Translations under genes and position numbers: made by a program | The notes under the pieces: generated by a model | Told to the model about the DNA's origin: nothing | The model's database searches: none | What the model saw: only the letters and a program-made list of their open reading frames with translations | Assembly: GCF_016595495.1 (NCBI RefSeq) | Contig: NZ_JAENIM010000009.1 | Coordinates: forward strand, 186,001 to 250,000 | Reading direction: 5' to 3' | Origin: Persicirhabdus sediminis | GTDB lineage: Bacteria > Verrucomicrobiota > Verrucomicrobiia > Verrucomicrobiales > Akkermansiaceae | Length of the DNA: 64,000 bases | Part shown: positions 1 to 64,000 of the stretch, in pieces | How the letters are laid out: each line of letters opens with the position of its first letter | Numbering within the stretch: position 1 is the first letter of the stretch

Positions 1-3000
1 TCATTAGATAGCACAGCTATCGCTGTTTTTACCCCTGCTGTCACTGTGAAACCAAAATCATCATTAGCTACTGGAGCCTCATTGCCATCTAGTAAATCGA
101 CAGCCACGGTAGCTATGTTGGAATAATAGATTCCATCGTCGACGCGGAATGTGAAAGTATCTACGCCTATATAACCTGGCACTGGTGTATAAGTCACTAC
201 ATTGCCTGACAACCTAACTGACCCTGTCAAAGGCTGATCAACAATACTGTATTCGAATGATCGACCAGTAGGGCTAGATGCAGATAGATTGATAACAATG
301 GGCCCGCCATCTTCCAGAGTAGATAAAGACCGGCTATTAGCAACAGGCGCATCAGCGGAACCTTCAACTTGTACTAAGACGGTTGCTTCCACCTCGTTAC
401 CATTTTCATCGCTTAGGATATAAGAAAAAATATCCTTCCCCTGGAAGCGTTTGCCCGCTGTATAAACAATCGTCATCGTATTTCTATCCAGACTCACTTG
501 CCCCTGCTGAGCAGGGCTGACGGATACAATCGTCAGGGCGTCGCCATCATCATCTTCGTCATTTGCTAGAACATCAATGACAACTGAATCCCCCTGAACG
601 ACAGTGGCATTATCATCTACGCCAACTGGTAGGTCCTCTACTGGATGCACCGTAATCGTTACCGTTGCCGGCGGTGAAGTTAGTCGCAAATCTGATCCCT
701 GATAGACAAAACGATCAACACCATAGAAGTGGTTATCTGGTTTGTAGCTAAATGTTCCATCTGCCTTCAAACTCAACTGACCGTGGCTAGGTGGAGTAAT
801 CACCGTGGCAATACGAAAGTCATACTCGCCATCATAGTCATTCGCTAACAGACCTAGATAGGGATCGGTAACAGATAGAATGGTATCTTCATCCATCTCG
901 TAGCTATCATCAGTTGACTGTGGCGCCGTATTTTCAATAGGCACCCCTAAGACCTTAATATTATCCAGTCGGCATTTTGGCCCGTTGCTATCAGACTTAA
1001 AATAAAATCTCAGCATGAACCTTGAGTTGCGATCAGCACTCGCGGGAAGATCAAATTTCACAAGCTCCCAATCCATATGACCGTCCTCATCATCTGGGCT
1101 TGGTGATTCATTAAGATTGCCGCCGGCAGGAACAACAGAATTATCTAGCGGCACAAACTGGCTACCCGCAAACGCATTCCCTGCAGTCGGACCGCCAATA
1201 GATGAATAATCGACACCAGCACCAGCGTTAGTGATTACATAGAGTTGACCGTCTACCAGTGAAGATCCAGACGACAAGGTGGTAACAGTCTCAGTTGCCT
1301 GCTCCAACAGACTCCACGACGAGCCCCCGTTATCACTCCAATAAGTATACAAAACGCGGCCATTGGGTAATACATCAGTGAGCTTGCGCGCATATTCTAC
1401 TGAGATCGTATGATAATTAGAAGTGTCGACCTTTACATCTAGACTGTCTTTAGACGCATCTTGAGTACCACGATTGATCTGTATCGCATGATTATTAAAA
1501 TCACCTTCTTCAGCTGCCTCTGAAGGCTCATAAGTGTAGTTTAGAAAAGATCCCGCGATCCAGTTCTGAGCGCTGAGCGACCTACTGCTCCAATTCTCAG
1601 TGAAAAAAGCACGCTGAGATGAGAAGACTTTTTTCACATTGATATTCACTCTAGCTGGCTGGCTCGTCGATGTTCCATCGGTGATCGTATAGGTAAATGA
1701 ATCAGCCCCGGCAAAATCACCATCAGGCGTGTAGCTGAAAGTACCATCTGCATTCACCCTAACTATACCACCTTCCACACTACGGCTATCATAGCTAGAT
1801 ACCCAGAAATCTTCACCTTCCGGATCGTAATCATTGGCTAACAATCCATCAGTGGCGTCAGCAATTTCAAAGGTGAGTGTTTCAATCGCCTCATAATAGC
1901 CAGAAGTATCATCCACAGCAATAGGCGCGTCATTCACCGTATCATTCACAGTAATGACGACCTTCACGATATTGCTGCGTCCTTCACTACCAATCGCTAG
2001 ATAAGTGAACCAGTCTTTGCCTGAGAAGGTACGTTTAGGTTGATAGACAAATCCACCATCTGCAGCTAGCGCCAGCGAGCCAAAATTAGTCGACTCAATA
2101 ACTTCCGCTCTAACTGCGGATCGACCGAATTGCTTATCATTAGCCAATACACCTTGAGCAGAGGAAACCACCAACGCGAGATCCTGATCAATAGTGTAAC
2201 TATCAGCTAGGGCGCGTGGCACATCCGCTGGATAGCTTGCATAACGTCGCACCTTGAATGCATCAGAAACATCCGCATCTCTTGAACCACAGTAAGCGGT
2301 CACCTTGACAATTGCTTCTCCAGAAGCTGAGCCAGCATAACTAAGTGTTAGCTTTGTACCCACTAGTTGTGTGCTGAGAATCTTACTATCACCACTCACC
2401 TCAACCTTATAGTGCAAATCCGCGTTTGGAGTCGCGCCCAGAGGTTCAAAAAAGACCTTTGATAGATCGATCACCGACTGTGTTTCCTCGAGCGTCACTG
2501 CGATATTTTCGATCGGCTCAACGACGTAGACTTGAAAGCCATCGAAATCAGCTGGCAACTTATCCTCTTGATCGTGAATCCAGTTATCATGCGTTACTGA
2601 AGGAATTTCAAAAGCGCTAGCTGGCACATATTCTGCACCGTAATTATATGGTTCCAACTCTTCGTTAGTTTTACCCATCTCGCTCTCAGGAGTAGGCATA
2701 TTGCCTGTTCCATTAATGAATGGTCTAGCTTCGGCAGTCTGCTCGTAGGCCAAAAATCCTCGGTAGATATTGCCATCGGCAAGGTAGTACATGTGGTTCG
2801 CGACTGCATCGGTATAATCTTTACCAGCGTGACCCATCGCGGCAATTCCCTTAAAGTCACTTTGCTTACGACCAGCTAAGGCCCTGGGGCTTAAGTTGCG
2901 TGCAAAAGTAACATCTTTGACGAGTCTGAGGTAATAGTTAGAATGAAACTTACGTGAATAAATATTATTGATATTGTTCAGATAGCCACCGACCAGAGCG

Positions 3001-4814
3001 TCCATATTGCCTCGCCCCGTATTACTAACACCACGTTCAAAACCTTCAAAATGGCAATCAAAGAACTTCCAGCCAGATCCTTTGTTATGGGTCTGAAACG
3101 CCTGCCCACGAGGATCATCAATGTCGCCAATAAATACAGAGTCATACATGACCATGTTGTGGAAGTACTTTTGGTTCACCCCTTCTTCTACACCAAAAAC
3201 CAACAAGTTAGTCATGTAGTTAGCTGGACCGCTTGACTGAGAAAAAGTCGCAAATACCCCGGTCTGGCCACCGTAGAAGGTATTATCCTTCATCCTTGTT
3301 GACGCATGAAATAAGCCAGCCATTTCACTTGTTTCTAGCTCTGGTTCTTGTGCGAACTTCGATGGCAAACTTGCAGTTTTAAAATCAACCAAGTCTTCAT
3401 CAGTCTGCCAGTGAGCGATACCGTGACCAGTGAAACCTGTCGCCACATTCCGATCTAACCTAACGAACTGTGAGTGAATCCAGAAGCCATCCCCTGCATT
3501 ACCAAAGATTTTGAATAGATCTGTGCCACCATTGTTATGCGTTCCTGTACCATGAGTACGAATTGACACATTATCATAAAACTCACCAATCTCATTTCCA
3601 GCTTCGGAGATGAATGAGGCGCCATCGATGTCGTATGAAACATTTCGGTTAATCTTAACGGCGCTGGAATGATTCACGTAGGCCCAGCCAGGTGAGCCAA
3701 TCACCGAACAACCTTCAACAATTGCTAGATCTTCAGCTGTACCTGCGCGATGAAAGTGAACCGGATAACGCGCAATTGGATTGTACGCGACGCTTACCAC
3801 CGCTCCATTGTCATCAAATTCGGCACTTAGAAGTTCATCTTTAGACACTAACTTGTTAGTACGCCCCATCTCACGAAACTGTACATAACGAATATCAGCC
3901 TTATTGCTGTGCATCATCATCGTATGACCTCGGTAAATATACTCAGCACCAACCTGCACTTCTTCATTACCTGGCGCTGTTTCCACTATGATATTTCTGG
4001 TTAAATTGATAATATGCATGCGCAGAATTAACCCATCACGCGTATGGTTAGGCGTGAGGTGATCTTCGCTTAATGCTCTATCTAAAGTCACGATAGCATT
4101 TTCATAATCGACAGCGGCGATAGTTCTAACTTCATCCCCTTCAGCATCGCGCCTACAGTTGGCGATGACAATCTCATCGCCTACCAACCAGTTAGATGGC
4201 AACCGATCCAGCTGGATAGATATATCGCCAGCACGCGCGGCGGTAAACGTAGCGCTGGGATCGCGCTCCATACCGTAAGCAATCCACGAGCCATGAACAA
4301 TGACACCTAAGCCAACCTTAAGTGGGTCATAATCCGGACTATTGGTATTCTCAGTTTCAAATTCACCAATATTATTAATGATAATTCTAGCAGTAACTGA
4401 ATCATCAATAGGCTGGTTTTCAGTTCCCATGGTAAGTTTACCAGAAATTGAAACCACCATAGTATCAACGACTAACTGGGTGTTGCGTTGATTGGCAAAA
4501 TCTAACTCACCGTCAACCCGAATCGTCTGATAGGAATCGTCGAACACATCGTCAACACGAACGCTAAGGCCTTCAGGAATAAGGATTCTAGCGCCTTCAG
4601 CTGGCAAACTTCCCCCCCACGTTTGAGCTTCAGACCAGTCACCGTCTTGCACGGCTGTGTCAGTGACATCGCTGTCAGAAACTAAGTTCATGAGAGCCAT
4701 GTGTTCATAATACTGCGGCGTACCTTCAGTATGTTGAGCGTGTGAGAGTAACGTCGTTAGGGCAACAGCCGTTGCAAATAGCAACTGCCGGAACAGGTTC
4801 TTTATAGGGTACAT
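1..4814 (-). CDS. Giant secreted G8-domain / parallel beta-helix protein with tandem Ig/cadherin-like repeats (C-terminus outside window)
   Basis: I translated the minus strand by hand: an uninterrupted frame of 1604 codons runs from an ATG at 4814 to the window edge. An in-frame TAA lies four codons upstream, so this ATG is the first available start. Residues 1-26 form a signal peptide (basic start, then LLFATAVALTTLLSHAQ). Residues about 60-190 resemble a G8 domain, with the hallmark W-G-G-x-L-P-x-x-G and I-P-E-G followed by repeated short beta strands. A long right-handed beta-helix-like region follows (about 190-720), rich in H-N-N, G-N-x and D-G turns. The C-terminal part has several tandem-95/cadherin-like repeats (G-x-L-A-N-D-x-D, F-x-Y-x-P, G-x-D-x-F-x-Y) near 2230-1640 and 930-1, separated by a beta-sandwich (about 1620-960). 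G8/beta-helix proteins include eukaryotic CEMIP/TMEM2, which act on hyaluronan. A polysaccharide or adhesion role here is inference. Confidence 0.85.
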   Translation of the reverse strand, partial: MYPIKNLFRQLLFATAVALTTLLSHAQHTEGTPQYYEHMALMNLVSDSDVTDTAVQDGDWSEAQTWGGSLPAEGARILIPEGLSVRVDDVFDDSYQTIRVDGELDFANQRNTQLVVDTMVVSISGKLTMGTENQPIDDSVTARIIINNIGEFETENTNSPDYDPLKVGLGVIVHGSWIAYGMERDPSATFTAARAGDISIQLDRLPSNWLVGDEIVIANCRRDAEGDEVRTIAAVDYENAIVTLDRALSEDHLTPNHTRDGLILRMHIINLTRNIIVETAPGNEEVQVGAEYIYRGHTMMMHSNKADIRYVQFREMGRTNKLVSKDELLSAEFDDNGAVVSVAYNPIARYPVHFHRAGTAEDLAIVEGCSVIGSPGWAYVNHSSAVKINRNVSYDIDGASFISEAGNEIGEFYDNVSIRTHGTGTHNNGGTDLFKIFGNAGDGFWIHSQFVRLDRNVATGFTGHGIAHWQTDEDLVDFKTASLPSKFAQEPELETSEMAGLFHASTRMKDNTFYGGQTGVFATFSQSSGPANYMTNLLVFGVEEGVNQKYFHNMVMYDSVFIGDIDDPRGQAFQTHNKGSGWKFFDCHFEGFERGVSNTGRGNMDALVGGYLNNINNIYSRKFHSNYYLRLVKDVTFARNLSPRALAGRKQSDFKGIAAMGHAGKDYTDAVANHMYYLADGNIYRGFLAYEQTAEARPFINGTGNMPTPESEMGKTNEELEPYNYGAEYVPASAFEIPSVTHDNWIHDQEDKLPADFDGFQVYVVEPIENIAVTLEETQSVIDLSKVFFEPLGATPNADLHYKVEVSGDSKILSTQLVGTKLTLSYAGSASGEAIVKVTAYCGSRDADVSDAFKVRRYASYPADVPRALADSYTIDQDLALVVSSAQGVLANDKQFGRSAVRAEVIESTNFGSLALAADGGFVYQPKRTFSGKDWFTYLAIGSEGRSNIVKVVITVNDTVNDAPIAVDDTSGYYEAIETLTFEIADATDGLLANDYDPEGEDFWVSSYDSRSVEGGIVRVNADGTFSYTPDGDFAGADSFTYTITDGTSTSQPARVNINVKKVFSSQRAFFTENWSSRSLSAQNWIAGSFLNYTYEPSEAAEEGDFNNHAIQINRGTQDASKDSLDVKVDTSNYHTISVEYARKLTDVLPNGRVLYTYWSDNGGSSWSLLEQATETVTTLSSGSSLVDGQLYVITNAGAGVDYSSIGGPTAGNAFAGSQFVPLDNSVVPAGGNLNESPSPDDEDGHMDWELVKFDLPASADRNSRFMLRFYFKSDSNGPKCRLDNIKVLGVPIENTAPQSTDDSYEMDEDTILSVTDPYLGLLANDYDGEYDFRIATVITPPSHGQLSLKADGTFSYKPDNHFYGVDRFVYQGSDLRLTSPPATVTITVHPVEDLPVGVDDNATVVQGDSVVIDVLANDEDDDGDALTIVSVSPAQQGQVSLDRNTMTIVYTAGKRFQGKDIFSYILSDENGNEVEATVLVQVEGSADAPVANSRSLSTLEDGGPIVINLSASSPTGRSFEYSIVDQPLTGSVRLSGNVVTYTPVPGYIGVDTFTFRVDDGIYYSNIATVAVDLLDGNEAPVANDDFGFTVTAGVKTAIAVLSN

Positions 4815-5308
4815 AATTTGTGCGAATTATAGGTGAAGTCTTCGCATATCCCATAGAACTCAGGAATCTGAGGCTATTGGGGTAAGGATGCACGAACAAC
4901 CTTTTGGGCTGCAAAATGGCAGTTCGAAATCACTAGTGAGGAGATATGCAATACTGCTGGTCTCAGTTGGGTTGCTGAAAAAAGCACTATTGATTTAGTG
5001 ATACCGATGCCCCCTAACTAGCTAATCCAACTTTAACGGTCAACGTGAATTTCATATTTGTGCCACCAATTAGAAAACAAACGTCCATCGATCGGCAAGA
5101 TCTATCAATCCGCTCAAAACAACTAAATCGAAACAATAAAATCAATTATTAAACAGTCAGTTAACATGTCGCCAGATGAGTGTTAGTGAATAATGCACAA
5201 CTCACAGTAAATAAATCCACTTAGCCGCAAAAGCTGGCCTATTCACCAACTCAAGGAGCACAAGACATTTGACTTTGCTATTGCCTAAAGGCCATTAAGA
5301 TTAGCTCT
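4815..5308. other. Intergenic region between divergent genes, no gene seen
   Basis: 494 bases separate the divergent G8 protein and the DUF2288 gene. Both promoters must lie here, but I see no convincing -35/-10 pair, terminator, riboswitch or RNA gene. Small ORFs in this stretch lack protein-like composition. Confidence 0.5.
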
Positions 5309-5653
5309 ATGAGCGACGAGCAAAATCAAAACGAAAAGATGGCTTATGGCATGGTTGGTGATGATGGCCTCACTGACGAGCAGCGTAGGAATAAATACAC
5401 AGGAGATGTCGACTGTGAATACCTTGAGCCTCACATCAAACAAGGCGTGGTGATCTTTGTAGATCCGAGCATTGATTTAGATGAGGCCGGCGCGGCTTTC
5501 AGCTCAGATGACAAAGTAAAAGTAGATACCTGGCTGAAAGCTGGTGATTTAGTCAAGGTAGACGAACTGCACCTCAAGTGGTGGCAGAGCCAGAAAACAC
5601 GCTTCATGGCTCAGATTGTTAAGCCATTTGTTCTCGTCAAAGAAATCAAATAG
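5309..5653 (+). CDS. DUF2288 family protein
   Basis: 114 residues, no signal peptide or membrane segment, so probably cytoplasmic. The pattern 'G-V-V-I-F-V-D-P-S-I-D-L-D-E' followed by 'K-V-D-T-W-L-K-A-G' and the C-terminal 'V-K-P-F-V-L-V-K' matches what I know of DUF2288 proteins (V-x-P-x-L-D-L, W-L-x-x-G, V-x-P-W-V-L-V). The family is about 90-110 residues and has no known function. The first 25 residues are a polar Asp/Glu/Gln-rich extension. It stands alone on the plus strand, with a hairpin directly after the stop that it shares with the convergent gene. No Shine-Dalgarno is evident before the ATG. Confidence 0.7.
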   Translation: MSDEQNQNEKMAYGMVGDDGLTDEQRRNKYTGDVDCEYLEPHIKQGVVIFVDPSIDLDEAGAAFSSDDKVKVDTWLKAGDLVKVDELHLKWWQSQKTRFMAQIVKPFVLVKEIK

Positions 5654-5666
5654 CGAGTGCGCTAAC

Positions 5667-5688
5667 AGCTGGGTCCAGCGACCCAGCT
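5667..5688. terminator. Bidirectional hairpin between convergent genes
   Basis: Perfect 9-bp inverted repeat AGCTGGGTC / GACCCAGCT with a 4-base loop, 14 bases after the DUF2288 stop and 17 bases from the stop of the convergent HzsA-like gene. There is no strong T-run on either side, so it may terminate both strands only weakly. Confidence 0.6.
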
Positions 5689-5704
5689 CCTAACGAATCC
5701 ATTC

Positions 5705-8700
5705 CTAGTTAGCTGAATTTACCTTTTCACGCCATTTTTTCTCAACTTCATAAACCCAATCAGTGCGCGAACCGCCAACCTTCAAATGTGCTGGTGGGTT
5801 GAACGGGTCGTTATGTTCTAGCGGCTCAATTGAAGCTAAAACCAAGTTTTTCATCTCGATATAGTTAGGATCCAACGTATCCTTCCAGCCATTTGGCAGC
5901 TGGCCCCATCCGCCAGCACCTCTAGCTAGAGGTGCCATCAAGATACGGCTCTTCTCAGGGGCGGCGTTGTTAACTAGCGCAGCATATGGTTCATTGGCTA
6001 TCCCAGCACCAAACCTTTCAGCGATTCTCTTGCGCAGTGCAGCTTCACCAGCAGAATCAATACCGCGATCTTCCTCGCGCACCCATGAGTAATCACCATA
6101 GAACTGGCCATTAGTATCTAACCACTCAATCACAGGTAACGCTTCCTCAGCTGATAGCTTCACCCCATAATGATCATTCATTAGTAGTTCAGGTAGCTGG
6201 CTGGCATGCGATAGGAAATCTTTCACTTCACTAAATGACGGCTCTTGGTTGCGGTCTAGCATACGGAAATACTTGTTGTTAGTAATCAAGTAGTCATAAG
6301 AATTACTTACACGAATGGTGCGTACATTTTTGGGATAACGGTCAACTTTCTTATCAAAGTAAGTTCCTAGCAAGTTGACTCCACCAGCAATATCTTTGTC
6401 CAAGCCGTGGCAAGAAATACAATGTTGGTCGAGCACCGGCTGAACAGAACGCACGTAACTGAAGCCATTTTCATATTCAGAACTTTCACTAGCTTGCAGT
6501 GTCTGCACTGGGGCATTCATTGACATGCGAGAGAGTTGCGGCGCAGCATTACGAGGTTCGTGGCAGCCTACGCAGCTCATCGTTTCCCCATCGTGCAAAA
6601 ATATGAAACTACGCATATTCATCACCGACATTTTATTCTCATCTAGCAGCTGAAGCTGAAGTGGCACGCCAGCTGGAGCTTCAAATGCAACAGATCCGTC
6701 ATCGGCGACCTCAGCGGTACCAATAACGCGCTTCGGTACTTCTTGCATGACCCAGCTGCGGTGCGGCACAGTCGGTGCGGGCTGATTAAATAGCTGATTC
6801 ACTCGGATATGTTTGATCTCACCTTGCTTGATATCAGCAGTACTCTGATAGACATTCTGAATCATCATCGTACCTTTACCTGTCTGGCTATTTTCTGGTA
6901 ACGAAGACGCAATTTCGCGAACGAATTCACGCTCTCTTAGTGGCAGCGGTGTGAAACATGACATCTCAGGATCTCTATAAATCTGTTCACGATAAGCTTT
7001 CCCATCCACATGATAGACTAAATAAATACCATAGGCATTATCTGGCACAGGCCTCCATCCGTGATCTCCCTGATTAGCATGCTGGTCTCTAGAATAAGCT
7101 GCTAGAAAAATATCTTCAGCTAGAGGAAACGGCGTCGCGTAAGTTGAAGGTTGAGAAATCCGCCCATCTCCTTCAGGAAACAAAACCTCAGGCGTTAGTC
7201 TGGTGATAGGCTCAGGACCTTCATCTCCCACACGAGGGTCGATCAACACGATAGAGCCAGCGGTGAACGAATGGTGAGCTGTCGCCGTAGCCATCACTTT
7301 GTGAGAGCCAGGAATCGCGCTCGGTTCAGCAATAGACATCGGCATTGCCGTAAGATTACCATAAAAGTTAGCTGTCTTTGTGCCATCTGGACGAGCTGTC
7401 CACAATGCATGGAAATTAGTATCATGACGATTGATATACTCCCAGCGGTTGAAGATAACACGGCCATCATTAAGTACAGCTGGGTCAATCTCGTTAGCTT
7501 CACCAAAAGAAAACGGGCTGATCTTGGATCCTTCTGGATTTGTTTTGTACAGATAGGATGCTGGTGAATTGCGGCCAGCATGGCAACGCGCCACATTCTG
7601 TGAACGTGTAGAGCTGAATACAATATTTCCGTCAGGTAAATAACAAGGGTCGTGGTCTTCTATCAGCACAGTATAGCGTCCGCCTTCACGCTCCATCGGA
7701 TCTGCAGAAGTGCCAGTCACCTGTCTAAGCCAAGAACCATCAACCGCTGCTTCGTAAATGAAAAATCGACGATGTGACGCTTCGGGCTCGGTATGGTCAG
7801 CAAATGAAAAGATCACCTTTTCGCCGTCAAAGGATAAGCTTGGATGCAAAATTGAACCTTGGGGTAGTTTATCTTTAGTTAGGTACTGCAATGGTTCATT
7901 GCCTTGTTTCCAATTTTTCATCACCACTAAACCTGGTGACACACGGCTGTGTTTTGCCAAATATTGATCTGAATTATGATAGAACAAAGGCGGCTGACGT
8001 TTATTGAATAACAAATCATCAAATGCCATTGACGGATGGTTGAACAAAATCTTACGTCGCAGCTGGCTAGCTCGCGCGGCAACTTTCTCGACATCCCCCG
8101 ATGACGCAAGTTGCTTGAATTCATTGATTTCAGCAGAAAAGTCTAATTCAGGAACGACACCAGAAATCAACTTCGCCGCCATCTCGACACTTTCTAACTC
8201 GCCTGCAATTTTTTCAGCCCTCAGAGTTTCTTGATAGTTTTCCTTATACTGAATTTGTGGATTCTCCCAGATAACCTCAACATCGCTGTTACCAATGATT
8301 CTCCTAACAACAAGCTCAACTCTATGAGCCCCCTCTATAGGCACATCCAGCTCAATAGCTGGATCCCCAACAACTAAGTTCCTAGAACGAAACTTAATCT
8401 CATCATCAACTCTAAGCTCCAACATACAGGCCCCGCCCTCAGTGTCGGATGTTGCTACAGCTTTTACCTTCGAGGTAAATCTTTCTGCCTGGCCCTCCAC
8501 CAGAAACCTCAGTATCCCCTGGCTAGAAACATATAGTTCACGCTGGCCTGAGCCATCCAGCTCACGCACCTGCCACGCAGCGATAGAATGTTCAGCTAGA
8601 GCAGGGTCGAGTGCCCAATTACTCGTTGGCTGCGTCTCAGCTAACACTGAGCTCACACAAAGAGCTGAAACTCCAAGCGAAGCAACCGCCCGCCTAACTA

Positions 8701-8716
8701 TTTGATACTTAGTCAT
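5705..8716 (-). CDS. Secreted di-heme hydrazine-synthase-alpha-like protein
   Basis: I start the gene at the ATG at 8716 (1003 residues). It begins a clear signal peptide (MTKYQIVRRAVASLGVSALC, ending ...SVLAE) and lies one base after the stop of the upstream gene; the longer frame from 8767 would overlap that gene. The middle is beta-propeller-like: S-F-D-G-E-K-V-I-F-S-F, then D-H-D-P-C-Y-L-P-D-G and D-P-A-V-L-N-D-G-R-V-I-F. This is the pattern of the hydrazine synthase alpha-subunit middle domain, which is widespread in planctomycetes and verrucomicrobia that do not make hydrazine. Two c-heme motifs follow, CVGCH (715-719) and CISCH (766-770). The location is extracytoplasmic. The substrate is unknown; electron transfer or an oxidative reaction on sugars or small molecules is inference, and anammox function is unlikely. 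Confidence 0.75.
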   Translation of the reverse strand: MTKYQIVRRAVASLGVSALCVSSVLAETQPTSNWALDPALAEHSIAAWQVRELDGSGQRELYVSSQGILRFLVEGQAERFTSKVKAVATSDTEGGACMLELRVDDEIKFRSRNLVVGDPAIELDVPIEGAHRVELVVRRIIGNSDVEVIWENPQIQYKENYQETLRAEKIAGELESVEMAAKLISGVVPELDFSAEINEFKQLASSGDVEKVAARASQLRRKILFNHPSMAFDDLLFNKRQPPLFYHNSDQYLAKHSRVSPGLVVMKNWKQGNEPLQYLTKDKLPQGSILHPSLSFDGEKVIFSFADHTEPEASHRRFFIYEAAVDGSWLRQVTGTSADPMEREGGRYTVLIEDHDPCYLPDGNIVFSSTRSQNVARCHAGRNSPASYLYKTNPEGSKISPFSFGEANEIDPAVLNDGRVIFNRWEYINRHDTNFHALWTARPDGTKTANFYGNLTAMPMSIAEPSAIPGSHKVMATATAHHSFTAGSIVLIDPRVGDEGPEPITRLTPEVLFPEGDGRISQPSTYATPFPLAEDIFLAAYSRDQHANQGDHGWRPVPDNAYGIYLVYHVDGKAYREQIYRDPEMSCFTPLPLREREFVREIASSLPENSQTGKGTMMIQNVYQSTADIKQGEIKHIRVNQLFNQPAPTVPHRSWVMQEVPKRVIGTAEVADDGSVAFEAPAGVPLQLQLLDENKMSVMNMRSFIFLHDGETMSCVGCHEPRNAAPQLSRMSMNAPVQTLQASESSEYENGFSYVRSVQPVLDQHCISCHGLDKDIAGGVNLLGTYFDKKVDRYPKNVRTIRVSNSYDYLITNNKYFRMLDRNQEPSFSEVKDFLSHASQLPELLMNDHYGVKLSAEEALPVIEWLDTNGQFYGDYSWVREEDRGIDSAGEAALRKRIAERFGAGIANEPYAALVNNAAPEKSRILMAPLARGAGGWGQLPNGWKDTLDPNYIEMKNLVLASIEPLEHNDPFNPPAHLKVGGSRTDWVYEVEKKWREKVNSAN

Positions 8717-8717
8717 A

Positions 8718-9608
8718 CTATTGTAAAATAATGATTCCGTGCAAGGTTCCCGCCATCTCGGCATCATGCCATTTCCAAACCAGTTCCCCCTGACGGTTAA
8801 ATTCTAGCAACTGAGGAGCCTTCTTACTATCCATAGGCTTATGGCCCGTCCAGTGGGCTAACATGATATTGCCATTATCCATATGCTGGATCTGGGATAT
8901 GAAATGCATTTTGAATCCATCTTGCTCAAGCTTTTCAGGCAAAAGACCAACAACTTTCCAATCACTATCTAACTCGATTAGCTGACCGCCATAACCAGTA
9001 GACACCCAGAAGTGCCCCTTACTATCGGGCTCAATACCATACGGCTTTGCCGCTTTAGAGACCGCTTTGGCCAAATCTAACTCGCGCACCACCGTGCCAT
9101 CCTTTTTCACCTGTTTTACTTTGGTCTTCGCGCTGGTGAATAAAAAATCGCCCTCCTCTGAAAATCGCAGTTGGCGAAAAAATTTCCCCATCTTAAGATC
9201 GTAGCTCTTTACCTCATTGTCCTCTGCATCGAGCTCTATAATCTCGTTTGAGTTCGCCACAAAAGTATGACCGTTTTCTGTACGTACAGCGGATTGCACC
9301 CCTTTCCAGCGAGAAACGTCTTTGAGCATCTTACCAGTTTGAACATCATACTCTCTATAACCGGTTAGTGTATTCACTAATACTCTTCCCTCCGAGAGCA
9401 AGTGAACCTCACGGTTACCTGGCAGCTCAACAGCCCAATTTTCGTTAGGGTTAAATTCATTCACATGAATTAGCTGAGCGCGTGACTCATCGGTTGCTAT
9501 AAACTGATGTTTTATCACCGCACCGTCATCAGCCATGGCCATACTCCCCCACATGACGGATGCCAAAACCGGCGCAACTAGTACATTAAACAAACCCAAT
9601 GATCTCAT
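8718..9608 (-). CDS. Secreted beta-propeller (PQQ/NHL-like) protein
   Basis: 296 residues with a signal peptide (about 1-26, ending in S-M-A-M-A-D). The body consists of repeated four-strand units such as 'R-E-V-H-L-L-S-E-G-R-V-L-V', 'S-A-V-R-T-E-N-G-H-T-F-V-A' and 'Q-H-M-D-N-G-N-I-M-L-A-H-W', typical of six- or seven-bladed propellers of the PQQ/NHL kind. No PQQ-ligand or catalytic motif is obvious. The next gene downstream, the di-heme HzsA-like protein, starts one base after this stop, so the two are probably cotranscribed and translationally coupled and may act together in the periplasm or at the cell surface. Confidence 0.7.
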   Translation of the reverse strand: MRSLGLFNVLVAPVLASVMWGSMAMADDGAVIKHQFIATDESRAQLIHVNEFNPNENWAVELPGNREVHLLSEGRVLVNTLTGYREYDVQTGKMLKDVSRWKGVQSAVRTENGHTFVANSNEIIELDAEDNEVKSYDLKMGKFFRQLRFSEEGDFLFTSAKTKVKQVKKDGTVVRELDLAKAVSKAAKPYGIEPDSKGHFWVSTGYGGQLIELDSDWKVVGLLPEKLEQDGFKMHFISQIQHMDNGNIMLAHWTGHKPMDSKKAPQLLEFNRQGELVWKWHDAEMAGTLHGIIILQ

Positions 9609-10029
9609 ATAGATAAAATACAGAGCTCAATTTCTTGTTCTATCAAGAAGACAATATAATGAGCAAAACAATCAATATATGACGCCTACCATATACAGTC
9701 GATTTTTTGATTCATTCCAAAATTAACCGACTACGTAGATTTTGTCGTCAGCCACTGTAATTGATATTAAGAGCGCGATTAACAAATAACATTTGAGCTA
9801 GCTGAACGCCCCTAATCGCCCTCCGATCCATGAATCTGGCACATGCTAAGCATGCATGACACTTCAGTTAAGCCATCTGATCAACAAAGTTAAGAAATTG
9901 CAACCATTGTAAATAAAGCACTTAAGACAATCATTAATTTAAATCATAACACTCATGAATCTCATGATTGCTCAATGGCACTGTGAGTGCTCAAGCCAGC
10001 CATGTGAGTAAAACGACTCTCTTACAAAA
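9609..10029. other. Divergent intergenic region upstream of the ABC importer
   Basis: 421 bases between the divergent propeller gene and the ABC binding-protein gene. It is A/T rich and contains one sigma-54-like element (listed separately). I see no gene, RNA or terminator. Confidence 0.5.
9837..9852 (+). promoter_or_regulatory. Possible sigma-54 -24/-12 element upstream of the ABC importer
   Basis: TGGCAC, five bases, then AAGCA. The consensus is TGGCAC-N5-TTGCW, so the invariant GG and GC are present at the correct 10-base separation but both -12 T's are replaced by A. It lies 178 bases before the ATG of the binding-protein gene. The -12 part also sits in a small palindrome (ATGCT-A-AGCAT), which may be coincidental. 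Confidence 0.35.
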
Positions 10030-11376
10030 ATGAAAAAAAGACTTATCATCCCTATTATTGGTCTCCTCGCTAGCGCTTCCCTGCCAGCGGAAACACTCGA
10101 TCTAGAAAAAGATTCACTTAAGTTTGGTTTCATCAAACTGACTGATTGCGCTCCCATCGTCATCGCCAAAGAAAAAGGCTTCTTCGAAGACGAAGGTCTA
10201 CAAGTTGAAGTCATTGCTCAGCCTAACTGGAAGACCTTGCTAGATAACGTCATTTCTGGCGAACTAGATGGTGCTCACATGCTCTCAGGCCAGCCAATTG
10301 CTGCTACTATCGGCTTTGGTACCAAGGCTCACATCGTCACCGCCTTTACCATGGACCTCAACGGAAACGGCATCACTGTATCTAACTCCATCTGGGAACA
10401 GATGCAGGAAAACGATCCTAGACTCGATAGCCCAACACCTCCACACCCTATCTCAGCGGAGGCGCTCAAGCCAATCGTTGAAGAGAAGTTAGACGACGGT
10501 GAGAAACTGCAGATGGGCATGGTATTCCCAACATCTACTCACAACTACGAGCTACGCTACTGGCTTGCAGCCTCAGGTATCAACCCAGGCATGTATACAA
10601 AGTCAGACATCGGTGGCCGAACAGATGCTCAGGTAGAACTATCAGTTACTCCTCCACCAATGATGCCAGCAACGCTTGAAGCAGGTAACATTCAGGGCTA
10701 CTGCGTAGGTGAACCATGGAACCAAGCAGCTGTAGAAAAGGGAATAGGCGTACCTGTGACTACTAACTTCGATATCTGGAAAAATAACCCAGAGAAAGTA
10801 TTTGGTGTTTCTAAAGCATGGGCTGACGAAAACCCACAAACATATCTCGCTGTAACAAAAGCACTCATCCTTGCTGGTCAGTGGTTAGACGAAACTGATG
10901 CAAGCGGCAAGCTGGTTAACCGTGAAGAAGCTGCACGTATCCTCTCACGCCCAGACTATGTTGGAGCTGATTACGATGTGATCAAAAACTCAATGACAGG
11001 CTTCTTCTTATTCCAGAAGACAGACAAACGTGAAATGCCAGACTTCAACGTCTTCTACAAATACCACTGCACCTACCCATGGTACTCAGACGGTATTTGG
11101 TTCCTCACTCAGATGCGTCGTTGGGGACAAATCACAGAGGCCAAACCTAAAGATTGGTACCTCGAAACAGCTAAGGAAGTATACAAGCCTGAGATCTACC
11201 TCAAAGCTGCTCAACTCCTGCTAGACGAAGATAAAATCAAAAAAGAAGATATCCCTTGGGATAGCGACGGCTTCAAAGCTCCAACAACTGAATTCATCGA
11301 TGGCATCGAGTACAACGGCAAAGAGCCTATCAAATACCTCAATAGCCACAAGATCGGTAACAAAGATTCAGAGTAA
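10030..11376 (+). CDS. NrtA/CmpA-family ABC importer substrate-binding protein
   Basis: 448 residues. A short signal peptide (about 1-20, ending ...SASLPAE) sends it to the periplasm. The mature start '[19 protein letters not shown]' and the motif '[13 protein letters not shown]' are characteristic of the nitrate/nitrite/cyanate/bicarbonate-binding NrtA/CmpA family, and the length fits (about 400-450). It opens a plus-strand cluster with permease and ATPase genes. Nitrate is the likeliest ligand given the sigma-54-like promoters, but cyanate, bicarbonate or another small anion cannot be excluded; no nitrate reductase gene is in the window. A hairpin follows the stop and may raise its expression above that of the membrane genes. 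Confidence 0.82.
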
Positions 11377-11408
11377 TACTCTACACTCCCCCATTTGACT
11401 CCATATCC

Positions 11409-11434
11409 AGCCGGGTCAGCTAACTGACCCGGCT
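11409..11434 (+). promoter_or_regulatory. Intra-operon hairpin after binding-protein gene
   Basis: Perfect 11-bp inverted repeat AGCCGGGTCAG / CTGACCCGGCT with a 4-base loop (CTAA), 32 bases after the binding-protein stop and 72 bases before the permease start. No T-run follows, so it looks like an mRNA-stabilising or partial-termination element. Such elements commonly let the binding protein be made in excess over the permease. Confidence 0.55.
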
Positions 11435-11506
11435 CCACTTCCACCATTCAGCACCCTGCTCGTCACCCCAGCCCTAAAGACTGAGCTCCTCATCACACAC
11501 GCTGTC

Positions 11507-13129
11507 ATGAAAATTCTATCATCTATCAAGTACCCACTTCTCAAGGCCATCGACATTTCAGGCCTAACGTTTCTATCACCTGTAGTTCGTTTGTGCTACG
11601 GCGAAGAACCTTCTGTCCAGCTGAAGAAAATCGGCCAATGGATCATCATTCCAGTCGCCGCCATGCTCTTATTTATCTTTGCGTGGAATGCTGGCTCAGG
11701 GCTGATCAAAACAAAAGCTGGCACCCTACCCACACCTGGTGAAACAGCCGATGCATTAGGATCTATCAATACCTTTGCTGATCGCGAAGACCTCAAAAAA
11801 GAGGCCTATAACTTAACTGGTGAAGAACGCTTGGCTGCTCTAGCTGTTGCCGAAGCCCAGCTAGCCAGCATCACACCTAAGGTGCAGGAAACTACAGATG
11901 CCGTGGCTCAAGCAAAGTCAGAGCACGAAAAAAGCATCGCAGTTGTCGTTGAGCCATTAGAAAAAAACTACGACGAGCTGAAAGAAAAGTTCTCACAAGC
12001 TCAGGACAAACGCAAACAAGAGCTCGAGAGTGTATCTGAAACTCTAGTCATTGGAGACAAAGCTAGCTACACCAAATTTCTCGACTTAGTAAAAGCTAAC
12101 GAATCCCAAACAGATGCTGAAAAAACTGAGCTAAGCTCACTCAAAGCAGCCATCAGTGATGCTCGCAACGATAAGTCTAAAAAAGTTGCTCTAGCATTGT
12201 CCATGCAGACAAAAGTAGCTGAAGAAAAGCAGTTCCTAGAAAAGCAGATTGAGCAACTCACCAAGCGCAACCGCTCAATCATGGTAGAATCTGCCGAAAC
12301 TAACATCTCCACAACTACCGAAGAACTCTATCAACTCACCGGAGCTGACGCCTACAAAAAAGCACGCAGTATCGCTAAAGATGAATCTCGTTTAGAGAAA
12401 ACTATCGAATCAAAATACGCTCAACCAGCTACACTTTGGTATCAAGTTAGACGTTCCATCCTTTGTGTATTTACCGGATTCATTATCGGTGCTGGCATCG
12501 CTATCCCTATCGGCATCCTCTGTGGACTCAACTCTACCTTCATGGCAGCCATGACTCCATTCATCGCCATCTTCAAACCAGTATCACCTATCGTTTGGCT
12601 ACCAATCGCTCTGATTATCGTTGGTGGATTCATTCCTGATCCAGAAAATAACGCTGTCATTCAGTGGCTCTGGAAAGCTCCTCTTATCGATATATACAAA
12701 ATCAACCCAGCATTTATCGCCTCAGCAATCACCGTAGCTCTATGTTCACTCTGGGCCACATTGGCTAACACAGCTCTCGGTGTCGCTAGCATTGATAAGG
12801 ATCACATGAACGTTGCTAGAGTACTCAAGCTAGGTTTCTGGTCACGTCTGTTCAAGATCGTCATCCCATCAGCGCTACCTCTCATCTTTGCAGGACTTCG
12901 CATTTCACTCGGCGTCGGCTGGATGGTTCTGATTGCAGCTGAACTTCTATCATCCTCTGAAGGTATCGGTAAGTTCGTATGGGATCAGTTTAACAACGGA
13001 GCCTCTGACTCATTCGCTAAAATGATGGTTGTCGTCTTCGTAGTTGGTTTTGTTGGACTCATTCTCGACCGTATCATGATCGTCTTCCAACGCCTCGTTT
13101 CCTTCGAAGGATCAAAGGCTGCTATCTAA
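11507..13129 (+). CDS. NrtB-like ABC permease with long periplasmic coiled-coil insertion
   Basis: 540 residues, about twice the usual 250-300 of NrtB/TauC/SsuC permeases. A first membrane segment lies at about 42-66, followed by '[11 protein letters not shown]' (73-84), which is the usual post-TM1 loop of the family. Instead of leading within about 30 residues to the next helix, residues about 95-305 are a Lys/Glu/Ala-rich stretch with heptad character (for example [16 protein letters not shown]), predicted to be a coiled coil outside the membrane. The standard permease core resumes at about 315 ('[16 protein letters not shown]') with the BPD cytoplasmic loop ('[14 protein letters not shown]', 'K-I-V-I-P-S-A-L-P'). 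It partners the binding protein and the two ATPases. Confidence 0.8.
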
Positions 13130-13148
13130 TTCCTAACTCAATAAGAGC

Positions 13149-14054
13149 ATGTCCTATTTGGAACTCAAAGATGTCTCGGTCTCATTTGGCCCAGCATCGA
13201 ATCGAACTGAGGTTCTCTCTAACCTCAATTTAAAAGTAGAGGAAAACGAATTTGTAGCCGTGATTGGATTCTCTGGCGCAGGTAAGTCCACATTGATGTC
13301 ACTACTAGCTGGCCTGCAAGAGCCTACTAATGGCGAGGTACTCTTCAAAGGTAAGCCCATCAAAGGCCCCGGCCCAGACCTCGGCATCATGTTTCAGAAC
13401 TACTCACTGTTGCCGTGGCTCTCAGTCAACGACAACGTCAAACTAGCCGTTAACAAGGTATTTCCAGAACTATCCAAAAAGGAAGTCGATGAAAAAATCC
13501 ACAACTACGTTGAGATGGTTAGACTCGACCACGCTGGTGACAAAAAGCCACATGAACTAAGTGGAGGCATGCGCCAGCGCGCCTCACTCGCTCGTACCTT
13601 ATCATTAGATCCTGAAGTTCTTCTACTTGACGAACCTCTATCAGCACTCGATGCCCTAACACGCTCAGAGTTGCAGGACCAGATTCTCAACATCTGGGAA
13701 CGCGACAAACGCACCGTAGTCATGATTACTAACGACGTGGACGAAGCAGTTCTCATGGCAGACAGAATTGTTCCCCTAACGATGGGACCAAAGGCCACCC
13801 TAGCTGATGAGTTCATCGTCAATATGGAGAGACCTCGGGACCGCCACACGCTCAATGACCACCCAGAATTTATGCGCCTGAAAGCGGAAATCACCCGCTT
13901 TATGATGAATCTAAACAAAGAAGCTAAGAGTCTAGCAAAACCTGTTAATACCAGCATGCCAGACATCGCACCTAAAGATTTCACCGTACCATCTGGCCGT
14001 CCACAATTCAGCCGCAACTTCAAAATCAGCGCTAGCCCGAGCACTCCATCATAA
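13149..14054 (+). CDS. NrtC/D-like ABC ATPase with altered H-loop
   Basis: 301 residues, cytoplasmic. Walker [10 protein letters not shown] (40-48), Q-loop Gln83, signature L-S-G-G-M-R-Q-R (137-144), Walker B L-L-L-D-E-P (158-163). The switch position is 'M-I-T-N-D-V-D-E-A', with Asn195 where ABC ATPases normally carry His. The catalytic Glu162 is intact. About 40 residues beyond the ATPase domain form a Pro/Ser-rich tail. It follows the permease by 19 bases and precedes the second ATPase by 8, so the two probably pair as a heterodimer under the permease. Tandem non-identical ATPases are typical of nitrate importers (NrtC/NrtD), but this one lacks the NrtA-like regulatory domain of cyanobacterial NrtC. 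Confidence 0.85.
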
Positions 14055-14062
14055 TTAACCCT

Positions 14063-14968
14063 ATGAAGACTCAATCAAAATTTGTTGAAATCTCCCACCT
14101 CGTCAAAGAGTACCCCAACCCATATGGCGACGACTTTAGGGTCATCGAAGATTTTAACCTGAATATCAAAAAGGGTGAGTTCATCTCACTTATTGGCCAC
14201 TCAGGCTGCGGCAAATCTACCGTGCTCACCATGCTCGCCGGACTCAACGAAATCTCAGATGGCGGCATCATTGTTGGGGATAAAGAAATTGACGGCCCTG
14301 GTCCAGATCGCTCCGTGGTATTTCAGGCTCCGTGTTTGATGCCATGGATGTCTGCCTACGGCAATGTGATGTTAGGAGTAAAAAATATCTACCCACACGC
14401 CACCAAAGCACAGCAAAAACAAATCGTAGAACACGCACTTTCAGTTGTCGGCCTAGCTGACTCAATGAAAAAGTATCCAAGTGAAATGTCTGGCGGCATG
14501 CAACAGCGAGTCGGTATTGCTAGAGCCATTGCCCTGCAACCAAAAGTTCTCTTGCTAGATGAACCCTTTGGCCGACTGGATTCACTTACTCGCATGGAAC
14601 TGCAAGATGTGATTGTCGACATCATCGCTAAAGAGCAACTCACTGCCATGATCGTAACTCACGACGTCGACGAAGCTGTGTTCATGGCTGACCGCTGCGT
14701 CATGATGTCTAACGGGCCAAAAGCCAGTGTTGGCGAAATTCTCGAAATTGACTTCGACCGCCCGCGTGACCGTGAGAAAATCTTCAAAGATTCACAATTT
14801 TTTGCCTATCGTGAGCACCTTCTAGCATTCCTAGAGCAACGCTCACACATCAAAGACAAAGCGCGCATTTTCTCCGATAAATCAACGCTTGGATTTATGT
14901 CCGAGCAAGAACTGCACGATTTCCAAGTTAAGCTCGGCGTTCCCCCGCAGCCAGCTCAAGGTCACTAA
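14063..14968 (+). CDS. NrtD-like ABC ATPase
   Basis: 301 residues. All motifs are canonical: Walker [10 protein letters not shown] (45-53), Q-loop Gln89, signature M-S-G-G-M-Q-Q-R (142-149), Walker B L-L-L-D-E-P (163-168) and H-loop His200 in 'V-T-H-D-V-D-E-A'. The C-terminal 'D-R-P-R-D-R' tail matches nitrate/taurine-type ATPases. Together with the preceding ATPase it would energise the coiled-coil permease. It ends the ABC gene run; the following 169 bases hold a separate promoter for the porin. Confidence 0.88.
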
Positions 14969-15059
14969 AACATTTGAATCAATCAAACCTCTCGATTCAC
15001 AATCAAAGATTAATCGGTAAAGTTAATCGGCAGGTATTTCTATCTCCCACAAATATAAC

Positions 15060-15103
15060 GCGGTAGAGCTTACATAATAAGTTGGCACAATATATGCTAC
15101 CGC
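15060..15103 (+). repeat. Inverted repeat framing the porin promoter
   Basis: GCGGTAG at 15060-15066 is exactly complementary in reverse to CTACCGC at 15097-15103, with 30 bases between. The pair surrounds the sigma-54-like -24 box. It could be an operator for a dimeric regulator such as the nearby LysR protein, or chance. Confidence 0.3.
15083..15098 (+). promoter_or_regulatory. Likely sigma-54 promoter of the porin gene
   Basis: TGGCAC, five bases, then ATGCT: a match to TGGCAC-N5-TTGCW at every position except the first T of the -12 box. The -12 element ends 39 bases before the porin ATG, leaving room for a short leader. It supports nitrogen-status (RpoN plus an enhancer-binding protein) control of the anion uptake cluster. 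I did not find a clear NtrC site. Confidence 0.5.
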
Positions 15104-15137
15104 TCTATAAAAAATATGCACTTATTGCAAACAGAAC

Positions 15138-16397
15138 ATGAATACTAAAAAATCCATTGCTGTGGCCATTTGTATGGGCCCACTCACCCTAGCACAACTT
15201 GCAACTGCTGGATCAGACGACCTCGTCGTTCCAGCCGCCCCCGAAGCCAAACAAATTGGTGATTACCTCAAGCCAGTTTTTGACGTACGTCTTCGCTACG
15301 AATACCGCGATCAAGACGGACTTGAGTCATCTAACTCTATCACAGCCCGTGCACGCGCAGGTCTGATGCTCAAAGACCTTCACGGTTTCAGCGCATTGGT
15401 AGAGGCTGAAGGTACAGTCGCACTGCTAGATGACTACAACTCAGGAGCTGCTGGAGCCCGTCCATTTAATCCAGGACAAACTGCTATCAGTGACCCTGAA
15501 AACCTGGAAATGAACCGCGTATGGGCTCAGTACGAGCGCAACGAATGGGCTATCAAAGCTGGTCGTCAGCGCATCATCCGCAACAACGCTGCCTTCATCG
15601 GTAACGTTGGCTGGAGACAGAATGAGCAGACATTTGACGCTGCTCAGCTGAGCTATAAAGCCGAGGCTGCATCTATCAGCTATGTCTATGCTGACCAAGT
15701 GAACCGAATTTTTGGTAAAGACGCAGCAGGTGGCGCCAAAGAATTTGAAGGCGACTTCCACCTCATCGACGGCCAATTTGACAGCCCAATTGGCAAAGTT
15801 GGCGCGTATGCCTACCTCATGGATGTGGAGAACGTAACTAAAGTGGGTAACAACACCGTTGGTGCCTATAACACTTTTGACCTTCTCTCTGGCAAACTCT
15901 ATCTCGAAGGTGCCTATCAGTCACAGGGCAACTCTAACTCTTTTGACTATAGCTCAGGTTACGGTCACGCTCACTACACACTCAGCTGTGAAGATACCAA
16001 ACAATCTTTCTCATTCGGCCTTGAGTACCTTGAGCAAGCCTTCGTTACGCCGCTCGCTACCGTACATGCCTTCAACGGCTTTGCAGACGCCTTCATTGGC
16101 GACCGTATTGGTTTAAGCAAAAACAACGATGGCACCCGCTCAAACAACTACGAAGGTCTCTCTGACTTTTATGTAAAGTACACCAAAAAAGGCCTTCCTT
16201 ACGGTCTTGTAGGCAAAGCCCACGCTCACTACTTCCTCACAGATAGCTTTGATAACAGCTACGGTTGGGAACTTGATGGTGTGCTAGTTAAGAAGTTCAA
16301 CGAGAACTTCACTGGCCTAATCAAAGCAGCTTACTTCTTCGGAGATAGCCGCCCTGACATCGCCCAGATCACCACTGATCTTAGCTATACATTCTAA
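15138..16397 (+). CDS. Outer-membrane beta-barrel porin (alginate-export-like)
   Basis: 419 residues with a signal peptide (about 1-24, ending ...A-T-A-G). The mature protein alternates polar and hydrophobic residues, has aromatic girdles and ends in 'T-T-D-L-S-Y-T-F', an outer-membrane C-terminal strand with terminal Phe. 'V-R-L-R-Y-E-Y-R' near the start and 'A-G-R-Q-R-I-I-R-N-N-A-A-F-I-G' are typical of the alginate-export (AlgE-like) barrel family, which includes many general porins not tied to alginate. Its position directly after the ABC importer suggests that it carries the same small anion across the outer membrane. It has its own sigma-54-like promoter and a strong hairpin after the stop. 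Confidence 0.78.
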   Translation: MNTKKSIAVAICMGPLTLAQLATAGSDDLVVPAAPEAKQIGDYLKPVFDVRLRYEYRDQDGLESSNSITARARAGLMLKDLHGFSALVEAEGTVALLDDYNSGAAGARPFNPGQTAISDPENLEMNRVWAQYERNEWAIKAGRQRIIRNNAAFIGNVGWRQNEQTFDAAQLSYKAEAASISYVYADQVNRIFGKDAAGGAKEFEGDFHLIDGQFDSPIGKVGAYAYLMDVENVTKVGNNTVGAYNTFDLLSGKLYLEGAYQSQGNSNSFDYSSGYGHAHYTLSCEDTKQSFSFGLEYLEQAFVTPLATVHAFNGFADAFIGDRIGLSKNNDGTRSNNYEGLSDFYVKYTKKGLPYGLVGKAHAHYFLTDSFDNSYGWELDGVLVKKFNENFTGLIKAAYFFGDSRPDIAQITTDLSYTF

Positions 16398-16407
16398 TCA
16401 ATCCCAT

Positions 16408-16450
16408 TGTGCGGCCTAAACTTTTGTGTGTTTTCAACTTAGGCCGCACA
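16408..16450 (+). terminator. Terminator of the porin gene
   Basis: Perfect 12-bp stem TGTGCGGCCTAA / TTAGGCCGCACA with a 19-base loop, starting 11 bases after the porin stop and followed by TTT. It separates the porin from the LysR gene. Confidence 0.7.
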
Positions 16451-16499
16451 TTTCCCCCACTTTATGAAAACGCTCATTAACACGCTTCCGTGACTCAAT

Positions 16500-17444
16500 A
16501 TGAACATGATTCTACCAGAACTGAGACAAATTCGTGCATTCAAAGCTGTAGCTGAGCACCTGAGCTTCACAGCAGCAGCCTATGAACTCAACCTGACCCA
16601 GTCAGCTATTAGTCACTCAGTTAAGTCACTGGAAAATCTGCTAGGAACCACATTGATTGATCGAGTAGGCAAATCTATCACCTTGAGCCAGGCTGGCAAT
16701 TTATTTTACCGCAGAGCCAAAGGCATACTAACTGATCTTGAAGTCGCCTGTAATGAGATCGAAGTGCTGAGCCGCTGGGGCCAAGGACGTCTGCGCATTG
16801 GTGCGACGAGTACCATTTGCCATTACGTACTGCCCCAAGTTCTAAGCCAATTTCAGAATGAATACGCGCATTGCCAGATTAGTATCGAAACTAACGATAC
16901 AGAAGAACTAATGGCAATGATGAAGCAAGGGAAGATCGACATCGTCATTGGCCTAACGGACACCCATCCGTACCCAAATTTCAACAATTACCTTCTATTT
17001 GAAGACAAGCTCATGCTCTGCATGTCAGCCGACCACGCGTGGGCGAAGTTAGATTCTATCCCGCTCGAAGAGATCAGCAATGAGCAAATCATGATCTACT
17101 CGCGCACGAGTACCACCTATCGCATTATCAGCGACCACTTCAAGCTGCGGGATATCCAGCTGAAACGCACGCTCGCGCTAGGAGACATGCATGCCATTAA
17201 AGAAATGACCCGCCTGGGCATTGGCGCAAGTATCGTCTCTCCTTGGGTGATAGAGCGAGAGCTGGAGAATAAAGAGCTAGCGATCAAAGATCTACCAATT
17301 CCTGCTCCAGTAAGAAGATGGGGGCTATTTACCCACAAAGACCGTGAGCTCATGGCCCACGATCATCGCTTCATTGAGCTCTGTCAGGATATTTGCAGCA
17401 AATACCACATGACTGACAAGTTGCTCAAAAGTAAAATAGCTTAA
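16500..17444 (+). CDS. LysR-type transcriptional regulator
   Basis: 314 residues. The N-terminal winged helix-turn-helix is clear: 'L-R-Q-I-R-A-F-K-A-V-A-E-H-L-S-F-T-A-A-A' then 'L-N-L-T-Q-S-A-I-S-H-S-V-K-S-L-E' (about 7-50). A linker helix and the periplasmic-binding-protein-like co-inducer domain follow (about 90-300; 'G-R-L-R-I-G-A-T-S-T', 'M-K-Q-G-K-I-D-I-V-I-G'). It lies on the same strand after the porin, with 50 bases from terminator to start, so it may have its own promoter. Regulation of the adjacent importer/porin cluster, in the manner of NtcB/CynR/Nac, is inference from position. Confidence 0.85.
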   Translation: MNMILPELRQIRAFKAVAEHLSFTAAAYELNLTQSAISHSVKSLENLLGTTLIDRVGKSITLSQAGNLFYRRAKGILTDLEVACNEIEVLSRWGQGRLRIGATSTICHYVLPQVLSQFQNEYAHCQISIETNDTEELMAMMKQGKIDIVIGLTDTHPYPNFNNYLLFEDKLMLCMSADHAWAKLDSIPLEEISNEQIMIYSRTSTTYRIISDHFKLRDIQLKRTLALGDMHAIKEMTRLGIGASIVSPWVIERELENKELAIKDLPIPAPVRRWGLFTHKDRELMAHDHRFIELCQDICSKYHMTDKLLKSKIA

Positions 17445-17447
17445 GCT

Positions 17448-17478
17448 ACTAACTGGATAGCAACACCATCCAGTTAGT
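17448..17478. terminator. Bidirectional hairpin between LysR and DUF4861 genes
   Basis: Perfect 11-bp stem ACTAACTGGAT / ATCCAGTTAGT with a 9-base loop, lying between the two convergent stop codons. No strong T-tract on either strand. Confidence 0.6.
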
Positions 17479-17488
17479 GACAATGAAG

Positions 17489-18604
17489 TTATCGAAGCAC
17501 TTTCACTTCCAATGGCTTCTCAAGCTGGGCACGGAAACTAGCTAGATAGTTTTCCCAGTCTGCTTTATCTTTAAAAGTGTTAGCCTTGACCCAGCCAAAT
17601 CCGATATAACAATCAAATTTACCGTCTGCTCCGGTGTTGAGTTTGCCCCAAATGTGAGACTCATCTCTCGCCGCTACCTTCACGGTATCAAATTCTGGAT
17701 TTTCGGAGAAAACAACGCCAACACCTAGAGGACCGGCACCTTTAATACTTTCCCAAACACTCATCCAGCTTGTATCGTTAGAAACCTGACCTTTACCATC
17801 ATGGGTGGTAATGCCTACGGCTGCAGTAAGATCAATTGGCTTACCATCCTGAGTGAACATAGAAGATGAGTGAAACACGTGCTGCCCCAAATCAATGGTG
17901 ATGGTTTTAGCCTCTTCCACCTTGCCACCTTTATAATCGTATTCGTAGAACAATGTAAACCGGCTACGCAGAGGGCCATTGCATTCAACTTCACTGCGAG
18001 TGAATGTATTAGATGTTAGGTAATCATTTCCAACTACAATAGCTGTACCACCTGTACCACGAGACTTTCCAACATGATATGGGTCGTGCCCTTCGCCATG
18101 GTCTTTATGATAAGAAACCTTTTCTTCGAGATGCAGTTTATACCACTTATCGATGATAGGATAGTTCACGCGCTTTAACCACGCGTCAATGCCGCTATCC
18201 TCGTTACTCTCACGCAGAGCTGGTCCATAAGTACGGAATGCGATGTAATCATTCTCCCAAGCAAAGTCATCTGCGCGCTCAGGAACTAAGCGAGCGAAGG
18301 TACTTCTATCACCATGATCGGCTTTTGACTTACCGCTGGTAATTTCAAATTTCACAGCTTCTAATGCCTTGAAATCCGACTGGAATAATAAGTTTGTGCC
18401 GTCCAGTTGAGTAACTAACTCATTTCCTGACGAATCTTTCACGATGTATTCCTCAGCCTTAAAATCAAACTGTGAAACATCTAACTGAACGATCGCCGAC
18501 TTCAATGGCACTTCGCTAGGGTTGTTAACTTCGAAACGCTGAAGGTCCGCGCTAGCTATGCCTGATAAGGCCAGCATTATGCTGAGGGAATATCTCATTT
18601 TCAT
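17489..18604 (-). CDS. Secreted DUF4861 family protein, pectin/uronate gene block
   Basis: 371 residues with a signal peptide (about 1-19, ending S-G-I-A-S-A). The body is beta-rich and His/Asp containing ('Y-H-K-D-H-G-E-G-H-D-P-Y-H-V-G', 'F-R-T-Y-G-P-A-L-R', 'C-Y-I-G-F-G-W-V-K'), which I recognise as the DUF4861 family often found in polyuronide-degradation loci beside GH105 enzymes and Kdu proteins. The biochemical function is not established to my knowledge. It follows the TRAP large permease by 13 bases on the same strand and is probably the last gene of that transcript. A role in processing or binding unsaturated uronates outside the cytoplasm is inference. Confidence 0.7.
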   Translation of the reverse strand: MKMRYSLSIMLALSGIASADLQRFEVNNPSEVPLKSAIVQLDVSQFDFKAEEYIVKDSSGNELVTQLDGTNLLFQSDFKALEAVKFEITSGKSKADHGDRSTFARLVPERADDFAWENDYIAFRTYGPALRESNEDSGIDAWLKRVNYPIIDKWYKLHLEEKVSYHKDHGEGHDPYHVGKSRGTGGTAIVVGNDYLTSNTFTRSEVECNGPLRSRFTLFYEYDYKGGKVEEAKTITIDLGQHVFHSSSMFTQDGKPIDLTAAVGITTHDGKGQVSNDTSWMSVWESIKGAGPLGVGVVFSENPEFDTVKVAARDESHIWGKLNTGADGKFDCYIGFGWVKANTFKDKADWENYLASFRAQLEKPLEVKVLR

Positions 18605-18617
18605 ATATCTATAATGG

Positions 18618-19901
18618 TTATTTTAGAAAGCTAGGAAGAAACTCCGATAGAAACGGAACAAACGTAATAAGCAAAAGAGCGCAAACCATCGCTATGAAGA
18701 AGGGAATCATTGCAGGAGTAACCTTTGCAATAGACGTCTTACCTACGCCACAGCCAATAAACAGACAGGTCCCAACAGGTGGAGTGCACAAACCGATACA
18801 TAGGTTGGCAATCATTATGATGCCAAAATGAATTTCGGAAATTCCGAGCTCACCAGCTACAGGTAGAAAAATAGGCGTGAAGATAAGAACCGCTGGGGTC
18901 ATATCCATGAACGTTCCCACTGCTAATAGAACCAAATTGATGCATAACAGAATGATGATTGGCTGTGATGAAATCCCTAGCATAAACGCACTAACTTCAC
19001 GTGGAATATTTTCAATCGTTAGTAACCATGACATGCCTGAACTAGCGCCAATCAACAACATCACAACAGCTGTAGTAATGCCGGTTTGGATAAAGATGCT
19101 AGGCATGTCGGCGAGCTTGACTTCACGGTAAACGACCACAGCTAACAAGAACGAGTAAGCCACCGCAATAGCTGCAGCTTCCGTAGCAGTAAAGACACCG
19201 CCCAAGATTCCACCAATAACAATAACGATGAGAAGCAGGCTCAAAATAGCACGGCTGAAAGTCTTCACGATCTCAGCAAATGATGAGCGCTCACCTGCAG
19301 CTAGACCTTTGCGTTTTGTGTAGATAAAACAAACAACCATGATCGCTAGGCCTGTAAGAATACCGGGGAGAATGCCAGCTAGAAACATCGCGCCAATAGA
19401 AGCGCCTGAGGCAACCGCATATACAATCATGATGTTGCTAGGCGGGATCATCATGCCAGTAGTCGCCGCAGTTGTCGTTACAGCAACATTGAACTCGTTA
19501 GGGTAACCCTTACGTTTCATTTCAGGAATCATAAAGCCACCAACTGAAGATACCGCAGCTGCTGCCGATCCAGAAATTGAACCAAAAAGCATGCAGGTGA
19601 GCGTATTAACGTAACCTAGACCGCCTGGAAATCTGCCAACACATGCGCCAGCAAAATCAATCAGACGTCTAGCCATTCCCCCTTTGCCCATTAAGATTCC
19701 GGATAGAATAAAAAATGGAATTGCCAACAAAGCAAAGCTATCAATGCCGCTGGCCATCCTGTTAGCGACTACATATGTTGCCTCTAAATCTGAGGCAATC
19801 AGGCACAGCCATGTCGACAGAGCAATAGCTACGGCAATCGAAGTATTACTGATTAACAGAGCCGCAAAACTAACTAATAAAATAATAATTACGTCATTCA
19901 T
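18618..19901 (-). CDS. dctM: TRAP transporter large membrane subunit (DctM family)
   Basis: 427 residues, very hydrophobic, about 11-12 membrane helices. The family signatures 'F-F-I-L-S-G-I-L-M-G-K-G-G-M-A-R-R' and 'I-S-G-S-A-A-A-A-V-S-S-V-G-G' and the C-terminal 'C-I-G-L-C-T-P-P-V-G-T' are present. It carries the sodium-driven transport pathway. It overlaps the small subunit by four bases (ATGA), so translation is coupled. The context points to import of uronate mono- or disaccharides. Confidence 0.93.
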   Translation of the reverse strand: MNDVIIILLVSFAALLISNTSIAVAIALSTWLCLIASDLEATYVVANRMASGIDSFALLAIPFFILSGILMGKGGMARRLIDFAGACVGRFPGGLGYVNTLTCMLFGSISGSAAAAVSSVGGFMIPEMKRKGYPNEFNVAVTTTAATTGMMIPPSNIMIVYAVASGASIGAMFLAGILPGILTGLAIMVVCFIYTKRKGLAAGERSSFAEIVKTFSRAILSLLLIVIVIGGILGGVFTATEAAAIAVAYSFLLAVVVYREVKLADMPSIFIQTGITTAVVMLLIGASSGMSWLLTIENIPREVSAFMLGISSQPIIILLCINLVLLAVGTFMDMTPAVLIFTPIFLPVAGELGISEIHFGIIMIANLCIGLCTPPVGTCLFIGCGVGKTSIAKVTPAMIPFFIAMVCALLLITFVPFLSEFLPSFLK

Positions 19902-20449
19902 ACTTCCTCTTCTTCAAGTTCGTTTTCAGCATGCCCACAAACTAATTTGAGCAAGGTTTCCAAAGTAAAATAAGCCGTTGTCACCCCGCTGATAGGGACA
20001 ACCACATAGACCCATGCTCGGCTAATTCCCATAGCAGCCAGCACCTGGCCGCTAGCGTAGGTATCTTTCACAATAGCCCAGCCACCTTGGCCTAAAATCA
20101 CCACTGCAAAAAATAATACCATCAGCTGTGAAAGCACAGCTAACAACCTTCTAGCTGCAGGGTCTAAACTTCTAGCTAGAATATCAACACCTAGGTGTGA
20201 GTGGCCAGCAAAGGCCAAACTAGATCCAATCAATGTCACCCAGATGAGTAACATTCTCGCTAGCTCTTCCGTCCAGCTCGCTTGGTTATCAAATACGAAG
20301 CGTGTCACCACACCCCATAATACTGAGAAAACTAAGCCGCCAACCGCAACTACAACCAGAGCACTTAGGATTCTAACTATAACGCGGTGAATTACCGCCA
20401 TGACGGCAAAAAGACCATTCTGATCTGCCCCCTCTTTAGCATCCATCAT
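19898..20449 (-). CDS. dctQ: TRAP transporter small membrane subunit (DctQ family)
   Basis: 183 residues with four membrane segments after a short cytoplasmic start. The motif 'F-V-F-D-N-Q-A-S-W-T-E-E-L-A-R' is the classic DctQ signature (aromatic-x-x-x-W-x-E-E-x-x-R), followed by 'L-I-W-V-T-L-I-G-S'. The C-terminus is acidic (E-E-E-E). It overlaps both neighbours by four bases, making a tight DctP-Q-M operon. Confidence 0.93.
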   Translation of the reverse strand: MMDAKEGADQNGLFAVMAVIHRVIVRILSALVVVAVGGLVFSVLWGVVTRFVFDNQASWTEELARMLLIWVTLIGSSLAFAGHSHLGVDILARSLDPAARRLLAVLSQLMVLFFAVVILGQGGWAIVKDTYASGQVLAAMGISRAWVYVVVPISGVTTAYFTLETLLKLVCGHAENELEEEEV

Positions 20450-21471
20450 TCTGCTAGTTTTTGAATTTGCTGCATTACATTGCCAACCTCGGTACCTTTG
20501 AAGCCCTCTTTGTAGCTTTCCACCTTCTTAGCAAACAATGATTTATCGGGTTCGACCACTTTCACACCTGCTGCGATTGCGATTGCTTTAGCTTCGTCGG
20601 ATTTTTCCTGCCAGAGTTTTCGCTGATAGACAGATGACTCTGCAGCTGCAGTTTTCAATACAAGCTGTTGCATTGGCGTCAACCTCGCCCAAGCAGATTC
20701 ACCTATCAGCAAGACGTCTGGGTTACTGGTATGTTCGTTTTCGGTGAAAAATTTGCTCACCTCATAATGTCTATCGGTTACGTAACTGGGCCAGTTATTT
20801 TCAGCTCCATCAACCGTGCCCTGCTGCAGAGCTGAATAAAGCTCGCCGTATGAAATAGGTGTAGGTGATGCCCCCAGCTGACGCATGCTATTGATGGCAA
20901 TGTTGCTGTTCATCACACGGATCTTTTGTCCTTTGAGATCATCCGGGGTCACTACCGATTTCTTTGTCATGTAGAAACTACGTGAGCCAGCATCGTAATA
21001 AGTTAGTCCGCGAAGTTTCTTATCTAAACCACTCGCTAACATCTCATTGCCTAACTCACTATCAAGGACCTTCCAATAATGCTCTCTGTCTTGGAAGACG
21101 TAGGGCAAGTTGTAAGCAGACATGATAGGAACAAAACTCTCCAAGGTATTAGAGGATGCCTTTGTCATATCTAAAGCACCGCTCTGCAGTGACTCGATAC
21201 TAGCAGTTTCACTGCCAAGCACACCTCCTGGGTGAATTTCAATAGTCATGCTGCCACCGGATAATTCTTCGACACGCTTTTTCATATATAGCATGCCCAT
21301 ATGTACTGGATGCGACTCTACCAGACCGTGAGCCAGCTTAAGTTCTACTCGACCACCAGCTGCCTGACCCGAACTTTTGCTTTGCTTGAGACGGAAAGCG
21401 AAGCCTGCCGTAGCAACCACCACCCCCGCTAACAGACCGCATAAAAAAAAGGATTTGTGTTTACCTATCAT
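20446..21471 (-). CDS. dctP: TRAP transporter periplasmic solute-binding protein (DctP family)
   Basis: 341 residues. An N-terminal hydrophobic segment (about 9-27) is a signal peptide or anchor. 'L-K-L-A-H-G-L-V-E-S-H-P-V-H' opens the binding fold. 'L-K-G-Q-K-I-R-V-M-N-S-N' contains the conserved Arg that binds the ligand carboxylate, and 'L-Q-Q-G-T-V-D-G-A-E-N-N' is the second family motif. It is first in the DctPQM operon, with its own promoter region between the kduD terminator and its ATG. Ligands are probably unsaturated or free uronates, judged by the adjacent KduI/KduD/GH105 genes. Confidence 0.9.
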   Translation of the reverse strand: MIGKHKSFFLCGLLAGVVVATAGFAFRLKQSKSSGQAAGGRVELKLAHGLVESHPVHMGMLYMKKRVEELSGGSMTIEIHPGGVLGSETASIESLQSGALDMTKASSNTLESFVPIMSAYNLPYVFQDREHYWKVLDSELGNEMLASGLDKKLRGLTYYDAGSRSFYMTKKSVVTPDDLKGQKIRVMNSNIAINSMRQLGASPTPISYGELYSALQQGTVDGAENNWPSYVTDRHYEVSKFFTENEHTSNPDVLLIGESAWARLTPMQQLVLKTAAAESSVYQRKLWQEKSDEAKAIAIAAGVKVVEPDKSLFAKKVESYKEGFKGTEVGNVMQQIQKLAE

Positions 21472-21561
21472 GTTTAGTTATCTTTTCATGTTTATTCGTC
21501 GAGACAACACAAAAGGCGACATTCATACCAAACGCATATTTTTGAGTTATCGCTATGTGTC

Positions 21562-21618
21562 GCTAAAAAAATAGCACTACCACCACAAGAACCATGTACT
21601 GTGGTAATAATGCTATTT
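21562..21618 (-). terminator. Terminator of the kdu transcript
   Basis: Read on the minus strand, AAATAGCA ... TACCAC pairs with GTGGTA ... TGCTATTT (stem broken by a small internal loop), followed by a run of seven T's. It lies about 100 bases after the kduD stop and separates that transcript from dctP. Confidence 0.75.
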
Positions 21619-21713
21619 CTTTCATAATCAAACTAAAAATAATTCATAGTTTAATTTGCGACACTTTGACTTCCAGATGACGTCAAGGACGTCCAAATTA
21701 TCACTCTCAAAAT

Positions 21714-22484
21714 CTATCGACCCATCCAGCCACCATCAACGACCATCGTATGGCCTGTCATGTAATCAGATGCTGCGCTCGCTAGATAAACGACAGGACC
21801 TTTGAAGTCCTCAGCTTCTCCCCAGCGACCAGCTGGAATACGAGCCAAGATAGAAGTACTTCTATCTGCGTCGTTGCGAAGTGCTTCAGTATTGTCTGTC
21901 GCGATGTAACCAGGCGCAATGGCATTCACTTGTACATTGTAACCAGCCCACTCGTTTGATAGAGCCATTGTTAGCTGGCCAATTCCCCCCTTACTAGCAG
22001 CATATCCAGGAACGGTAATACCGCCTTGGAAGGTTAGCAGAGAAGCAGTGAAAATGATCTTACCTTGCTTGCGAACTAACATCTCTTTGCCAATTTCACG
22101 CGACAATACAAACTGGGCATTGAGGTTTACCTCTATCACTTCATCCCAAATATCATCACCGTGCTCAGCAGCTGGCGCGCGTTTGATCGTTCCTGCATTA
22201 TTAACAAGAATATCAATCACTGGATTTTCTGATTTCACCTGCGCGATGAACTCGCTGAGAGCCTCACGCTTAGAAAAATCACATTGATAGGCAGTAAACT
22301 TCCTGCCAAGCGCCTCAACTTCTTTGGCTACTTCAGAGCCACTCAGTTCAAGACTAGCGCTAACGCCTAGAATATCAGCTCCCGCTTCAGCTAGAGCGAC
22401 AGCCATCGCTTTACCAATGCCGCGCTTACACCCCGTCACCAAGGCGACTTTTCCCTTAAGCTCGAATTGTTGCAAAATAGACAT
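21714..22484 (-). CDS. kduD: 2-dehydro-3-deoxy-D-gluconate 5-dehydrogenase (KduD), short-chain dehydrogenase
   Basis: 256 residues, cytoplasmic. Cofactor motif 'T-G-C-K-R-G-I-G' (17-24), 'N-N-A-G' (95-98), catalytic Ser148, Tyr161 and Lys165, and the C-terminal 'V-V-D-G-G-W-M-G-R' typical of KduD. The enzyme reduces 3-deoxy-D-glycero-2,5-hexodiulosonate (the KduI product) to 2-keto-3-deoxygluconate. It starts five bases after the kduI stop. No kdgK or kdgA is in the window, so the final steps must be encoded elsewhere. Confidence 0.9.
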   Translation of the reverse strand: MSILQQFELKGKVALVTGCKRGIGKAMAVALAEAGADILGVSASLELSGSEVAKEVEALGRKFTAYQCDFSKREALSEFIAQVKSENPVIDILVNNAGTIKRAPAAEHGDDIWDEVIEVNLNAQFVLSREIGKEMLVRKQGKIIFTASLLTFQGGITVPGYAASKGGIGQLTMALSNEWAGYNVQVNAIAPGYIATDNTEALRNDADRSTSILARIPAGRWGEAEDFKGPVVYLASAASDYMTGHTMVVDGGWMGR

Positions 22485-22489
22485 TACAG

Positions 22490-23326
22490 TTAGAGAATTT
22501 GATCCATTCCAAGGTGATCCATATCATCAAAGATTTGGTTTTCACCGCCCATTACCCAGCAGAACTTGTACGCCGCAGTTCCTGAGCCAGAGTGAATAGA
22601 CCAGCTAGGAGAAATAACCGCTTCTTTAGAACCAATCACGAGATGACGTGTTTCTTGAGGCTCGCCCATGTAATGGAAAACTCGAGCGTCATCTACCATG
22701 TCATAATACATGTACACTTCTGAGCGACGCACGTGAGTGTGAGATGGCATGGTATTCCACACACTACCTTCTGCGAGCTCTGTATACCCCATGACTAACT
22801 GACAGCTTCTAATGCCTTCAGGATGGATGTATTTATAGATGGTTCTAACGTTGCATGATTCAGCTGCGCCGAGGTGGACAGCTGCGGCGTCAGCCTTCTT
22901 TGCTAGAGTAGTTGGGTGATCCGCATGCGCTGGATAACTGGCTAAATAAAACTCAGCTGGCTGAGAATTATCATCACTAAGGAAGGTCATTTCCTTACTA
23001 CCGCGGCTGACATAAAGGCAGTCGCCATTTTCCATGCGGTACTCTACACCATCTACCGTCACCACGCCGTTAGCTCCAATATTGAGAATACCTAACTCAC
23101 GTCTTTCGAGGAAAAACTCAGTGCGTAATTCTTCAATAACGCCCAGCTTGAGGGCTTCACCAGCTGGAACTGCTGAGCCTACAATCACACGGTCAACATC
23201 TGAGTAGACCATTTCTAACTTACCTACAGTGAATAGGCTAGAAATCAAAAAATTCTCCCTCAGCTCCGCAGTTGTCATTCTACTTACCCGTACTGGGTCC
23301 GCTGCTGTTCTTACATCCGTAATCAT
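22490..23326 (-). CDS. kduI: 5-dehydro-4-deoxy-D-glucuronate isomerase (KduI)
   Basis: 278 residues, the same length as the E. coli enzyme. The cupin metal ligands fall at the same numbers: His196, His198 and Glu203 in 'H-T-H-V-R-R-S-E', and His245 in 'W-S-I-H-S-G'. It isomerises 4-deoxy-L-threo-5-hexosulose uronate, which forms spontaneously from the unsaturated uronates that GH105 releases, to the KduD substrate. It lies between the GH105 gene (29-base gap) and kduD (5-base gap) on one transcript. Confidence 0.95.
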   Translation of the reverse strand: MITDVRTAADPVRVSRMTTAELRENFLISSLFTVGKLEMVYSDVDRVIVGSAVPAGEALKLGVIEELRTEFFLERRELGILNIGANGVVTVDGVEYRMENGDCLYVSRGSKEMTFLSDDNSQPAEFYLASYPAHADHPTTLAKKADAAAVHLGAAESCNVRTIYKYIHPEGIRSCQLVMGYTELAEGSVWNTMPSHTHVRRSEVYMYYDMVDDARVFHYMGEPQETRHLVIGSKEAVISPSWSIHSGSGTAAYKFCWVMGGENQIFDDMDHLGMDQIL

Positions 23327-23355
23327 CTTTATATGTATTTAGAAATTCGTATTAA

Positions 23356-24477
23356 TTATTTCGTATCAGTTTGAATAAGTTTGTAGACTTCACAACCTGC
23401 AGCCAGAAAAGCGCCAGGCCCGTAGGCTATCGTTTTATCGGCCCATGCCTCACCTGGGGCTGCACCAATTGGCTGGACGTATCCTAACATCCCATCATCA
23501 TGCACTTTCTCAAGCAGACAGCTCCAGCCCTTTTTAATAGCTGGCATGTATTGCTCCCTATCTAGTAAGCCTTGGTTGACCCCCCAGGCAAAACCGTAAA
23601 CAAAAAAGGCAGTGCCACTGGTTTCAGGAGTTTTATAGCTGTGTCCAGCTAACAAGCTCATTGGCCAATAACCTTCCTCAGCTTGCAAACTTAGTAATTT
23701 GACAGCCATTTTATTATAAATCTGAGCAAAATATTTGTAGTCTTCAGAATCTTTTGGCAGTTGCTCCATAATCAACGGCAAGCCCGCAAATACCCAACCG
23801 TTACCACGTGACCAAAAAATCTTCTCGCCCGACTTTTCACGTTTCTTGAAAAAGCTACTGTCTCGAAAATAGAGGTCCTCGTCCTCGTCGTAGAGGAAAT
23901 CCGTTGCAGCCTTATACTCCCTAACCATGAATTCACGGTATTTAGGATCACCAGTGGCGGCACTCATCGCCGCCCATGTTGGAGGGGCCATAAATAATGC
24001 ATCGCACCATGCCCAACGTTCATGAGCTGATTTGGTTCCCCATTTGAGTCCACTCTCAGATTGATTATTTAGGATGAAGTCTAGGCGCTGCTGAGTGCCC
24101 TCAAGCATTGTTGGATCCTTATAGTGATCACTCAAGGCTATATACATTTGCCCAACAACATGGTCGTCGGCATGATACTTGCGATCACCTAACTGCCACT
24201 TATTCTGTTCACCAACTGATTTCAGCCACGTATAATATTTATCTGTCTCAGCCAGCTCAGCCCATTTCACCATGCCAACAAAAAATGCTCCATTGACCCA
24301 GCTTCTCAGCTGGCGGTGACGCTTGAACTTGACTGGAATATTATCCATATTCTGCATCTGCCAATCAGCCACAGACGCCATTTTCTGTTTGATTTCAGCG
24401 GGCTGAAAATCAGTCGCACTAGCTGAGCTAGTCATCATCAAACACGCACCTAGCAATAAATTTTTCATCTTCTTCAT
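23356..24477 (-). CDS. GH105 unsaturated rhamnogalacturonyl/glucuronyl hydrolase, exported
   Basis: 373 residues with a signal peptide (about 1-21, ending S-S-A-S-A). It has the (alpha/alpha)6-barrel pattern of GH105: 'D-D-H-V-V-G-Q' (104-110), 'W-A-W-C-D-A-L-F-M-A-P-P' with the likely catalytic Asp159, and 'F-W-S-R-G-N-G-W-V'. These enzymes remove the unsaturated uronic acid from the end of oligosaccharides made by polysaccharide lyases (rhamnogalacturonan, ulvan and others). The product feeds KduI. The ATG overlaps the IclR stop by one base (TAATG), so the two are translationally coupled. Export suggests hydrolysis in the periplasm followed by TRAP import. Confidence 0.88.
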   Translation of the reverse strand: MKKMKNLLLGACLMMTSSASATDFQPAEIKQKMASVADWQMQNMDNIPVKFKRHRQLRSWVNGAFFVGMVKWAELAETDKYYTWLKSVGEQNKWQLGDRKYHADDHVVGQMYIALSDHYKDPTMLEGTQQRLDFILNNQSESGLKWGTKSAHERWAWCDALFMAPPTWAAMSAATGDPKYREFMVREYKAATDFLYDEDEDLYFRDSSFFKKREKSGEKIFWSRGNGWVFAGLPLIMEQLPKDSEDYKYFAQIYNKMAVKLLSLQAEEGYWPMSLLAGHSYKTPETSGTAFFVYGFAWGVNQGLLDREQYMPAIKKGWSCLLEKVHDDGMLGYVQPIGAAPGEAWADKTIAYGPGAFLAAGCEVYKLIQTDTK

Positions 24478-25241
24478 TATCCTACTCTAACCTTACGTTT
24501 GTCACATAGTGACAGGCTCCAGGCGACATCCATAACGATGCTAGCAATCTCAGGAACTTTGCGTTTGGGGAAACTTTGCGTGGAAGCGGTGATGCCGATA
24601 GCTGCCTGCACTCGACCTTTTTCATCAAAAATTGGAGCAGCTAGACATCTCACACCTAGAGCAAATTCTTCATCGTCCATGGAGTAACCACGATCGCGAA
24701 CTCTAGCACACTCAACTTCTAGCTGATCTGCTGAGCGAATCGTCTTCTCCGTTTTGGGTTCATCAAAGTGAATCATTGGAAATAACTCCGCACGCTTGTC
24801 AGCTGGCAAAAATGAGATCAATGACTTGCCAGTGCTAGAGCAGTGGACAAATACATTCGTACCTGAGCGGCTAGCTACCCTAACTGGGTCAGGACTATCA
24901 CATACATCTAAGATGAGGCTATGGGCACCAGCTCGCACAGCTAGGTGAGCAGTTTGCCTAGTCTTCATCGCTAGATCGCGTAGCGCAATGATACAGCGTG
25001 AACGCAAGAGAGCATACTTGTCACCACGCAGAGCTATCGCGTCCAGAGCTGGTCCCATGTAGTAACGGGTGCCCTCTTTCTGAGCCATACCCTCTGAGCA
25101 CAATGAGTTCATCATACGAAACGCAGTGGTTCTGGAGAGTTCAAACTCGCGCTGGATCTCAGCTAGAGACATGCCCTTTTCTTCCATAGGGAGACGTTTT
25201 AGCACTTTGGATGCTTTGATAATGCTAGATATTGAGGCCAT
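24477..25241 (-). CDS. IclR-family regulator (KdgR-like)
   Basis: I use the ATG at 25241 (254 residues); a longer frame opens only with a TTG at 25277. The N-terminal winged helix shows 'K-G-M-S-L-A-E-I-Q-R-E-F-E-L-S-R-T-T-A-F-R-M' and the C-terminal effector domain has 'H-C-S-S-T-G-K-S-L-I-S-F', 'D-D-E-E-F-A-L-G-V-R-C-L-A-A-P' and 'A-A-I-G-I-T-A-S'. It is the first gene of the GH105-kduI-kduD transcript and very likely controls it in response to a uronate catabolite such as 2-keto-3-deoxygluconate, as KdgR does. No clear KdgR-type palindrome was found upstream. Confidence 0.88.
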   Translation of the reverse strand: MASISSIIKASKVLKRLPMEEKGMSLAEIQREFELSRTTAFRMMNSLCSEGMAQKEGTRYYMGPALDAIALRGDKYALLRSRCIIALRDLAMKTRQTAHLAVRAGAHSLILDVCDSPDPVRVASRSGTNVFVHCSSTGKSLISFLPADKRAELFPMIHFDEPKTEKTIRSADQLEVECARVRDRGYSMDDEEFALGVRCLAAPIFDEKGRVQAAIGITASTQSFPKRKVPEIASIVMDVAWSLSLCDKRKVRVG

Positions 25242-25481
25242 TTCAGTATTGAAACTAGGGTTCCTAATTAGAAACAAGTCAAATCACTAAAATGTTTTGC
25301 TTCAAGAGAAATCTTTCCCCGCCCACACCAAATGGGATCACAGTAAAAGTGAAATCAATACACGACAGAACACCTGTTCACATTCTGAAATATCGATTAA
25401 GTTATCTATTTAAAGCCATCCAATCATCTTAACTAGCAGAAAACTTCGATTACAAAATGGACTTTGTACTGCAAAAAAATG

Positions 25482-25519
25482 GCAAAAAAAATGCGCCAGC
25501 TAGAACATCCAGCTGGCGC
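25482..25519 (-). terminator. Terminator of the sulfatase gene
   Basis: Perfect 9-bp stem GCGCCAGCT / AGCTGGCGC (25493-25501 and 25511-25519) with a 9-base loop. On the minus strand it is followed by ATTTTTTTTGCC. It lies 23 bases past the sulfatase stop. The rest of the 300-base gap (25242-25541) must hold the IclR promoter; nothing else is seen in it. Confidence 0.85.
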
Positions 25520-25541
25520 AATTGATCCAAATGTGAAACAG

Positions 25542-27020
25542 CTAGTTTCCTAAAGACGCTTTTACTGTGGCCGCAAAGTCTTTTTGCTCCATTTCTTTTC
25601 GCTTCAGCATCTTGGTTAAAATGCTCTGAATCCTTTCAGGATTGGTACTGGCAATATTCCGTCCAGAGCTACCATCAGCTTGAATTTTATACAGCTCAGC
25701 TGGCTTCTTCCTGTCTCTATCAAGAATGAGCCGGAAAGAATCATCACGCACGCTGATGGACCTAGCCCAATAGCTAATAGCGAGCTCACGGCTAGCTTTA
25801 CCAGTCTTCGCTGATTGAGCGAAGCTCACACCGTCTAATGGTCTAGCTGTTGCTGTATCCTTAGGCTGACACAACTCTAGCAATGAAGGAAAAATATCTA
25901 TCGTCTCAACTGGGCTATCGATGACTTTACTATCGTAACCAGGAACTCTGACAATCAATGGGCTGCGGTTAGCTTCTTCATACGGGCTGTGTTTGCCCCA
26001 CATCTGCAGGTCACCGAGGCACCAACCATGATCGCCCCATAATACCACAATGGTCTCATCAGCGAGCCCTAGAGTTTCCAACTCATTGAGAACTCGACCA
26101 ATTTGTCTGTCAACATAACGCACGCAAGCGAAATATGCGCGGCGATTCATCAGCTGATTTTCTTCACTGAGAGGATTTTCATCGTCGTATGGCGCATCGT
26201 ATTTAAAGAACTCGTGGCTTTTGTGCCAGTAGTTTGCATCTGTGTGTTCCTGACGAGGAGCCAAGGGAATATCTTTATCTTTAAAGGCATCCCAATCCCC
26301 TTTTGTGGCAACAAATGGTAGATGCGGTTTGATAAAACCAACACCAATAAAAAATCGCTCGTCCTTCCACTTTTGCAGTTGTTTGATAGCCACATCGGCT
26401 ATCAGACCGTCGGGAAGCTCTGAATCTTCCTCCGCAACAAACTCCATTAGATCTTTGTGCCCACTGCCATCTTCGCGGTGAACGCCACCATGATAACCAA
26501 ACATTAGTCCCCAGCCTCGCTGCCACTCGCCATATTCCGTTGGCAGTTCATCCCACGCGTTAGGGAGTTCATCGCGTCCATCCCCTTTGCCATTATAAGC
26601 AAATTCCTTGCCGTCAGTAGAGTGAGAAACTTTACCAATACTCGCTGTTTTATAACCACTACGGCGAAAAACCTCAGGCAAAGTTTGCGCTCTATCACTC
26701 TCTCTAGCTAAAGTTTTGAAAGCATTATTACCCTGCATTTTTGATGTTGCTGGGCTCAAACCAGTGAGCATGGCAAACCTAGATGCTCCACAGGTAGCTA
26801 CCTGTACGTGATGGTTAGTAAATGAAAGTCCGTTTTTTGCTAGACGGTCAATATTTGGTGACTCGACCCAATCAGAGCCAAAACAATTCAGATCATCACG
26901 CAGATCATCTACTGCGATAAACAATACATTGTAGCGGTTTGCCCCCGATGGCTCAGCAGCATAGCCTGCAGTCACCACTGAAAAAGCTGACAGACAAACA
27001 AGAAGTTTTGAACTAAACAT
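25542..27020 (-). CDS. S1-family sulfatase (iduronate-2-sulfatase-like)
   Basis: 492 residues with a signal peptide (about 1-21, ending T-A-G-Y-A-A). 'F-I-A-V-D-D-L-R-D-D' supplies the first metal-binding aspartates. The formylglycine site is C77-G-A-S-R, the Cys-type core (C-x-A/P-S-R) that needs maturation by a formylglycine-generating enzyme. 'W-G-D-H-G-W-C-L-G' carries the second metal and sulfate ligands. The overall pattern, with 'K-S-H-E-F-F-K' and 'W-G-K-H-S-P-Y-E-E', resembles iduronate-2-sulfatase-like enzymes of verrucomicrobia and planctomycetes that desulfate algal polysaccharides. Being beside a uronate-use block, it may act on a sulfated polyuronide such as ulvan; that is inference. 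Confidence 0.88.
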   Translation of the reverse strand: MFSSKLLVCLSAFSVVTAGYAAEPSGANRYNVLFIAVDDLRDDLNCFGSDWVESPNIDRLAKNGLSFTNHHVQVATCGASRFAMLTGLSPATSKMQGNNAFKTLARESDRAQTLPEVFRRSGYKTASIGKVSHSTDGKEFAYNGKGDGRDELPNAWDELPTEYGEWQRGWGLMFGYHGGVHREDGSGHKDLMEFVAEEDSELPDGLIADVAIKQLQKWKDERFFIGVGFIKPHLPFVATKGDWDAFKDKDIPLAPRQEHTDANYWHKSHEFFKYDAPYDDENPLSEENQLMNRRAYFACVRYVDRQIGRVLNELETLGLADETIVVLWGDHGWCLGDLQMWGKHSPYEEANRSPLIVRVPGYDSKVIDSPVETIDIFPSLLELCQPKDTATARPLDGVSFAQSAKTGKASRELAISYWARSISVRDDSFRLILDRDRKKPAELYKIQADGSSGRNIASTNPERIQSILTKMLKRKEMEQKDFAATVKASLGN

Positions 27021-27133
27021 GCCATCGCATTACAGTATAACTGGAGTCATTCCCAGATTAGATGGAAAAAAAATCCCTCCTTAGCCAGAATCAGCCCCTC
27101 ACCTGCTAGCTATTAGCACTTTATTGAGCTCGC

Positions 27134-27787
27134 CTAACCACGCCAATTTTTGAGCTGCTTCAGCAGCTGGAAGTTCTGATAGGCAAAGAGGCCCATAAAC
27201 ATGGCGATGTAGATCTCTTTATATTGAAACAGGGCCAGACAACCAAGCCCGCATGCAATAACAATGCCAATGATAAATACGAGTTTCTGACGCTTTGGCC
27301 CGAGTATAGCGGCTAACAGGTGCCCGCCGTCCATCGGAAAGATCGGCATCAGATTAAACAAAGACCAGATAATACTAACGCCCATCAAGTAGAGGAAAAA
27401 ATAATTTATCATTGCCCCCTCTGGCGTGAACTTATTTATGGCTGGGACGAAATACAAAATAGAGAGGCCCAAAGCTAGCTGAACAGCAGGTCCAGCCAGA
27501 GTGACTAGAAATGACTGCATTCTAGATAAGACATTGGGCGGAAAAGTAGCGTATCCACCAAAACTGCTAAGTACCACTCGAGTCGGATATTTGAAAAACT
27601 TGATAGCTAGAGCGTGTCCCATTTCATGTACTAGGATGGAGACAAATGCCGCCAATACAAACAGCGCCATCATCAGCAACGCATTGTGAGGGCTATTTGA
27701 AGTATACAAAAAGCCAATGATACCGATGGTAAACCAGAATGCTGGCTCCACTCTCACAGGGATTCCAAATAAACGAAACTCGACCAT
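27134..27787 (-). CDS. M50-family membrane zinc metalloprotease
   Basis: I use the ATG at 27787 (217 residues), five bases after the leuA stop; the longer frame opens with a GTG inside leuA. Five or six membrane helices. 'V-H-E-M-G-H' is the zinc-binding HExxH site and 'N-L-M-P-I-F-P-M-D-G-G' is the second conserved site-2-protease motif with the third zinc ligand. No PDZ or CBS domain is present, so this is the short form. The substrate is unknown. Coupling to leuA is by position only. Confidence 0.85.
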   Translation of the reverse strand: MVEFRLFGIPVRVEPAFWFTIGIIGFLYTSNSPHNALLMMALFVLAAFVSILVHEMGHALAIKFFKYPTRVVLSSFGGYATFPPNVLSRMQSFLVTLAGPAVQLALGLSILYFVPAINKFTPEGAMINYFFLYLMGVSIIWSLFNLMPIFPMDGGHLLAAILGPKRQKLVFIIGIVIACGLGCLALFQYKEIYIAMFMGLFAYQNFQLLKQLKNWRG

Positions 27788-27791
27788 ATTG

Positions 27792-29468
27792 TTAGCTAGC
27801 GCTAAGGAGGTTATAGGCACTGACCAGAGCTTTCAGGCCAGCCATCTCGATAGATGAATCGACACCAGCTCCCCACACCAGCTTCTGCTCTTCGCCCTGC
27901 AGCTGGATATAGGCTGCTGAATCTGCATCCGAGCCACCACGAACGGCATGCGAACGGTAATCAACCAGCGAGAATTTTTTCAATCCAGCCTGATCTAACG
28001 CGTGCACAAAAGCATTGATTGGGCCATTACCGATACCAGAGATTTTTCTTGTTTCGCCATTGATAGAGATTTCTGCATGGCATGCGACTTCACCGCGCTC
28101 ACCAGCGTGATGATCCAGCTCGTAGTCAATCAAGCTCATCGGCGCAGACACATTGACAAAGAAATCAAAGAAAGCATCTTTGATCTCGTTAGGTGTCAGC
28201 TCACGGCTTTGCTCATCGGCCAGCGCATAGATACGAGTGCCCACTTGTGGGTGCATCGTCTTTGGCAAATCATATCCGTGCTCTCGATCGAGAATGTAGG
28301 CAATGCCACCTTTTCCGCTCTGCGAGTTGATGCGAATGATCGCCTCGTAGCTACGTCCCAGATCCTGCGGGTCGATTGTTAGATAGGGAACTCCCCAGAA
28401 CTCAGCTTTATCTTTCTGACGTCTATCAAATCCTTTTTTGATCGCATCTTGGTGACTACCAGAGAAGGCAGTAAAGACTAACTCACCTGAATACGGCTGG
28501 CGTTCAGGCACCACCAAATGAGTGGTTCGCTCGTAGACTTCGCGAATGGTTGATAGATCTGAAAAATCTAATCCCGTATCGATTCCATGGCTGTTCATGT
28601 TCAGCGCTACCGTGACGATATCAAGGTTACCCGTACGCTCACCATTGCCAAATAATGTGCCTTCTACGCGATCAGCTCCAGCCATCAGGCCCAGCTCGGT
28701 AGCAGCCACACCAGTTCCGCGGTCGTTATGAGTATGCAAGCTGATGATCGCCTTGTTGCGCTCTTTCAGATTGCGGCAGAACCATTCGATTTGGTCAGCG
28801 TGCACGTTAGGTGTCGCCCACTCTACAGTAGCTGGCAGATTCAGAATAATCTTATTTTCCTCAGTCGGCTGCCACACATCCATCACCGCCTCACAGATTT
28901 CCAGAGAGAAATCTAGCTCGGTATCAGAAAAACTTTCGGGAGAGTATTGCAAAGTAAGATCACAATCAGGCAATGTTGGAACTAACTCTTTAATCAGCTC
29001 GGCACCTTCGATAGCAATCTTTTTGATTTTCTCCTGGCTGGCGTCATTAAAAGTAATGCGGCGCTGCAGCGGAGAAGTTGAGTTATACAAATGCACAATC
29101 GCCTGCTTAGCTCCGTGCAAAGCCGCAAATGTGCGGCGCAACAAATGCTCACGAGCCTGCACCAATACCTGAACAGTCACATCATCAGGGATGCGATTTT
29201 CCTCTATCAGACGACGCAGGAAGTTGAACTCAGTATCTGATGCGGATGGGAAACCAACCTCAATCTGCTTGAAACCAATGCGTACAAGCATTTCGAAATA
29301 CTCAAGTTTCTCCTCCACCGTCATAGGCGTTGGTAGGGCTTGATTACCATCTCGGAGGTCAACACTACACCAGATAGGAGTAGCTGAAATGACTTGATCC
29401 GGCCATTGACGATCTTTCAGATCAACAGCTGGAAATGGACGATATTTACGAATGCTTTCGGGCTTCAT
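27792..29468 (-). CDS. leuA: 2-isopropylmalate synthase
   Basis: 558 residues, the long form (yeast/actinobacterial type). 'S-V-D-L-R-D-G-N-Q-A-L' carries the catalytic Arg-Asp pair. 'S-L-H-T-H-N-D-R-G-T-G-V' is the His-x-His metal site and 'E-G-T-L-F-G-N-G-E-R-T-G-N' the second family signature. A C-terminal regulatory domain (about 430-558) is present, so leucine feedback is expected. The enzyme condenses acetyl-CoA with 2-oxoisovalerate, the first committed step of leucine synthesis. Other leu genes are not nearby. No leucine-rich leader peptide was found in the 175 bases before the divergent gene. Confidence 0.95.
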   Translation of the reverse strand: MKPESIRKYRPFPAVDLKDRQWPDQVISATPIWCSVDLRDGNQALPTPMTVEEKLEYFEMLVRIGFKQIEVGFPSASDTEFNFLRRLIEENRIPDDVTVQVLVQAREHLLRRTFAALHGAKQAIVHLYNSTSPLQRRITFNDASQEKIKKIAIEGAELIKELVPTLPDCDLTLQYSPESFSDTELDFSLEICEAVMDVWQPTEENKIILNLPATVEWATPNVHADQIEWFCRNLKERNKAIISLHTHNDRGTGVAATELGLMAGADRVEGTLFGNGERTGNLDIVTVALNMNSHGIDTGLDFSDLSTIREVYERTTHLVVPERQPYSGELVFTAFSGSHQDAIKKGFDRRQKDKAEFWGVPYLTIDPQDLGRSYEAIIRINSQSGKGGIAYILDREHGYDLPKTMHPQVGTRIYALADEQSRELTPNEIKDAFFDFFVNVSAPMSLIDYELDHHAGERGEVACHAEISINGETRKISGIGNGPINAFVHALDQAGLKKFSLVDYRSHAVRGGSDADSAAYIQLQGEEQKLVWGAGVDSSIEMAGLKALVSAYNLLSAS

Positions 29469-29643
29469 GATAATTGCGATGTTTTGCGCGCCGCAATATG
29501 GGCTAAATCACACGAAAATCAAGGGACTTTACCTACATTCAAATCTACCGTATCCAAAATTAACCATTTTGTTTGTTAACTTTGCTTTCATCACACGTAC
29601 TAAGGTACTCACCACACATCCCTATTTCATGCAAATCCTGACT

Positions 29644-30549
29644 ATGAAATTTATCTATCCACTCATCTGCCTCACCGCCATCTCCTGTTCTCCAGTATCT
29701 GAAAAATACCAGCTGCCTCCAGCCAGTGAGCTCGGTAGCAAAGACGCCAAACTGCGCTCAGAACAATACCAATACGCTGAACAAATCTATCAAGCAGCCA
29801 CCACAGTGAAGGCGATTCAGCCAGTTACTAGCCAGAGTAAAAAAGCCATCAGCCTAGACGAAGCCTACGAAATCCAGTCGATTCTCGACAGCATGATGAG
29901 CCAAAAATACGGCCACGTCACCGGACATAAAATGGCCTACACCAGCGCAGCCTCACAGAAAACTTGGAACATCGACGCGCCAGTTTCAGGTACCTTTTTC
30001 AAAAAACAATTTGTTAAATCAGGCGGATCCGTTGAAGCCGACAGCTTCATTGGCTTCCACATCGAGTCAGAAATCGCCTTCGTGCTCAGCCAAGACATCA
30101 CTCAGCCAATCACCTCAGTGGAAGATGCCGAGAACTACATCAAATCCGTGCACGTCGGCCTCGACGTGCCTGATCTCAGATTCGACCGCAGCGAGCACCC
30201 ACTCCAGCTAGCTGACGTTGTCGCCATGAGCTGCGGCACCCACACCTACCTCATCGGCAAAGGTGTACCACCACAAGGCTTAGACTATGCTAACATGCAA
30301 GTATCACTCGATCGCAATGGCGAAGAAGTATACTCGGGCACAGCATCTAACGTACTCGGCGATCCACGTAAAGCACTCGTCATGCTAGCCAACCAACAGC
30401 TAGAAAAAGGTAACTACCTGCGGAAAAATCAAGTTATTCTATCAGGCTCAGTAGCCAGCGCCTACTTCCCGAAAGACCGTGAAGGACGCCTCGGCAGCTA
30501 CATTGGCAAAGCCACCGGCCTGCCATCCGTTGAGCTCAACGTTAAATAA
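29644..30549 (+). CDS. Lipoprotein related to 2-keto-4-pentenoate hydratase (MhpD/FAH superfamily)
   Basis: I choose the ATG at 29644 (301 residues) because it starts a lipoprotein signal, 'M-K-F-I-Y-P-L-I-C-L-T-A-I-S-C', with the lipobox Cys at about 15; a longer frame from 29452 overlaps leuA. The remainder matches the hydratase family: 'G-H-K-M-A-Y-T-S-A-A-S-Q' (usually G-x-K-x-G-x-T-S), the metal-binding Glu141 and Glu143 in 'I-E-S-E-I-A-F-V-L', Asp174 in 'V-G-L-D-V-P-D-L-R-F', and a C-terminal 'V-I-L-S-G-S-V'. Active-site residues are kept, so it may be an enzyme acting outside the cytoplasm. Homologues are normally cytosolic enzymes of aromatic meta-cleavage. The substrate here is unknown. 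Confidence 0.75.
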   Translation: MKFIYPLICLTAISCSPVSEKYQLPPASELGSKDAKLRSEQYQYAEQIYQAATTVKAIQPVTSQSKKAISLDEAYEIQSILDSMMSQKYGHVTGHKMAYTSAASQKTWNIDAPVSGTFFKKQFVKSGGSVEADSFIGFHIESEIAFVLSQDITQPITSVEDAENYIKSVHVGLDVPDLRFDRSEHPLQLADVVAMSCGTHTYLIGKGVPPQGLDYANMQVSLDRNGEEVYSGTASNVLGDPRKALVMLANQQLEKGNYLRKNQVILSGSVASAYFPKDREGRLGSYIGKATGLPSVELNVK

Positions 30550-30577
30550 CAAAAATCACCCAAGAAACCAAAAATAC

Positions 30578-30607
30578 TCAGCCAGCTGGAAACCTCCAGC
30601 TGGCTGA
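30578..30607. terminator. Strong bidirectional terminator
   Basis: Perfect 13-bp stem TCAGCCAGCTGGA / TCCAGCTGGCTGA with a 4-base loop. TTTGTTTT follows on the plus strand and TATTTTTGG on the minus strand. It serves the MhpD-like gene (+) and the long operon ending at 30663 (-). Confidence 0.85.
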
Positions 30608-30662
30608 TTTGTTTTCACAGAATGTACAAAAAGCTAACTTCTAGCTAACAACGCACACCACT

Positions 30663-33600
30663 CTAAGCATGAGGCAGCAATTTATCGCCAAATAAAATCA
30701 GTACGCCTAAGAGTACAAATACAATCGACGTCGCTAATTTTACCGTAGCCGTATGCTTATTTTGAAAGTCTATCAGTGCAGAGCTAGTCATACCTCTGAA
30801 AGCTAAAGCAAAGATAACCACCAGCGGTAAAATGAATGCTAGATTATAAATTAGTAGCATCACTACAGCATCTGCCTCGCCCTTCTGAATTTGGAAAATG
30901 ATCGGTGCATAAACTTGTCCAGTACACGCCAGCTCCAATATAGAAATGATCACGCCACTAACAAATGCGGCCAATACAAAATGTCTCGCTTTGGCACGCT
31001 TCCTGATCACACCTCGAATTTTGTCTTTTAGAAATGCAGGAAGCTGTAAGGTCATGTCCTTCAGGTTTCCTTTTGCCGCTCGGCGAGAATCTCTGAAGCT
31101 CAAAATCGCCACCAAGAACGCAAAGGCGGCAAACAAATAGGTCATCGTATGCTTTACCCATTGGAAGCCATCTAGCTGATTTAGTTTATCTATCACCGAG
31201 TGGAAAGCAATGCCCACCGCAAAGTATGACAAAAAGATAGCGCTGATAAATGACGCTCCTACCATCAAAATTTCACGCGGCGATCGACGAGCAACCTGCA
31301 GGTACGAAAGGAAGAAAATAATCGTCGCAAATGCACATGGATTAACGCCATCTAGCAACCCAGCACCTATCACCACTGGCAGAGTCATGTTCGCAAATGA
31401 CTGATCTATCTTCTGCTCAGCTAGCTCAATAGCCTCATCGCCCATGTCGGCCCAGCTGTCATCTAGCGGCATGGCCAAGGTATCAACTACCAGCTTCATG
31501 ATATGCTCAGGCTGAACACTTGGTGAAATAGCCGCACCCGATTGAACAAATAAAGATGGTGTCTTACCTACTCCTGAAACTTGGAAGTAATCACATAATG
31601 CCTGGTTTAATAGCATAGATGATGGTTCCAAAATATTTTTATGCTCAATGACTAACTGAGGGAAATCACCCTTAATCTTATTCAGTTCAGCGTCTAATGT
31701 TTCACACTCACTACAGCCAGGTTTATAGAACACAAGCGCCCTAACGGTCTCCCGCTCAGCTACAGGTTCAGTAATCTCAGGCTCCTCAGAATGCTGTGCT
31801 AGGCTTGAATCCACCTGCATCTTAGCTAGATCCTGAAAGGAAGTGAACGCCAGTTGTTTGCCGCTGCCAGCAAAATGCTTAAGAATGAGAGGACGCTTCC
31901 TTTTATTAATACTGCGCCAATCTACGTAGGCCAGCAATGGTTTGATTCCTGGACCTAATGATTTGTATTGATCCTCAATAAACGATCCCAAACGCCGCGT
32001 TAGAGTTTTATCACCAGCTCGAGTCGACAGAAGCGAAATAAAATCAGCTAGATCAATATCCTGACCATGATAGAGCAAAGTGTACAACGCCTCAAAACGC
32101 ACCCGTTCGTCAGGATCATCATTAGCTAAGCCCTTGATCAACCCAAGTACATGCCCAGATATGCGCGGCTTCTTCCTATTATAGTTCCAGCTAGAATCTG
32201 GCCGCTGGTGTGTGTCTGAGAAATAGACCTGCCACTGACCTCTATCCGACAAAGCAACCAAAAGTGCCTCACGCACCCGCGGAGAAACATCGCTCAGACC
32301 ACGCTCGGCGTTTTCCTCTAACCATGATTGATTAAACCCTGCAACTGTATACCAAGCAGCGCGGCGCAACCACTGGCTCGCATTCTTTGTATATTCTGAT
32401 ACCACCCCAAAGCTAGTATGATCGAGAGCCTGCCTCGATAGAGTTAGAGCTAGCACCTTCTGATCATCCTCAGCTAGATCATTTTTCAACGTCGCTATAC
32501 ACCAGCTATGAATCGCACGTTTTGCATCACGGTCTCTAGCTGAAGATTCCAAATTCCGACAATACAAAGCTGAAGCATGAATCTTACGACCGGGAAGATC
32601 TAGCAAAGAAAGTGCTTCCGAAATCAGCGCCAAGTTTTTTGATTCACTGAATGCTGATTGAGCCGCATCTTCTTGTACTGTCTCAGCATCATCATTGAGT
32701 AATCGCAAAGTAAGTTCAGAACTCTTCTGCGTCGATGTATAACGTAGCGCTGCAGCAACAGCAGACCGTTGGCTGACGGAATAGCCAGCCAGTGATTTTA
32801 GCAATTCTTCCGCACCTCGGTTGTCGCCAGATTTAGCTAGAATGATTCCCGCTCGGAATGCTTGTTCACTTTCACTAGCAGCCACTTTTGCTAACTCATC
32901 ACGCAACGCACTAACATTATCAGGGAGTGATGATGCGGAACTCGATTCAAGCTGCTTCTCGGTCTGCTTTCTCTCACCGACAGCCACTTGGTTAAAGGCA
33001 TCGTACAATGAGTCTAACTTTGTTGAAACTTGACTCTTTTTAAGTTGAACCACTTGTGCCAAATAGGCGCTAGTATCAGTCATTTTAGGTAACCTAAGGT
33101 GATCAATCACCGCTGAAATTCGCTCAAGCTGACCACTCGTTAAGGCTTCCAACAGCGCCGCTGAGACTGCCTCAATCTTCTCCACCTTTTTGCTGTCCTT
33201 TGCTAATATCCTGATAGCTGAACAAGCAATATCCAGATCCTCATGTGAGCTGAAACTTGCCACTAACTTAACATGGCCCTCATCTGAGCTTTTTTCTAAT
33301 TCACTCAAACACGCAATGATAACATCCACAGGTCGAGTCCTTAAGTGCTCGAGCAAACTGTCAGTGAACTGAATATCCAATCCAACAAAAGCACTCGTCG
33401 CCATCGGCACGAGATCGTCATTACTGAGGAACATCTCTTCTAACTGAGATCGTGCTGAGGTCAATTTCAAAGCAACTACAGCTTGTACTGCACCAGAGCG
33501 CACAAACTCATCTTCATCACTAAGCAACTCTAATACCTGCTCTGCAGCTCGTTCAGTACGCACCTTGACTACAAACTCCAATGCAGCAGAACGCACTCGC

Positions 33601-34736
33601 CAGCGCTCATCAGTAAGATAAGGAAGTACTTGATCAATCAATTCATCCGTGACCTGAACTTCGCCCTCTGAATTACTAGAATAAAATGTATTTCGCCCCG
33701 CAACCTCTGCTTTACTCAGCTTCGTTAGGCTTTGTATCGTGGACACTAGCAGATCTTCATCATTTCTAGCTAGATAAGGAACGATTAGATCCACAGCCGC
33801 CTGACCACCGATCTCGCGCAACCTACGCATCGCCACATGTATCACGTTAACGTCAGCTTCCTCTGCGAGTACATCGGCCACCAAAGGCACCGCTTCTGCA
33901 TTGCCTAGCAACAAGGCTGTATCAATCGCTGTTTCTCGCACCAATGCATCGGATGAATTGACAAAATCCAGTACGATAGGAATCACCAGAAATCCATTTG
34001 TTTTGATTTGGCTAAGCGCCTCAAGCACCTGATCCCTATTACCTCTCGTTAGTGAGCGTGCTATACTATCAGCGCCCTGCGCCCTCGTCTGAGTTAAGAC
34101 CAAATAATACTGGGCCTCTTTTAACCTGACCAGCTGGTGTTCTAGCAAATCTGGGCTAGTTACAATAAATTCCTGAATATCACCAACCGCTAGCATCCCA
34201 TATGGCTCTAGCATACGCAGTGCGCGCTTCTGCCTTTCAGCTACAGAAGAAATCAAGTCTCTAATGTAGCTTTGCATTTGATCATCAGTTAGTTGATTGC
34301 TTGCTGATAATTTTTCCCCTTTTGAGCCAGCCCATACCATCCAGCGGCTCAAAGCAGCATGATGCTCATCACTAGCTGGCGTATCCCATGGATCGTAGTC
34401 AAATTGCTTACCGCTGAAATCCTCTAAAATCTCGATGGCTCCAATCCTAACAGCCAGTCTTTCATCCCCTAAATAAGCCACCATTTGGCTTTTGGGAAAT
34501 GGCTCAGCCTGCTTTAAGGCTGCGCGTATTAACTTGCGCTGGTGTTTGTCTCCGTAGTTAACCACCGCTTGCTCCCAGTCACTTGACCTGGCTGGATCAC
34601 TGCTACGGCTAGCAATACGGTCCAAGGCATCCCGGCTAATATCGTCAGCTATGCCCACCGACAACAATGATACATAAATCATTATCAACAGCCGACGAGC
34701 TGAGATGGATAGAAAATTTTTCAGCAACAAGTTCAT
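30663..34736 (-). CDS. HEAT-repeat / thioredoxin-like / CcdA-type membrane fusion protein
   Basis: 1357 residues. A signal or anchor segment (about 12-30) is followed by roughly 900 residues of HEAT-like helical repeats ('A-V-R-I-G-A-I-E-I-L', 'W-R-V-R-S-A-A-L-E-F-V', 'F-V-R-S-G-A-V-Q-A-V'). A thioredoxin-like domain (about 1000-1090) has Cys1008-Ser-Glu-Cys1011 in 'F-Y-K-P-G-C-S-E-C'. The C-terminal part (about 1120-1357) has six or so membrane helices with 'D-G-V-N-P-C1134-A-F' and 'L-E-L-A-C1271-T-G-Q', the paired-cysteine pattern of CcdA/DsbD. This would pass electrons across the membrane to the extracytoplasmic thioredoxin domain. It is last in the MoxR/BatA operon, directly after the candidate selenoprotein, so a shared redox role is inferred. 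Confidence 0.82.
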   Translation of the reverse strand: MNLLLKNFLSISARRLLIMIYVSLLSVGIADDISRDALDRIASRSSDPARSSDWEQAVVNYGDKHQRKLIRAALKQAEPFPKSQMVAYLGDERLAVRIGAIEILEDFSGKQFDYDPWDTPASDEHHAALSRWMVWAGSKGEKLSASNQLTDDQMQSYIRDLISSVAERQKRALRMLEPYGMLAVGDIQEFIVTSPDLLEHQLVRLKEAQYYLVLTQTRAQGADSIARSLTRGNRDQVLEALSQIKTNGFLVIPIVLDFVNSSDALVRETAIDTALLLGNAEAVPLVADVLAEEADVNVIHVAMRRLREIGGQAAVDLIVPYLARNDEDLLVSTIQSLTKLSKAEVAGRNTFYSSNSEGEVQVTDELIDQVLPYLTDERWRVRSAALEFVVKVRTERAAEQVLELLSDEDEFVRSGAVQAVVALKLTSARSQLEEMFLSNDDLVPMATSAFVGLDIQFTDSLLEHLRTRPVDVIIACLSELEKSSDEGHVKLVASFSSHEDLDIACSAIRILAKDSKKVEKIEAVSAALLEALTSGQLERISAVIDHLRLPKMTDTSAYLAQVVQLKKSQVSTKLDSLYDAFNQVAVGERKQTEKQLESSSASSLPDNVSALRDELAKVAASESEQAFRAGIILAKSGDNRGAEELLKSLAGYSVSQRSAVAAALRYTSTQKSSELTLRLLNDDAETVQEDAAQSAFSESKNLALISEALSLLDLPGRKIHASALYCRNLESSARDRDAKRAIHSWCIATLKNDLAEDDQKVLALTLSRQALDHTSFGVVSEYTKNASQWLRRAAWYTVAGFNQSWLEENAERGLSDVSPRVREALLVALSDRGQWQVYFSDTHQRPDSSWNYNRKKPRISGHVLGLIKGLANDDPDERVRFEALYTLLYHGQDIDLADFISLLSTRAGDKTLTRRLGSFIEDQYKSLGPGIKPLLAYVDWRSINKRKRPLILKHFAGSGKQLAFTSFQDLAKMQVDSSLAQHSEEPEITEPVAERETVRALVFYKPGCSECETLDAELNKIKGDFPQLVIEHKNILEPSSMLLNQALCDYFQVSGVGKTPSLFVQSGAAISPSVQPEHIMKLVVDTLAMPLDDSWADMGDEAIELAEQKIDQSFANMTLPVVIGAGLLDGVNPCAFATIIFFLSYLQVARRSPREILMVGASFISAIFLSYFAVGIAFHSVIDKLNQLDGFQWVKHTMTYLFAAFAFLVAILSFRDSRRAAKGNLKDMTLQLPAFLKDKIRGVIRKRAKARHFVLAAFVSGVIISILELACTGQVYAPIIFQIQKGEADAVVMLLIYNLAFILPLVVIFALAFRGMTSSALIDFQNKHTATVKLATSIVFVLLGVLILFGDKLLPHA

Positions 34737-34775
34737 CTAATCTTTGTGTTTATAAAAGCATAGAATTGATCTTCG

Positions 34776-35420
34776 TTAGTGAAGTAAGGCGTAGGCGAAT
34801 ATGTTTGCGTTAACTCGAACTGAGTTAGAAATTTCGTTCCCTCCTCAACAACAGCATCCTTCTGTATTGGAGGTATCATTCAAACCGTCGGAGGCGAATA
34901 CCACAACTAGCTTACCATTATGGCTGAGTCCGTGGAGCTTACCCTCTCCCCCCTTTGACAACTTGAGCTGTTTGATCGTGAATATGGTATTAAATAAGGC
35001 GTGATCTTTGGCGATCTCCTGCAGTGAATCATTGCCAAATACTCTTTTGATCTCTCGCTGAAATGAACTTGCCCACGCTTTATTTGAACACCCAGGCGAT
35101 GCTAACATAAACCCACCGTTCTCTAGGTATTTTTTCAAATTCACCCGCTCTTTGTTAGTCAAAACAAAGTCATCTTCACCTGTAAGAATGACAAACGGAA
35201 ACTTAAACAGCTCGTCCGACGATAGCTTCACTGGCTTAAAACGGCGCTCAGTAGCAATGCTCGTATGCTGCTGTACGGTGCTGAGAAACTCATCACTAAA
35301 GCAGCGTGAGGTTTTAGTTCCAGCATAGATAAGGTTACCACACTGCACCGCCCCCTCTTTAGCAGCCAGTGGCGAAGCTAAGCTGAGGATAAATAAACTA
35401 ACTAATTTCAAAGTTTTCAT
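34776..35420 (-). CDS. DUF4159 family protein, candidate selenoprotein (in-frame TGA at codon 192)
   Basis: Signal peptide (about 1-20, ...L-A-S-P-L-A-A-K). The DUF4159 fold is recognisable: 'F-P-F-V-I-L-T-G-E-D-D-F', 'L-K-K-Y-L-E-N-G-G-F-M-L-A-S-P', 'V-V-F-A-S-D-G-L-N-D-T'. After residues 189-191 (Cys-Cys-Cys) comes TGA (34847-34845). The frame then continues 22 codons (G-G-N-E-I-S-N-S-V-R-V-N-A-N-I-F-A-Y-A-L-L-H) to a TAA at 34778-34776. This tail resembles the usual DUF4159 end (x-V-N-x-x-A-Y-A-L). If TGA is read as selenocysteine the product is 214 residues; if read as stop, 191 (34845-35420). It sits between DUF4175 and the thioredoxin/CcdA fusion. A recent nonsense mutation or base error are the alternatives. 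Confidence 0.6.
34811..34827 (-). other. Candidate bacterial SECIS stem-loop after the in-frame TGA
   Basis: On the minus strand, 17 bases after the TGA, TAACTC pairs perfectly with GAGTTA around a five-base loop AGTTC. The loop starts at base 24 after the TGA and has G as its second base. That fits the general bacterial SECIS description I know (apical loop about 16-37 bases downstream, G among the first loop bases, short upper stem). A 6-bp stem can arise by chance. Confidence 0.4.
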
Positions 35421-35443
35421 AATTCTTCAATAATTTCTAACTA

Positions 35444-38227
35444 CTAATCATTAACAAAATATCGTTTCACAGCATCTTTATATCGATCTGGAACATTTTC
35501 TGATTCGGGGCCCGCTTGACTTTGCTGGCTTGCTTGCTCTATCTCAATACGGTTAGTTTCTTTCACGCCATCAGTCCCGAGGGCACCTTTCCCTCCAGCA
35601 CCACCATGAGCGGACATGAACTGCTGGGGCGAAAATATAGCGCGATCAGGCCCATACATGGGAATTGAGAGGCTATTGCCCATCACAGAATAACCATCGC
35701 TGCCAGATCCACCACCGCCACCTCCAGCCCCACCGGAGTTGCCATTTCCCTGTCCCCTTTGGCTCTGACACATCAATGCTTCTAGCATTTGCTGCATCGT
35801 CATTGCTACATCTTGAGGTAATGTGAATCGCGGAGCTCTAGATTTGCACATCGAGCAAAAACTATTCTTCTGTTGGAGAAGCTGCTCCATCAAAGACAGT
35901 GCTAGAATGGAGTTCGCCGCAGCATCAATAGACTGTCCCTTTTCGGCAGCTGTTTCAGCTGCCTTCATGGCATTATCAATATCGAGGCGGTCCAAAAGCT
36001 CTATAAATTGCTGCACGTCCGCTGCCATTTGAGCGAATTCATCATCCAAATTGCCCGCATGCTTTAATAGCTCGCGTTTCATTTCAGCTAGAGCCTGACG
36101 ATTCTTTTGCTGCAGACGGCCTAAATTGGCTAGATTACCAGCATTAGTCATCTCGCCCATAGCTATCTCTTTTGCCATCAACTGTGTTCTTTCAGCTAAT
36201 GACTCTTGCGCTTTATATATGCGCATAAATTCTGCCGACTGCTTCATGACCTCCCCAAGCTGTTTTACTTTCTCAGCATCTTGACGAACTTGCGCTACCT
36301 TCTTCTCGATTTTTTTGAATCCTGAGCCTAACTCATCAAGCCCCTTGGACATTTCAGCTGGCGAACTACCTTCTCCAAATTGATTCAACTGCTTCAGTGC
36401 CTCGTCAGCTTGTTTGCCGAGAGCACTGGCAACATCACGTAAACGCTTTTCCATAGCAAAGGCTTCGAAATCATCACCGATCTTGTTAGCCAATTCTTTT
36501 GATTCAGCTAGATGCTTTTTGGCCTGCTCGAGCGCACTCTTAATGCTGTCAGGATCACCTGAGTCTATCGCCTCATGCAACTGACCTATGGCATTCCGAG
36601 CCTGTTTCATAGCGTGAGCTAATGCCTGATAGCGAATGGTAAACTCTTCCAACTGAGTTTTCATTCTAATCCTCTCAGCGTATTCTTCTTCACTGATCAC
36701 CACAACCTTCACAAGATCTGAAACTCCAATTCCCAACTTATTAGGGTGATGATCTTGAGCCTCAAAATAGAACTCTAATGTTTGCTCTGCCTCTACACCT
36801 AACTGAGCTAGGTCTAGCTGGTTTTCATAATGATAACTTTTGCCAAATTGCCCTTCAGCAATCAATTTTCCCCGATCACGGAACCCCAGCAAAGTTCTCT
36901 GTAATTTGACTGACTTGATGCCAAAATCATCTTCCACTCGCAGCTCGAATGGCACCTTAGACTTGGGTGTAGCTAACAAAAGACTCTGTGGTGAATTAAC
37001 ACTAATGGTTGGCACTTCGTCCTTCTTAACATTCAAGCTGATAGCAAAAGGGCTAGCAGCCTTGGTAAAGCGAACGTCATGAATATGGGCCACCAAATCA
37101 GATGACTCCTGAGCAGTCCAAGAAAAACAAACTGAGCTATGACCAACAAGTTCACCACTGACCTCAGTAGTTTGTTCATTGCCGTCAGTATCTTTTGATC
37201 GCACCTCTAATAGCCCCCCACCAAGAGGTCGGTTGCTATGCAAAACTAACTCAACAATAGACCCAGCGGCAGCCCTAATCTCGTTACTATCCAGCGAGAA
37301 CGACTCCATTGCCATGCCCGTGTACTCAGGTGATGAAATTTTGACCGAAGCCGAGGCAACACGAGGCTGAAGCAAAACATCTAGCTGAAACCAATCACTG
37401 CGAGCGCGACCGCAGGTAAATGCAAACTCTACAGGCTGGCGGGTATTCTCAAACTTCTTAGCAAATGACTGAGTTCCTTCACTATAGCAAGCTAGGCTTT
37501 CAGTGCGGCCTTGCTCCCTATCGCGAACCAAACATTGCACCGGTGACTCTAACTCACCACCGACAACACGAACCTGCACCACTGCGTCCTCTCCGTAAAC
37601 CACAGCCAATTGGCTATGATCGATCTCGAAGCGCAAGGGACTATATGGAGGTATATCCGACATCGGCTGGAAAAACCTACACCAGCTAACATCAAACAGC
37701 TCGGATTTCGTCCACTTGATTACATTAATTGATAGCAAACAAACTCCAGAAGCTAACAAACTAATCAGTAGAAAATTCCACGGTGTCCGTTTACTTAAAC
37801 TGATACTGGCTAGGCAATCATTGGCCTTCTGATACAAGCGCGCTTTATGAAACTCAGCCATTGAATCAGAATCGCTACTGCCAGAATCATTCAATGAATA
37901 AGCGCCTGAAATGCTAGCTCGTTTATCATTTGATAAACTATCGGCCAAATGAGAAAGCTTTCCATTACTAAAGCGATAGGCACACCATAATGCAAGGCAT
38001 GCAGCCACGATACAAAAACCAAAGAATGCTAACTTAACCCAGTAACGAGTTTCATTAGTATAGATAAAATAATAATCTAAGGCACATAGAGACAACAGCA
38101 GCACACAACTAACCACCATCAGACAAGAAAGAGCGATGCAACACCGTCCTAGGCACCATGACAATTTGAGCCGTCGCATGGACTGCTGAAATTGGCTACT
38201 TGCACTCATGTTATCTTTATTTTGCAT
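35444..38227 (-). CDS. DUF4175-like membrane protein of the MoxR/Bat operon
   Basis: 927 residues. Two membrane helices near the start (about 28-80), a third at about 155-172, a central extracytoplasmic beta-rich part ('Y-S-P-L-R-F-E-I', 'K-I-S-S-P-E-Y-T-G', 'V-E-D-D-F-G-I-K-S-V'), then a long Gln/Lys/Ala-rich coiled coil (about 530-760) and a Gly-rich segment (about 815-835). This is the DUF4175 organisation (large protein with helical C-terminal domain) common in bacteroidete, planctomycete and verrucomicrobial aerotolerance-type operons. The function is unknown; a role as an envelope scaffold with the BatA-type neighbours is inference. It starts 14 bases after the upstream gene. Confidence 0.7.
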   Translation of the reverse strand: MQNKDNMSASSQFQQSMRRLKLSWCLGRCCIALSCLMVVSCVLLLSLCALDYYFIYTNETRYWVKLAFFGFCIVAACLALWCAYRFSNGKLSHLADSLSNDKRASISGAYSLNDSGSSDSDSMAEFHKARLYQKANDCLASISLSKRTPWNFLLISLLASGVCLLSINVIKWTKSELFDVSWCRFFQPMSDIPPYSPLRFEIDHSQLAVVYGEDAVVQVRVVGGELESPVQCLVRDREQGRTESLACYSEGTQSFAKKFENTRQPVEFAFTCGRARSDWFQLDVLLQPRVASASVKISSPEYTGMAMESFSLDSNEIRAAAGSIVELVLHSNRPLGGGLLEVRSKDTDGNEQTTEVSGELVGHSSVCFSWTAQESSDLVAHIHDVRFTKAASPFAISLNVKKDEVPTISVNSPQSLLLATPKSKVPFELRVEDDFGIKSVKLQRTLLGFRDRGKLIAEGQFGKSYHYENQLDLAQLGVEAEQTLEFYFEAQDHHPNKLGIGVSDLVKVVVISEEEYAERIRMKTQLEEFTIRYQALAHAMKQARNAIGQLHEAIDSGDPDSIKSALEQAKKHLAESKELANKIGDDFEAFAMEKRLRDVASALGKQADEALKQLNQFGEGSSPAEMSKGLDELGSGFKKIEKKVAQVRQDAEKVKQLGEVMKQSAEFMRIYKAQESLAERTQLMAKEIAMGEMTNAGNLANLGRLQQKNRQALAEMKRELLKHAGNLDDEFAQMAADVQQFIELLDRLDIDNAMKAAETAAEKGQSIDAAANSILALSLMEQLLQQKNSFCSMCKSRAPRFTLPQDVAMTMQQMLEALMCQSQRGQGNGNSGGAGGGGGGSGSDGYSVMGNSLSIPMYGPDRAIFSPQQFMSAHGGAGGKGALGTDGVKETNRIEIEQASQQSQAGPESENVPDRYKDAVKRYFVND

Positions 38228-38241
38228 TCTACTATTATTGC

Positions 38242-40458
38242 TTAGCTTAAACCATTTCTGCGTCTAACCCACCACTCGGCTGACAGTAATAAGGCAATCA
38301 ATGTTGCCAGCATCCACTTAGCCCAACTTGGCTGCCAATAAGCAACACCGTCACGGTCTATCTGCTGAATGGCACTCATTTTTTCACTTAACACATCTAG
38401 CCATGAATCATCCTCTAGGACGAGTCCATCAGTCTGCATGGCAAATGTCTCCATAAAATAAGGGTCAGCACTTAGCTCATCCATCTCAGCTGGCGGGGCT
38501 AGAACTAACAAACTAACATCAGGAAGAGAAAGATTATTATCATTACTAGCACGCAGCTCGAAATGATAGTTCCCTGGAACTTCAGGTTCATAACAAGCAA
38601 TCCATTTCAGCTGACCTGTATCGTCGATCTCCTCAGCTGGAACGATCACTAACTCTTGAGAAAGAGCTGCGGAGCGTACGACTACCTCTGGAGCAGCAAC
38701 TTCGCCCTCTCCCCTATATGCAGCACGAATTAATACTGGTTCAGCAGGACGTATTTCATCAGCTGATAGATGCAGCGCGTAATCTTGTCCTGGCAAAAAC
38801 TCAGAATAAGATAACATCCAGTGGATCAGCTGAGTCCAGAACTCTTCATACATATTGCCTAGATCTCTCGCCTCTGGGTAAAAATCCCACTTCCATAGTC
38901 CGTCAGCATTAACCAAGCCACTAACGCCTTGCCCATAGCGCCGAACCATCAGCAAGGGAAATTCATGACTTTGCCCGCCTATGCCGTTAGCTTTACCAGT
39001 GGCTAACACACGTGTAAATGGCTTCACACCTTCTATTCGGTGAGCATCCTTAAGCGAGGGCAAAGAAGACCATAACGCGGAGTCACTGTCAGGTAGAGCA
39101 TCACCAAAAAGTCCAGCTATAGCGCCTTCGTTAGTTGGTTGAAAATGGAAATCTTCACGTAAGCCATCAGCCCAGCGCACTGGCTCTAATACCTCTAGGG
39201 TGGTAAGTTCTCCAGTATATGGTTTTGACCGGGCAAACAAAACGGCTCCACCCAAATCACGCACAAATACTTTTAAAATTTTAATGCGTTCCTCGTTCAG
39301 AAAGTGCTCACAATTTTTTCCGAATACGATGAGGTCGTATTGCATGAGTTTTTCAATCGTATCGGGAAAAACACTCGTTGACGATTCATGAGGGAGTGAT
39401 TCCGAAGAGTCTACCTGAAACCAGCGGTCTGCACTCAAACGATGCACCGAACTAAGCTCCATGTGCGCCTGACGCCTCATCATTTGTGCTAAGAACTTGC
39501 TATCCCAATACGGAGCTCCCTCAGCAATAAATACTCGTGCTTTATCGTTAAGTACTTTGATTCTATATTCCGCTCCATCTCCGTCTATCTTGATATTATC
39601 AGACTGGCTAACAACTTCGAGCTTGAGCTGAGTCGATTCTTCTGGAGCATTAATAGCAAAGCTAACAACTTGTTTCTCATTATTCTGCACCAGCACAGCT
39701 TTTTGCGAAATGACTTCACCTTGAGCATTTTTGAGAGCCAGCTCAATTCGCTGTGACTCCACCTCAGATAACTCAACTACAGCAGCCAAGGTCAATGCTT
39801 GGCCAGGGAATGCAGTCAATGACTTGCGTGGAGTAGAGACTCTTATGCCAGAGAAGATCTTCTCTCCTCCAATGGTGAGTGTATGAAATGGCACCTGCAT
39901 AGACTTCGCCCGCAGGCTAACTTGTTCAGACTTTCCGCTAGAGGTTTGACGTCCATCACTTAATACAACAACTCCAGCTGGGTTCACTCCTTGGCTAGCT
40001 AGCTGCGATAGCAAGCGGTCAGAGCTCGTTGCTATATCGCTAGATTGTCCATCAAATTGGTAACTGTCGCCATCTGATAGTTCAACGAGCTCATCCGCAA
40101 ACTGGAATCTTCTCACAGTAACTCCTGACTCTTTTGCTAGATCTTGAATTTGACCATCTATCAACAGAGCCCTATCAGATCGAGATTCACCATCATCTAG
40201 AGCAGTCATGGATTCAGAGCCATCAAGCATGACGATCCATGGTTTCTCATCATTACTCGTATCAGACTTCCAGTCACCTGGATTAAACAACAACAGTAAA
40301 ATCAAGAATACAGCGGCTAACCTTAGCAGACTAACGACATAGCGAAGTTTACGCTTCAGCGTAGAACAAGACTGCCAAGTGATGATGAGACTTAAAGCTC
40401 CTAGCAATACGCTAATGATGATCACTACTGGCCAGGAAAATACCGGATTAAAATTCAT
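38242..40458 (-). CDS. Membrane vWA-like / glutamine-amidotransferase-like protein
   Basis: 738 residues. Two N-terminal helices (about 8-28 and 38-60) precede a von Willebrand A-type region with a MIDAS-like 'V-M-L-D-G-S-E-S-M' and 'G-V-V-V-L-S-D-G-R-Q-T-S-S-G'. A Ig-like stretch follows, then a class I amidotransferase-like domain ('A-R-V-F-I-A-E-G-A-P-Y-W-D-S-K-F', 'Y-D-L-I-V-F-G-K-N'), and a C-terminal helix (about 708-728). It overlaps the BatA-type gene by four bases. A strong Shine-Dalgarno inside the end of that gene sets the start. Confidence 0.75.
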   Translation of the reverse strand: MNFNPVFSWPVVIIISVLLGALSLIITWQSCSTLKRKLRYVVSLLRLAAVFLILLLLFNPGDWKSDTSNDEKPWIVMLDGSESMTALDDGESRSDRALLIDGQIQDLAKESGVTVRRFQFADELVELSDGDSYQFDGQSSDIATSSDRLLSQLASQGVNPAGVVVLSDGRQTSSGKSEQVSLRAKSMQVPFHTLTIGGEKIFSGIRVSTPRKSLTAFPGQALTLAAVVELSEVESQRIELALKNAQGEVISQKAVLVQNNEKQVVSFAINAPEESTQLKLEVVSQSDNIKIDGDGAEYRIKVLNDKARVFIAEGAPYWDSKFLAQMMRRQAHMELSSVHRLSADRWFQVDSSESLPHESSTSVFPDTIEKLMQYDLIVFGKNCEHFLNEERIKILKVFVRDLGGAVLFARSKPYTGELTTLEVLEPVRWADGLREDFHFQPTNEGAIAGLFGDALPDSDSALWSSLPSLKDAHRIEGVKPFTRVLATGKANGIGGQSHEFPLLMVRRYGQGVSGLVNADGLWKWDFYPEARDLGNMYEEFWTQLIHWMLSYSEFLPGQDYALHLSADEIRPAEPVLIRAAYRGEGEVAAPEVVVRSAALSQELVIVPAEEIDDTGQLKWIACYEPEVPGNYHFELRASNDNNLSLPDVSLLVLAPPAEMDELSADPYFMETFAMQTDGLVLEDDSWLDVLSEKMSAIQQIDRDGVAYWQPSWAKWMLATLIALLLSAEWWVRRRNGLS

Positions 40459-42587
40459 CGCATTACCTCCTTTTTCATACCACGTGGCCGGTACATCGCT
40501 AATAAGTTTTCTATCATAAGCAACAATAGGCAGATTAAGATGAGGTATGGCCAGAGCTCCACGCCATCACCTAACGAAGCCATACGCATAAGCTCATCAA
40601 CATGTAATCTCTCACCAACAGTGAGAAGCTCAGCATCCATTAATTTCAAATTAGATTCTGAGTATGGAAAATTGATGACCTGAGTATCAACAGTCTCACT
40701 ACCTGAGACCCAGAAATAAACCCCAACAGCTTGTGTATCTTTACTCTGCATCAAGACGCCTTGCTCGCTCATTTTCTGAGCTATAGGAACTGACTCACTA
40801 CCATCCTTCTTTAAGGTGACTGATGACGCCTCGACGCGTTCATCTAACTTATAGCTTAAATAACTACCAGCTGGATACTGGCTTAACTCTAGCTTGCTAG
40901 CACTCTGGTGATGTTTCAGGAATTCTCCAACAAAAGTAACGATACTTGATGACTCCGCCCAGCTAGAACTCTCTAAGCCCACCATGACTCCCCAGAGTAC
41001 AACTGGCGCACCATGTGCAGAGGAGCTCAACATTGCGGCTTTGCCATCCGAGTATTCTAATAAGTGATTTACATCTTCACCTAAGTCAGCCGGTAGCGAG
41101 ATTCTTTGATAGACATTACCTGAAACAGCAGAACCAAAATCTCCACTCTCATAGAGTGCAAATAGCCCAGCGTCCTGGCTAGCTAATCTAGCTGACGCTG
41201 TAACTGTCCAGAACTGCGATGCATCAGCCGTCCTACTAGACTCACTTCCTAACATAGACCTAGGCTTCCCTTGTAATAAAGTCCTGCCTGCTAGATCAGC
41301 AGGTTTATCCGCACTCATGATAGCCTGTAAATGTGCAGCAGGAACCCCGCCAGCTGGCATTACCACCAAACTTGTGCCCTCCTGAGCCCATTGTTTAATC
41401 AGTTCACTATCAGAGCCATTCCACTGATTAACAAAAATGTAATCGTAAGTGGTGGCGGCAGAAAAATTAGTTAGTGAATCAAGTTCTACAAAATCGCACT
41501 CCACCCAGTCGAAGCAATTAAACAAGCGCTGCCAAACATCGAGCTCGTTAGGCACAACCGTCTCTCCATTAACTCTCTGCTCAGCTGCGTGTATAAAAGC
41601 GACTCGCATACTCTGCCTAACTGGCACAACAATAGAGCATTGGTTATCCGCTGGATAGGCATCTTCAGCTAGACTCAGAGTTATGAGAACTTTTTCAGCT
41701 GACTGGAAACTGCTACGGAACCTGATTTCGGCCTCGCCCCAGGCTGGCAGTTCGACCATCTGAGAGCGGCGATTACCGCCCATATCGGCAAACACTGATG
41801 TACGTCGAGGAGAGCTAGAATAATTATGGACCTTTGCTACTACAGCTAACTCCTGTCCAACCATAGGGTTCGCTACCGAGGTATAAACGTTACTGATGGC
41901 TAAATTAGCTACTTCTCCAGAACCAATTTGAACCTTCTTCAGTTCTATTCCAGCCGGCAAATTTATATCCAAGTTAGAGTAAGCAGATTCTTGAAAGTCA
42001 GAAAGTAATACAATCTCTTTGCGATGCGTCGAGCCTTCAAGCTGTCTAATGGCCAACTCAACAGCTGAGCCAATCGCGCCATTCTCATAAGCGACATCCG
42101 CTCGCAATACACTTTCTTCCAGATAAGTTAGATTCTTCCCTAGCTGAGGGAACACGCTTTGAGCCTGCGCCTGAATCCACACCACATTTGCTAGATCAGG
42201 GGCATCAGCTTGGAGTAATTCAGCTACTCGCTGACAAGCCTGCTGGAAGCGAGTCGAGGATCCCTGCTCAGCTGCCATAGAGGCACTACGGTCTATCAAA
42301 TATACACGGCTCACCCGATCAGCAACAACACCTTCGTCCTTCATGCTGATCATCGGCAAAAGAAATGCTGATAGAAGTGCTAGTAGAGCTAGCGTTCTCA
42401 GAAACCACAAAATCCAATCTTGTGGTTTCTTGAAGCGGGCGGTTTTTTTGAGGATTTTCTGTAAAAAATCGACATTAGAAAATGCATATTGGGGTGGTCG
42501 ATTCCTAGCAAACATGTGCACTAGGAGAGGCAATACCCCAAGCAGCAATATGCCAAATAATGCAGAATTTATGAAAAAGAGATGCAT
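40455..42587 (-). CDS. BatA-type protein (aerotolerance regulator N-terminal domain)
   Basis: 710 residues. The opening 'F-F-I-N-S-A-L-F-G-I-L-L-L-G-V-L-P-L-L-V-H-M-F' with 'F-S-N-V-D-F-L' and a second helix ('L-W-F-L-R-T-L-A-L-L-A-L') is the BatA N-terminal domain. A vWA region follows ('R-V-Y-L-I-D-R-S-A-S-M', 'I-V-L-L-S-D-F-Q-E-S-A'). The long periplasmic part ends in a last helix (about 683-700). It begins two bases after the DUF58 stop. The family name comes from Bacteroides aerotolerance, but the molecular role is unsettled. Confidence 0.8.
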   Translation of the reverse strand: MHLFFINSALFGILLLGVLPLLVHMFARNRPPQYAFSNVDFLQKILKKTARFKKPQDWILWFLRTLALLALLSAFLLPMISMKDEGVVADRVSRVYLIDRSASMAAEQGSSTRFQQACQRVAELLQADAPDLANVVWIQAQAQSVFPQLGKNLTYLEESVLRADVAYENGAIGSAVELAIRQLEGSTHRKEIVLLSDFQESAYSNLDINLPAGIELKKVQIGSGEVANLAISNVYTSVANPMVGQELAVVAKVHNYSSSPRRTSVFADMGGNRRSQMVELPAWGEAEIRFRSSFQSAEKVLITLSLAEDAYPADNQCSIVVPVRQSMRVAFIHAAEQRVNGETVVPNELDVWQRLFNCFDWVECDFVELDSLTNFSAATTYDYIFVNQWNGSDSELIKQWAQEGTSLVVMPAGGVPAAHLQAIMSADKPADLAGRTLLQGKPRSMLGSESSRTADASQFWTVTASARLASQDAGLFALYESGDFGSAVSGNVYQRISLPADLGEDVNHLLEYSDGKAAMLSSSAHGAPVVLWGVMVGLESSSWAESSSIVTFVGEFLKHHQSASKLELSQYPAGSYLSYKLDERVEASSVTLKKDGSESVPIAQKMSEQGVLMQSKDTQAVGVYFWVSGSETVDTQVINFPYSESNLKLMDAELLTVGERLHVDELMRMASLGDGVELWPYLILICLLLLMIENLLAMYRPRGMKKEVMR
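40466..40472 (-). promoter_or_regulatory. Shine-Dalgarno of the vWA-like gene
   Basis: AAGGAGG, seven bases before the ATG at 40458, formed by the last codons of the overlapping BatA-type gene. It fixes the start. It also shows that the organism uses Shine-Dalgarno sites although many other starts here lack one. Confidence 0.7.
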
Positions 42588-42589
42588 AT

Positions 42590-43468
42590 CTATGCCAGTC
42601 TATCAAAGAGGTTGAACCAATTGTCAGTTGTTTTCACCAATGCGTAATCTACCTTCCGCCTAGCAGATAGACGGCGTAACTTCTGCACATGCTCATGCAT
42701 CTCATCCCGCCAGAGATCTCTTAACTGATCAGTATGCACAACAAGGTGCTCAGCTGATTCAAGATCATTAAAACGAGCCAAGCCAAGCTTAGGGAGCGTG
42801 AGTTCAGCGGGATCTAGCACATGGAATAAATGCACACGAAACCCGCGGTGCAAATACGGATTTAATGCTTTGAAAATAGCTTCTGGTTCGTCGAAAAAAT
42901 CGGACAAAATAACTAATGTCCCCTTGCGTTTGATCAATGGCGCTGATCTTTCTAGAGCTGTAGCTAGAGATGTACGCTCTCCAGGTTTGTTATTTTCTAA
43001 CGCCGTTAAAAGCTGATGTAGATGCGACCTCGTCGATCCGGCATCAAGAAACAGCCTGATCTGTTCATCAAAGAGCTGCAGCGATACTTTATCATTTTTT
43101 GAAATCACTAACCAAGCTAGGCAAGCAGCAAAAAACGACGCGTATTCCAGCTTAGTGATATCCCCCTCTTCACAATAGCCCATAGAAGCTGAGCTATCGA
43201 CAAACAGGTGGCATTCCATGTTAGTTTCTTGCTCAAAGGTCTTAAGGTAATGTCTATCACTACGGGCAAATACTCGCCAGTCCACCAGCGCAGGGTCATC
43301 ACCTTGGACATACTGTCGGTATTCGTGAAACTCGATAGAAGCGCCCCGTTCTTTAGACCGGTGACGACCAGACAAATACCCTTCAACAAGGGCTTTCACT
43401 CCGAACTCGTAATGCTTGAGTTGGCGAATGTCCTCGGGGCGTATGTATTTGTATCTAGTCGCAGCCAC
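42590..43468 (-). CDS. DUF58 family protein
   Basis: 292 residues, no membrane segment. 'F-H-E-Y-R-Q-Y-V-Q-G-D-D-P-A-L-V-D-W-R-V-F-A-R' is the DUF58 signature, followed by a vWA-like 'L-F-V-D-S-S-A-S-M-G-Y' and 'V-I-L-S-D-F-F-D-E'. DUF58 proteins are almost always next to a MoxR ATPase, which is thought to act as a chaperone for vWA partners. It starts four bases after the moxR stop. Confidence 0.9.
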   Translation of the reverse strand: MAATRYKYIRPEDIRQLKHYEFGVKALVEGYLSGRHRSKERGASIEFHEYRQYVQGDDPALVDWRVFARSDRHYLKTFEQETNMECHLFVDSSASMGYCEEGDITKLEYASFFAACLAWLVISKNDKVSLQLFDEQIRLFLDAGSTRSHLHQLLTALENNKPGERTSLATALERSAPLIKRKGTLVILSDFFDEPEAIFKALNPYLHRGFRVHLFHVLDPAELTLPKLGLARFNDLESAEHLVVHTDQLRDLWRDEMHEHVQKLRRLSARRKVDYALVKTTDNWFNLFDRLA

Positions 43469-43472
43469 GTTT

Positions 43473-44459
43473 TTAGTTCTGATTTAACAGCTTTTCAATG
43501 ATCGTCTCGACTAAGATTCCCTCACCACTTGCATTATAGTTAGGAATAATACGGTGCCTCAATACTGGTAAAGCCACTGCTTTAACTTCATCAATAGAAG
43601 CTGCACTCTCACCTCGCAACAAAGCCAGAGCTCTAGCAGCTCTAGCTAGACACTGTGATGCACGGGGGCCTGCTCCATATTCCACATACTGGTTCACAAA
43701 CTCGTTAGCACCTGCTGTATGCGGACGAGACCCATGTACTGTTTGAAGAATATATTTCACCACACTATCAGGCAGCTGGATATCCAGAGTGGCGTCTTGT
43801 AGCTTATTCACACCGTCGGCATCTAATATAGCTTCAGCCTCATCACAGTGGTGGCCAGTCGTACGGCGAATGATTTCTTCTTCATCAGCCATTGATGGGT
43901 AATCAATTTTGATATTGTAGAAGAATCTATCGAGCTGCGCTTCAGGCAAAGGATACGTTCCTTCATGCTCGATTGGGTTCTGCGTGGCAAAAACAATAAA
44001 TGGTTCTGATAGTTGACGAGTCTTACCAGCTACGGTCACCTGCTTCTCTTGCATCGCTTCTAGCAGCGCGGCCTGAGTTTTTGGTGGGGTACGGTTAATT
44101 TCATCAGCTAGAATGAGGTTAGCAAATATTGGTCCCGGTACGTACTCGAAGTTACGAGCCCCATCACTGGATGTTTGTAAAATTTCAGACCCAACAATAT
44201 CTGTTGGCATCAAATCTGGAGTGAACTGGATACGTTGAAACTTTAGCCCCAGTACTTTACCGAGGGTAGAAACTAACAATGTTTTAGCCAATCCAGGCAC
44301 CCCAGTAAGTAGGCAATGCCCACGGCACAGTAAAGAAACCATTAGTTCTTCGACGACATCATTCTGGCCGACAATCACTCGGCCAGTCTGCTGGCGGATT
44401 TTTTTTACAGAATCTTGGATCTCGCTCCACTGCTCTTCAGCTCTAATATCTTCACTCAT
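43473..44459 (-). CDS. MoxR-family AAA+ ATPase
   Basis: I use the ATG at 44459 (328 residues); the longer frame opens with GTG. Walker A 'G-V-P-G-L-A-K-T', Walker B 'L-I-L-A-D-E-I-N-R', sensor 1 'F-A-T-Q-N-P-I-E' and the MoxR-typical 'G-T-Y-P-L-P-E-A-Q-L-D-R-F' are all present. MoxR proteins are ATP-driven chaperones that mature or assemble vWA proteins, here probably the DUF58, BatA and vWA products downstream. It follows the unknown 956-residue gene. Confidence 0.93.
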   Translation of the reverse strand: MSEDIRAEEQWSEIQDSVKKIRQQTGRVIVGQNDVVEELMVSLLCRGHCLLTGVPGLAKTLLVSTLGKVLGLKFQRIQFTPDLMPTDIVGSEILQTSSDGARNFEYVPGPIFANLILADEINRTPPKTQAALLEAMQEKQVTVAGKTRQLSEPFIVFATQNPIEHEGTYPLPEAQLDRFFYNIKIDYPSMADEEEIIRRTTGHHCDEAEAILDADGVNKLQDATLDIQLPDSVVKYILQTVHGSRPHTAGANEFVNQYVEYGAGPRASQCLARAARALALLRGESAASIDEVKAVALPVLRHRIIPNYNASGEGILVETIIEKLLNQN

Positions 44460-44540
44460 CACTCTATCAAATTTCACACTTCTACTAACACTAACTAATA
44501 GATATTGGCAGCAAAAACTTCACTATTCTAATCAAGCGTC

Positions 44541-47411
44541 TTACTCTTTACTAGAGCGATCAAAGTTTTCAGACTTCATCTGGTAGACAATATAGAATGA
44601 TCCAGCCTGAGCATTAGCTTCATCAGATGCATCGCCGAACATTTCAGCTAGTTTTTTATCGTATGCCTCATCGTCTCCAGCTGGAACGGATAAGAATAAC
44701 TGCTCCCCCGCTCTTGCTGAAACAGCAGTCACCTGCTTGAAACCTGATACATCAGACATATCTAACTCTAAAGAATCTAGATACTCCTCAGCCTGTTTCC
44801 CATGCATTAGGTAAGCAGTGTAGCTACCAAACAGACCGTGCCCCTTCATGAAAACACATATAGTATTAGGCAGACGATCGCGTCGTTCAAAAAACCAATG
44901 ATGCATCTGCTTCAGCACAGACTGATCAAATACTTTACCTACCAGAAGCCGCTCGAGATCCTTTTTGTCTTCGCTGGTAAAGTTCCCCCATATGGGAGCA
45001 TGAGGCTTGATGATGGACTCACTGATAGAAGATAGACTTTCAGGCCTTTTAGTCTCGTCAGCCATGATCTCATCGAGAACCATCTTCTGGCTTAGCTCTG
45101 CGGTATTAATATAGGTAATTAGTTGATCAACATTCATCGTTGATACTTCGCTCGTTACCTCATTGTAAATATCAGATCCCTCTTCAGGGGGATCAGGTAC
45201 TGGCGAGTCTGCACGGTCTCCTAGCAGGTGGTTAGCGTGGCCTACAATCATTGATCTACTCTCTTCCTCAGATGATAGATTCGCCACAGACATCATCCTT
45301 AGCGCTGTGTCACCATCAACAAACCAAAGAACACACCATGCTACATAAGTGTCAAAATGAAGCACACCGTTCATTTTCTCTAATTCTGAAGGAGTTAGCG
45401 TTGAATGGCATTTCATAAGCGATCTCCACAATTCTCGCTCCTCTCCGCTTAACTCCTTATTTTTCGTTTGCTCACGATCATCAGAGTAAGGATTATAGAT
45501 TAAATTCAAATTAAAGCACTTTTCGATCAAGACATCGAGCGATTCGATCTTGCCTTCAGCACTTTGATAGCCGACTACAAACTTCAAATACTCAGCTTGA
45601 TTGAACTGAGATTTATCGGACTCAATGGCCGTCCAGTAGTGATTCATCCCGGTTTCTAATGATACTTTTCCCGCTTGAATCTCAGCTAACATCTCAGCAG
45701 GAGGTTTAGATACCATCAGTGATTTCAAGGCGTCTATATATTTATCCACACCGCCTTTTTGTTTCATCCTGTACTCAAAGCTTCTATCATCACTAGATTC
45801 ACGAGATTTTAGCTCTGCTTCAAGTTTAGTGACAAAAGTGCTAGCTTTCGCCTTACGCGAGCTCACATACTTTTGAATCAAATTTAGGTCGATGTTTTCG
45901 CCTAGCAGGAAATACTGCTGTATCGCTTTATCGTGAGATTCATTGTATTCCGCTGAGCACAGATACGTTAATCCAGCTTGAACAAAGTCACTGTTTTCTT
46001 GCTGCAAGAAACTAATCGCTATTTCACTATCAGAGCGGTTATGATTACTATCTAACCATTGCTCAGCATATGCAATGAGAGCTGAGGATGAAATTTCGTC
46101 CCCCCTGCTAGACTGTACCGGAAGCGCCGATTTGATTAATGATTGAGCGACGTCGCCCACTGACAGCGGGCGCAGCATGGCATCATATTGCTGCATGGCT
46201 AGGTCTTCAGCTGGCATATCATCGTCATAGTAGCTTTGACTCCAGCTATTAGATCGATCAGCAGCTTTCCGAGCTTTTAAAATCGTAGGATCATCTACTA
46301 GCAGGATCAGCGTCTCTAGAGCTTTTCTGCGTTTCGCAATGATTTCACTGGCCCATTTTTGTGGCTGGCTATGCCGGGAAGAATACCCATAGCTGTTACG
46401 GCTGTTCTCATTAGCATTTGGATCTTGCGGTAAGATCCAGCCTGTGGGAGCAGACAAAGAAATATCATCAGTCCTAGCTAGCAGTTGGTCAATGATGGCT
46501 AGCACTTCAGGATCAGCTGAGAATTTTTCGTGTGCAGGGATTTTTCGTTCCGTAGATTCTAGGCCCAGTCCAATTTTGGCTGAAAGTAGCTGGGCTCCGT
46601 AATAATTCTTCCAGCCACGAGGAAAGGTTTCGGCTAGCAGGTCTACTGATTTTCTAAATGCCAGTAGATCGTTATCTTCATAATATTTCTGATAGCTCTC
46701 AGAGTATTGGCTTTCAGCTAACATGTTCACCAATTCATCAATCACTTTGTCATTGATTGAAGCTAATGCAAAAATTGCCGAAGCTAACTGGTTAGCTTCC
46801 TTTTCATACCCCGCGCTGTAAATCGCTGTCGCCATCGCCAGACAGCGCGCACAGATTTGCGCACCACTATCATTGTACTCCCAAGTACGCGCGACAAATA
46901 GGTTATTTGATTTTAAAGATTTCAGCTGCTTGCTCATGGAAGAAACCAATTTACCGGGTTCAGCATTTTCCCAGTCAGCTAGCTTATGATTCCCATCGGA
47001 GTCATTGCCTGAGCCCACGAGGAACTTCATCAGGGCCCCGCGCTGTTTCTTTCTTTTTAAATCTAACTCGAAAAACTCACGATAACGAATGGTGCCTATG
47101 CCATCTTCTTCATTAACTAACCACGCGTACTCGGTGTCAAATAACTTGCTCTCATCAAATGAATAACACTCTAGGTAGCCGATACTATACTTGTCATCAT
47201 AGGCTAAATCATCGGGCAAGCTAACCTTTACTAACTGCAAGCCTTCACATGAAGGGAAACCTAACTCCAGCAGCTGATCAAAGGCCTTGTTATAACTAAC
47301 CTCAACTTCTGCAGCAGGCGCCGAATTACTCTCAGCCTCTTCAGCTGGCACAGGAATAAAGCCCACTAACAAAAATAATGTAGTCGTCAGAGCAGATTTA
47401 GTGAAAGGCAT
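44541..47411 (-). CDS. Large secreted protein of unknown family heading the MoxR operon
   Basis: 956 residues with a signal peptide (about 1-23, ...G-F-I-P-V-P-A-E). I do not recognise a family. The sequence is mostly helical and acidic, with repeated 'Y-Y-E-D-N', 'S-A-G-Y-E-K-E-A-N-Q-L-A-S-A-I-F-A-L' type segments that suggest an alpha-solenoid, plus one paired-cysteine motif C-A-R-C near residue 187. It is first in the eight-gene operon, with 81 bases to the chosen moxR start, so it may share the envelope function of that operon. The start ATG is the first in frame; upstream 137 bases hold the promoter. Confidence 0.65.
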   Translation of the reverse strand: MPFTKSALTTTLFLLVGFIPVPAEEAESNSAPAAEVEVSYNKAFDQLLELGFPSCEGLQLVKVSLPDDLAYDDKYSIGYLECYSFDESKLFDTEYAWLVNEEDGIGTIRYREFFELDLKRKKQRGALMKFLVGSGNDSDGNHKLADWENAEPGKLVSSMSKQLKSLKSNNLFVARTWEYNDSGAQICARCLAMATAIYSAGYEKEANQLASAIFALASINDKVIDELVNMLAESQYSESYQKYYEDNDLLAFRKSVDLLAETFPRGWKNYYGAQLLSAKIGLGLESTERKIPAHEKFSADPEVLAIIDQLLARTDDISLSAPTGWILPQDPNANENSRNSYGYSSRHSQPQKWASEIIAKRRKALETLILLVDDPTILKARKAADRSNSWSQSYYDDDMPAEDLAMQQYDAMLRPLSVGDVAQSLIKSALPVQSSRGDEISSSALIAYAEQWLDSNHNRSDSEIAISFLQQENSDFVQAGLTYLCSAEYNESHDKAIQQYFLLGENIDLNLIQKYVSSRKAKASTFVTKLEAELKSRESSDDRSFEYRMKQKGGVDKYIDALKSLMVSKPPAEMLAEIQAGKVSLETGMNHYWTAIESDKSQFNQAEYLKFVVGYQSAEGKIESLDVLIEKCFNLNLIYNPYSDDREQTKNKELSGEERELWRSLMKCHSTLTPSELEKMNGVLHFDTYVAWCVLWFVDGDTALRMMSVANLSSEEESRSMIVGHANHLLGDRADSPVPDPPEEGSDIYNEVTSEVSTMNVDQLITYINTAELSQKMVLDEIMADETKRPESLSSISESIIKPHAPIWGNFTSEDKKDLERLLVGKVFDQSVLKQMHHWFFERRDRLPNTICVFMKGHGLFGSYTAYLMHGKQAEEYLDSLELDMSDVSGFKQVTAVSARAGEQLFLSVPAGDDEAYDKKLAEMFGDASDEANAQAGSFYIVYQMKSENFDRSSKE

Positions 47412-47548
47412 ACTTTCAACTAATGAAAAAATCCGCTAGACTCAAGGATAAAGCCTCCAAGCCACCCAACAGATAACTGATTTTCTGTGAGACAGAAACC
47501 AACGACTACAGAACACTGCTAGAAAAGCGTCCCTACAGGGAAGAAAAC

Positions 47549-48670
47549 CTACTTACTACGGTTAGGTCGCTGGTCTTTTTCGTACTCGATGCGGTCAGCT
47601 AGGTTTCTAGCTTTCACTTTGTGGTCGCGTTTATTTCGGCGCTCTACATTCATTTGGCGTTTTTTCTGACGCTTTTGCAGTTTGGCAATTTCTTCGTCGA
47701 GCTTGAGGTAGCTTTCGTACCTATCAGTAGGTAGCGCTCCGGATTCAACGGCGGCGCGGATGGCACAGCCGGCGTCATTGCCGTGTTTGCAGTCGTGATA
47801 TTTGCATTGGCCAGCCATCTCTTCGATGTCGGCAAAGCTCTCACGCAATGTTTCCTCGTTCGTCCACATCTGCACTTCGCGGATGCCTGGGTTATCGATC
47901 AAAATGCCGCCGTCATCTAGCGGGATGAGTTCGCGCGCGGTGGTGGTGTGGCGTCCTTTTCCGGTGACTTCGTTCACCTCGCTGGTCCACTGCCATTCTT
48001 CGCCCATCAGCTGGTTTACGAGGGTGGATTTTCCTACGCCGCTGGAGCCGACGAGGGTGATAGAGATGCCCGTTTTGAGATAGGATTTGATCACTTCGAG
48101 CCCTTGCGCTTCGGCAGCGCTGGTGATGTGCACATCGACGTCGCTGGACAAGGCGCGAATGGCCTCAGCAGCTGCTTCGTTTTGCTCAGCTGGAAAGAGG
48201 TCGCATTTATTGACCAGCACAACAGCTTTGGCGCAGCTACGTTTGATGAGCATGAAATAGCGCTCCATACGACGCGGATTAAAATCTGGCCCAGCATCGG
48301 TGACGACAACAACAACGTTGACGTTAGCTGCCATCACTTGCTCTTCGCTGGATTTCCCAGGGACTTTGCGTGAGAAGCAGGTTTGACGGCTCATGCGCGC
48401 ACGGATGATGGTATCTAGATCTCCGCCACCTAGGTCGAGAGCGACCCAATCGCCCACAGCTGGCAGGTCTGCATCACAAGCGGCATCGTGGTAAACTTTC
48501 CCGCCCATGACGACTTCACGTTCGAGGAAGTCCCCCTCTTCATCAACCATCAATGCGCCATAGGTGATTTTGTTATCACGAATGAGACGAGCTGGCACCC
48601 AGCCTTTTTTTGCGTACTGGGCAAACTCTTTAGCAAATGCCTGATTCCAACCTAGATCTTCGAGCGTCAT
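47549..48670 (-). CDS. rsgA: Ribosome small-subunit-dependent GTPase RsgA
   Basis: I use the ATG at 48670 (373 residues). The upstream ATG at 48751 lies inside the terminator of the preceding gene and would add a non-homologous tail. An OB-fold region ('P-A-V-G-D-W-V-A-L-D') precedes a circularly permuted GTPase: G4 'N-K-C-D', then G1 'G-S-S-G-V-G-K-S-T', then G3 'D-N-P-G'. The zinc knuckle 'C-K-Y-H-D-C-K-H' with a later Cys follows, and the tail is Lys/Arg rich. RsgA checks late 30S assembly. Confidence 0.95.
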   Translation of the reverse strand: MTLEDLGWNQAFAKEFAQYAKKGWVPARLIRDNKITYGALMVDEEGDFLEREVVMGGKVYHDAACDADLPAVGDWVALDLGGGDLDTIIRARMSRQTCFSRKVPGKSSEEQVMAANVNVVVVVTDAGPDFNPRRMERYFMLIKRSCAKAVVLVNKCDLFPAEQNEAAAEAIRALSSDVDVHITSAAEAQGLEVIKSYLKTGISITLVGSSGVGKSTLVNQLMGEEWQWTSEVNEVTGKGRHTTTARELIPLDDGGILIDNPGIREVQMWTNEETLRESFADIEEMAGQCKYHDCKHGNDAGCAIRAAVESGALPTDRYESYLKLDEEIAKLQKRQKKRQMNVERRNKRDHKVKARNLADRIEYEKDQRPNRSK

Positions 48671-48718
48671 ATTTAGTGAGAAAATGGCCCAACTAGCGCC
48701 ATTGGGCAATGCTTGATC

Positions 48719-48750
48719 AAAAAAAATGCGCTGGCAGCATAGCCAACGCA
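48719..48750 (-). terminator. Terminator of the phosphatase gene
   Basis: On the minus strand TGCGTTGGC pairs with GCCAGCGCA (one G-U pair) around a six-base loop, followed by eight T's. It lies 27 bases after the phosphatase stop and ahead of rsgA, and argues for the shorter rsgA start. Confidence 0.8.
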
Positions 48751-48776
48751 TCGATGATTCTTAGTGAATGGTCAAA

Positions 48777-49295
48777 TTATGTCCACTCTGCGATATACTG
48801 AGCCTGCTGAGGCACGTCTGGGCTTTGGCGGAATTTTGATTTTGGATTCAATTTCCACACTTCACGCAGTTTGGCTAATCCAGCCACGCCAGATCCGGCT
48901 TCACGCGCCAGCCAGCATCCGACCATCATACCGGTTCTGCCCACACCACCGTAACAATGCATGTAGACTTTACCGCCATTTTGCACTTCGAGGTTGATGA
49001 GATTGATCACAGCATTGGTATCATCTGGAGAATACGGAATATCGTGATCAGGCACGCCGACACGTACGACGGTAGCTTTTCCTCCACTTAGGCGATTAAC
49101 CACTTCCTCGTACTCAGGCAGTCCGTCATCTACTTCGGTCAAGTTAATGAAACATGTGATGCCAAGGCTGAGAAGCCCTTCGATGGTCTTTTCGGTCTGC
49201 TCAGAATCCTCCGATGCTGGGTACTCTCCAGCCATCAGACGCCCCTCATAAACCCAATAGCTGTTCTGCACTGGAAGTGATACTGGAGTAATCAT
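48777..49295 (-). CDS. Dual-specificity / tyrosine phosphatase-like protein
   Basis: 172 residues, cytoplasmic. The active-site loop is 'H-C-Y-G-G-V-G-R-T-G' (H-C-x5-R-T/S), with 'G-E-Y-P-A' near the start and a general-acid candidate Asp in 'V-P-D-H-D-I-P'. The small size fits bacterial cysteine phosphatases of the dual-specificity fold. The substrate (phosphotyrosine, phosphoinositide or other) is unknown. It is monocistronic, with its own terminator. Confidence 0.85.
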   Translation of the reverse strand: MITPVSLPVQNSYWVYEGRLMAGEYPASEDSEQTEKTIEGLLSLGITCFINLTEVDDGLPEYEEVVNRLSGGKATVVRVGVPDHDIPYSPDDTNAVINLINLEVQNGGKVYMHCYGGVGRTGMMVGCWLAREAGSGVAGLAKLREVWKLNPKSKFRQSPDVPQQAQYIAEWT

Positions 49296-49320
49296 ACTGA
49301 TTTTTTATATACCCTAGCTG

Positions 49321-49337
49321 AGTTGATCGATTCAACT
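49321..49337 (-). terminator. Weak hairpin after the pilC-like gene
   Basis: AGTTGA / TCAACT stem with a five-base loop, 25 bases past the stop, without a T-run on the minus strand. It may be a weak terminator or chance. Confidence 0.3.
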
Positions 49338-49361
49338 AGAAAGATGACAAATTTATATGTG

Positions 49362-50687
49362 TTATTGCAAATTACTGATCGTCTGGAAGATAGCTGTGAC
49401 CATAAGATAGGCCATCATACCGATCATACCCGCCATCATGATCAGAACGATTGGCATAATCAAAGCCATGATGCGCTGAAGGCTTTTTCCGAGCTCGGAA
49501 TCGAAGCGTTCTGCGGCGCGGCGCAGCGCGTGATCTAGCTTACCCGTCTTCTCGCCGACCACGACCATATCGATGAGCAATGGTGGAAACATGCCGGTTT
49601 TTAATAATGATCGTGAGAAGGTGCGCCCGTCCCCCACCATCTCGATCACCTCGTCCATATGCGAGCGGATGTAGAGGTTCATGGTGGCATCGCGGGTCAG
49701 CTCGAGCGCGCGCAGAAGAGGCAGTCCATTGCCCACCAAGTTGGCGAGTGTTTCGAGAAATTGCACATAGAACCGGCTTTCAATCACCTTGCCAATCAGC
49801 GGGATTTTCAGCTTGGTTTCATCCCAAGTAAGTCGGTTAGCGGGCGCATCTTTCCAGGCTTTAAAAATAATCAATACGGTGACGACCACACCTAAGATAA
49901 TCATCCACCATTGCTGGAAAAAATCACTCGCCGCCATCATGATCTTGGCTCCAGTAGGAATTTCTCCCCCTGGGGTACTCACAATCAACTTCGTCAGCTG
50001 AGGAATCAGCTTGGTCATGAAGATGATGGACACACTGATGCCCGCCACCACAAGGAAGGCTGGGTAAATCAATGCCATGACCACTTTGCTCTGCAGCTCA
50101 GAGAGTGTTTTGAGGTAGTGAGCTTGGCGCTCGAGAATGGTATCCAGCGCGCCTGAGGCTTCACCAGCTGCGGCGAGGTTGCAATATAGTGGGCCAAAAC
50201 TATCGCTGACCTTACGCAGCGCTACGGAGAAATTACTACCATCGCGCACCAGCTGGCGCACCCCTTGAGAAACCAGCTTCAAATTGCCCAGCTCCTCGCG
50301 ATTTTCCATCGACTTGAGCGCTGGCTCCAGCTGCAAACCAGCTCTGAGCATTTCGCTGAGCTCCTCAGTAAACAGGATGATCTCAGCCTTTTTGAGTTTT
50401 ACCTTTTCACCAGCTTCCAGCGTTTTCTCCTCCTCTTTTTTCGTGCTGCTCGCAGCTGCTTTGCTTGCCTTAGCGGGCGCTGGCGCTTTCTTCGTCTTAC
50501 TCTTTGCTGGCGTGGATTTCTCAGTGGTAGCGGTCGCCGTGGCGCCAGCCGCCTGAGCCGTCAGATTGACTGGCTGGAGGCCACGTTTTTTTAAGATTTT
50601 TAATGCGGACGGTCGGTCATCCGCAGTGATTTGGCCAGTCTCTACCTTGCCATCACGAGCCAGCGCTTTGTATTTGAAAACAGCCAT
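49362..50687 (-). CDS. PilC/GspF inner-membrane platform protein
   Basis: 441 residues. The start 'F-K-Y-K-A-L-A-R-D-G-K' and 'A-L-K-I-L-K-K-R-G-L-Q-P-V-N-L' is the normal GspF N-terminus. Two GspF domains follow ('F-T-E-E-L-S-E-M-L-R-A-G', 'F-L-E-T-L-A-N-L-V-G-N-G-L-P'), with three membrane segments. Residues about 45-95 are an unusual Ala/Lys/Thr/Pro-rich linker absent from most homologues. It forms the inner-membrane base of a type IV pilus or type II secretion machine and follows the assembly ATPase gene by 21 bases. No pilin, PilM-Q or GspD gene is adjacent. Confidence 0.92.
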   Translation of the reverse strand: MAVFKYKALARDGKVETGQITADDRPSALKILKKRGLQPVNLTAQAAGATATATTEKSTPAKSKTKKAPAPAKASKAAASSTKKEEEKTLEAGEKVKLKKAEIILFTEELSEMLRAGLQLEPALKSMENREELGNLKLVSQGVRQLVRDGSNFSVALRKVSDSFGPLYCNLAAAGEASGALDTILERQAHYLKTLSELQSKVVMALIYPAFLVVAGISVSIIFMTKLIPQLTKLIVSTPGGEIPTGAKIMMAASDFFQQWWMIILGVVVTVLIIFKAWKDAPANRLTWDETKLKIPLIGKVIESRFYVQFLETLANLVGNGLPLLRALELTRDATMNLYIRSHMDEVIEMVGDGRTFSRSLLKTGMFPPLLIDMVVVGEKTGKLDHALRRAAERFDSELGKSLQRIMALIMPIVLIMMAGMIGMMAYLMVTAIFQTISNLQ

Positions 50688-50708
50688 ATCAGGTGCAGTG
50701 AAAATGAA

Positions 50709-52412
50709 TTATCCTAGCTCGGAAGTCGTTACAGAAATTACCTCTTCGATGGTGGTATCCCCAGACATCACCTTCATCCAGCCGTACTCTCGCATCGGCA
50801 CATAACCGTCTTTGTAGGCTTGTTTCAGCAGATCCTTGCTTTCCGCGCTCTGCGCTACTAGGTGCTGCATAGCCTCGGTGATCACGGCGATTTCATAAAT
50901 AGCTAGTCGTCCAGCAAAACCGGTATCGCGGCAGCGGTTACAGCCAGCTGGCTCATAAGCTTGACCCGTGAGTTCTAGCGGAATTCCCAGCTCCACTTTT
51001 TGCTGATCAGAAACGTCGACCGGTTTACGGCAATGCGGACACAAACGACGCACAAGTCGCTGGGCCAAAAACGCCCGAACCGCAGCGGAAACGAGGAATG
51101 GCTCCACGCCCATATCCACTAATCGACCAATCCCGCCGAGGGAATCGTTGGTGTGCAGAGTACTAAATACCAAGTGACCTGTCAGCGACGCACGGATGGC
51201 AATTTCAGCGGTCTCCAAGTCACGAATCTCACCAATCATGACGATATTTGGATCCGCCCGCAGAATGGATCTCAGGCCGCTAGCGAAGGTCAAGCCGATC
51301 TCGGATTTTACCGCAATCTGCATCACCCCTTCGAGCTTGTTCTCCACAGGGTCCTCAATCGTCACAATTCGTGTATCAGGTGAGTTCACCTCGCTGAGGA
51401 ATGAATAAAGACTGGTCGACTTACCTGAACCCGTTGGCCCGGTGATCAAAATAATGCCATTAGAAAGCTTCAACAATCCCTCAATGGTATTGCGAATGTT
51501 CGCCTCCATGCCGAGTTTGTTGATGTCGAATTTCTGCTGGTTGAGCAATCGCAAGCTGACACTTTCCCCTTCCACCGTGGGCACCGTAGCTACACGAACG
51601 TCGATGCCCTCACCTTCAAACTGCAAGTTAATACGACCATCCTGCGGCAAGCGGCGCTCGGCGATGTCGAGGTGAGACATGATTTTCAGACGCGCAATCA
51701 CTGAGCTCTGCAGGGCCTTGATGTTATCAGGCACGGTGACCGGCACCAGCAAACCATCAACTCGGTAACGAATACGCAAATTATCAGCCAGCGGCTCAAC
51801 GTGAATATCCGTCGCTTTTTGATCCAAGGCTTCACGCAAAATTTGATTCACAAATTTCACCACGCTGGCCTCTTCGTCTTCATCGGCATCAATGACATTG
51901 GCTTCGTCGCGCATTTCGATGTTATCCACATCCATGTCGCGACCTTCTAAAATCTGCTCAAAAGTATCCGCCCCCACACCGTAGAGTTTGCGGATCGCTT
52001 CGTGAATGCGCTGGCGTGAAGCCATTTTCCACACGATGGGCAACTCGATCTGCTGAGCGGCTGCCTGACGGGCAATCAAATCCAACGGGTCATAGGTTGC
52101 CAAAACCAGCTGGGCATCTTCCTCCTCACCTTCGACGGCCACGGGAAACAAGCGGTGCAGCAATGCTACTCGTGGTCCGCAAAACTCACGAATGCCTTTA
52201 TTCTCGGTATCTGCTGAAAATTGCTCAATCCACTCCATCCCCAGCTGGCTGGCCAGCCCTTGCAGGTAGAGGTCTTCGTCAACCATGCCTGAGTCTAGGA
52301 TCTCATTGATTGGAGAGCGCTGCTGGCTGGCAGAGTCGGTGATGAGCTGCTCCAAGGCATCTGTATCATGGCAACCACTCTCTTGGGCAGGTGAAATCAG
52401 CAAACTAGTCAT
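50709..52412 (-). CDS. PilB/GspE type assembly ATPase
   Basis: 567 residues, cytoplasmic. An N-terminal T2SSE domain (about 1-150) is followed by the ATPase: Walker A 'G-P-T-G-S-G-K-S-T', Asp box 'R-I-V-T-I-E-D-P-V-E', Walker B 'M-I-G-E-I-R-D-L-E-T' and His box 'S-T-L-H-T-N-D'. A tetracysteine zinc motif ('C-P-H-C-R-K-P' ... 'C-N-R-C-R-D-T-G-F') is typical of PilB/GspE. It powers pilus or pseudopilus extension with the adjacent PilC/GspF. Upstream lies a 264-base gap after trkH with no supported gene. Confidence 0.93.
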   Translation of the reverse strand: MTSLLISPAQESGCHDTDALEQLITDSASQQRSPINEILDSGMVDEDLYLQGLASQLGMEWIEQFSADTENKGIREFCGPRVALLHRLFPVAVEGEEEDAQLVLATYDPLDLIARQAAAQQIELPIVWKMASRQRIHEAIRKLYGVGADTFEQILEGRDMDVDNIEMRDEANVIDADEDEEASVVKFVNQILREALDQKATDIHVEPLADNLRIRYRVDGLLVPVTVPDNIKALQSSVIARLKIMSHLDIAERRLPQDGRINLQFEGEGIDVRVATVPTVEGESVSLRLLNQQKFDINKLGMEANIRNTIEGLLKLSNGIILITGPTGSGKSTSLYSFLSEVNSPDTRIVTIEDPVENKLEGVMQIAVKSEIGLTFASGLRSILRADPNIVMIGEIRDLETAEIAIRASLTGHLVFSTLHTNDSLGGIGRLVDMGVEPFLVSAAVRAFLAQRLVRRLCPHCRKPVDVSDQQKVELGIPLELTGQAYEPAGCNRCRDTGFAGRLAIYEIAVITEAMQHLVAQSAESKDLLKQAYKDGYVPMREYGWMKVMSGDTTIEEVISVTTSELG

Positions 52413-52676
52413 AAAGTATCGTTACTATTTAAAAAAACGGGCAAATGGCAATCTTCTGTCGTAAAAACATGCATTTCTTTCCTATCTGCCATCCAGCTGG
52501 CTGAATGACCCAAAAAAGCTAATGCCCTAATTCTCACTTTATTAGAGGTAGAATCGCTACCACCCGTAATGATATGAACCCAAACTAGTGCAATGGGTTG
52601 TTCAAATCGAGCAATCAAGACAAACACAAGTTTGCCAGAACCCGTAACGAAGCTCCGTTGCACCCAGCCAGAGAGA

Positions 52677-54161
52677 CTAATACTTGCGCCACAGGCTAGG
52701 AATGAACAGGACTAAAATCGCAAATAACTCCAAACGACCAAGCACCATGAGCAATCCCAAAAAGACTTTGGTAGCTGGCCCCAGATGAGCAAAATTCTCC
52801 GTTGGGCCCACATCGCCAAAACCAGGGCCGATGTTAGCGAGCGTCGCCACCACCGCACCAAAGCAAGTGAGCATGTCGATGCCCTGATAGGCCTCGAGAA
52901 GCGCGACCACAAAACATGAGAAAATAGTCACAAAGGCGTACAGAGCAGTAAACATCACGGTTTGCGAGCGTTGCTGCTCACCCAGCGCATTGCCATTCAC
53001 ATGCATGCGGAAGACCTGATACGGACGAAATGCACGCACAACCTCGAAGCGTGCTGTTTTTAAAAAGACCAATAAGCGGCTGAGTTTAAGCCCACCCGCA
53101 GTAGACCCCGAGCACCCTCCCATCAGCATCAACATCGCCAAAATCATCAACGCGTAGGCTGGCCAAGGTTCGTAATCGACCAAACCAAAACCTGTAGTTG
53201 AGGTGATAGAAACCACGGTAAACCAAGTTCCGCGCAGAGCATCGAGGAAATTACTACCATCACGAATCACCAATCCAGCAGCAATTAACACCGCTGAAAA
53301 AAGACAAATGATCACAAACCATTTCCCCTCTTCCTCATCGCGCAAGCGTTTCCAGCGGTGGCTAAGGATCACTCCCCAGATCAAAAAGCTAATGCTGCAA
53401 ATGACCATAAACAAACTCAGCCAGAGTTCGATCAGCCAGCCATTTCCCCAATCGCTATAATACGCAATGCTGGCATTATGCGGGCTAAACCCACCAGTAG
53501 AAACCACCGTAAATGAATGACACACCGCGTTGAACCAGCTCAGACCCATCAATTTCAGCCCCACCAAACAAACTGCGGTAATCACCAAATATACCGTCCA
53601 CAAGGTCATGGCCGTATCGCGAATCCTAGCAGTACTCGCCTCACTAGTCTGGAATGATGATTCATTGCGAAATAACGATTTTGACCCCATGCCGAGGTAG
53701 GAAAGCACCGCAACAAACAAAACCAGAATACCCATGCCGCCAAGCCACTGGGTCATCGACCGCCACAACAAGATGCCGCGCGGCCAAGATTCGATGTCCG
53801 TCATCACCGACGAACCCGTTGTGGTGAATCCTGATAAAGATTCAAAAAATGCGTCGCTAGCTGGCATTCCCGGCTCACAAATCATGTAGGGCATGCCGCC
53901 CAATGTGCCGCAAATCAGCCAGCCCAAACCAACAATAACGATGCCCTCGCGCCGCGGAATACGTTTGATTTTCCCCACCCCAAACAACATCAGCACGATG
54001 CCGCCCATAATGCAGATGCCAGCTGACATAAACAAAGCCGCCATCGCGCCCTCGTCACCCGCCACCGTATCAAAGTAGGCAAATAGACCGCAAATAATCA
54101 TTGCCATGGCCTCGAGCAAAATCAGCGCACCGAGGGTTTTTGCTAGAATCTTTAAATTCAT
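52677..54161 (-). CDS. trkH: TrkH-family potassium uptake channel subunit
   Basis: 494 residues, about ten membrane helices arranged as four M1-P-M2 repeats. Selectivity-filter segments are visible: 'S-G-F-T-T-T-G-S-S-V', 'V-S-T-G-G-F-S-P', 'T-S-T-T-G-F-G-L-V' and 'A-N-I-G-P-G-F'. It mediates K+ uptake gated by TrkA, encoded 18 bases upstream on the same strand. Confidence 0.94.
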   Translation of the reverse strand: MNLKILAKTLGALILLEAMAMIICGLFAYFDTVAGDEGAMAALFMSAGICIMGGIVLMLFGVGKIKRIPRREGIVIVGLGWLICGTLGGMPYMICEPGMPASDAFFESLSGFTTTGSSVMTDIESWPRGILLWRSMTQWLGGMGILVLFVAVLSYLGMGSKSLFRNESSFQTSEASTARIRDTAMTLWTVYLVITAVCLVGLKLMGLSWFNAVCHSFTVVSTGGFSPHNASIAYYSDWGNGWLIELWLSLFMVICSISFLIWGVILSHRWKRLRDEEEGKWFVIICLFSAVLIAAGLVIRDGSNFLDALRGTWFTVVSITSTTGFGLVDYEPWPAYALMILAMLMLMGGCSGSTAGGLKLSRLLVFLKTARFEVVRAFRPYQVFRMHVNGNALGEQQRSQTVMFTALYAFVTIFSCFVVALLEAYQGIDMLTCFGAVVATLANIGPGFGDVGPTENFAHLGPATKVFLGLLMVLGRLELFAILVLFIPSLWRKY

Positions 54162-54179
54162 CGACTCAAAAATTTATAC

Positions 54180-55529
54180 CTAACGAACCAGCTTAAGGAA
54201 CTTCCTGCGGCTCTTCGGCGTCACCACCGCATAGATGGTATCCTCGGGCTCTAAAATATCACCAGGGCTAGGCACGCTAGCGTGCACGCCGCGGATGATA
54301 CCAACCAAAATACAACCTTCTGGCCACTCGACTTCAGCCACGGTATTCTCAGCTACAATTGACCCCTTGCGCACTCTGGTTTCAATAATTTCGCCAGCTG
54401 AGAGTTTTTTCACCGTATGGAATCTATCTTCCGTGAGGAAGCGTTCCAGCTCGCGCCGCGTCGCCTCACGTGGGCTCACCGCCGAGAGCAAGCCAAAGTG
54501 TCGACCACTCTTGCTGATGGCTGTAGCATAATCACTGCGGTGAATCAAAGTCAGGCAGGCATTAGAGCCGAGATTGTGCGCCTGCAAACAAGTCATCACA
54601 TTATCTTCGTCACTGCCGCCGGTAGCGATGAAAAAATCGGCGTCACCAACTTGCTCTTCTTCCAGCTCAGCGAGGTAGGTGCCGTCGGTATTAATCACCG
54701 TGGTATTAGACAACAAACCTGTCAGCTCTTGAGCTCGCAATGGATCACGTTCAAAAATACGCACGCGGCAGTTCATGCTCTCAAGCATCTGCGCCACCGA
54801 AAGCCCATATTCTCCGCCACCAAAGATCACCACATTAAATGGTTTTGCCGCTTTGCCATCACCCTGCTGCAGACGGTTAGCTAGCTTCTGCAGTTTGCGA
54901 GGTTCGCCAAAAATAGTCACCACGTCATTCGCCGCCAATGAATCGGTAGCCGTGGGAATGAAATGTTCGCCACCTCTAGCAATGCTAGCTACGCGGGTTC
55001 GCTCAGGAGCCTTGAGGTCAATCAGGCGCTTGCCAACGACTTCACTCTTCTCGTGTACTCTCACCTGCTGCAGCTCAATGCGACCGCGGGCAATTTCCTC
55101 AATCATCAATGAATTGGGATTGCGGATAAATTTGGTCAGCTCCACCGCACTGAGGCGCTCTGAGCTGAAGATATGATCAACGTTAAAATGCGCCTTGTAG
55201 TCAAACAACCACTCTTCGCGCTCCACATCTGGCTGAACACGAGCAATCACCTGCTTGGCTGCAAATTTCTTTGCCATCGAGGCACTCATCAAGTTGACCG
55301 TAGCATTACTTGTCAGCGAAAGGAAAAGTTCACACTCCGCCACACCAGCCTCCAGCAGAATAGAAACTCTAGAACCACAACCAGTAATCACTCGGCCGTC
55401 AATCTGCTGCTCGAGTTCCGCTGCAATAGCGGGGTTCTGTTCAATCACAACTATACTATGAGCGGCTTTAGACAAAGAGAGCGCCAAATGACGCCCGATT
55501 TCTCCTGCTCCTACGATGATAATATTCAT
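54180..55529 (-). CDS. trkA: TrkA NAD-binding potassium uptake regulator
   Basis: 449 residues, cytoplasmic. It has two RCK units, each with an N and a C part: nucleotide motifs 'V-G-A-G-E-I-G-R-H' (6-14) and 'F-G-G-G-E-Y-G-L-S' (about 235), and TrkA-C domains after each. The length matches the duplicated TrkA. It gates TrkH, which is encoded directly downstream. Confidence 0.95.
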   Translation of the reverse strand: MNIIIVGAGEIGRHLALSLSKAAHSIVVIEQNPAIAAELEQQIDGRVITGCGSRVSILLEAGVAECELFLSLTSNATVNLMSASMAKKFAAKQVIARVQPDVEREEWLFDYKAHFNVDHIFSSERLSAVELTKFIRNPNSLMIEEIARGRIELQQVRVHEKSEVVGKRLIDLKAPERTRVASIARGGEHFIPTATDSLAANDVVTIFGEPRKLQKLANRLQQGDGKAAKPFNVVIFGGGEYGLSVAQMLESMNCRVRIFERDPLRAQELTGLLSNTTVINTDGTYLAELEEEQVGDADFFIATGGSDEDNVMTCLQAHNLGSNACLTLIHRSDYATAISKSGRHFGLLSAVSPREATRRELERFLTEDRFHTVKKLSAGEIIETRVRKGSIVAENTVAEVEWPEGCILVGIIRGVHASVPSPGDILEPEDTIYAVVTPKSRRKFLKLVR

Positions 55530-55596
55530 GTCAGCACGACGATTCTGTCACTCTAGCGCCTACAAAGCAAGGCGCATAAACAAATGTATCTAAACG

Positions 55597-55620
55597 AAAA
55601 AAGCCTCCCAAAGGGAGACT
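55597..55620 (-). terminator. Terminator of the first DUF882/M15 gene
   Basis: On the minus strand AGTCTCCC pairs with GGGAGGCT (one G-U pair) across a three-base loop, followed by TTTTTTCG. It starts 18 bases past the stop. Confidence 0.8.
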
Positions 55621-55637
55621 AACTTAAAATCAATAGC

Positions 55638-56258
55638 TTACCAATCTGCATTCTGGCCACGCGTATCGACGTGAACAAAACTACTGTAACGACCAACTCC
55701 ACCTTTGTATTTACCTTGGTCTCTCAGTTTCTTAGCCATGGCCGCCGCGCGCCATGGTGAGGCACCGTGGAAGGTGACGTCTACCGCCACATTTTGCATG
55801 TGGAAGGAGCGAGATTTACCGCGCACGGCACGATTGTAGCGAGGGCTGCGATAAGCCGAAACAATCTCTTTAATCGGCGCTCCCATATTGCCAGCCATGT
55901 GGTCTACCAACAGCAAGGTTGGTTTCATTTTTCTCCACTGTGATTTGGGTGGAAGATCGTTGGTCACACTACCGCGTTTTTTGAAATGAGGAGCAATCAC
56001 CATGTAGGGCGTCACATTTCTCAACTTCATGCCCTGAATGTAGCGCGCATAGCTCATCACATCGCGTCCCTTCAGCCGAGTCCATTCATCTGGAATCCCC
56101 GGAACTGGAGCTCTGCTACCAAATAAACCAGCTTCTACTTCATTGCCCGACATCAATAAGCCAGCCATCGAAGCTCCGAACAAGGTCATAAAACCGCGAC
56201 GCCCCAGTACACTTAGGGCATCTTCTTTGGCGAATTCGATGTCGGCTTGCTGATCCAT
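55638..56258 (-). CDS. Tat-exported DUF882/M15-like peptidase, copy 1
   Basis: I use the ATG at 56258 (206 residues); the longer frame opens with TTG. A twin-arginine signal lies at about 18-45 ('G-R-R-G-F-M-T-L-F-G-A-S-M-A-G'). The domain shows 'S-A-Y-R-S-P-R-Y-N', 'S-F-H-M-Q-N-V-A-V-D-V' and 'Y-S-S-F-V-H-V-D-T-R-G', the His/Asp/His zinc-ligand pattern of DUF882/peptidase M15A (YcbK-like) proteins, which act on peptidoglycan cross-links or related bonds. A paralogue lies 148 bases upstream, so the pair is probably a tandem duplication. The exact substrate is unknown. Confidence 0.82.
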   Translation of the reverse strand: MDQQADIEFAKEDALSVLGRRGFMTLFGASMAGLLMSGNEVEAGLFGSRAPVPGIPDEWTRLKGRDVMSYARYIQGMKLRNVTPYMVIAPHFKKRGSVTNDLPPKSQWRKMKPTLLLVDHMAGNMGAPIKEIVSAYRSPRYNRAVRGKSRSFHMQNVAVDVTFHGASPWRAAAMAKKLRDQGKYKGGVGRYSSFVHVDTRGQNADW

Positions 56259-56406
56259 ATTTAACTCATTCAGTATCAAATAATTTAACTACCATAGCCG
56301 TAAAGCATTAACAACCAAAAACTTAACTTTCTCTGACTTTATGATTAAAATGAACGTAATCAGCCAGGAACTATCAAGTTTTAGAGTCAATCAACTTACA
56401 GATTGG

Positions 56407-57033
56407 TTACCCCCAAGAAACATTCGTGCCGCGAGTATCGACATGAACAAATGAGCTGTAGCGTCCGATGCCACCTCTGAAGAGGCCACGAGACCGTAGC
56501 GTGCGGGCAGTACGGGCAACGTGAGAAGGTGAAACACCGCTAAATTGGACGTCTATCGCCATGTTTTGCATATGCAATGAACGGCTCTTGCCGCCGCATG
56601 AACGATTGTAACGAGGAGATCTGTAAATGGATGTAAGCTGTCGCACTGGCGCGCCCATCGTTTCAACCATCTCATCAATCACTTTGAGAGTAGGTCCGAT
56701 GTTGTTCCACATGCTTTTTGGCGGCAGTGTGTTGTAAATTGAACCTCTCACCTTGAAGTGAGGAGCAATCACCATCTTCGGTGTAATGTTTTTCAATTTC
56801 AACTTCTCAATGTGCCGCGCATAGCGCAATACATCAGCGCCGCGTTGCTGCACCCATTCATGTGGAATATCGTCAACTGGTTTTTTCCCAAGCAATCCAA
56901 AGTAGGCTGCTTGTGAATCCAGCTTCGATACCATCAGAGCCGCTACCGCTGTACCTGAAAGCCCAAGAAACTTACGTCTACCAAGGGCCGACAGTGAATC
57001 TTCTTCAGGCAAAATTTCAGTTATGCGCTTCAT
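56407..57033 (-). CDS. Tat-exported DUF882/M15-like peptidase, copy 2
   Basis: 208 residues. Twin-arginine signal 'G-R-R-K-F-L-G-L-S-G' (about 18-27). The same zinc pattern as copy 1 is kept: 'S-I-Y-R-S-P-R-Y-N', 'S-L-H-M-Q-N-M-A-I-D-V' and 'Y-S-S-F-V-H-V-D-T-R-G'. The two are alike through most of the mature protein but diverge at the signal region. Copy 2 has an additional Cys ('R-S-C-G-G-K-S') near the active site. No terminator is visible between the copies. Confidence 0.82.
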   Translation of the reverse strand: MKRITEILPEEDSLSALGRRKFLGLSGTAVAALMVSKLDSQAAYFGLLGKKPVDDIPHEWVQQRGADVLRYARHIEKLKLKNITPKMVIAPHFKVRGSIYNTLPPKSMWNNIGPTLKVIDEMVETMGAPVRQLTSIYRSPRYNRSCGGKSRSLHMQNMAIDVQFSGVSPSHVARTARTLRSRGLFRGGIGRYSSFVHVDTRGTNVSWG

Positions 57034-57226
57034 TAAGACTGCTTATGCCTAGTATCGATTAAGCTTTCCAGCACAAAGTTGAATAATTTTCTCATGCTTG
57101 TATGAAAAATGAAGAAACTAAGCTCTGAGATAACAGACGTGTATGCAATCGGTTACAACAACCACAAAAGATTTCTGTCAAATGACTATTTAGTAAACAG
57201 CTGTTAAGTTTTTCCTTGTGATACGT

Positions 57227-58810
57227 ATGACCCGCGTTCAATCATCTTTCATGGGCAAATCAGAAAGGGCATTCTCCTACACATCCACCTTTCCAGCCGT
57301 CTTTACATTTCTTTGCATCTCATTGATTCTGAGCAACTGTCGTTTTTTACCTGAAGTAGATCACACGCTCAATCAAAGTGCCGCAATTCCAGCTAGCCGT
57401 GACGATAGTTTAAATACCTATTCCCAAAAGGCGCTAAAAAACGCCTCAGCTGACGAATCCGCCTTTTTGCTGATTGCCGACAACCAAGAAGCCATGGATT
57501 GGCGGCTGGCTCTGGTCGATCAAGCGGAGAGTTCGATCGATATCCAAACCTTCATCTGGTCTGGAGACGCGTCCAGCGGGCTACTTTTCACACGCATCTA
57601 CGAGGCGGCAAAACGTGGTGTACGCGTGAGAATTTTATTGGATGATTTTTTGCTCAACTCAAACGACCGCGACCTCGCACGCATCAGCCAGTTTCCCAAC
57701 TTAGAGATTCGCATTTTCAACCCAGTGCCTGTGCGCGGCACCAAATTTGGCGCCTTGTTTTATTACCTCACGCATTTTGATACCATCAACCGGCGCATGC
57801 ATAATAAATCATTTATCGTCGACGGCGTGTTTGCGGTGAATGGCGGCCGCAACATTGGCGATCATTATTTTGGCCTCGATAAAAATTACAATTTTCGCGA
57901 CTTAGATGTGCTCACGACTGGCCCGGTTCTGCCTGAAATTCAAAATAAATTCGATCGATTTTGGAATGATAGCCAGAGTTACCCAGCGGAGAAAATCCAC
58001 CGTCGCCCACGCGAGCAAAGTTTTGCCACCTACGAAGCCAACTACGAACGTGTCTACCCAGCGGAAAAATTACAAATTTTCCCACGCGTCCGGCAAGATT
58101 GGACCAAGCGATGGAACCAGCTGGCCAAGCGCGTGAGCTACGGCAAGGCCACATTTATTGGTGACGCTCCCGAGCAAAAAGGCAAACGCCGTACCGTCAA
58201 AGAAGTTGGTGAACTCAGCGCCAATGCCAAAAAGGAAATCTACATCGTATCGCCCTATTTCATCCCCGACAAAAATTCACTTCTCGAGGTAAAAAAACTC
58301 ATCGATACTGGCGTCAAAGTAAAACTTCTCGTGCCTAGCCTGGGCGCCAACAACCATACGCCAGCGCACAGCCATTATCGAAAATATCGCAGAGCCATCC
58401 TCAATGCGGGCATCGAACTCTACGAATACGATAGCCAGCCAAGTGAACACCAGCGAGACCTCGCGGATACCTCACCGGTGCGCGCCAAATGGATTGGCCT
58501 GCATACCAAAGCCTTTGTTTACGATAGAGAAACCTGCTTCATTGGCTCATTAAACCTAGATCCCAGAGCGATGGACATTAATACGGAAGCGGGGTTGATC
58601 ATTAACTCACCAGAGCTCGCACAACAACTCGCGGAGCAAATTGACGAAATGTGTGCGCCAGCAAATTCTTGGCGCGTCATGTTCGATCACCGCGGTCGTA
58701 TTATCTGGAACCGTGGCATACAAAATCTATCGTGGCAGTCAGCGCGTAACGACGGTCAGCGCACGCTTGATGCGATCTTGCGCTGGATCCCCATCGAGCA
58801 ACAGCTTTGA
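57227..58810 (+). CDS. Phospholipase D / cardiolipin synthase family lipoprotein (ClsC-like)
   Basis: I use the ATG at 57227 (527 residues); a GTG three codons earlier and an ATG at 57251 are alternatives. A hydrophobic segment ends in 'L-I-L-S-N-C', a likely lipobox. Two HKD motifs are complete: 'M-H-N-K-S-F-I-V-D-G' with 'G-G-R-N-I-G-D', and 'L-H-T-K-A-F-V-Y-D' with 'G-S-L-N-L-D-P-R'. The layout matches the YmdC/ClsC type, which makes cardiolipin from two phospholipids, rather than membrane-spanning ClsA. A predicted periplasmic lipoprotein form is common in this subfamily. It is monocistronic, with hairpins after the stop. Confidence 0.88.
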   Translation: MTRVQSSFMGKSERAFSYTSTFPAVFTFLCISLILSNCRFLPEVDHTLNQSAAIPASRDDSLNTYSQKALKNASADESAFLLIADNQEAMDWRLALVDQAESSIDIQTFIWSGDASSGLLFTRIYEAAKRGVRVRILLDDFLLNSNDRDLARISQFPNLEIRIFNPVPVRGTKFGALFYYLTHFDTINRRMHNKSFIVDGVFAVNGGRNIGDHYFGLDKNYNFRDLDVLTTGPVLPEIQNKFDRFWNDSQSYPAEKIHRRPREQSFATYEANYERVYPAEKLQIFPRVRQDWTKRWNQLAKRVSYGKATFIGDAPEQKGKRRTVKEVGELSANAKKEIYIVSPYFIPDKNSLLEVKKLIDTGVKVKLLVPSLGANNHTPAHSHYRKYRRAILNAGIELYEYDSQPSEHQRDLADTSPVRAKWIGLHTKAFVYDRETCFIGSLNLDPRAMDINTEAGLIINSPELAQQLAEQIDEMCAPANSWRVMFDHRGRIIWNRGIQNLSWQSARNDGQRTLDAILRWIPIEQQL

Positions 58811-58844
58811 TAAAGGCAGCTCAGATCATCAGCCTGATAAAAAA

Positions 58845-58909
58845 ATCCAGCTGAGCTCGCGCCCAGCTGGATGGTCATTTTTCCCAGCTGGGATCTAAAA
58901 CCCAGCTGG
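58845..58909. terminator. Double terminator built from CCAGCTGG palindromes
   Basis: Two stems in a row: ATCCAGCTG / CAGCTGGAT (58845-58853, 58864-58872), followed by GGTCATTTTT on the plus strand; and CCAGCTGGG / CCCAGCTGG (58884-58892, 58901-58909), with AAAAATGACC after it on the minus strand and GATTTTTTT after it on the plus strand. They separate the convergent PLD and DUF genes. Confidence 0.75.
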
Positions 58910-58927
58910 CTGTTGATTTTTTTATGT

Positions 58928-59668
58928 CTAGCTGCCAATCGACTTGCGAGCGTAGTCAGAACGCTCACGCAGCACGGATAGGCGGATTTTATTGCCGGGC
59001 TCTTCTTCAGCTCGGCTCAGCGGCCAGATAAAATAAATATCGCGGCATCCTTTGGCTGGAAAAACTCGGGAATCAAATGCTGGCACCACTTTGCCATTTT
59101 CACGGTAGGCAGCTTTCACCGCTAGGTTTCCTTTGAAGTCAGCCCCCAGCCGGTGCAGCTCTTCAGCTCCAGCGCCTAGGCTCACACGATCTTTACCTTC
59201 AGGCCCGAGCAACAACATCAGCGGTTTATTTGACAGATTTACAAAGCGGCATGAGCCAGCTGGAAAGCCATTCAGACTATCGTCAATCGCCCATACTTTG
59301 TAAGGAAGTTCCCCTTCAGCTGGTTTTTCCTGCTTCTGAAAAATCAACAAGGGAGCACGACCTTTGCCTGAGATATTCACTCTAGCTGCTGGGATCAATT
59401 TCCCCTCTTCCAGCTGATCAACTGCCCGGAAGAAAATAAGCTCCGGTTTGCCGCGATAGCCCAGCGCCTGAGAACGTCGTGCTGAGGGAATCGTCATCTG
59501 CACACCGCCATCTGGACCAGCGAGCATGAGCTCGCTAATGTCGCCGCTGAGCGAGTAGGTGCGTATCTGCACCCGGCCACCTTCTTGAGCAGCCAGCTGG
59601 TCAGCCAGCCCCATAGTAATGAGCAAACCCAAGCTAATGACGGCTAAAATTCGGGATAATGTTTTCAT
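58928..59668 (-). CDS. Secreted protein of unknown family, paralogue of the gene at 63465
   Basis: 246 residues with a signal peptide (about 1-27, ...A-D-Q-L-A-A-Q). I do not recognise a named family. The body is beta-rich; the central pattern 'R-F-V-N-L-S-N-K-P-L-M-L-L-L-G' and 'S-R-V-F-P-A-K-G-C-R-D-I-Y-F-I-W-P' recurs in the 63465 gene as 'M-F-M-N-L-S-K-V-S-M-Y-F-A-V-G' and 'S-R-L-F-P-S-K-L-A-R-D-L-Y-F-V-S-P'. The start is one base after the stop of the large prepilin-like gene, so they are coupled and probably work together, perhaps in a pilus-like or secreted assembly. Confidence 0.75.
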   Translation of the reverse strand: MKTLSRILAVISLGLLITMGLADQLAAQEGGRVQIRTYSLSGDISELMLAGPDGGVQMTIPSARRSQALGYRGKPELIFFRAVDQLEEGKLIPAARVNISGKGRAPLLIFQKQEKPAEGELPYKVWAIDDSLNGFPAGSCRFVNLSNKPLMLLLGPEGKDRVSLGAGAEELHRLGADFKGNLAVKAAYRENGKVVPAFDSRVFPAKGCRDIYFIWPLSRAEEEPGNKIRLSVLRERSDYARKSIGS

Positions 59669-59669
59669 A

Positions 59670-62600
59670 TTAGATTTCGTTTTTGTTTAACCAGCGGAAG
59701 CTACGCACTTCGAACTTGCGACCAAAGTCGCCCTCTTCACCTTGGTCAATCGACTCCCATCGATTATCCGGATCGGGATTCACCGGCTCAGGCGTGCGCT
59801 GAACCACCGCTTCACACCATGCTTGAGCAATGATTTTGCCCGAGCTGTCCACGGCATCCCCATAGGCACGGATAGTGAATGTATCACTGCGCGCGGTCAC
59901 CGTAGATCCCATTGCTTGCAGCACATCCCCCTGCGTTACAAAAAGCGTAGACGAGCCAGCTATTGGTACAGAGAAGTTGTTATTACTTGGGTAAGGTTCG
60001 TGGTTTGGCAGACTATTGAAATCACTCACCGTGAATGATCCATCACGGTCTAGGCTGTTATTAATAGCCGTTGCGTTGATCGCCTGCTGAATGGTTCCGG
60101 AATTGCGGTAGAAGTTATTGGAGCTTGTCGGTATGCGGTTAACAAACTGACCAATGGTCAAGTTTGGCACCACTTCCCCACTGCGGCCAAGCTCCTTAGC
60201 GCGGTCTTCAGCTCTGCCTCTGATTTGATCAACAATCTGTTTGGCCAAAGCCTCGATCTGCTGATCGGTCAGATTGCGATAACCTGCCCACGCGTCAGCT
60301 GAGCTAGCGCTTGCGCTAGTTGTGCCTCCTGAGTTAGCCAGCGTAAGCTTAGGCATAGGATTCACATTGCTATTACTCTCCGAGCTGATGGTACTATTAT
60401 AGGTATCAAAATCCTGACCTCGGAAGCCAGTTAACACCGCTCTCCAAGCCTCTTCTGAGGTTGAGTTGATATTAAATGCCCCTTTCACCCCAAGGTGAGC
60501 CGCTGCTAGCGTGTAATCTTCTAGATCAGCAATCACTTCCTCAGCGCTCAGTGAACTCTGCATGAGAGTCATCCGGGTATTAGCCAGCGGCTCACTCTGC
60601 TCCACAAACTCAGTGATCACTTCTTTTATCACCGAGTCAGCATTGCCATTGGCATTGTTGTATACGTTGTCGGTTGGTCGCGGTGCGATTGAGGAAAAGA
60701 AATAACGATCCCACAAAGCCTGGTTGGCAAAATATGCCGAGTCAAAATGTACCCGGGAACGACCACTTGCAGACTTCGTTTCAATCAGCTCAGAAGTATT
60801 ACTTATCTGTAAATTTGGAAATGATGAGCCAATAAGAAACGCTGGATTATTACCCTCAATCGAAACATTAGCATGCTGTAGGCCACCCAGTCCTTGTAGA
60901 GGAGCTGTTGGAATTTCCATCACCACGGCTGTTTTCTGTCCAGCTGAGCCGTGACCGTCACCCCAAGTTCCCGAATCTCCTGTGAAAGAATCCATCAAAC
61001 GTGGAAATCCCATCTCCGCATAATCGTAATGGTAATTCACCATTGGCGATTGCGCTCCACTACCAGGCATCAGATCAATTCCCTGAGACGGTCGGTATTC
61101 CACATTACTATCAGAAGCAGCCATCGGATTGTTGAGCAAAAATGCAGGGAATCCAGCACCGCTCACGTCATCGTATGATGTTACCGGTTTGATGTAATAA
61201 TCTAGGACATTGATAGGTGTTGGGCTCAAAAGATCACCGTCGATCAAGTAACTCGGAGATGCCCGCAGGATTGCACTTTGCCCCTTGCCTTGGAACTCAC
61301 CCGTGGTTGCCGTTCTCAATCCACGGCAAAATGCACTGTAGACGGTATTGTACCCACCTCGATCACGGCTGTAGAGCTCTAGATCCTGTTGTGCATAGTT
61401 ATCCCAGTGGAAAAATATCTGCACTGAAGTCTCAGCTGGAATCTCACGCATTGGACTCGCATCGTTGGCTCCAGTATAAGCATCGTAATCAACATCGATG
61501 TTAATCCCCATCTCGTTGGGATCAAAACCCGACCCCATTGGCTCCATATTCATCACTGAACCCCATGACTGACCAGCAGTAGGCACAAAAACCTTAACCT
61601 CACCCGGCTGGAATTGCTGTCCACTAGGAATAATAAACTGGGCATCGCCCTGACCACCACCACTAGTGATAGAATCCGTTTGCCCATCACGACTGATCAC
61701 GTTAGCGTATCTAACTTCCTCATTTTGCCCTTGGCTATCAAAACGCAATAAAACCTCCAAGTTGCCGATATTTTTGATAAACCGCATCTCTTCAGTCTCT
61801 AGCCGCACGTTATAAGGATTGTGCAAAAAAACTACAGGTAAGATTCTGCCATAAATGGTAAATGTCTCCTCCTCGTCATCGTCTCCATCACCCAGATTAT
61901 CAGGTACTGAATACGCACTCATGTAGAGCATTACACGGTTCATGTATGGCACATAATTTGCCTTAGTTGGGCGTACAACATCGACCGTTCTTGAATTGCC
62001 GTGTACCCACCAACCTTCAAATTCCACCTTCTTATTTGCGTGTGGATCTTGCTGTGGCCCCCCCCAGCGCCATGCATAGGTAGCTGGCGTACGGTACCAC
62101 ATGCCCATCTCTGCTTTATTGGGATAATTAGCCCTAGCATCCAGAGTCGGACGTGTATTCTTAGTACTTACATCGCGGTAGAGGCGATAGTAATCACGCA
62201 AAATATCAATCGTTGGCCCATAAAGGTAACCTTCATCTGATGGGGAAATTCCTCCTGAACCAAGCTCATCAAACTTATTATCCTGACCGTCTTCAATATA
62301 CAACAAACCAAGGTCGCGGCTGCTTGCCCCAGAGCTTCCAAATGGTGCGTCAGAATAAACAAACGGCGTATAATTCTCAATATCCTCAGCTTCAAAATCA
62401 GTATCGCGCTTTTCAAATAAGGTCGATAAATCCGTCTTCAGCCCGCCATATAAATTATTAGTCATGATGCCGACAGAATTCACCGTCAAGTTATGGAAAT
62501 GCTGCTTTAATAAATCCTCATCCAGGCCACCGAGCTGCTCAGATGACTTCTTGCTCACCAACTTCTCCATATCAGCATCTTCAGGATCCACGCCCTGCAG

Positions 62601-63281
62601 CGAGTCCATCATCTCCACAGCTGCACGCTGCATGCCTCTAGCTGCCAGTCGATTTTCTTCCTGAGTATTCTGTAGGTCTACGCGAGCTTTGACACCCTCA
62701 TCACTCACCCACCAGCCGTAGTAACCTTTCAGGTCACCCGTATCACTAGCTATCTCCACTCTTGGAACAAATACATCCATGTCAGGGTCGTCCTCTACAG
62801 AGCCCACACCAACCATCTGCACCCAGTCCTCACTGCTAGCTGGTACATCACCAGAAATCTCAGCGTAATCAGCCAATGGATCACTCTCAGGACGCGATAC
62901 AAACCAAGTCAAAAAATCGCCATCAGGCTGGCCATTCTCCTCAGCATCTTCAGAGCTCCAAGCTCCCACCCAGTGAGCTTTGCCCGAGCCTACACTCTCG
63001 TCCAGGTTCGCCTCAGCTGATACTCGCTGGTCGGGCCCCATATGCTTCTGCAGCTCACCCAGCGCAATGCTCAATGCCAAACGCGCATTAGCTCTAGCCT
63101 CGGCTTGAGCCTCACCATGAGATACTGACCGCTGCGTCACCGTAGACAAACTGAGCATCGCCAGCGCCAATAAGGTAACCACCATCAATATCGCGATCGT
63201 CGCAATCAAGGAAAAGCCCTTTTCATGATATCGACGCCACCTAGATATGACCCTGCTTTGAATTTTGGCTCTACTCTTCAT
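59670..63281 (-). CDS. Large prepilin-like protein, Verru_Chthon cassette A type
   Basis: 1203 residues. The N-terminus is a type IV prepilin-like signal: 'Y-H-E-K-G-F-S-L-I-A-T-I-A-I-L-M-V-V-T' followed by a long hydrophobic helix (about 22-48) and 'E-A-R-A-N-A-R-L-A-L-S-I-A-L-G-E-L-Q'. Cleavage would be at Gly-Phe; position +5 is Ala rather than Glu. The size and start match what I know of the 'Verru_Chthon cassette protein A' family of verrucomicrobia, although the B, C and D pilin-like partners are not seen here. The rest is acidic, Asn/Gly rich and probably extracellular. The upstream and downstream genes are paralogues of each other. Confidence 0.72.
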   Translation of the reverse strand: MKSRAKIQSRVISRWRRYHEKGFSLIATIAILMVVTLLALAMLSLSTVTQRSVSHGEAQAEARANARLALSIALGELQKHMGPDQRVSAEANLDESVGSGKAHWVGAWSSEDAEENGQPDGDFLTWFVSRPESDPLADYAEISGDVPASSEDWVQMVGVGSVEDDPDMDVFVPRVEIASDTGDLKGYYGWWVSDEGVKARVDLQNTQEENRLAARGMQRAAVEMMDSLQGVDPEDADMEKLVSKKSSEQLGGLDEDLLKQHFHNLTVNSVGIMTNNLYGGLKTDLSTLFEKRDTDFEAEDIENYTPFVYSDAPFGSSGASSRDLGLLYIEDGQDNKFDELGSGGISPSDEGYLYGPTIDILRDYYRLYRDVSTKNTRPTLDARANYPNKAEMGMWYRTPATYAWRWGGPQQDPHANKKVEFEGWWVHGNSRTVDVVRPTKANYVPYMNRVMLYMSAYSVPDNLGDGDDDEEETFTIYGRILPVVFLHNPYNVRLETEEMRFIKNIGNLEVLLRFDSQGQNEEVRYANVISRDGQTDSITSGGGQGDAQFIIPSGQQFQPGEVKVFVPTAGQSWGSVMNMEPMGSGFDPNEMGINIDVDYDAYTGANDASPMREIPAETSVQIFFHWDNYAQQDLELYSRDRGGYNTVYSAFCRGLRTATTGEFQGKGQSAILRASPSYLIDGDLLSPTPINVLDYYIKPVTSYDDVSGAGFPAFLLNNPMAASDSNVEYRPSQGIDLMPGSGAQSPMVNYHYDYAEMGFPRLMDSFTGDSGTWGDGHGSAGQKTAVVMEIPTAPLQGLGGLQHANVSIEGNNPAFLIGSSFPNLQISNTSELIETKSASGRSRVHFDSAYFANQALWDRYFFSSIAPRPTDNVYNNANGNADSVIKEVITEFVEQSEPLANTRMTLMQSSLSAEEVIADLEDYTLAAAHLGVKGAFNINSTSEEAWRAVLTGFRGQDFDTYNSTISSESNSNVNPMPKLTLANSGGTTSASASSADAWAGYRNLTDQQIEALAKQIVDQIRGRAEDRAKELGRSGEVVPNLTIGQFVNRIPTSSNNFYRNSGTIQQAINATAINNSLDRDGSFTVSDFNSLPNHEPYPSNNNFSVPIAGSSTLFVTQGDVLQAMGSTVTARSDTFTIRAYGDAVDSSGKIIAQAWCEAVVQRTPEPVNPDPDNRWESIDQGEEGDFGRKFEVRSFRWLNKNEI

Positions 63282-63410
63282 ATTGAAATATACTATGTAT
63301 TTACAGCGATGCTCCCGTAGCCATTCGCCTAATCTTTCACTATAAACCTACTATCTATTCAAACACCTACCAGCGGCATTGCAAGTCACCGTGAGCCATG
63401 GACGCAAAAA

Positions 63411-63434
63411 ACCATGAGGGAAACCCCTCATGGT
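63411..63434 (-). terminator. Terminator of the gene at 63465
   Basis: Perfect 10-bp stem ACCATGAGGG / CCCTCATGGT with a four-base loop. On the minus strand it is followed by TTTTTTGCG. It lies 31 bases after the stop and separates this gene from the prepilin-like gene. Confidence 0.85.
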
Positions 63435-63464
63435 CAAAGAAATCTTACTCTCTGTTAATGAATA

Positions 63465-64000
63465 TTAGCCAGAGGTTTTCGCTTTATCTAGCATGAGCTT
63501 ACCGTATTTGCTATTTTCGCGAAGCTGTTTGATCGATACTTTATGCCCCTTTCCTGGGTTACTTTTAGGGCTTACAAAATAAAGATCTCTAGCAAGCTTG
63601 GATGGGAACAATCTTGAGTGCATTAAGGTTTCGAAACTGCTACCCTTTTTAGCGGCTACTTTGACCTCTAGATTCCCTGAAAACCCCTCTTTGAGGGCAT
63701 AAGGTTTCAGCTCACCAGGCTTGATGATAAATTTATCTTTACCTCCTTTGCCGACAGCAAAATACATACTCACCTTAGATAAATTCATGAACATCATTGA
63801 GCCGTTCTTGAACATACCTGGGTCATCGTTGATTGCTGTAACCTCATATTTTATTCCGTCACGTGGTTCGTCTAAGCTCCTAAATAACAATAATAAATAT
63901 TTGCTATTTTGAGGCAAAGTGACTTTCGCTACAGGTTTTGGAACTTCCCCCTCTTTCAAGCTATTAAGATGCTCACGTTCGAAAAAGTTCATCGTACGCT
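63465..64000 (-). CDS. Secreted protein of unknown family, second paralogue (5' end outside window)
   Basis: The frame is open to the window edge. The first in-frame ATG (63992) aligns to the middle of the paralogue at 58928, not to its start, so the true start with the expected signal peptide lies beyond 64000. The visible 178 codons hold the shared domain ('M-F-M-N-L-S', 'F-S-G-N-L-E-V-K-V-A-A-K', 'S-R-L-F-P-S-K') and a Lys-rich C-terminus. It has its own terminator, so it is not on the same transcript as the prepilin-like gene. Confidence 0.7.
   Translation of the reverse strand, partial: RTMNFFEREHLNSLKEGEVPKPVAKVTLPQNSKYLLLLFRSLDEPRDGIKYEVTAINDDPGMFKNGSMMFMNLSKVSMYFAVGKGGKDKFIIKPGELKPYALKEGFSGNLEVKVAAKKGSSFETLMHSRLFPSKLARDLYFVSPKSNPGKGHKVSIKQLRENSKYGKLMLDKAKTSG

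Follow-up and report, generated by a model that had tools for sequence, protein, structure and literature searches.

Reading frame and C-terminal tail

Does the TGA that interrupts a DUF4159 gene of Persicirhabdus sediminis end the protein, or does it encode selenocysteine (Sec)? The gene lies on the minus strand of the window, the whole 64-kb stretch of DNA analyzed here. Its open reading frame, 35420..34845, begins with ATG at 35420 and encodes 191 amino acids ending in ...GCCC. The codons GGA TGC TGT TGT directly precede a TGA at 34847-34845, which is codon 192, and the frame then continues for 22 codons, GGNEISNSVRVNANIFAYALLH, to a TAA at 34778-34776. A first-pass annotation of this DNA had described this arrangement and suggested Sec, and every element of the description is present in the sequence. 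The features of the gene are as follows.

34779..35420, minus strand: predicted selenoprotein gene, encoding a probably exported DUF4159 protein of 214 residues with Sec at codon 192 in the motif GCCCUGG (frame, profile, homologues)
34845..34847, minus strand: in-frame TGA, read here as selenocysteine (TGA in 12 genomes; of 65 close matches in the order, the 54 without TGA have Cys)
34779..34844, minus strand: 22-codon C-terminal tail after the TGA, conserved at the protein level (profile, alignment, dN/dS)
34776..34778, minus strand: TAA, the true gene end (sequence)
35361..35420, minus strand: likely signal peptide of 20 residues, MKTLKLVSLFILSLASPLAA (judged by eye)

A search of this genome with the PF13709 (DUF4159) profile returns one match, which covers profile positions 21-202 of 202 and contains a single TGA. 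Translation with U for the TGA gives a 214-residue protein, Sec being residue 192, that scores 94.8 bits against a PF13709 cut-off of 25.9 (Pfam), in agreement with the earlier assignment to DUF4159. The earlier view that the tail is the normal end of the family likewise holds, as the profile match spans the TGA and the tail is under purifying selection. Among the 11 TGA genes used for this comparison, changes in the 22 tail codons are mostly silent, with a ratio of median dN to median dS of 0.13 (41 pairs; throughout, only pairs with a defined dS). Without the seven codons that carry the stem, this ratio is 0.06 (36 pairs); for the 50 codons before the TGA, it is 0.085 (12 pairs). Judged by these substitution patterns, the tail is protein under purifying selection.

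These data bear on the reading in which UGA genuinely terminates translation, leaving ...GCCC as the C-terminus and the tail as a relic. This is what the standard code prescribes, and UGA still serves as a stop elsewhere: the BatA gene of the same operon ends in an ordinary TGA. In another genome, G542, its own copy of the DUF4159 gene terminates at TGA. However, the tail is conserved (0.13, as above) and aligns with Cys homologues, and the TGA is retained in 12 genomes, which leaves a real stop very little chance.

Codon 192 in homologous genes

Among 58 relatives, seven genomes, this one included, carry the same gene with one in-frame TGA. The translations read CCC*GG[ND]E in all seven TGA genes and CCCCGG in nine similar genes. 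A sample of the order comprised 386 genomes, 60 of which have a close homologue (E 1e-50), with 65 matches in total. Codon 192 could be read in all 65: 11 have CCC*GG and 54 have CCCC (one of these ends with its contig after CCCCG), no other state occurs, and the motif is always CCC[C/U]G. Together with G001, the 11 genomes of the order sample make 12 TGA genomes, which span seven genera in two families, six genera of the family of P. sediminis and one of another.

In a scan of named genome contigs that yielded 98 relatives, the 80 retained comprise 5 with TGA and 75 with CCCC; CCCCGG was one of the two patterns used, so this sample favors Cys. The five TGA loci coincide with genomes among the 12 and are counted once. 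Distinct genes matching TGY-TGY-TGY-TGH-GG number 102, with TGA in 12, TGC in 71 and TGT in 19. Because this count takes only genes that match the pattern, all 65 matches of the order were read without that demand. CCC[C/U]GG is invariant in an alignment of 15 rows, which omits G033, and in one of 73 rows, which uses 72 of the 80 named loci. The subfamily occurs in Verrucomicrobiota, Lentisphaerota, Planctomycetota and a few other phyla, and viral contigs scanned for the TGA motif gave 0 matches. One further DUF4159 gene with an in-frame TGA (L223, G126:C233:11158-11655; 'TGHFH*FLSP') has no known Cys counterpart and was judged an error or a pseudogene.

The first-pass annotation had expected that homologues carry Cys at this site, and they do: 54 of 54 non-TGA matches in the order and 75 of 75 non-TGA named loci. 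It had also named two patterns that would speak against Sec. Neither was found: no homologue ends at the triple Cys, all non-TGA genes reading CCCC, and no residue other than Cys occupies the site among the 65 matches or the 80 named loci. An error of sequencing or assembly that turned TGC or TGT into TGA might be considered, as the window comes from an assembly of 47 contigs. Recurrence of the TGA in 12 genomes makes a sequencing error very unlikely; the same base stands there amid diverged flanking codons, and we place the probability of an error close to nil.

Selenocysteine machinery

A search for selA, selB, selC and selD had been proposed as a check, and all four are present in this genome. 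SelB scores 264 bits (cut-off 242; 637-643 aa), SelA 504 bits (cut-off 268), SelD 370 bits (cut-off 125), and tRNA-Sec, with anticodon TCA, 51.8 bits (gathering score 47). The selD gene (L210, C29:4423-5346) is itself a selenoprotein gene, with a TGA in SCGG-U-ASK and a stem-loop behind it. This motif fits the UxxK motif given for the SelD selenoprotein in Table 1 of a recent inventory (PMC13188914), and the gene serves as a positive control. Full-length selD with one TGA was found in 11 of the 13 genomes searched.

Conservation of the TGA in several genomes, another point on which the proposal was to be judged, extends to 12 genomes, and SelB is present in every one. SelA is found in 11 of them, tRNA-Sec in 11 and SelD above its cut-off in 11, with all four in 10 of the 12. 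The two genomes with gaps are incomplete assemblies: selA and tRNA-Sec were not found in G639 (86% complete), and G672 (77% complete) has no selD above the cut-off. In G001, selD is split and partial. SelB was called by the curated cut-off of TIGR00475; at E 1e-3, the model matches 58 of 58 genomes. Gathering scores and ARAGORN were combined for tRNA-Sec. ARAGORN names 9 of the 11 tRNAs, and the loop TTCAA was read by eye in G019 and G579. At E 1e-3, the Rfam tRNA-Sec model matches 57 of 58 genomes and also 14 of 14 controls, and that tally was therefore set aside; as 5 of the 14 controls pass the Rfam gathering score, the score alone is no proof of tRNA-Sec. SelB occurs in 12 of 12 TGA genomes versus 10 of 49 Cys-only genomes (Fisher 3.7e-7, relatedness ignored), and in this sample a TGA at codon 192 is found only in SelB genomes.

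This distribution bears on a reading without selenium, in which a suppressor or near-cognate tRNA inserts Cys, Trp or Arg at the UGA. A tRNA-Cys(UCA) is known elsewhere, and Cys occupies the site in homologues, as such a reading would have it. Against this stand the restriction of the TGA to SelB genomes in this sample, the UCA tRNA that was found, which is of the tRNA-Sec type, and a SECIS-like stem that accompanies the TGA genes. We give suppression only a slight chance.

A SECIS-like stem-loop behind the TGA

The stem-loop that accompanies the Sec reading lies within the tail:

34812..34826, minus strand: SECIS-like stem-loop of 6+3+6 columns, with A.C as its top pair in this genome (pairing, covariation, folding)

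The six-column stem, AACTCA/GTT/CGAGTT, begins 18 nt after the TGA. The first-pass annotation had reported a 6-bp stem with a G-containing loop at SECIS distance, and this stem is found at 34826-34812, with the qualification that the top pair is A.C here. As a consequence, the fold of this gene is AACUC-AGUUC-GAGUU plus one outer U-A pair. In an alignment of the 12 TGA genes, the loop is GUY and the stem has six pairs in 10 genes and five in 2. Standard pairs fill 70 of 72 cells (97.2%), and 7 cells are changed on both sides. Changes on both sides are seen at pair 22-36 (G-C 7, A-U 4, other 1) and pair 24-34 (C-G 9, U-A 3). None of 500 shuffles reaches the observed covariation score, paired share or number of double-change cells; 296 of 500 shuffles at least match the observed count of pairs showing a double change (2), and all 500 that of further pair types (4). 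Sliding the partner strand lowers pairing to 0-56%. Synonymous re-encoding of the genes gives a mean of 3.99 pairs versus 5.83 of 6 observed, and 0 of 5000 re-encodings are as high.

The Cys genes differ from the TGA genes in this region. Among 90 distinct Cys genes, none has six pairs and two have five, one of those two being the revertant G642 described below. Mean folding energies are -7.5 for TGA genes versus -3.3 for TGC and -4.4 for TGT genes (Mann-Whitney 6e-7, relatedness ignored). The residues encoded by the stem region are Ser-Val-Arg-Val/Ile in TGA genes and mostly Ser/Ala-Met/Leu-Glu/Gln in Cys genes.

The bacterial SECIS consensus, as given in the legend to Figure 2 of PMC13188914, has a loop of 3-9 nt with G in one of the first two positions, a stem of 4-16 bp, a distance of 16-37 nt from the UGA and a minimum free energy of -7.5 kcal/mol or lower. 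With a loop of AGUUC or GUY, a stem of 5-10 bp and a distance of 23-24 nt, the elements found here fit that legend in these three respects. The best fold over lengths of 40-61 is -8.9 or lower in 12 of 12 TGA genes, and 11 of these 12 folds contain the stem. Over 58 nt of the P. sediminis gene, the SECIS-like fold reaches -7.9 kcal/mol, and an alternative fold is slightly better at -8.9; the SECIS-like stem of this gene ranks with the weakest in the set of twelve. Six TGA genes were also folded over just the 28 nt of the stem region, which gave values from -5.2 to -9.9. RNAalifold adds a lower helix of 8 pairs, possibly part of the SECIS; three of these pairs are each disrupted in between 2 and 4 of the 12 sequences, and a fourth in 1. 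An Rfam scan of the whole 64-kb window gave no match.

From these sequence data, we conclude, with a probability of about 0.94, that the gene at 35420..34776 (minus strand) is a selenoprotein gene in which UGA is recoded as Sec at codon 192.

Evolutionary history of the Sec codon

A tree of 97 rows was built with codon 192 masked, from 11 TGA genes (G639 was omitted, as its gene starts too near a contig end) and 86 Cys genes. All 11 TGA rows fall in one group of 12 (SH-aLRT 90) in this tree, the product of a quick search that leaves 39 of 94 inner branches open. The twelfth row is G642, which has TGC and shares its genus with four TGA genomes. Codon 192 changes 2 times on the tree versus a shuffled mean of 10.6, a count that does not tell gain from loss, from shuffles that ignore relatedness, with the Sec genes forming one clade. 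G642 (L205) retains a remnant stem, AACTCGGTCCGAGTC, with five of the six pairs, and its genome has SelB, SelA, SelD and tRNA-Sec. Read most simply, the sequences suggest that the family had Cys, that Sec was gained once in Verrucomicrobiales and that it was lost again at least once. For G642, the simplest reading is a recent return from Sec to Cys; a revertant with a decaying SECIS would be a clean case of such a return.

Protein fold and cysteine center

An AlphaFold2 model built from the 73-row alignment has a pLDDT of 87.6, with lower values (66, 79) around the motif. The closest solved structure is Hoch_4089 (PDB 4i66; Foldseek 2.1e-13; VIA-align Z 20.5, rmsd 2.9 over 184 residues), which also gives a profile match (E 5e-17). 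The next matches, with Z near 8-9, are class I glutamine amidotransferases, IFT52 and ThuA-like proteins. The model points to a class I glutamine-amidotransferase-like fold. C40, C111 and C189-C192 are invariant in the 73 rows, and C27 is nearly so. By strand order, the CCCU loop would replace the catalytic His-Glu pair and C111 the nucleophile. The N-terminus resembles a signal peptide by eye, and the protein is probably exported.

The model also bears on a selenium switch, in which 214 residues are made with selenium and a 191-residue form ending in CCC, with a role of its own, is made without it. Decoding of UGA generally depends on the selenium supply, as such a switch would need. However, the short form would lack conserved residues and the final helix of the model, both of which lie in the tail, and so would probably be unstable; we assign the switch a small probability.

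Operon and neighboring genes

The DUF4159 gene lies in an operon ordered MoxR ATPase, DUF58, BatA/VWA, VWA2-like, DUF4175-like, selenoprotein and HEAT-Trx-CcdA. The neighbors are as follows.

43473..44477, minus strand: MoxR-type AAA ATPase
42590..43468, minus strand: DUF58/VWA protein
40455..42587, minus strand: protein with a BatA N-terminal domain and VWA; ordinary TGA end
38242..40458, minus strand: protein that we take to be VWA-like/GATase-like (VWA2-like); no Pfam match
35444..38227, minus strand: upstream gene; large, presumably DUF4175-like protein; no Pfam match above the cut-off
30663..34736, minus strand: next gene downstream; HEAT repeats, thioredoxin-like domain (CSEC) and DsbD/CcdA-like membrane part; putative electron donor

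Every named locus whose flank is long enough has the DUF4175-like gene upstream, 51 of 51 in clade A and 19 of 19 in clade B. Its product has a CxxC (SFCSMCK) in this genome and in some relatives, with none listed for G009, G012 and G025. The HEAT-Trx-CcdA gene is directly downstream in 43 of the 54 clade-A loci with at least 500 nt of flank, five TGA loci included. It is absent from the other 11 (7 of the Akkermansia type) and from 20 of 20 clade-B loci, and these absences count against reading it as a redox partner.

The first-pass annotation had called the downstream gene a thioredoxin/CcdA membrane protein. It does encode a CSEC-bearing thioredoxin-like domain as well as a helical part in which two Cys are invariant, and its motifs suggest a DsbD/CcdA-type donor. 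The CxxC and the two further Cys (C26, C29, C152, C289) are invariant in 24 rows (the alignment takes 23 of 34). Residues 13-107 have a thioredoxin fold (VIA Z about 10-11; Foldseek E only 0.03). For the membrane part, the fold-search matches listed include no DsbD or CcdA chains, only the thioredoxin part, and all Foldseek matches have E above 0.001. The helices of this part come from the model, and they would lie in the membrane.

Clade B comprises 21 named loci, as set in this analysis, and appears in the tree as one starred group of 26 rows. Pattern searches find a downstream ORF that combines a CGC-type motif with three or more CxxCH in 17 of 18 clade-B loci with enough flank, and a thioredoxin-like ORF as well in 9 of the 18. 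Three of these downstream ORFs were scanned with Pfam and are cytochrome c554; one (L146), scanned with NCBIfam, is UshA-like, with 225.2 bits against NF041198 (UshA-like (seleno)protein), under the cut-off of 275, and is a relative rather than a member. At L123, L136, L139, L146 and other clade-B loci, a UshA-like protein fused to a multihaem cytochrome c554-like part follows the Cys4 gene, and a thioredoxin is often next. The clade-B Cys4 DUF4159 protein may work with this UshA-like/cytochrome c554 protein.

Proposed function

In the mechanism that we propose, the stem-loop located 18 nt after the UGA would direct SelB and Sec-tRNA(UCA) to insert Sec at codon 192, giving a product of 214 residues ending GCCCU-GGNEI...LLH. 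The Cys3-Sec loop of the exported protein, with the invariant C40 and C111, would form a redox-active or nucleophilic center. The thioredoxin- and DsbD-like neighbor would hold this center in the reduced state by passing electrons across the membrane, and the center would act within a membrane complex of the MoxR-DUF58-BatA-VWA operon.

The main support for a redox role is the frequent presence of redox-type genes behind the Cys4/Sec gene, seen in clade A as well as in clade B. Counting against a redox function, Leptospira biflexa with all bat genes deleted has no oxidative-stress defect, as reported in the available part of PMC3557215. On the neighbors, we regard a redox role as about an even chance. 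More specifically, and only tentatively, the protein could be a selenoenzyme of a new kind, in which a former glutamine-amidotransferase-type site has been rebuilt as a Cys3-Sec (+ Cys40, Cys111) center, driven by thioredoxin and DsbD across the membrane inside the MoxR/Bat machine. The job of the operon would then be a periplasmic thiol/selenol reaction.

Alternatively, CCCU/CCCC with C40 and C111 could bind, detoxify or deliver a soft metal or an Fe-S cluster, the Trx-DsbD partner only keeping the site reduced. Four adjacent thiols and two more invariant Cys would suit such a site. Sec more commonly takes the place of a Cys at redox centers, and no metal-protein neighbor was recognized among the genes read; both points argue against it. 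Other CU-motif selenoproteins in Table 1 of PMC13188914 include metal- and mercury-linked ones, in favor of this reading. We consider metal binding a reasonable though doubtful candidate.

Relation to known systems

DUF4159 was not found in a search of the open-access literature (subscription papers and protein databases lay outside its scope). It is not in Table 1 of the May 2026 inventory of 119 families and subfamilies (PMC13188914), not among the nine new families listed for deep-Sep (PMC12013277) and was not found in the accessible part of a 2022 review. The literature search did not find a 'Cys-Cys-Cys-Sec' motif. In NCBIfam release 20.0, no model matches the window protein, and 15 family members give only two single matches, at E 0.002-0.003, to unrelated families. 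Because DUF4159 is missing from the inventory, deep-Sep, the literature and NCBIfam, we call it a new selenoprotein family, as far as these searches reach.

Such a family would add to the bacterial selenoproteome. Standard annotation is likely to cut the protein short, with loss of the last helix. Sec would also single out residue 192, and with it the Cys4 loop, as a site of chemical activity in a subfamily of uncharacterized function, and it would give a poorly understood type of MoxR/Bat operon a concrete, testable chemistry.

The locus resembles the bacterial selenoproteins with Sec/Cys pairs covered in the inventory (PMC13188914) in having an in-frame UGA with a SECIS-like element of bacterial type just behind it, homologues with Cys, the Sec machinery and redox-type neighbors. 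It differs from them in its CCCU motif and GATase-like fold, most characterized ones being thioredoxin-like according to the accessible part of the review. A selenoprotein related to the CTP synthase C-terminus (NF004836), described in the deep-Sep report (PMC12013277), is also of the glutamine-amidotransferase type with Sec. Its motif, as given there, is GxUxG, probably a nucleophile elbow, whereas the Sec of the window protein would lie in the C-terminal CCCU loop of another family. The solved DUF4159 (PF13709) member Hoch_4089 (4i66) has the same fold as the window protein, but the alignment shows neither CCCC nor a Cys at the C111 position. The UshA-like (seleno)protein NF041198, a known Sec/Cys family, is a different protein from DUF4159; in clade B, the gene that directly follows the DUF4159 gene encodes a Cys relative of it joined to a cytochrome c554 domain, and the clade-B copies displayed read Cys.

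Bat function is described as unsettled in the part of PMC3557215 available to us. Bat/MoxR-VWA operons have consecutive genes for a MoxR-type ATPase, a DUF58 protein and BatA/VWA, as here, and the window operon adds DUF4175-like, Cys4/Sec DUF4159 and HEAT-Trx-CcdA genes to this set. The DsbD/ScsB/CcdA conduits share with the last of these a thioredoxin-like CxxC domain and two invariant Cys in a helical part; the neighbor differs in its HEAT-repeat front, and the fold search lists only its thioredoxin part.
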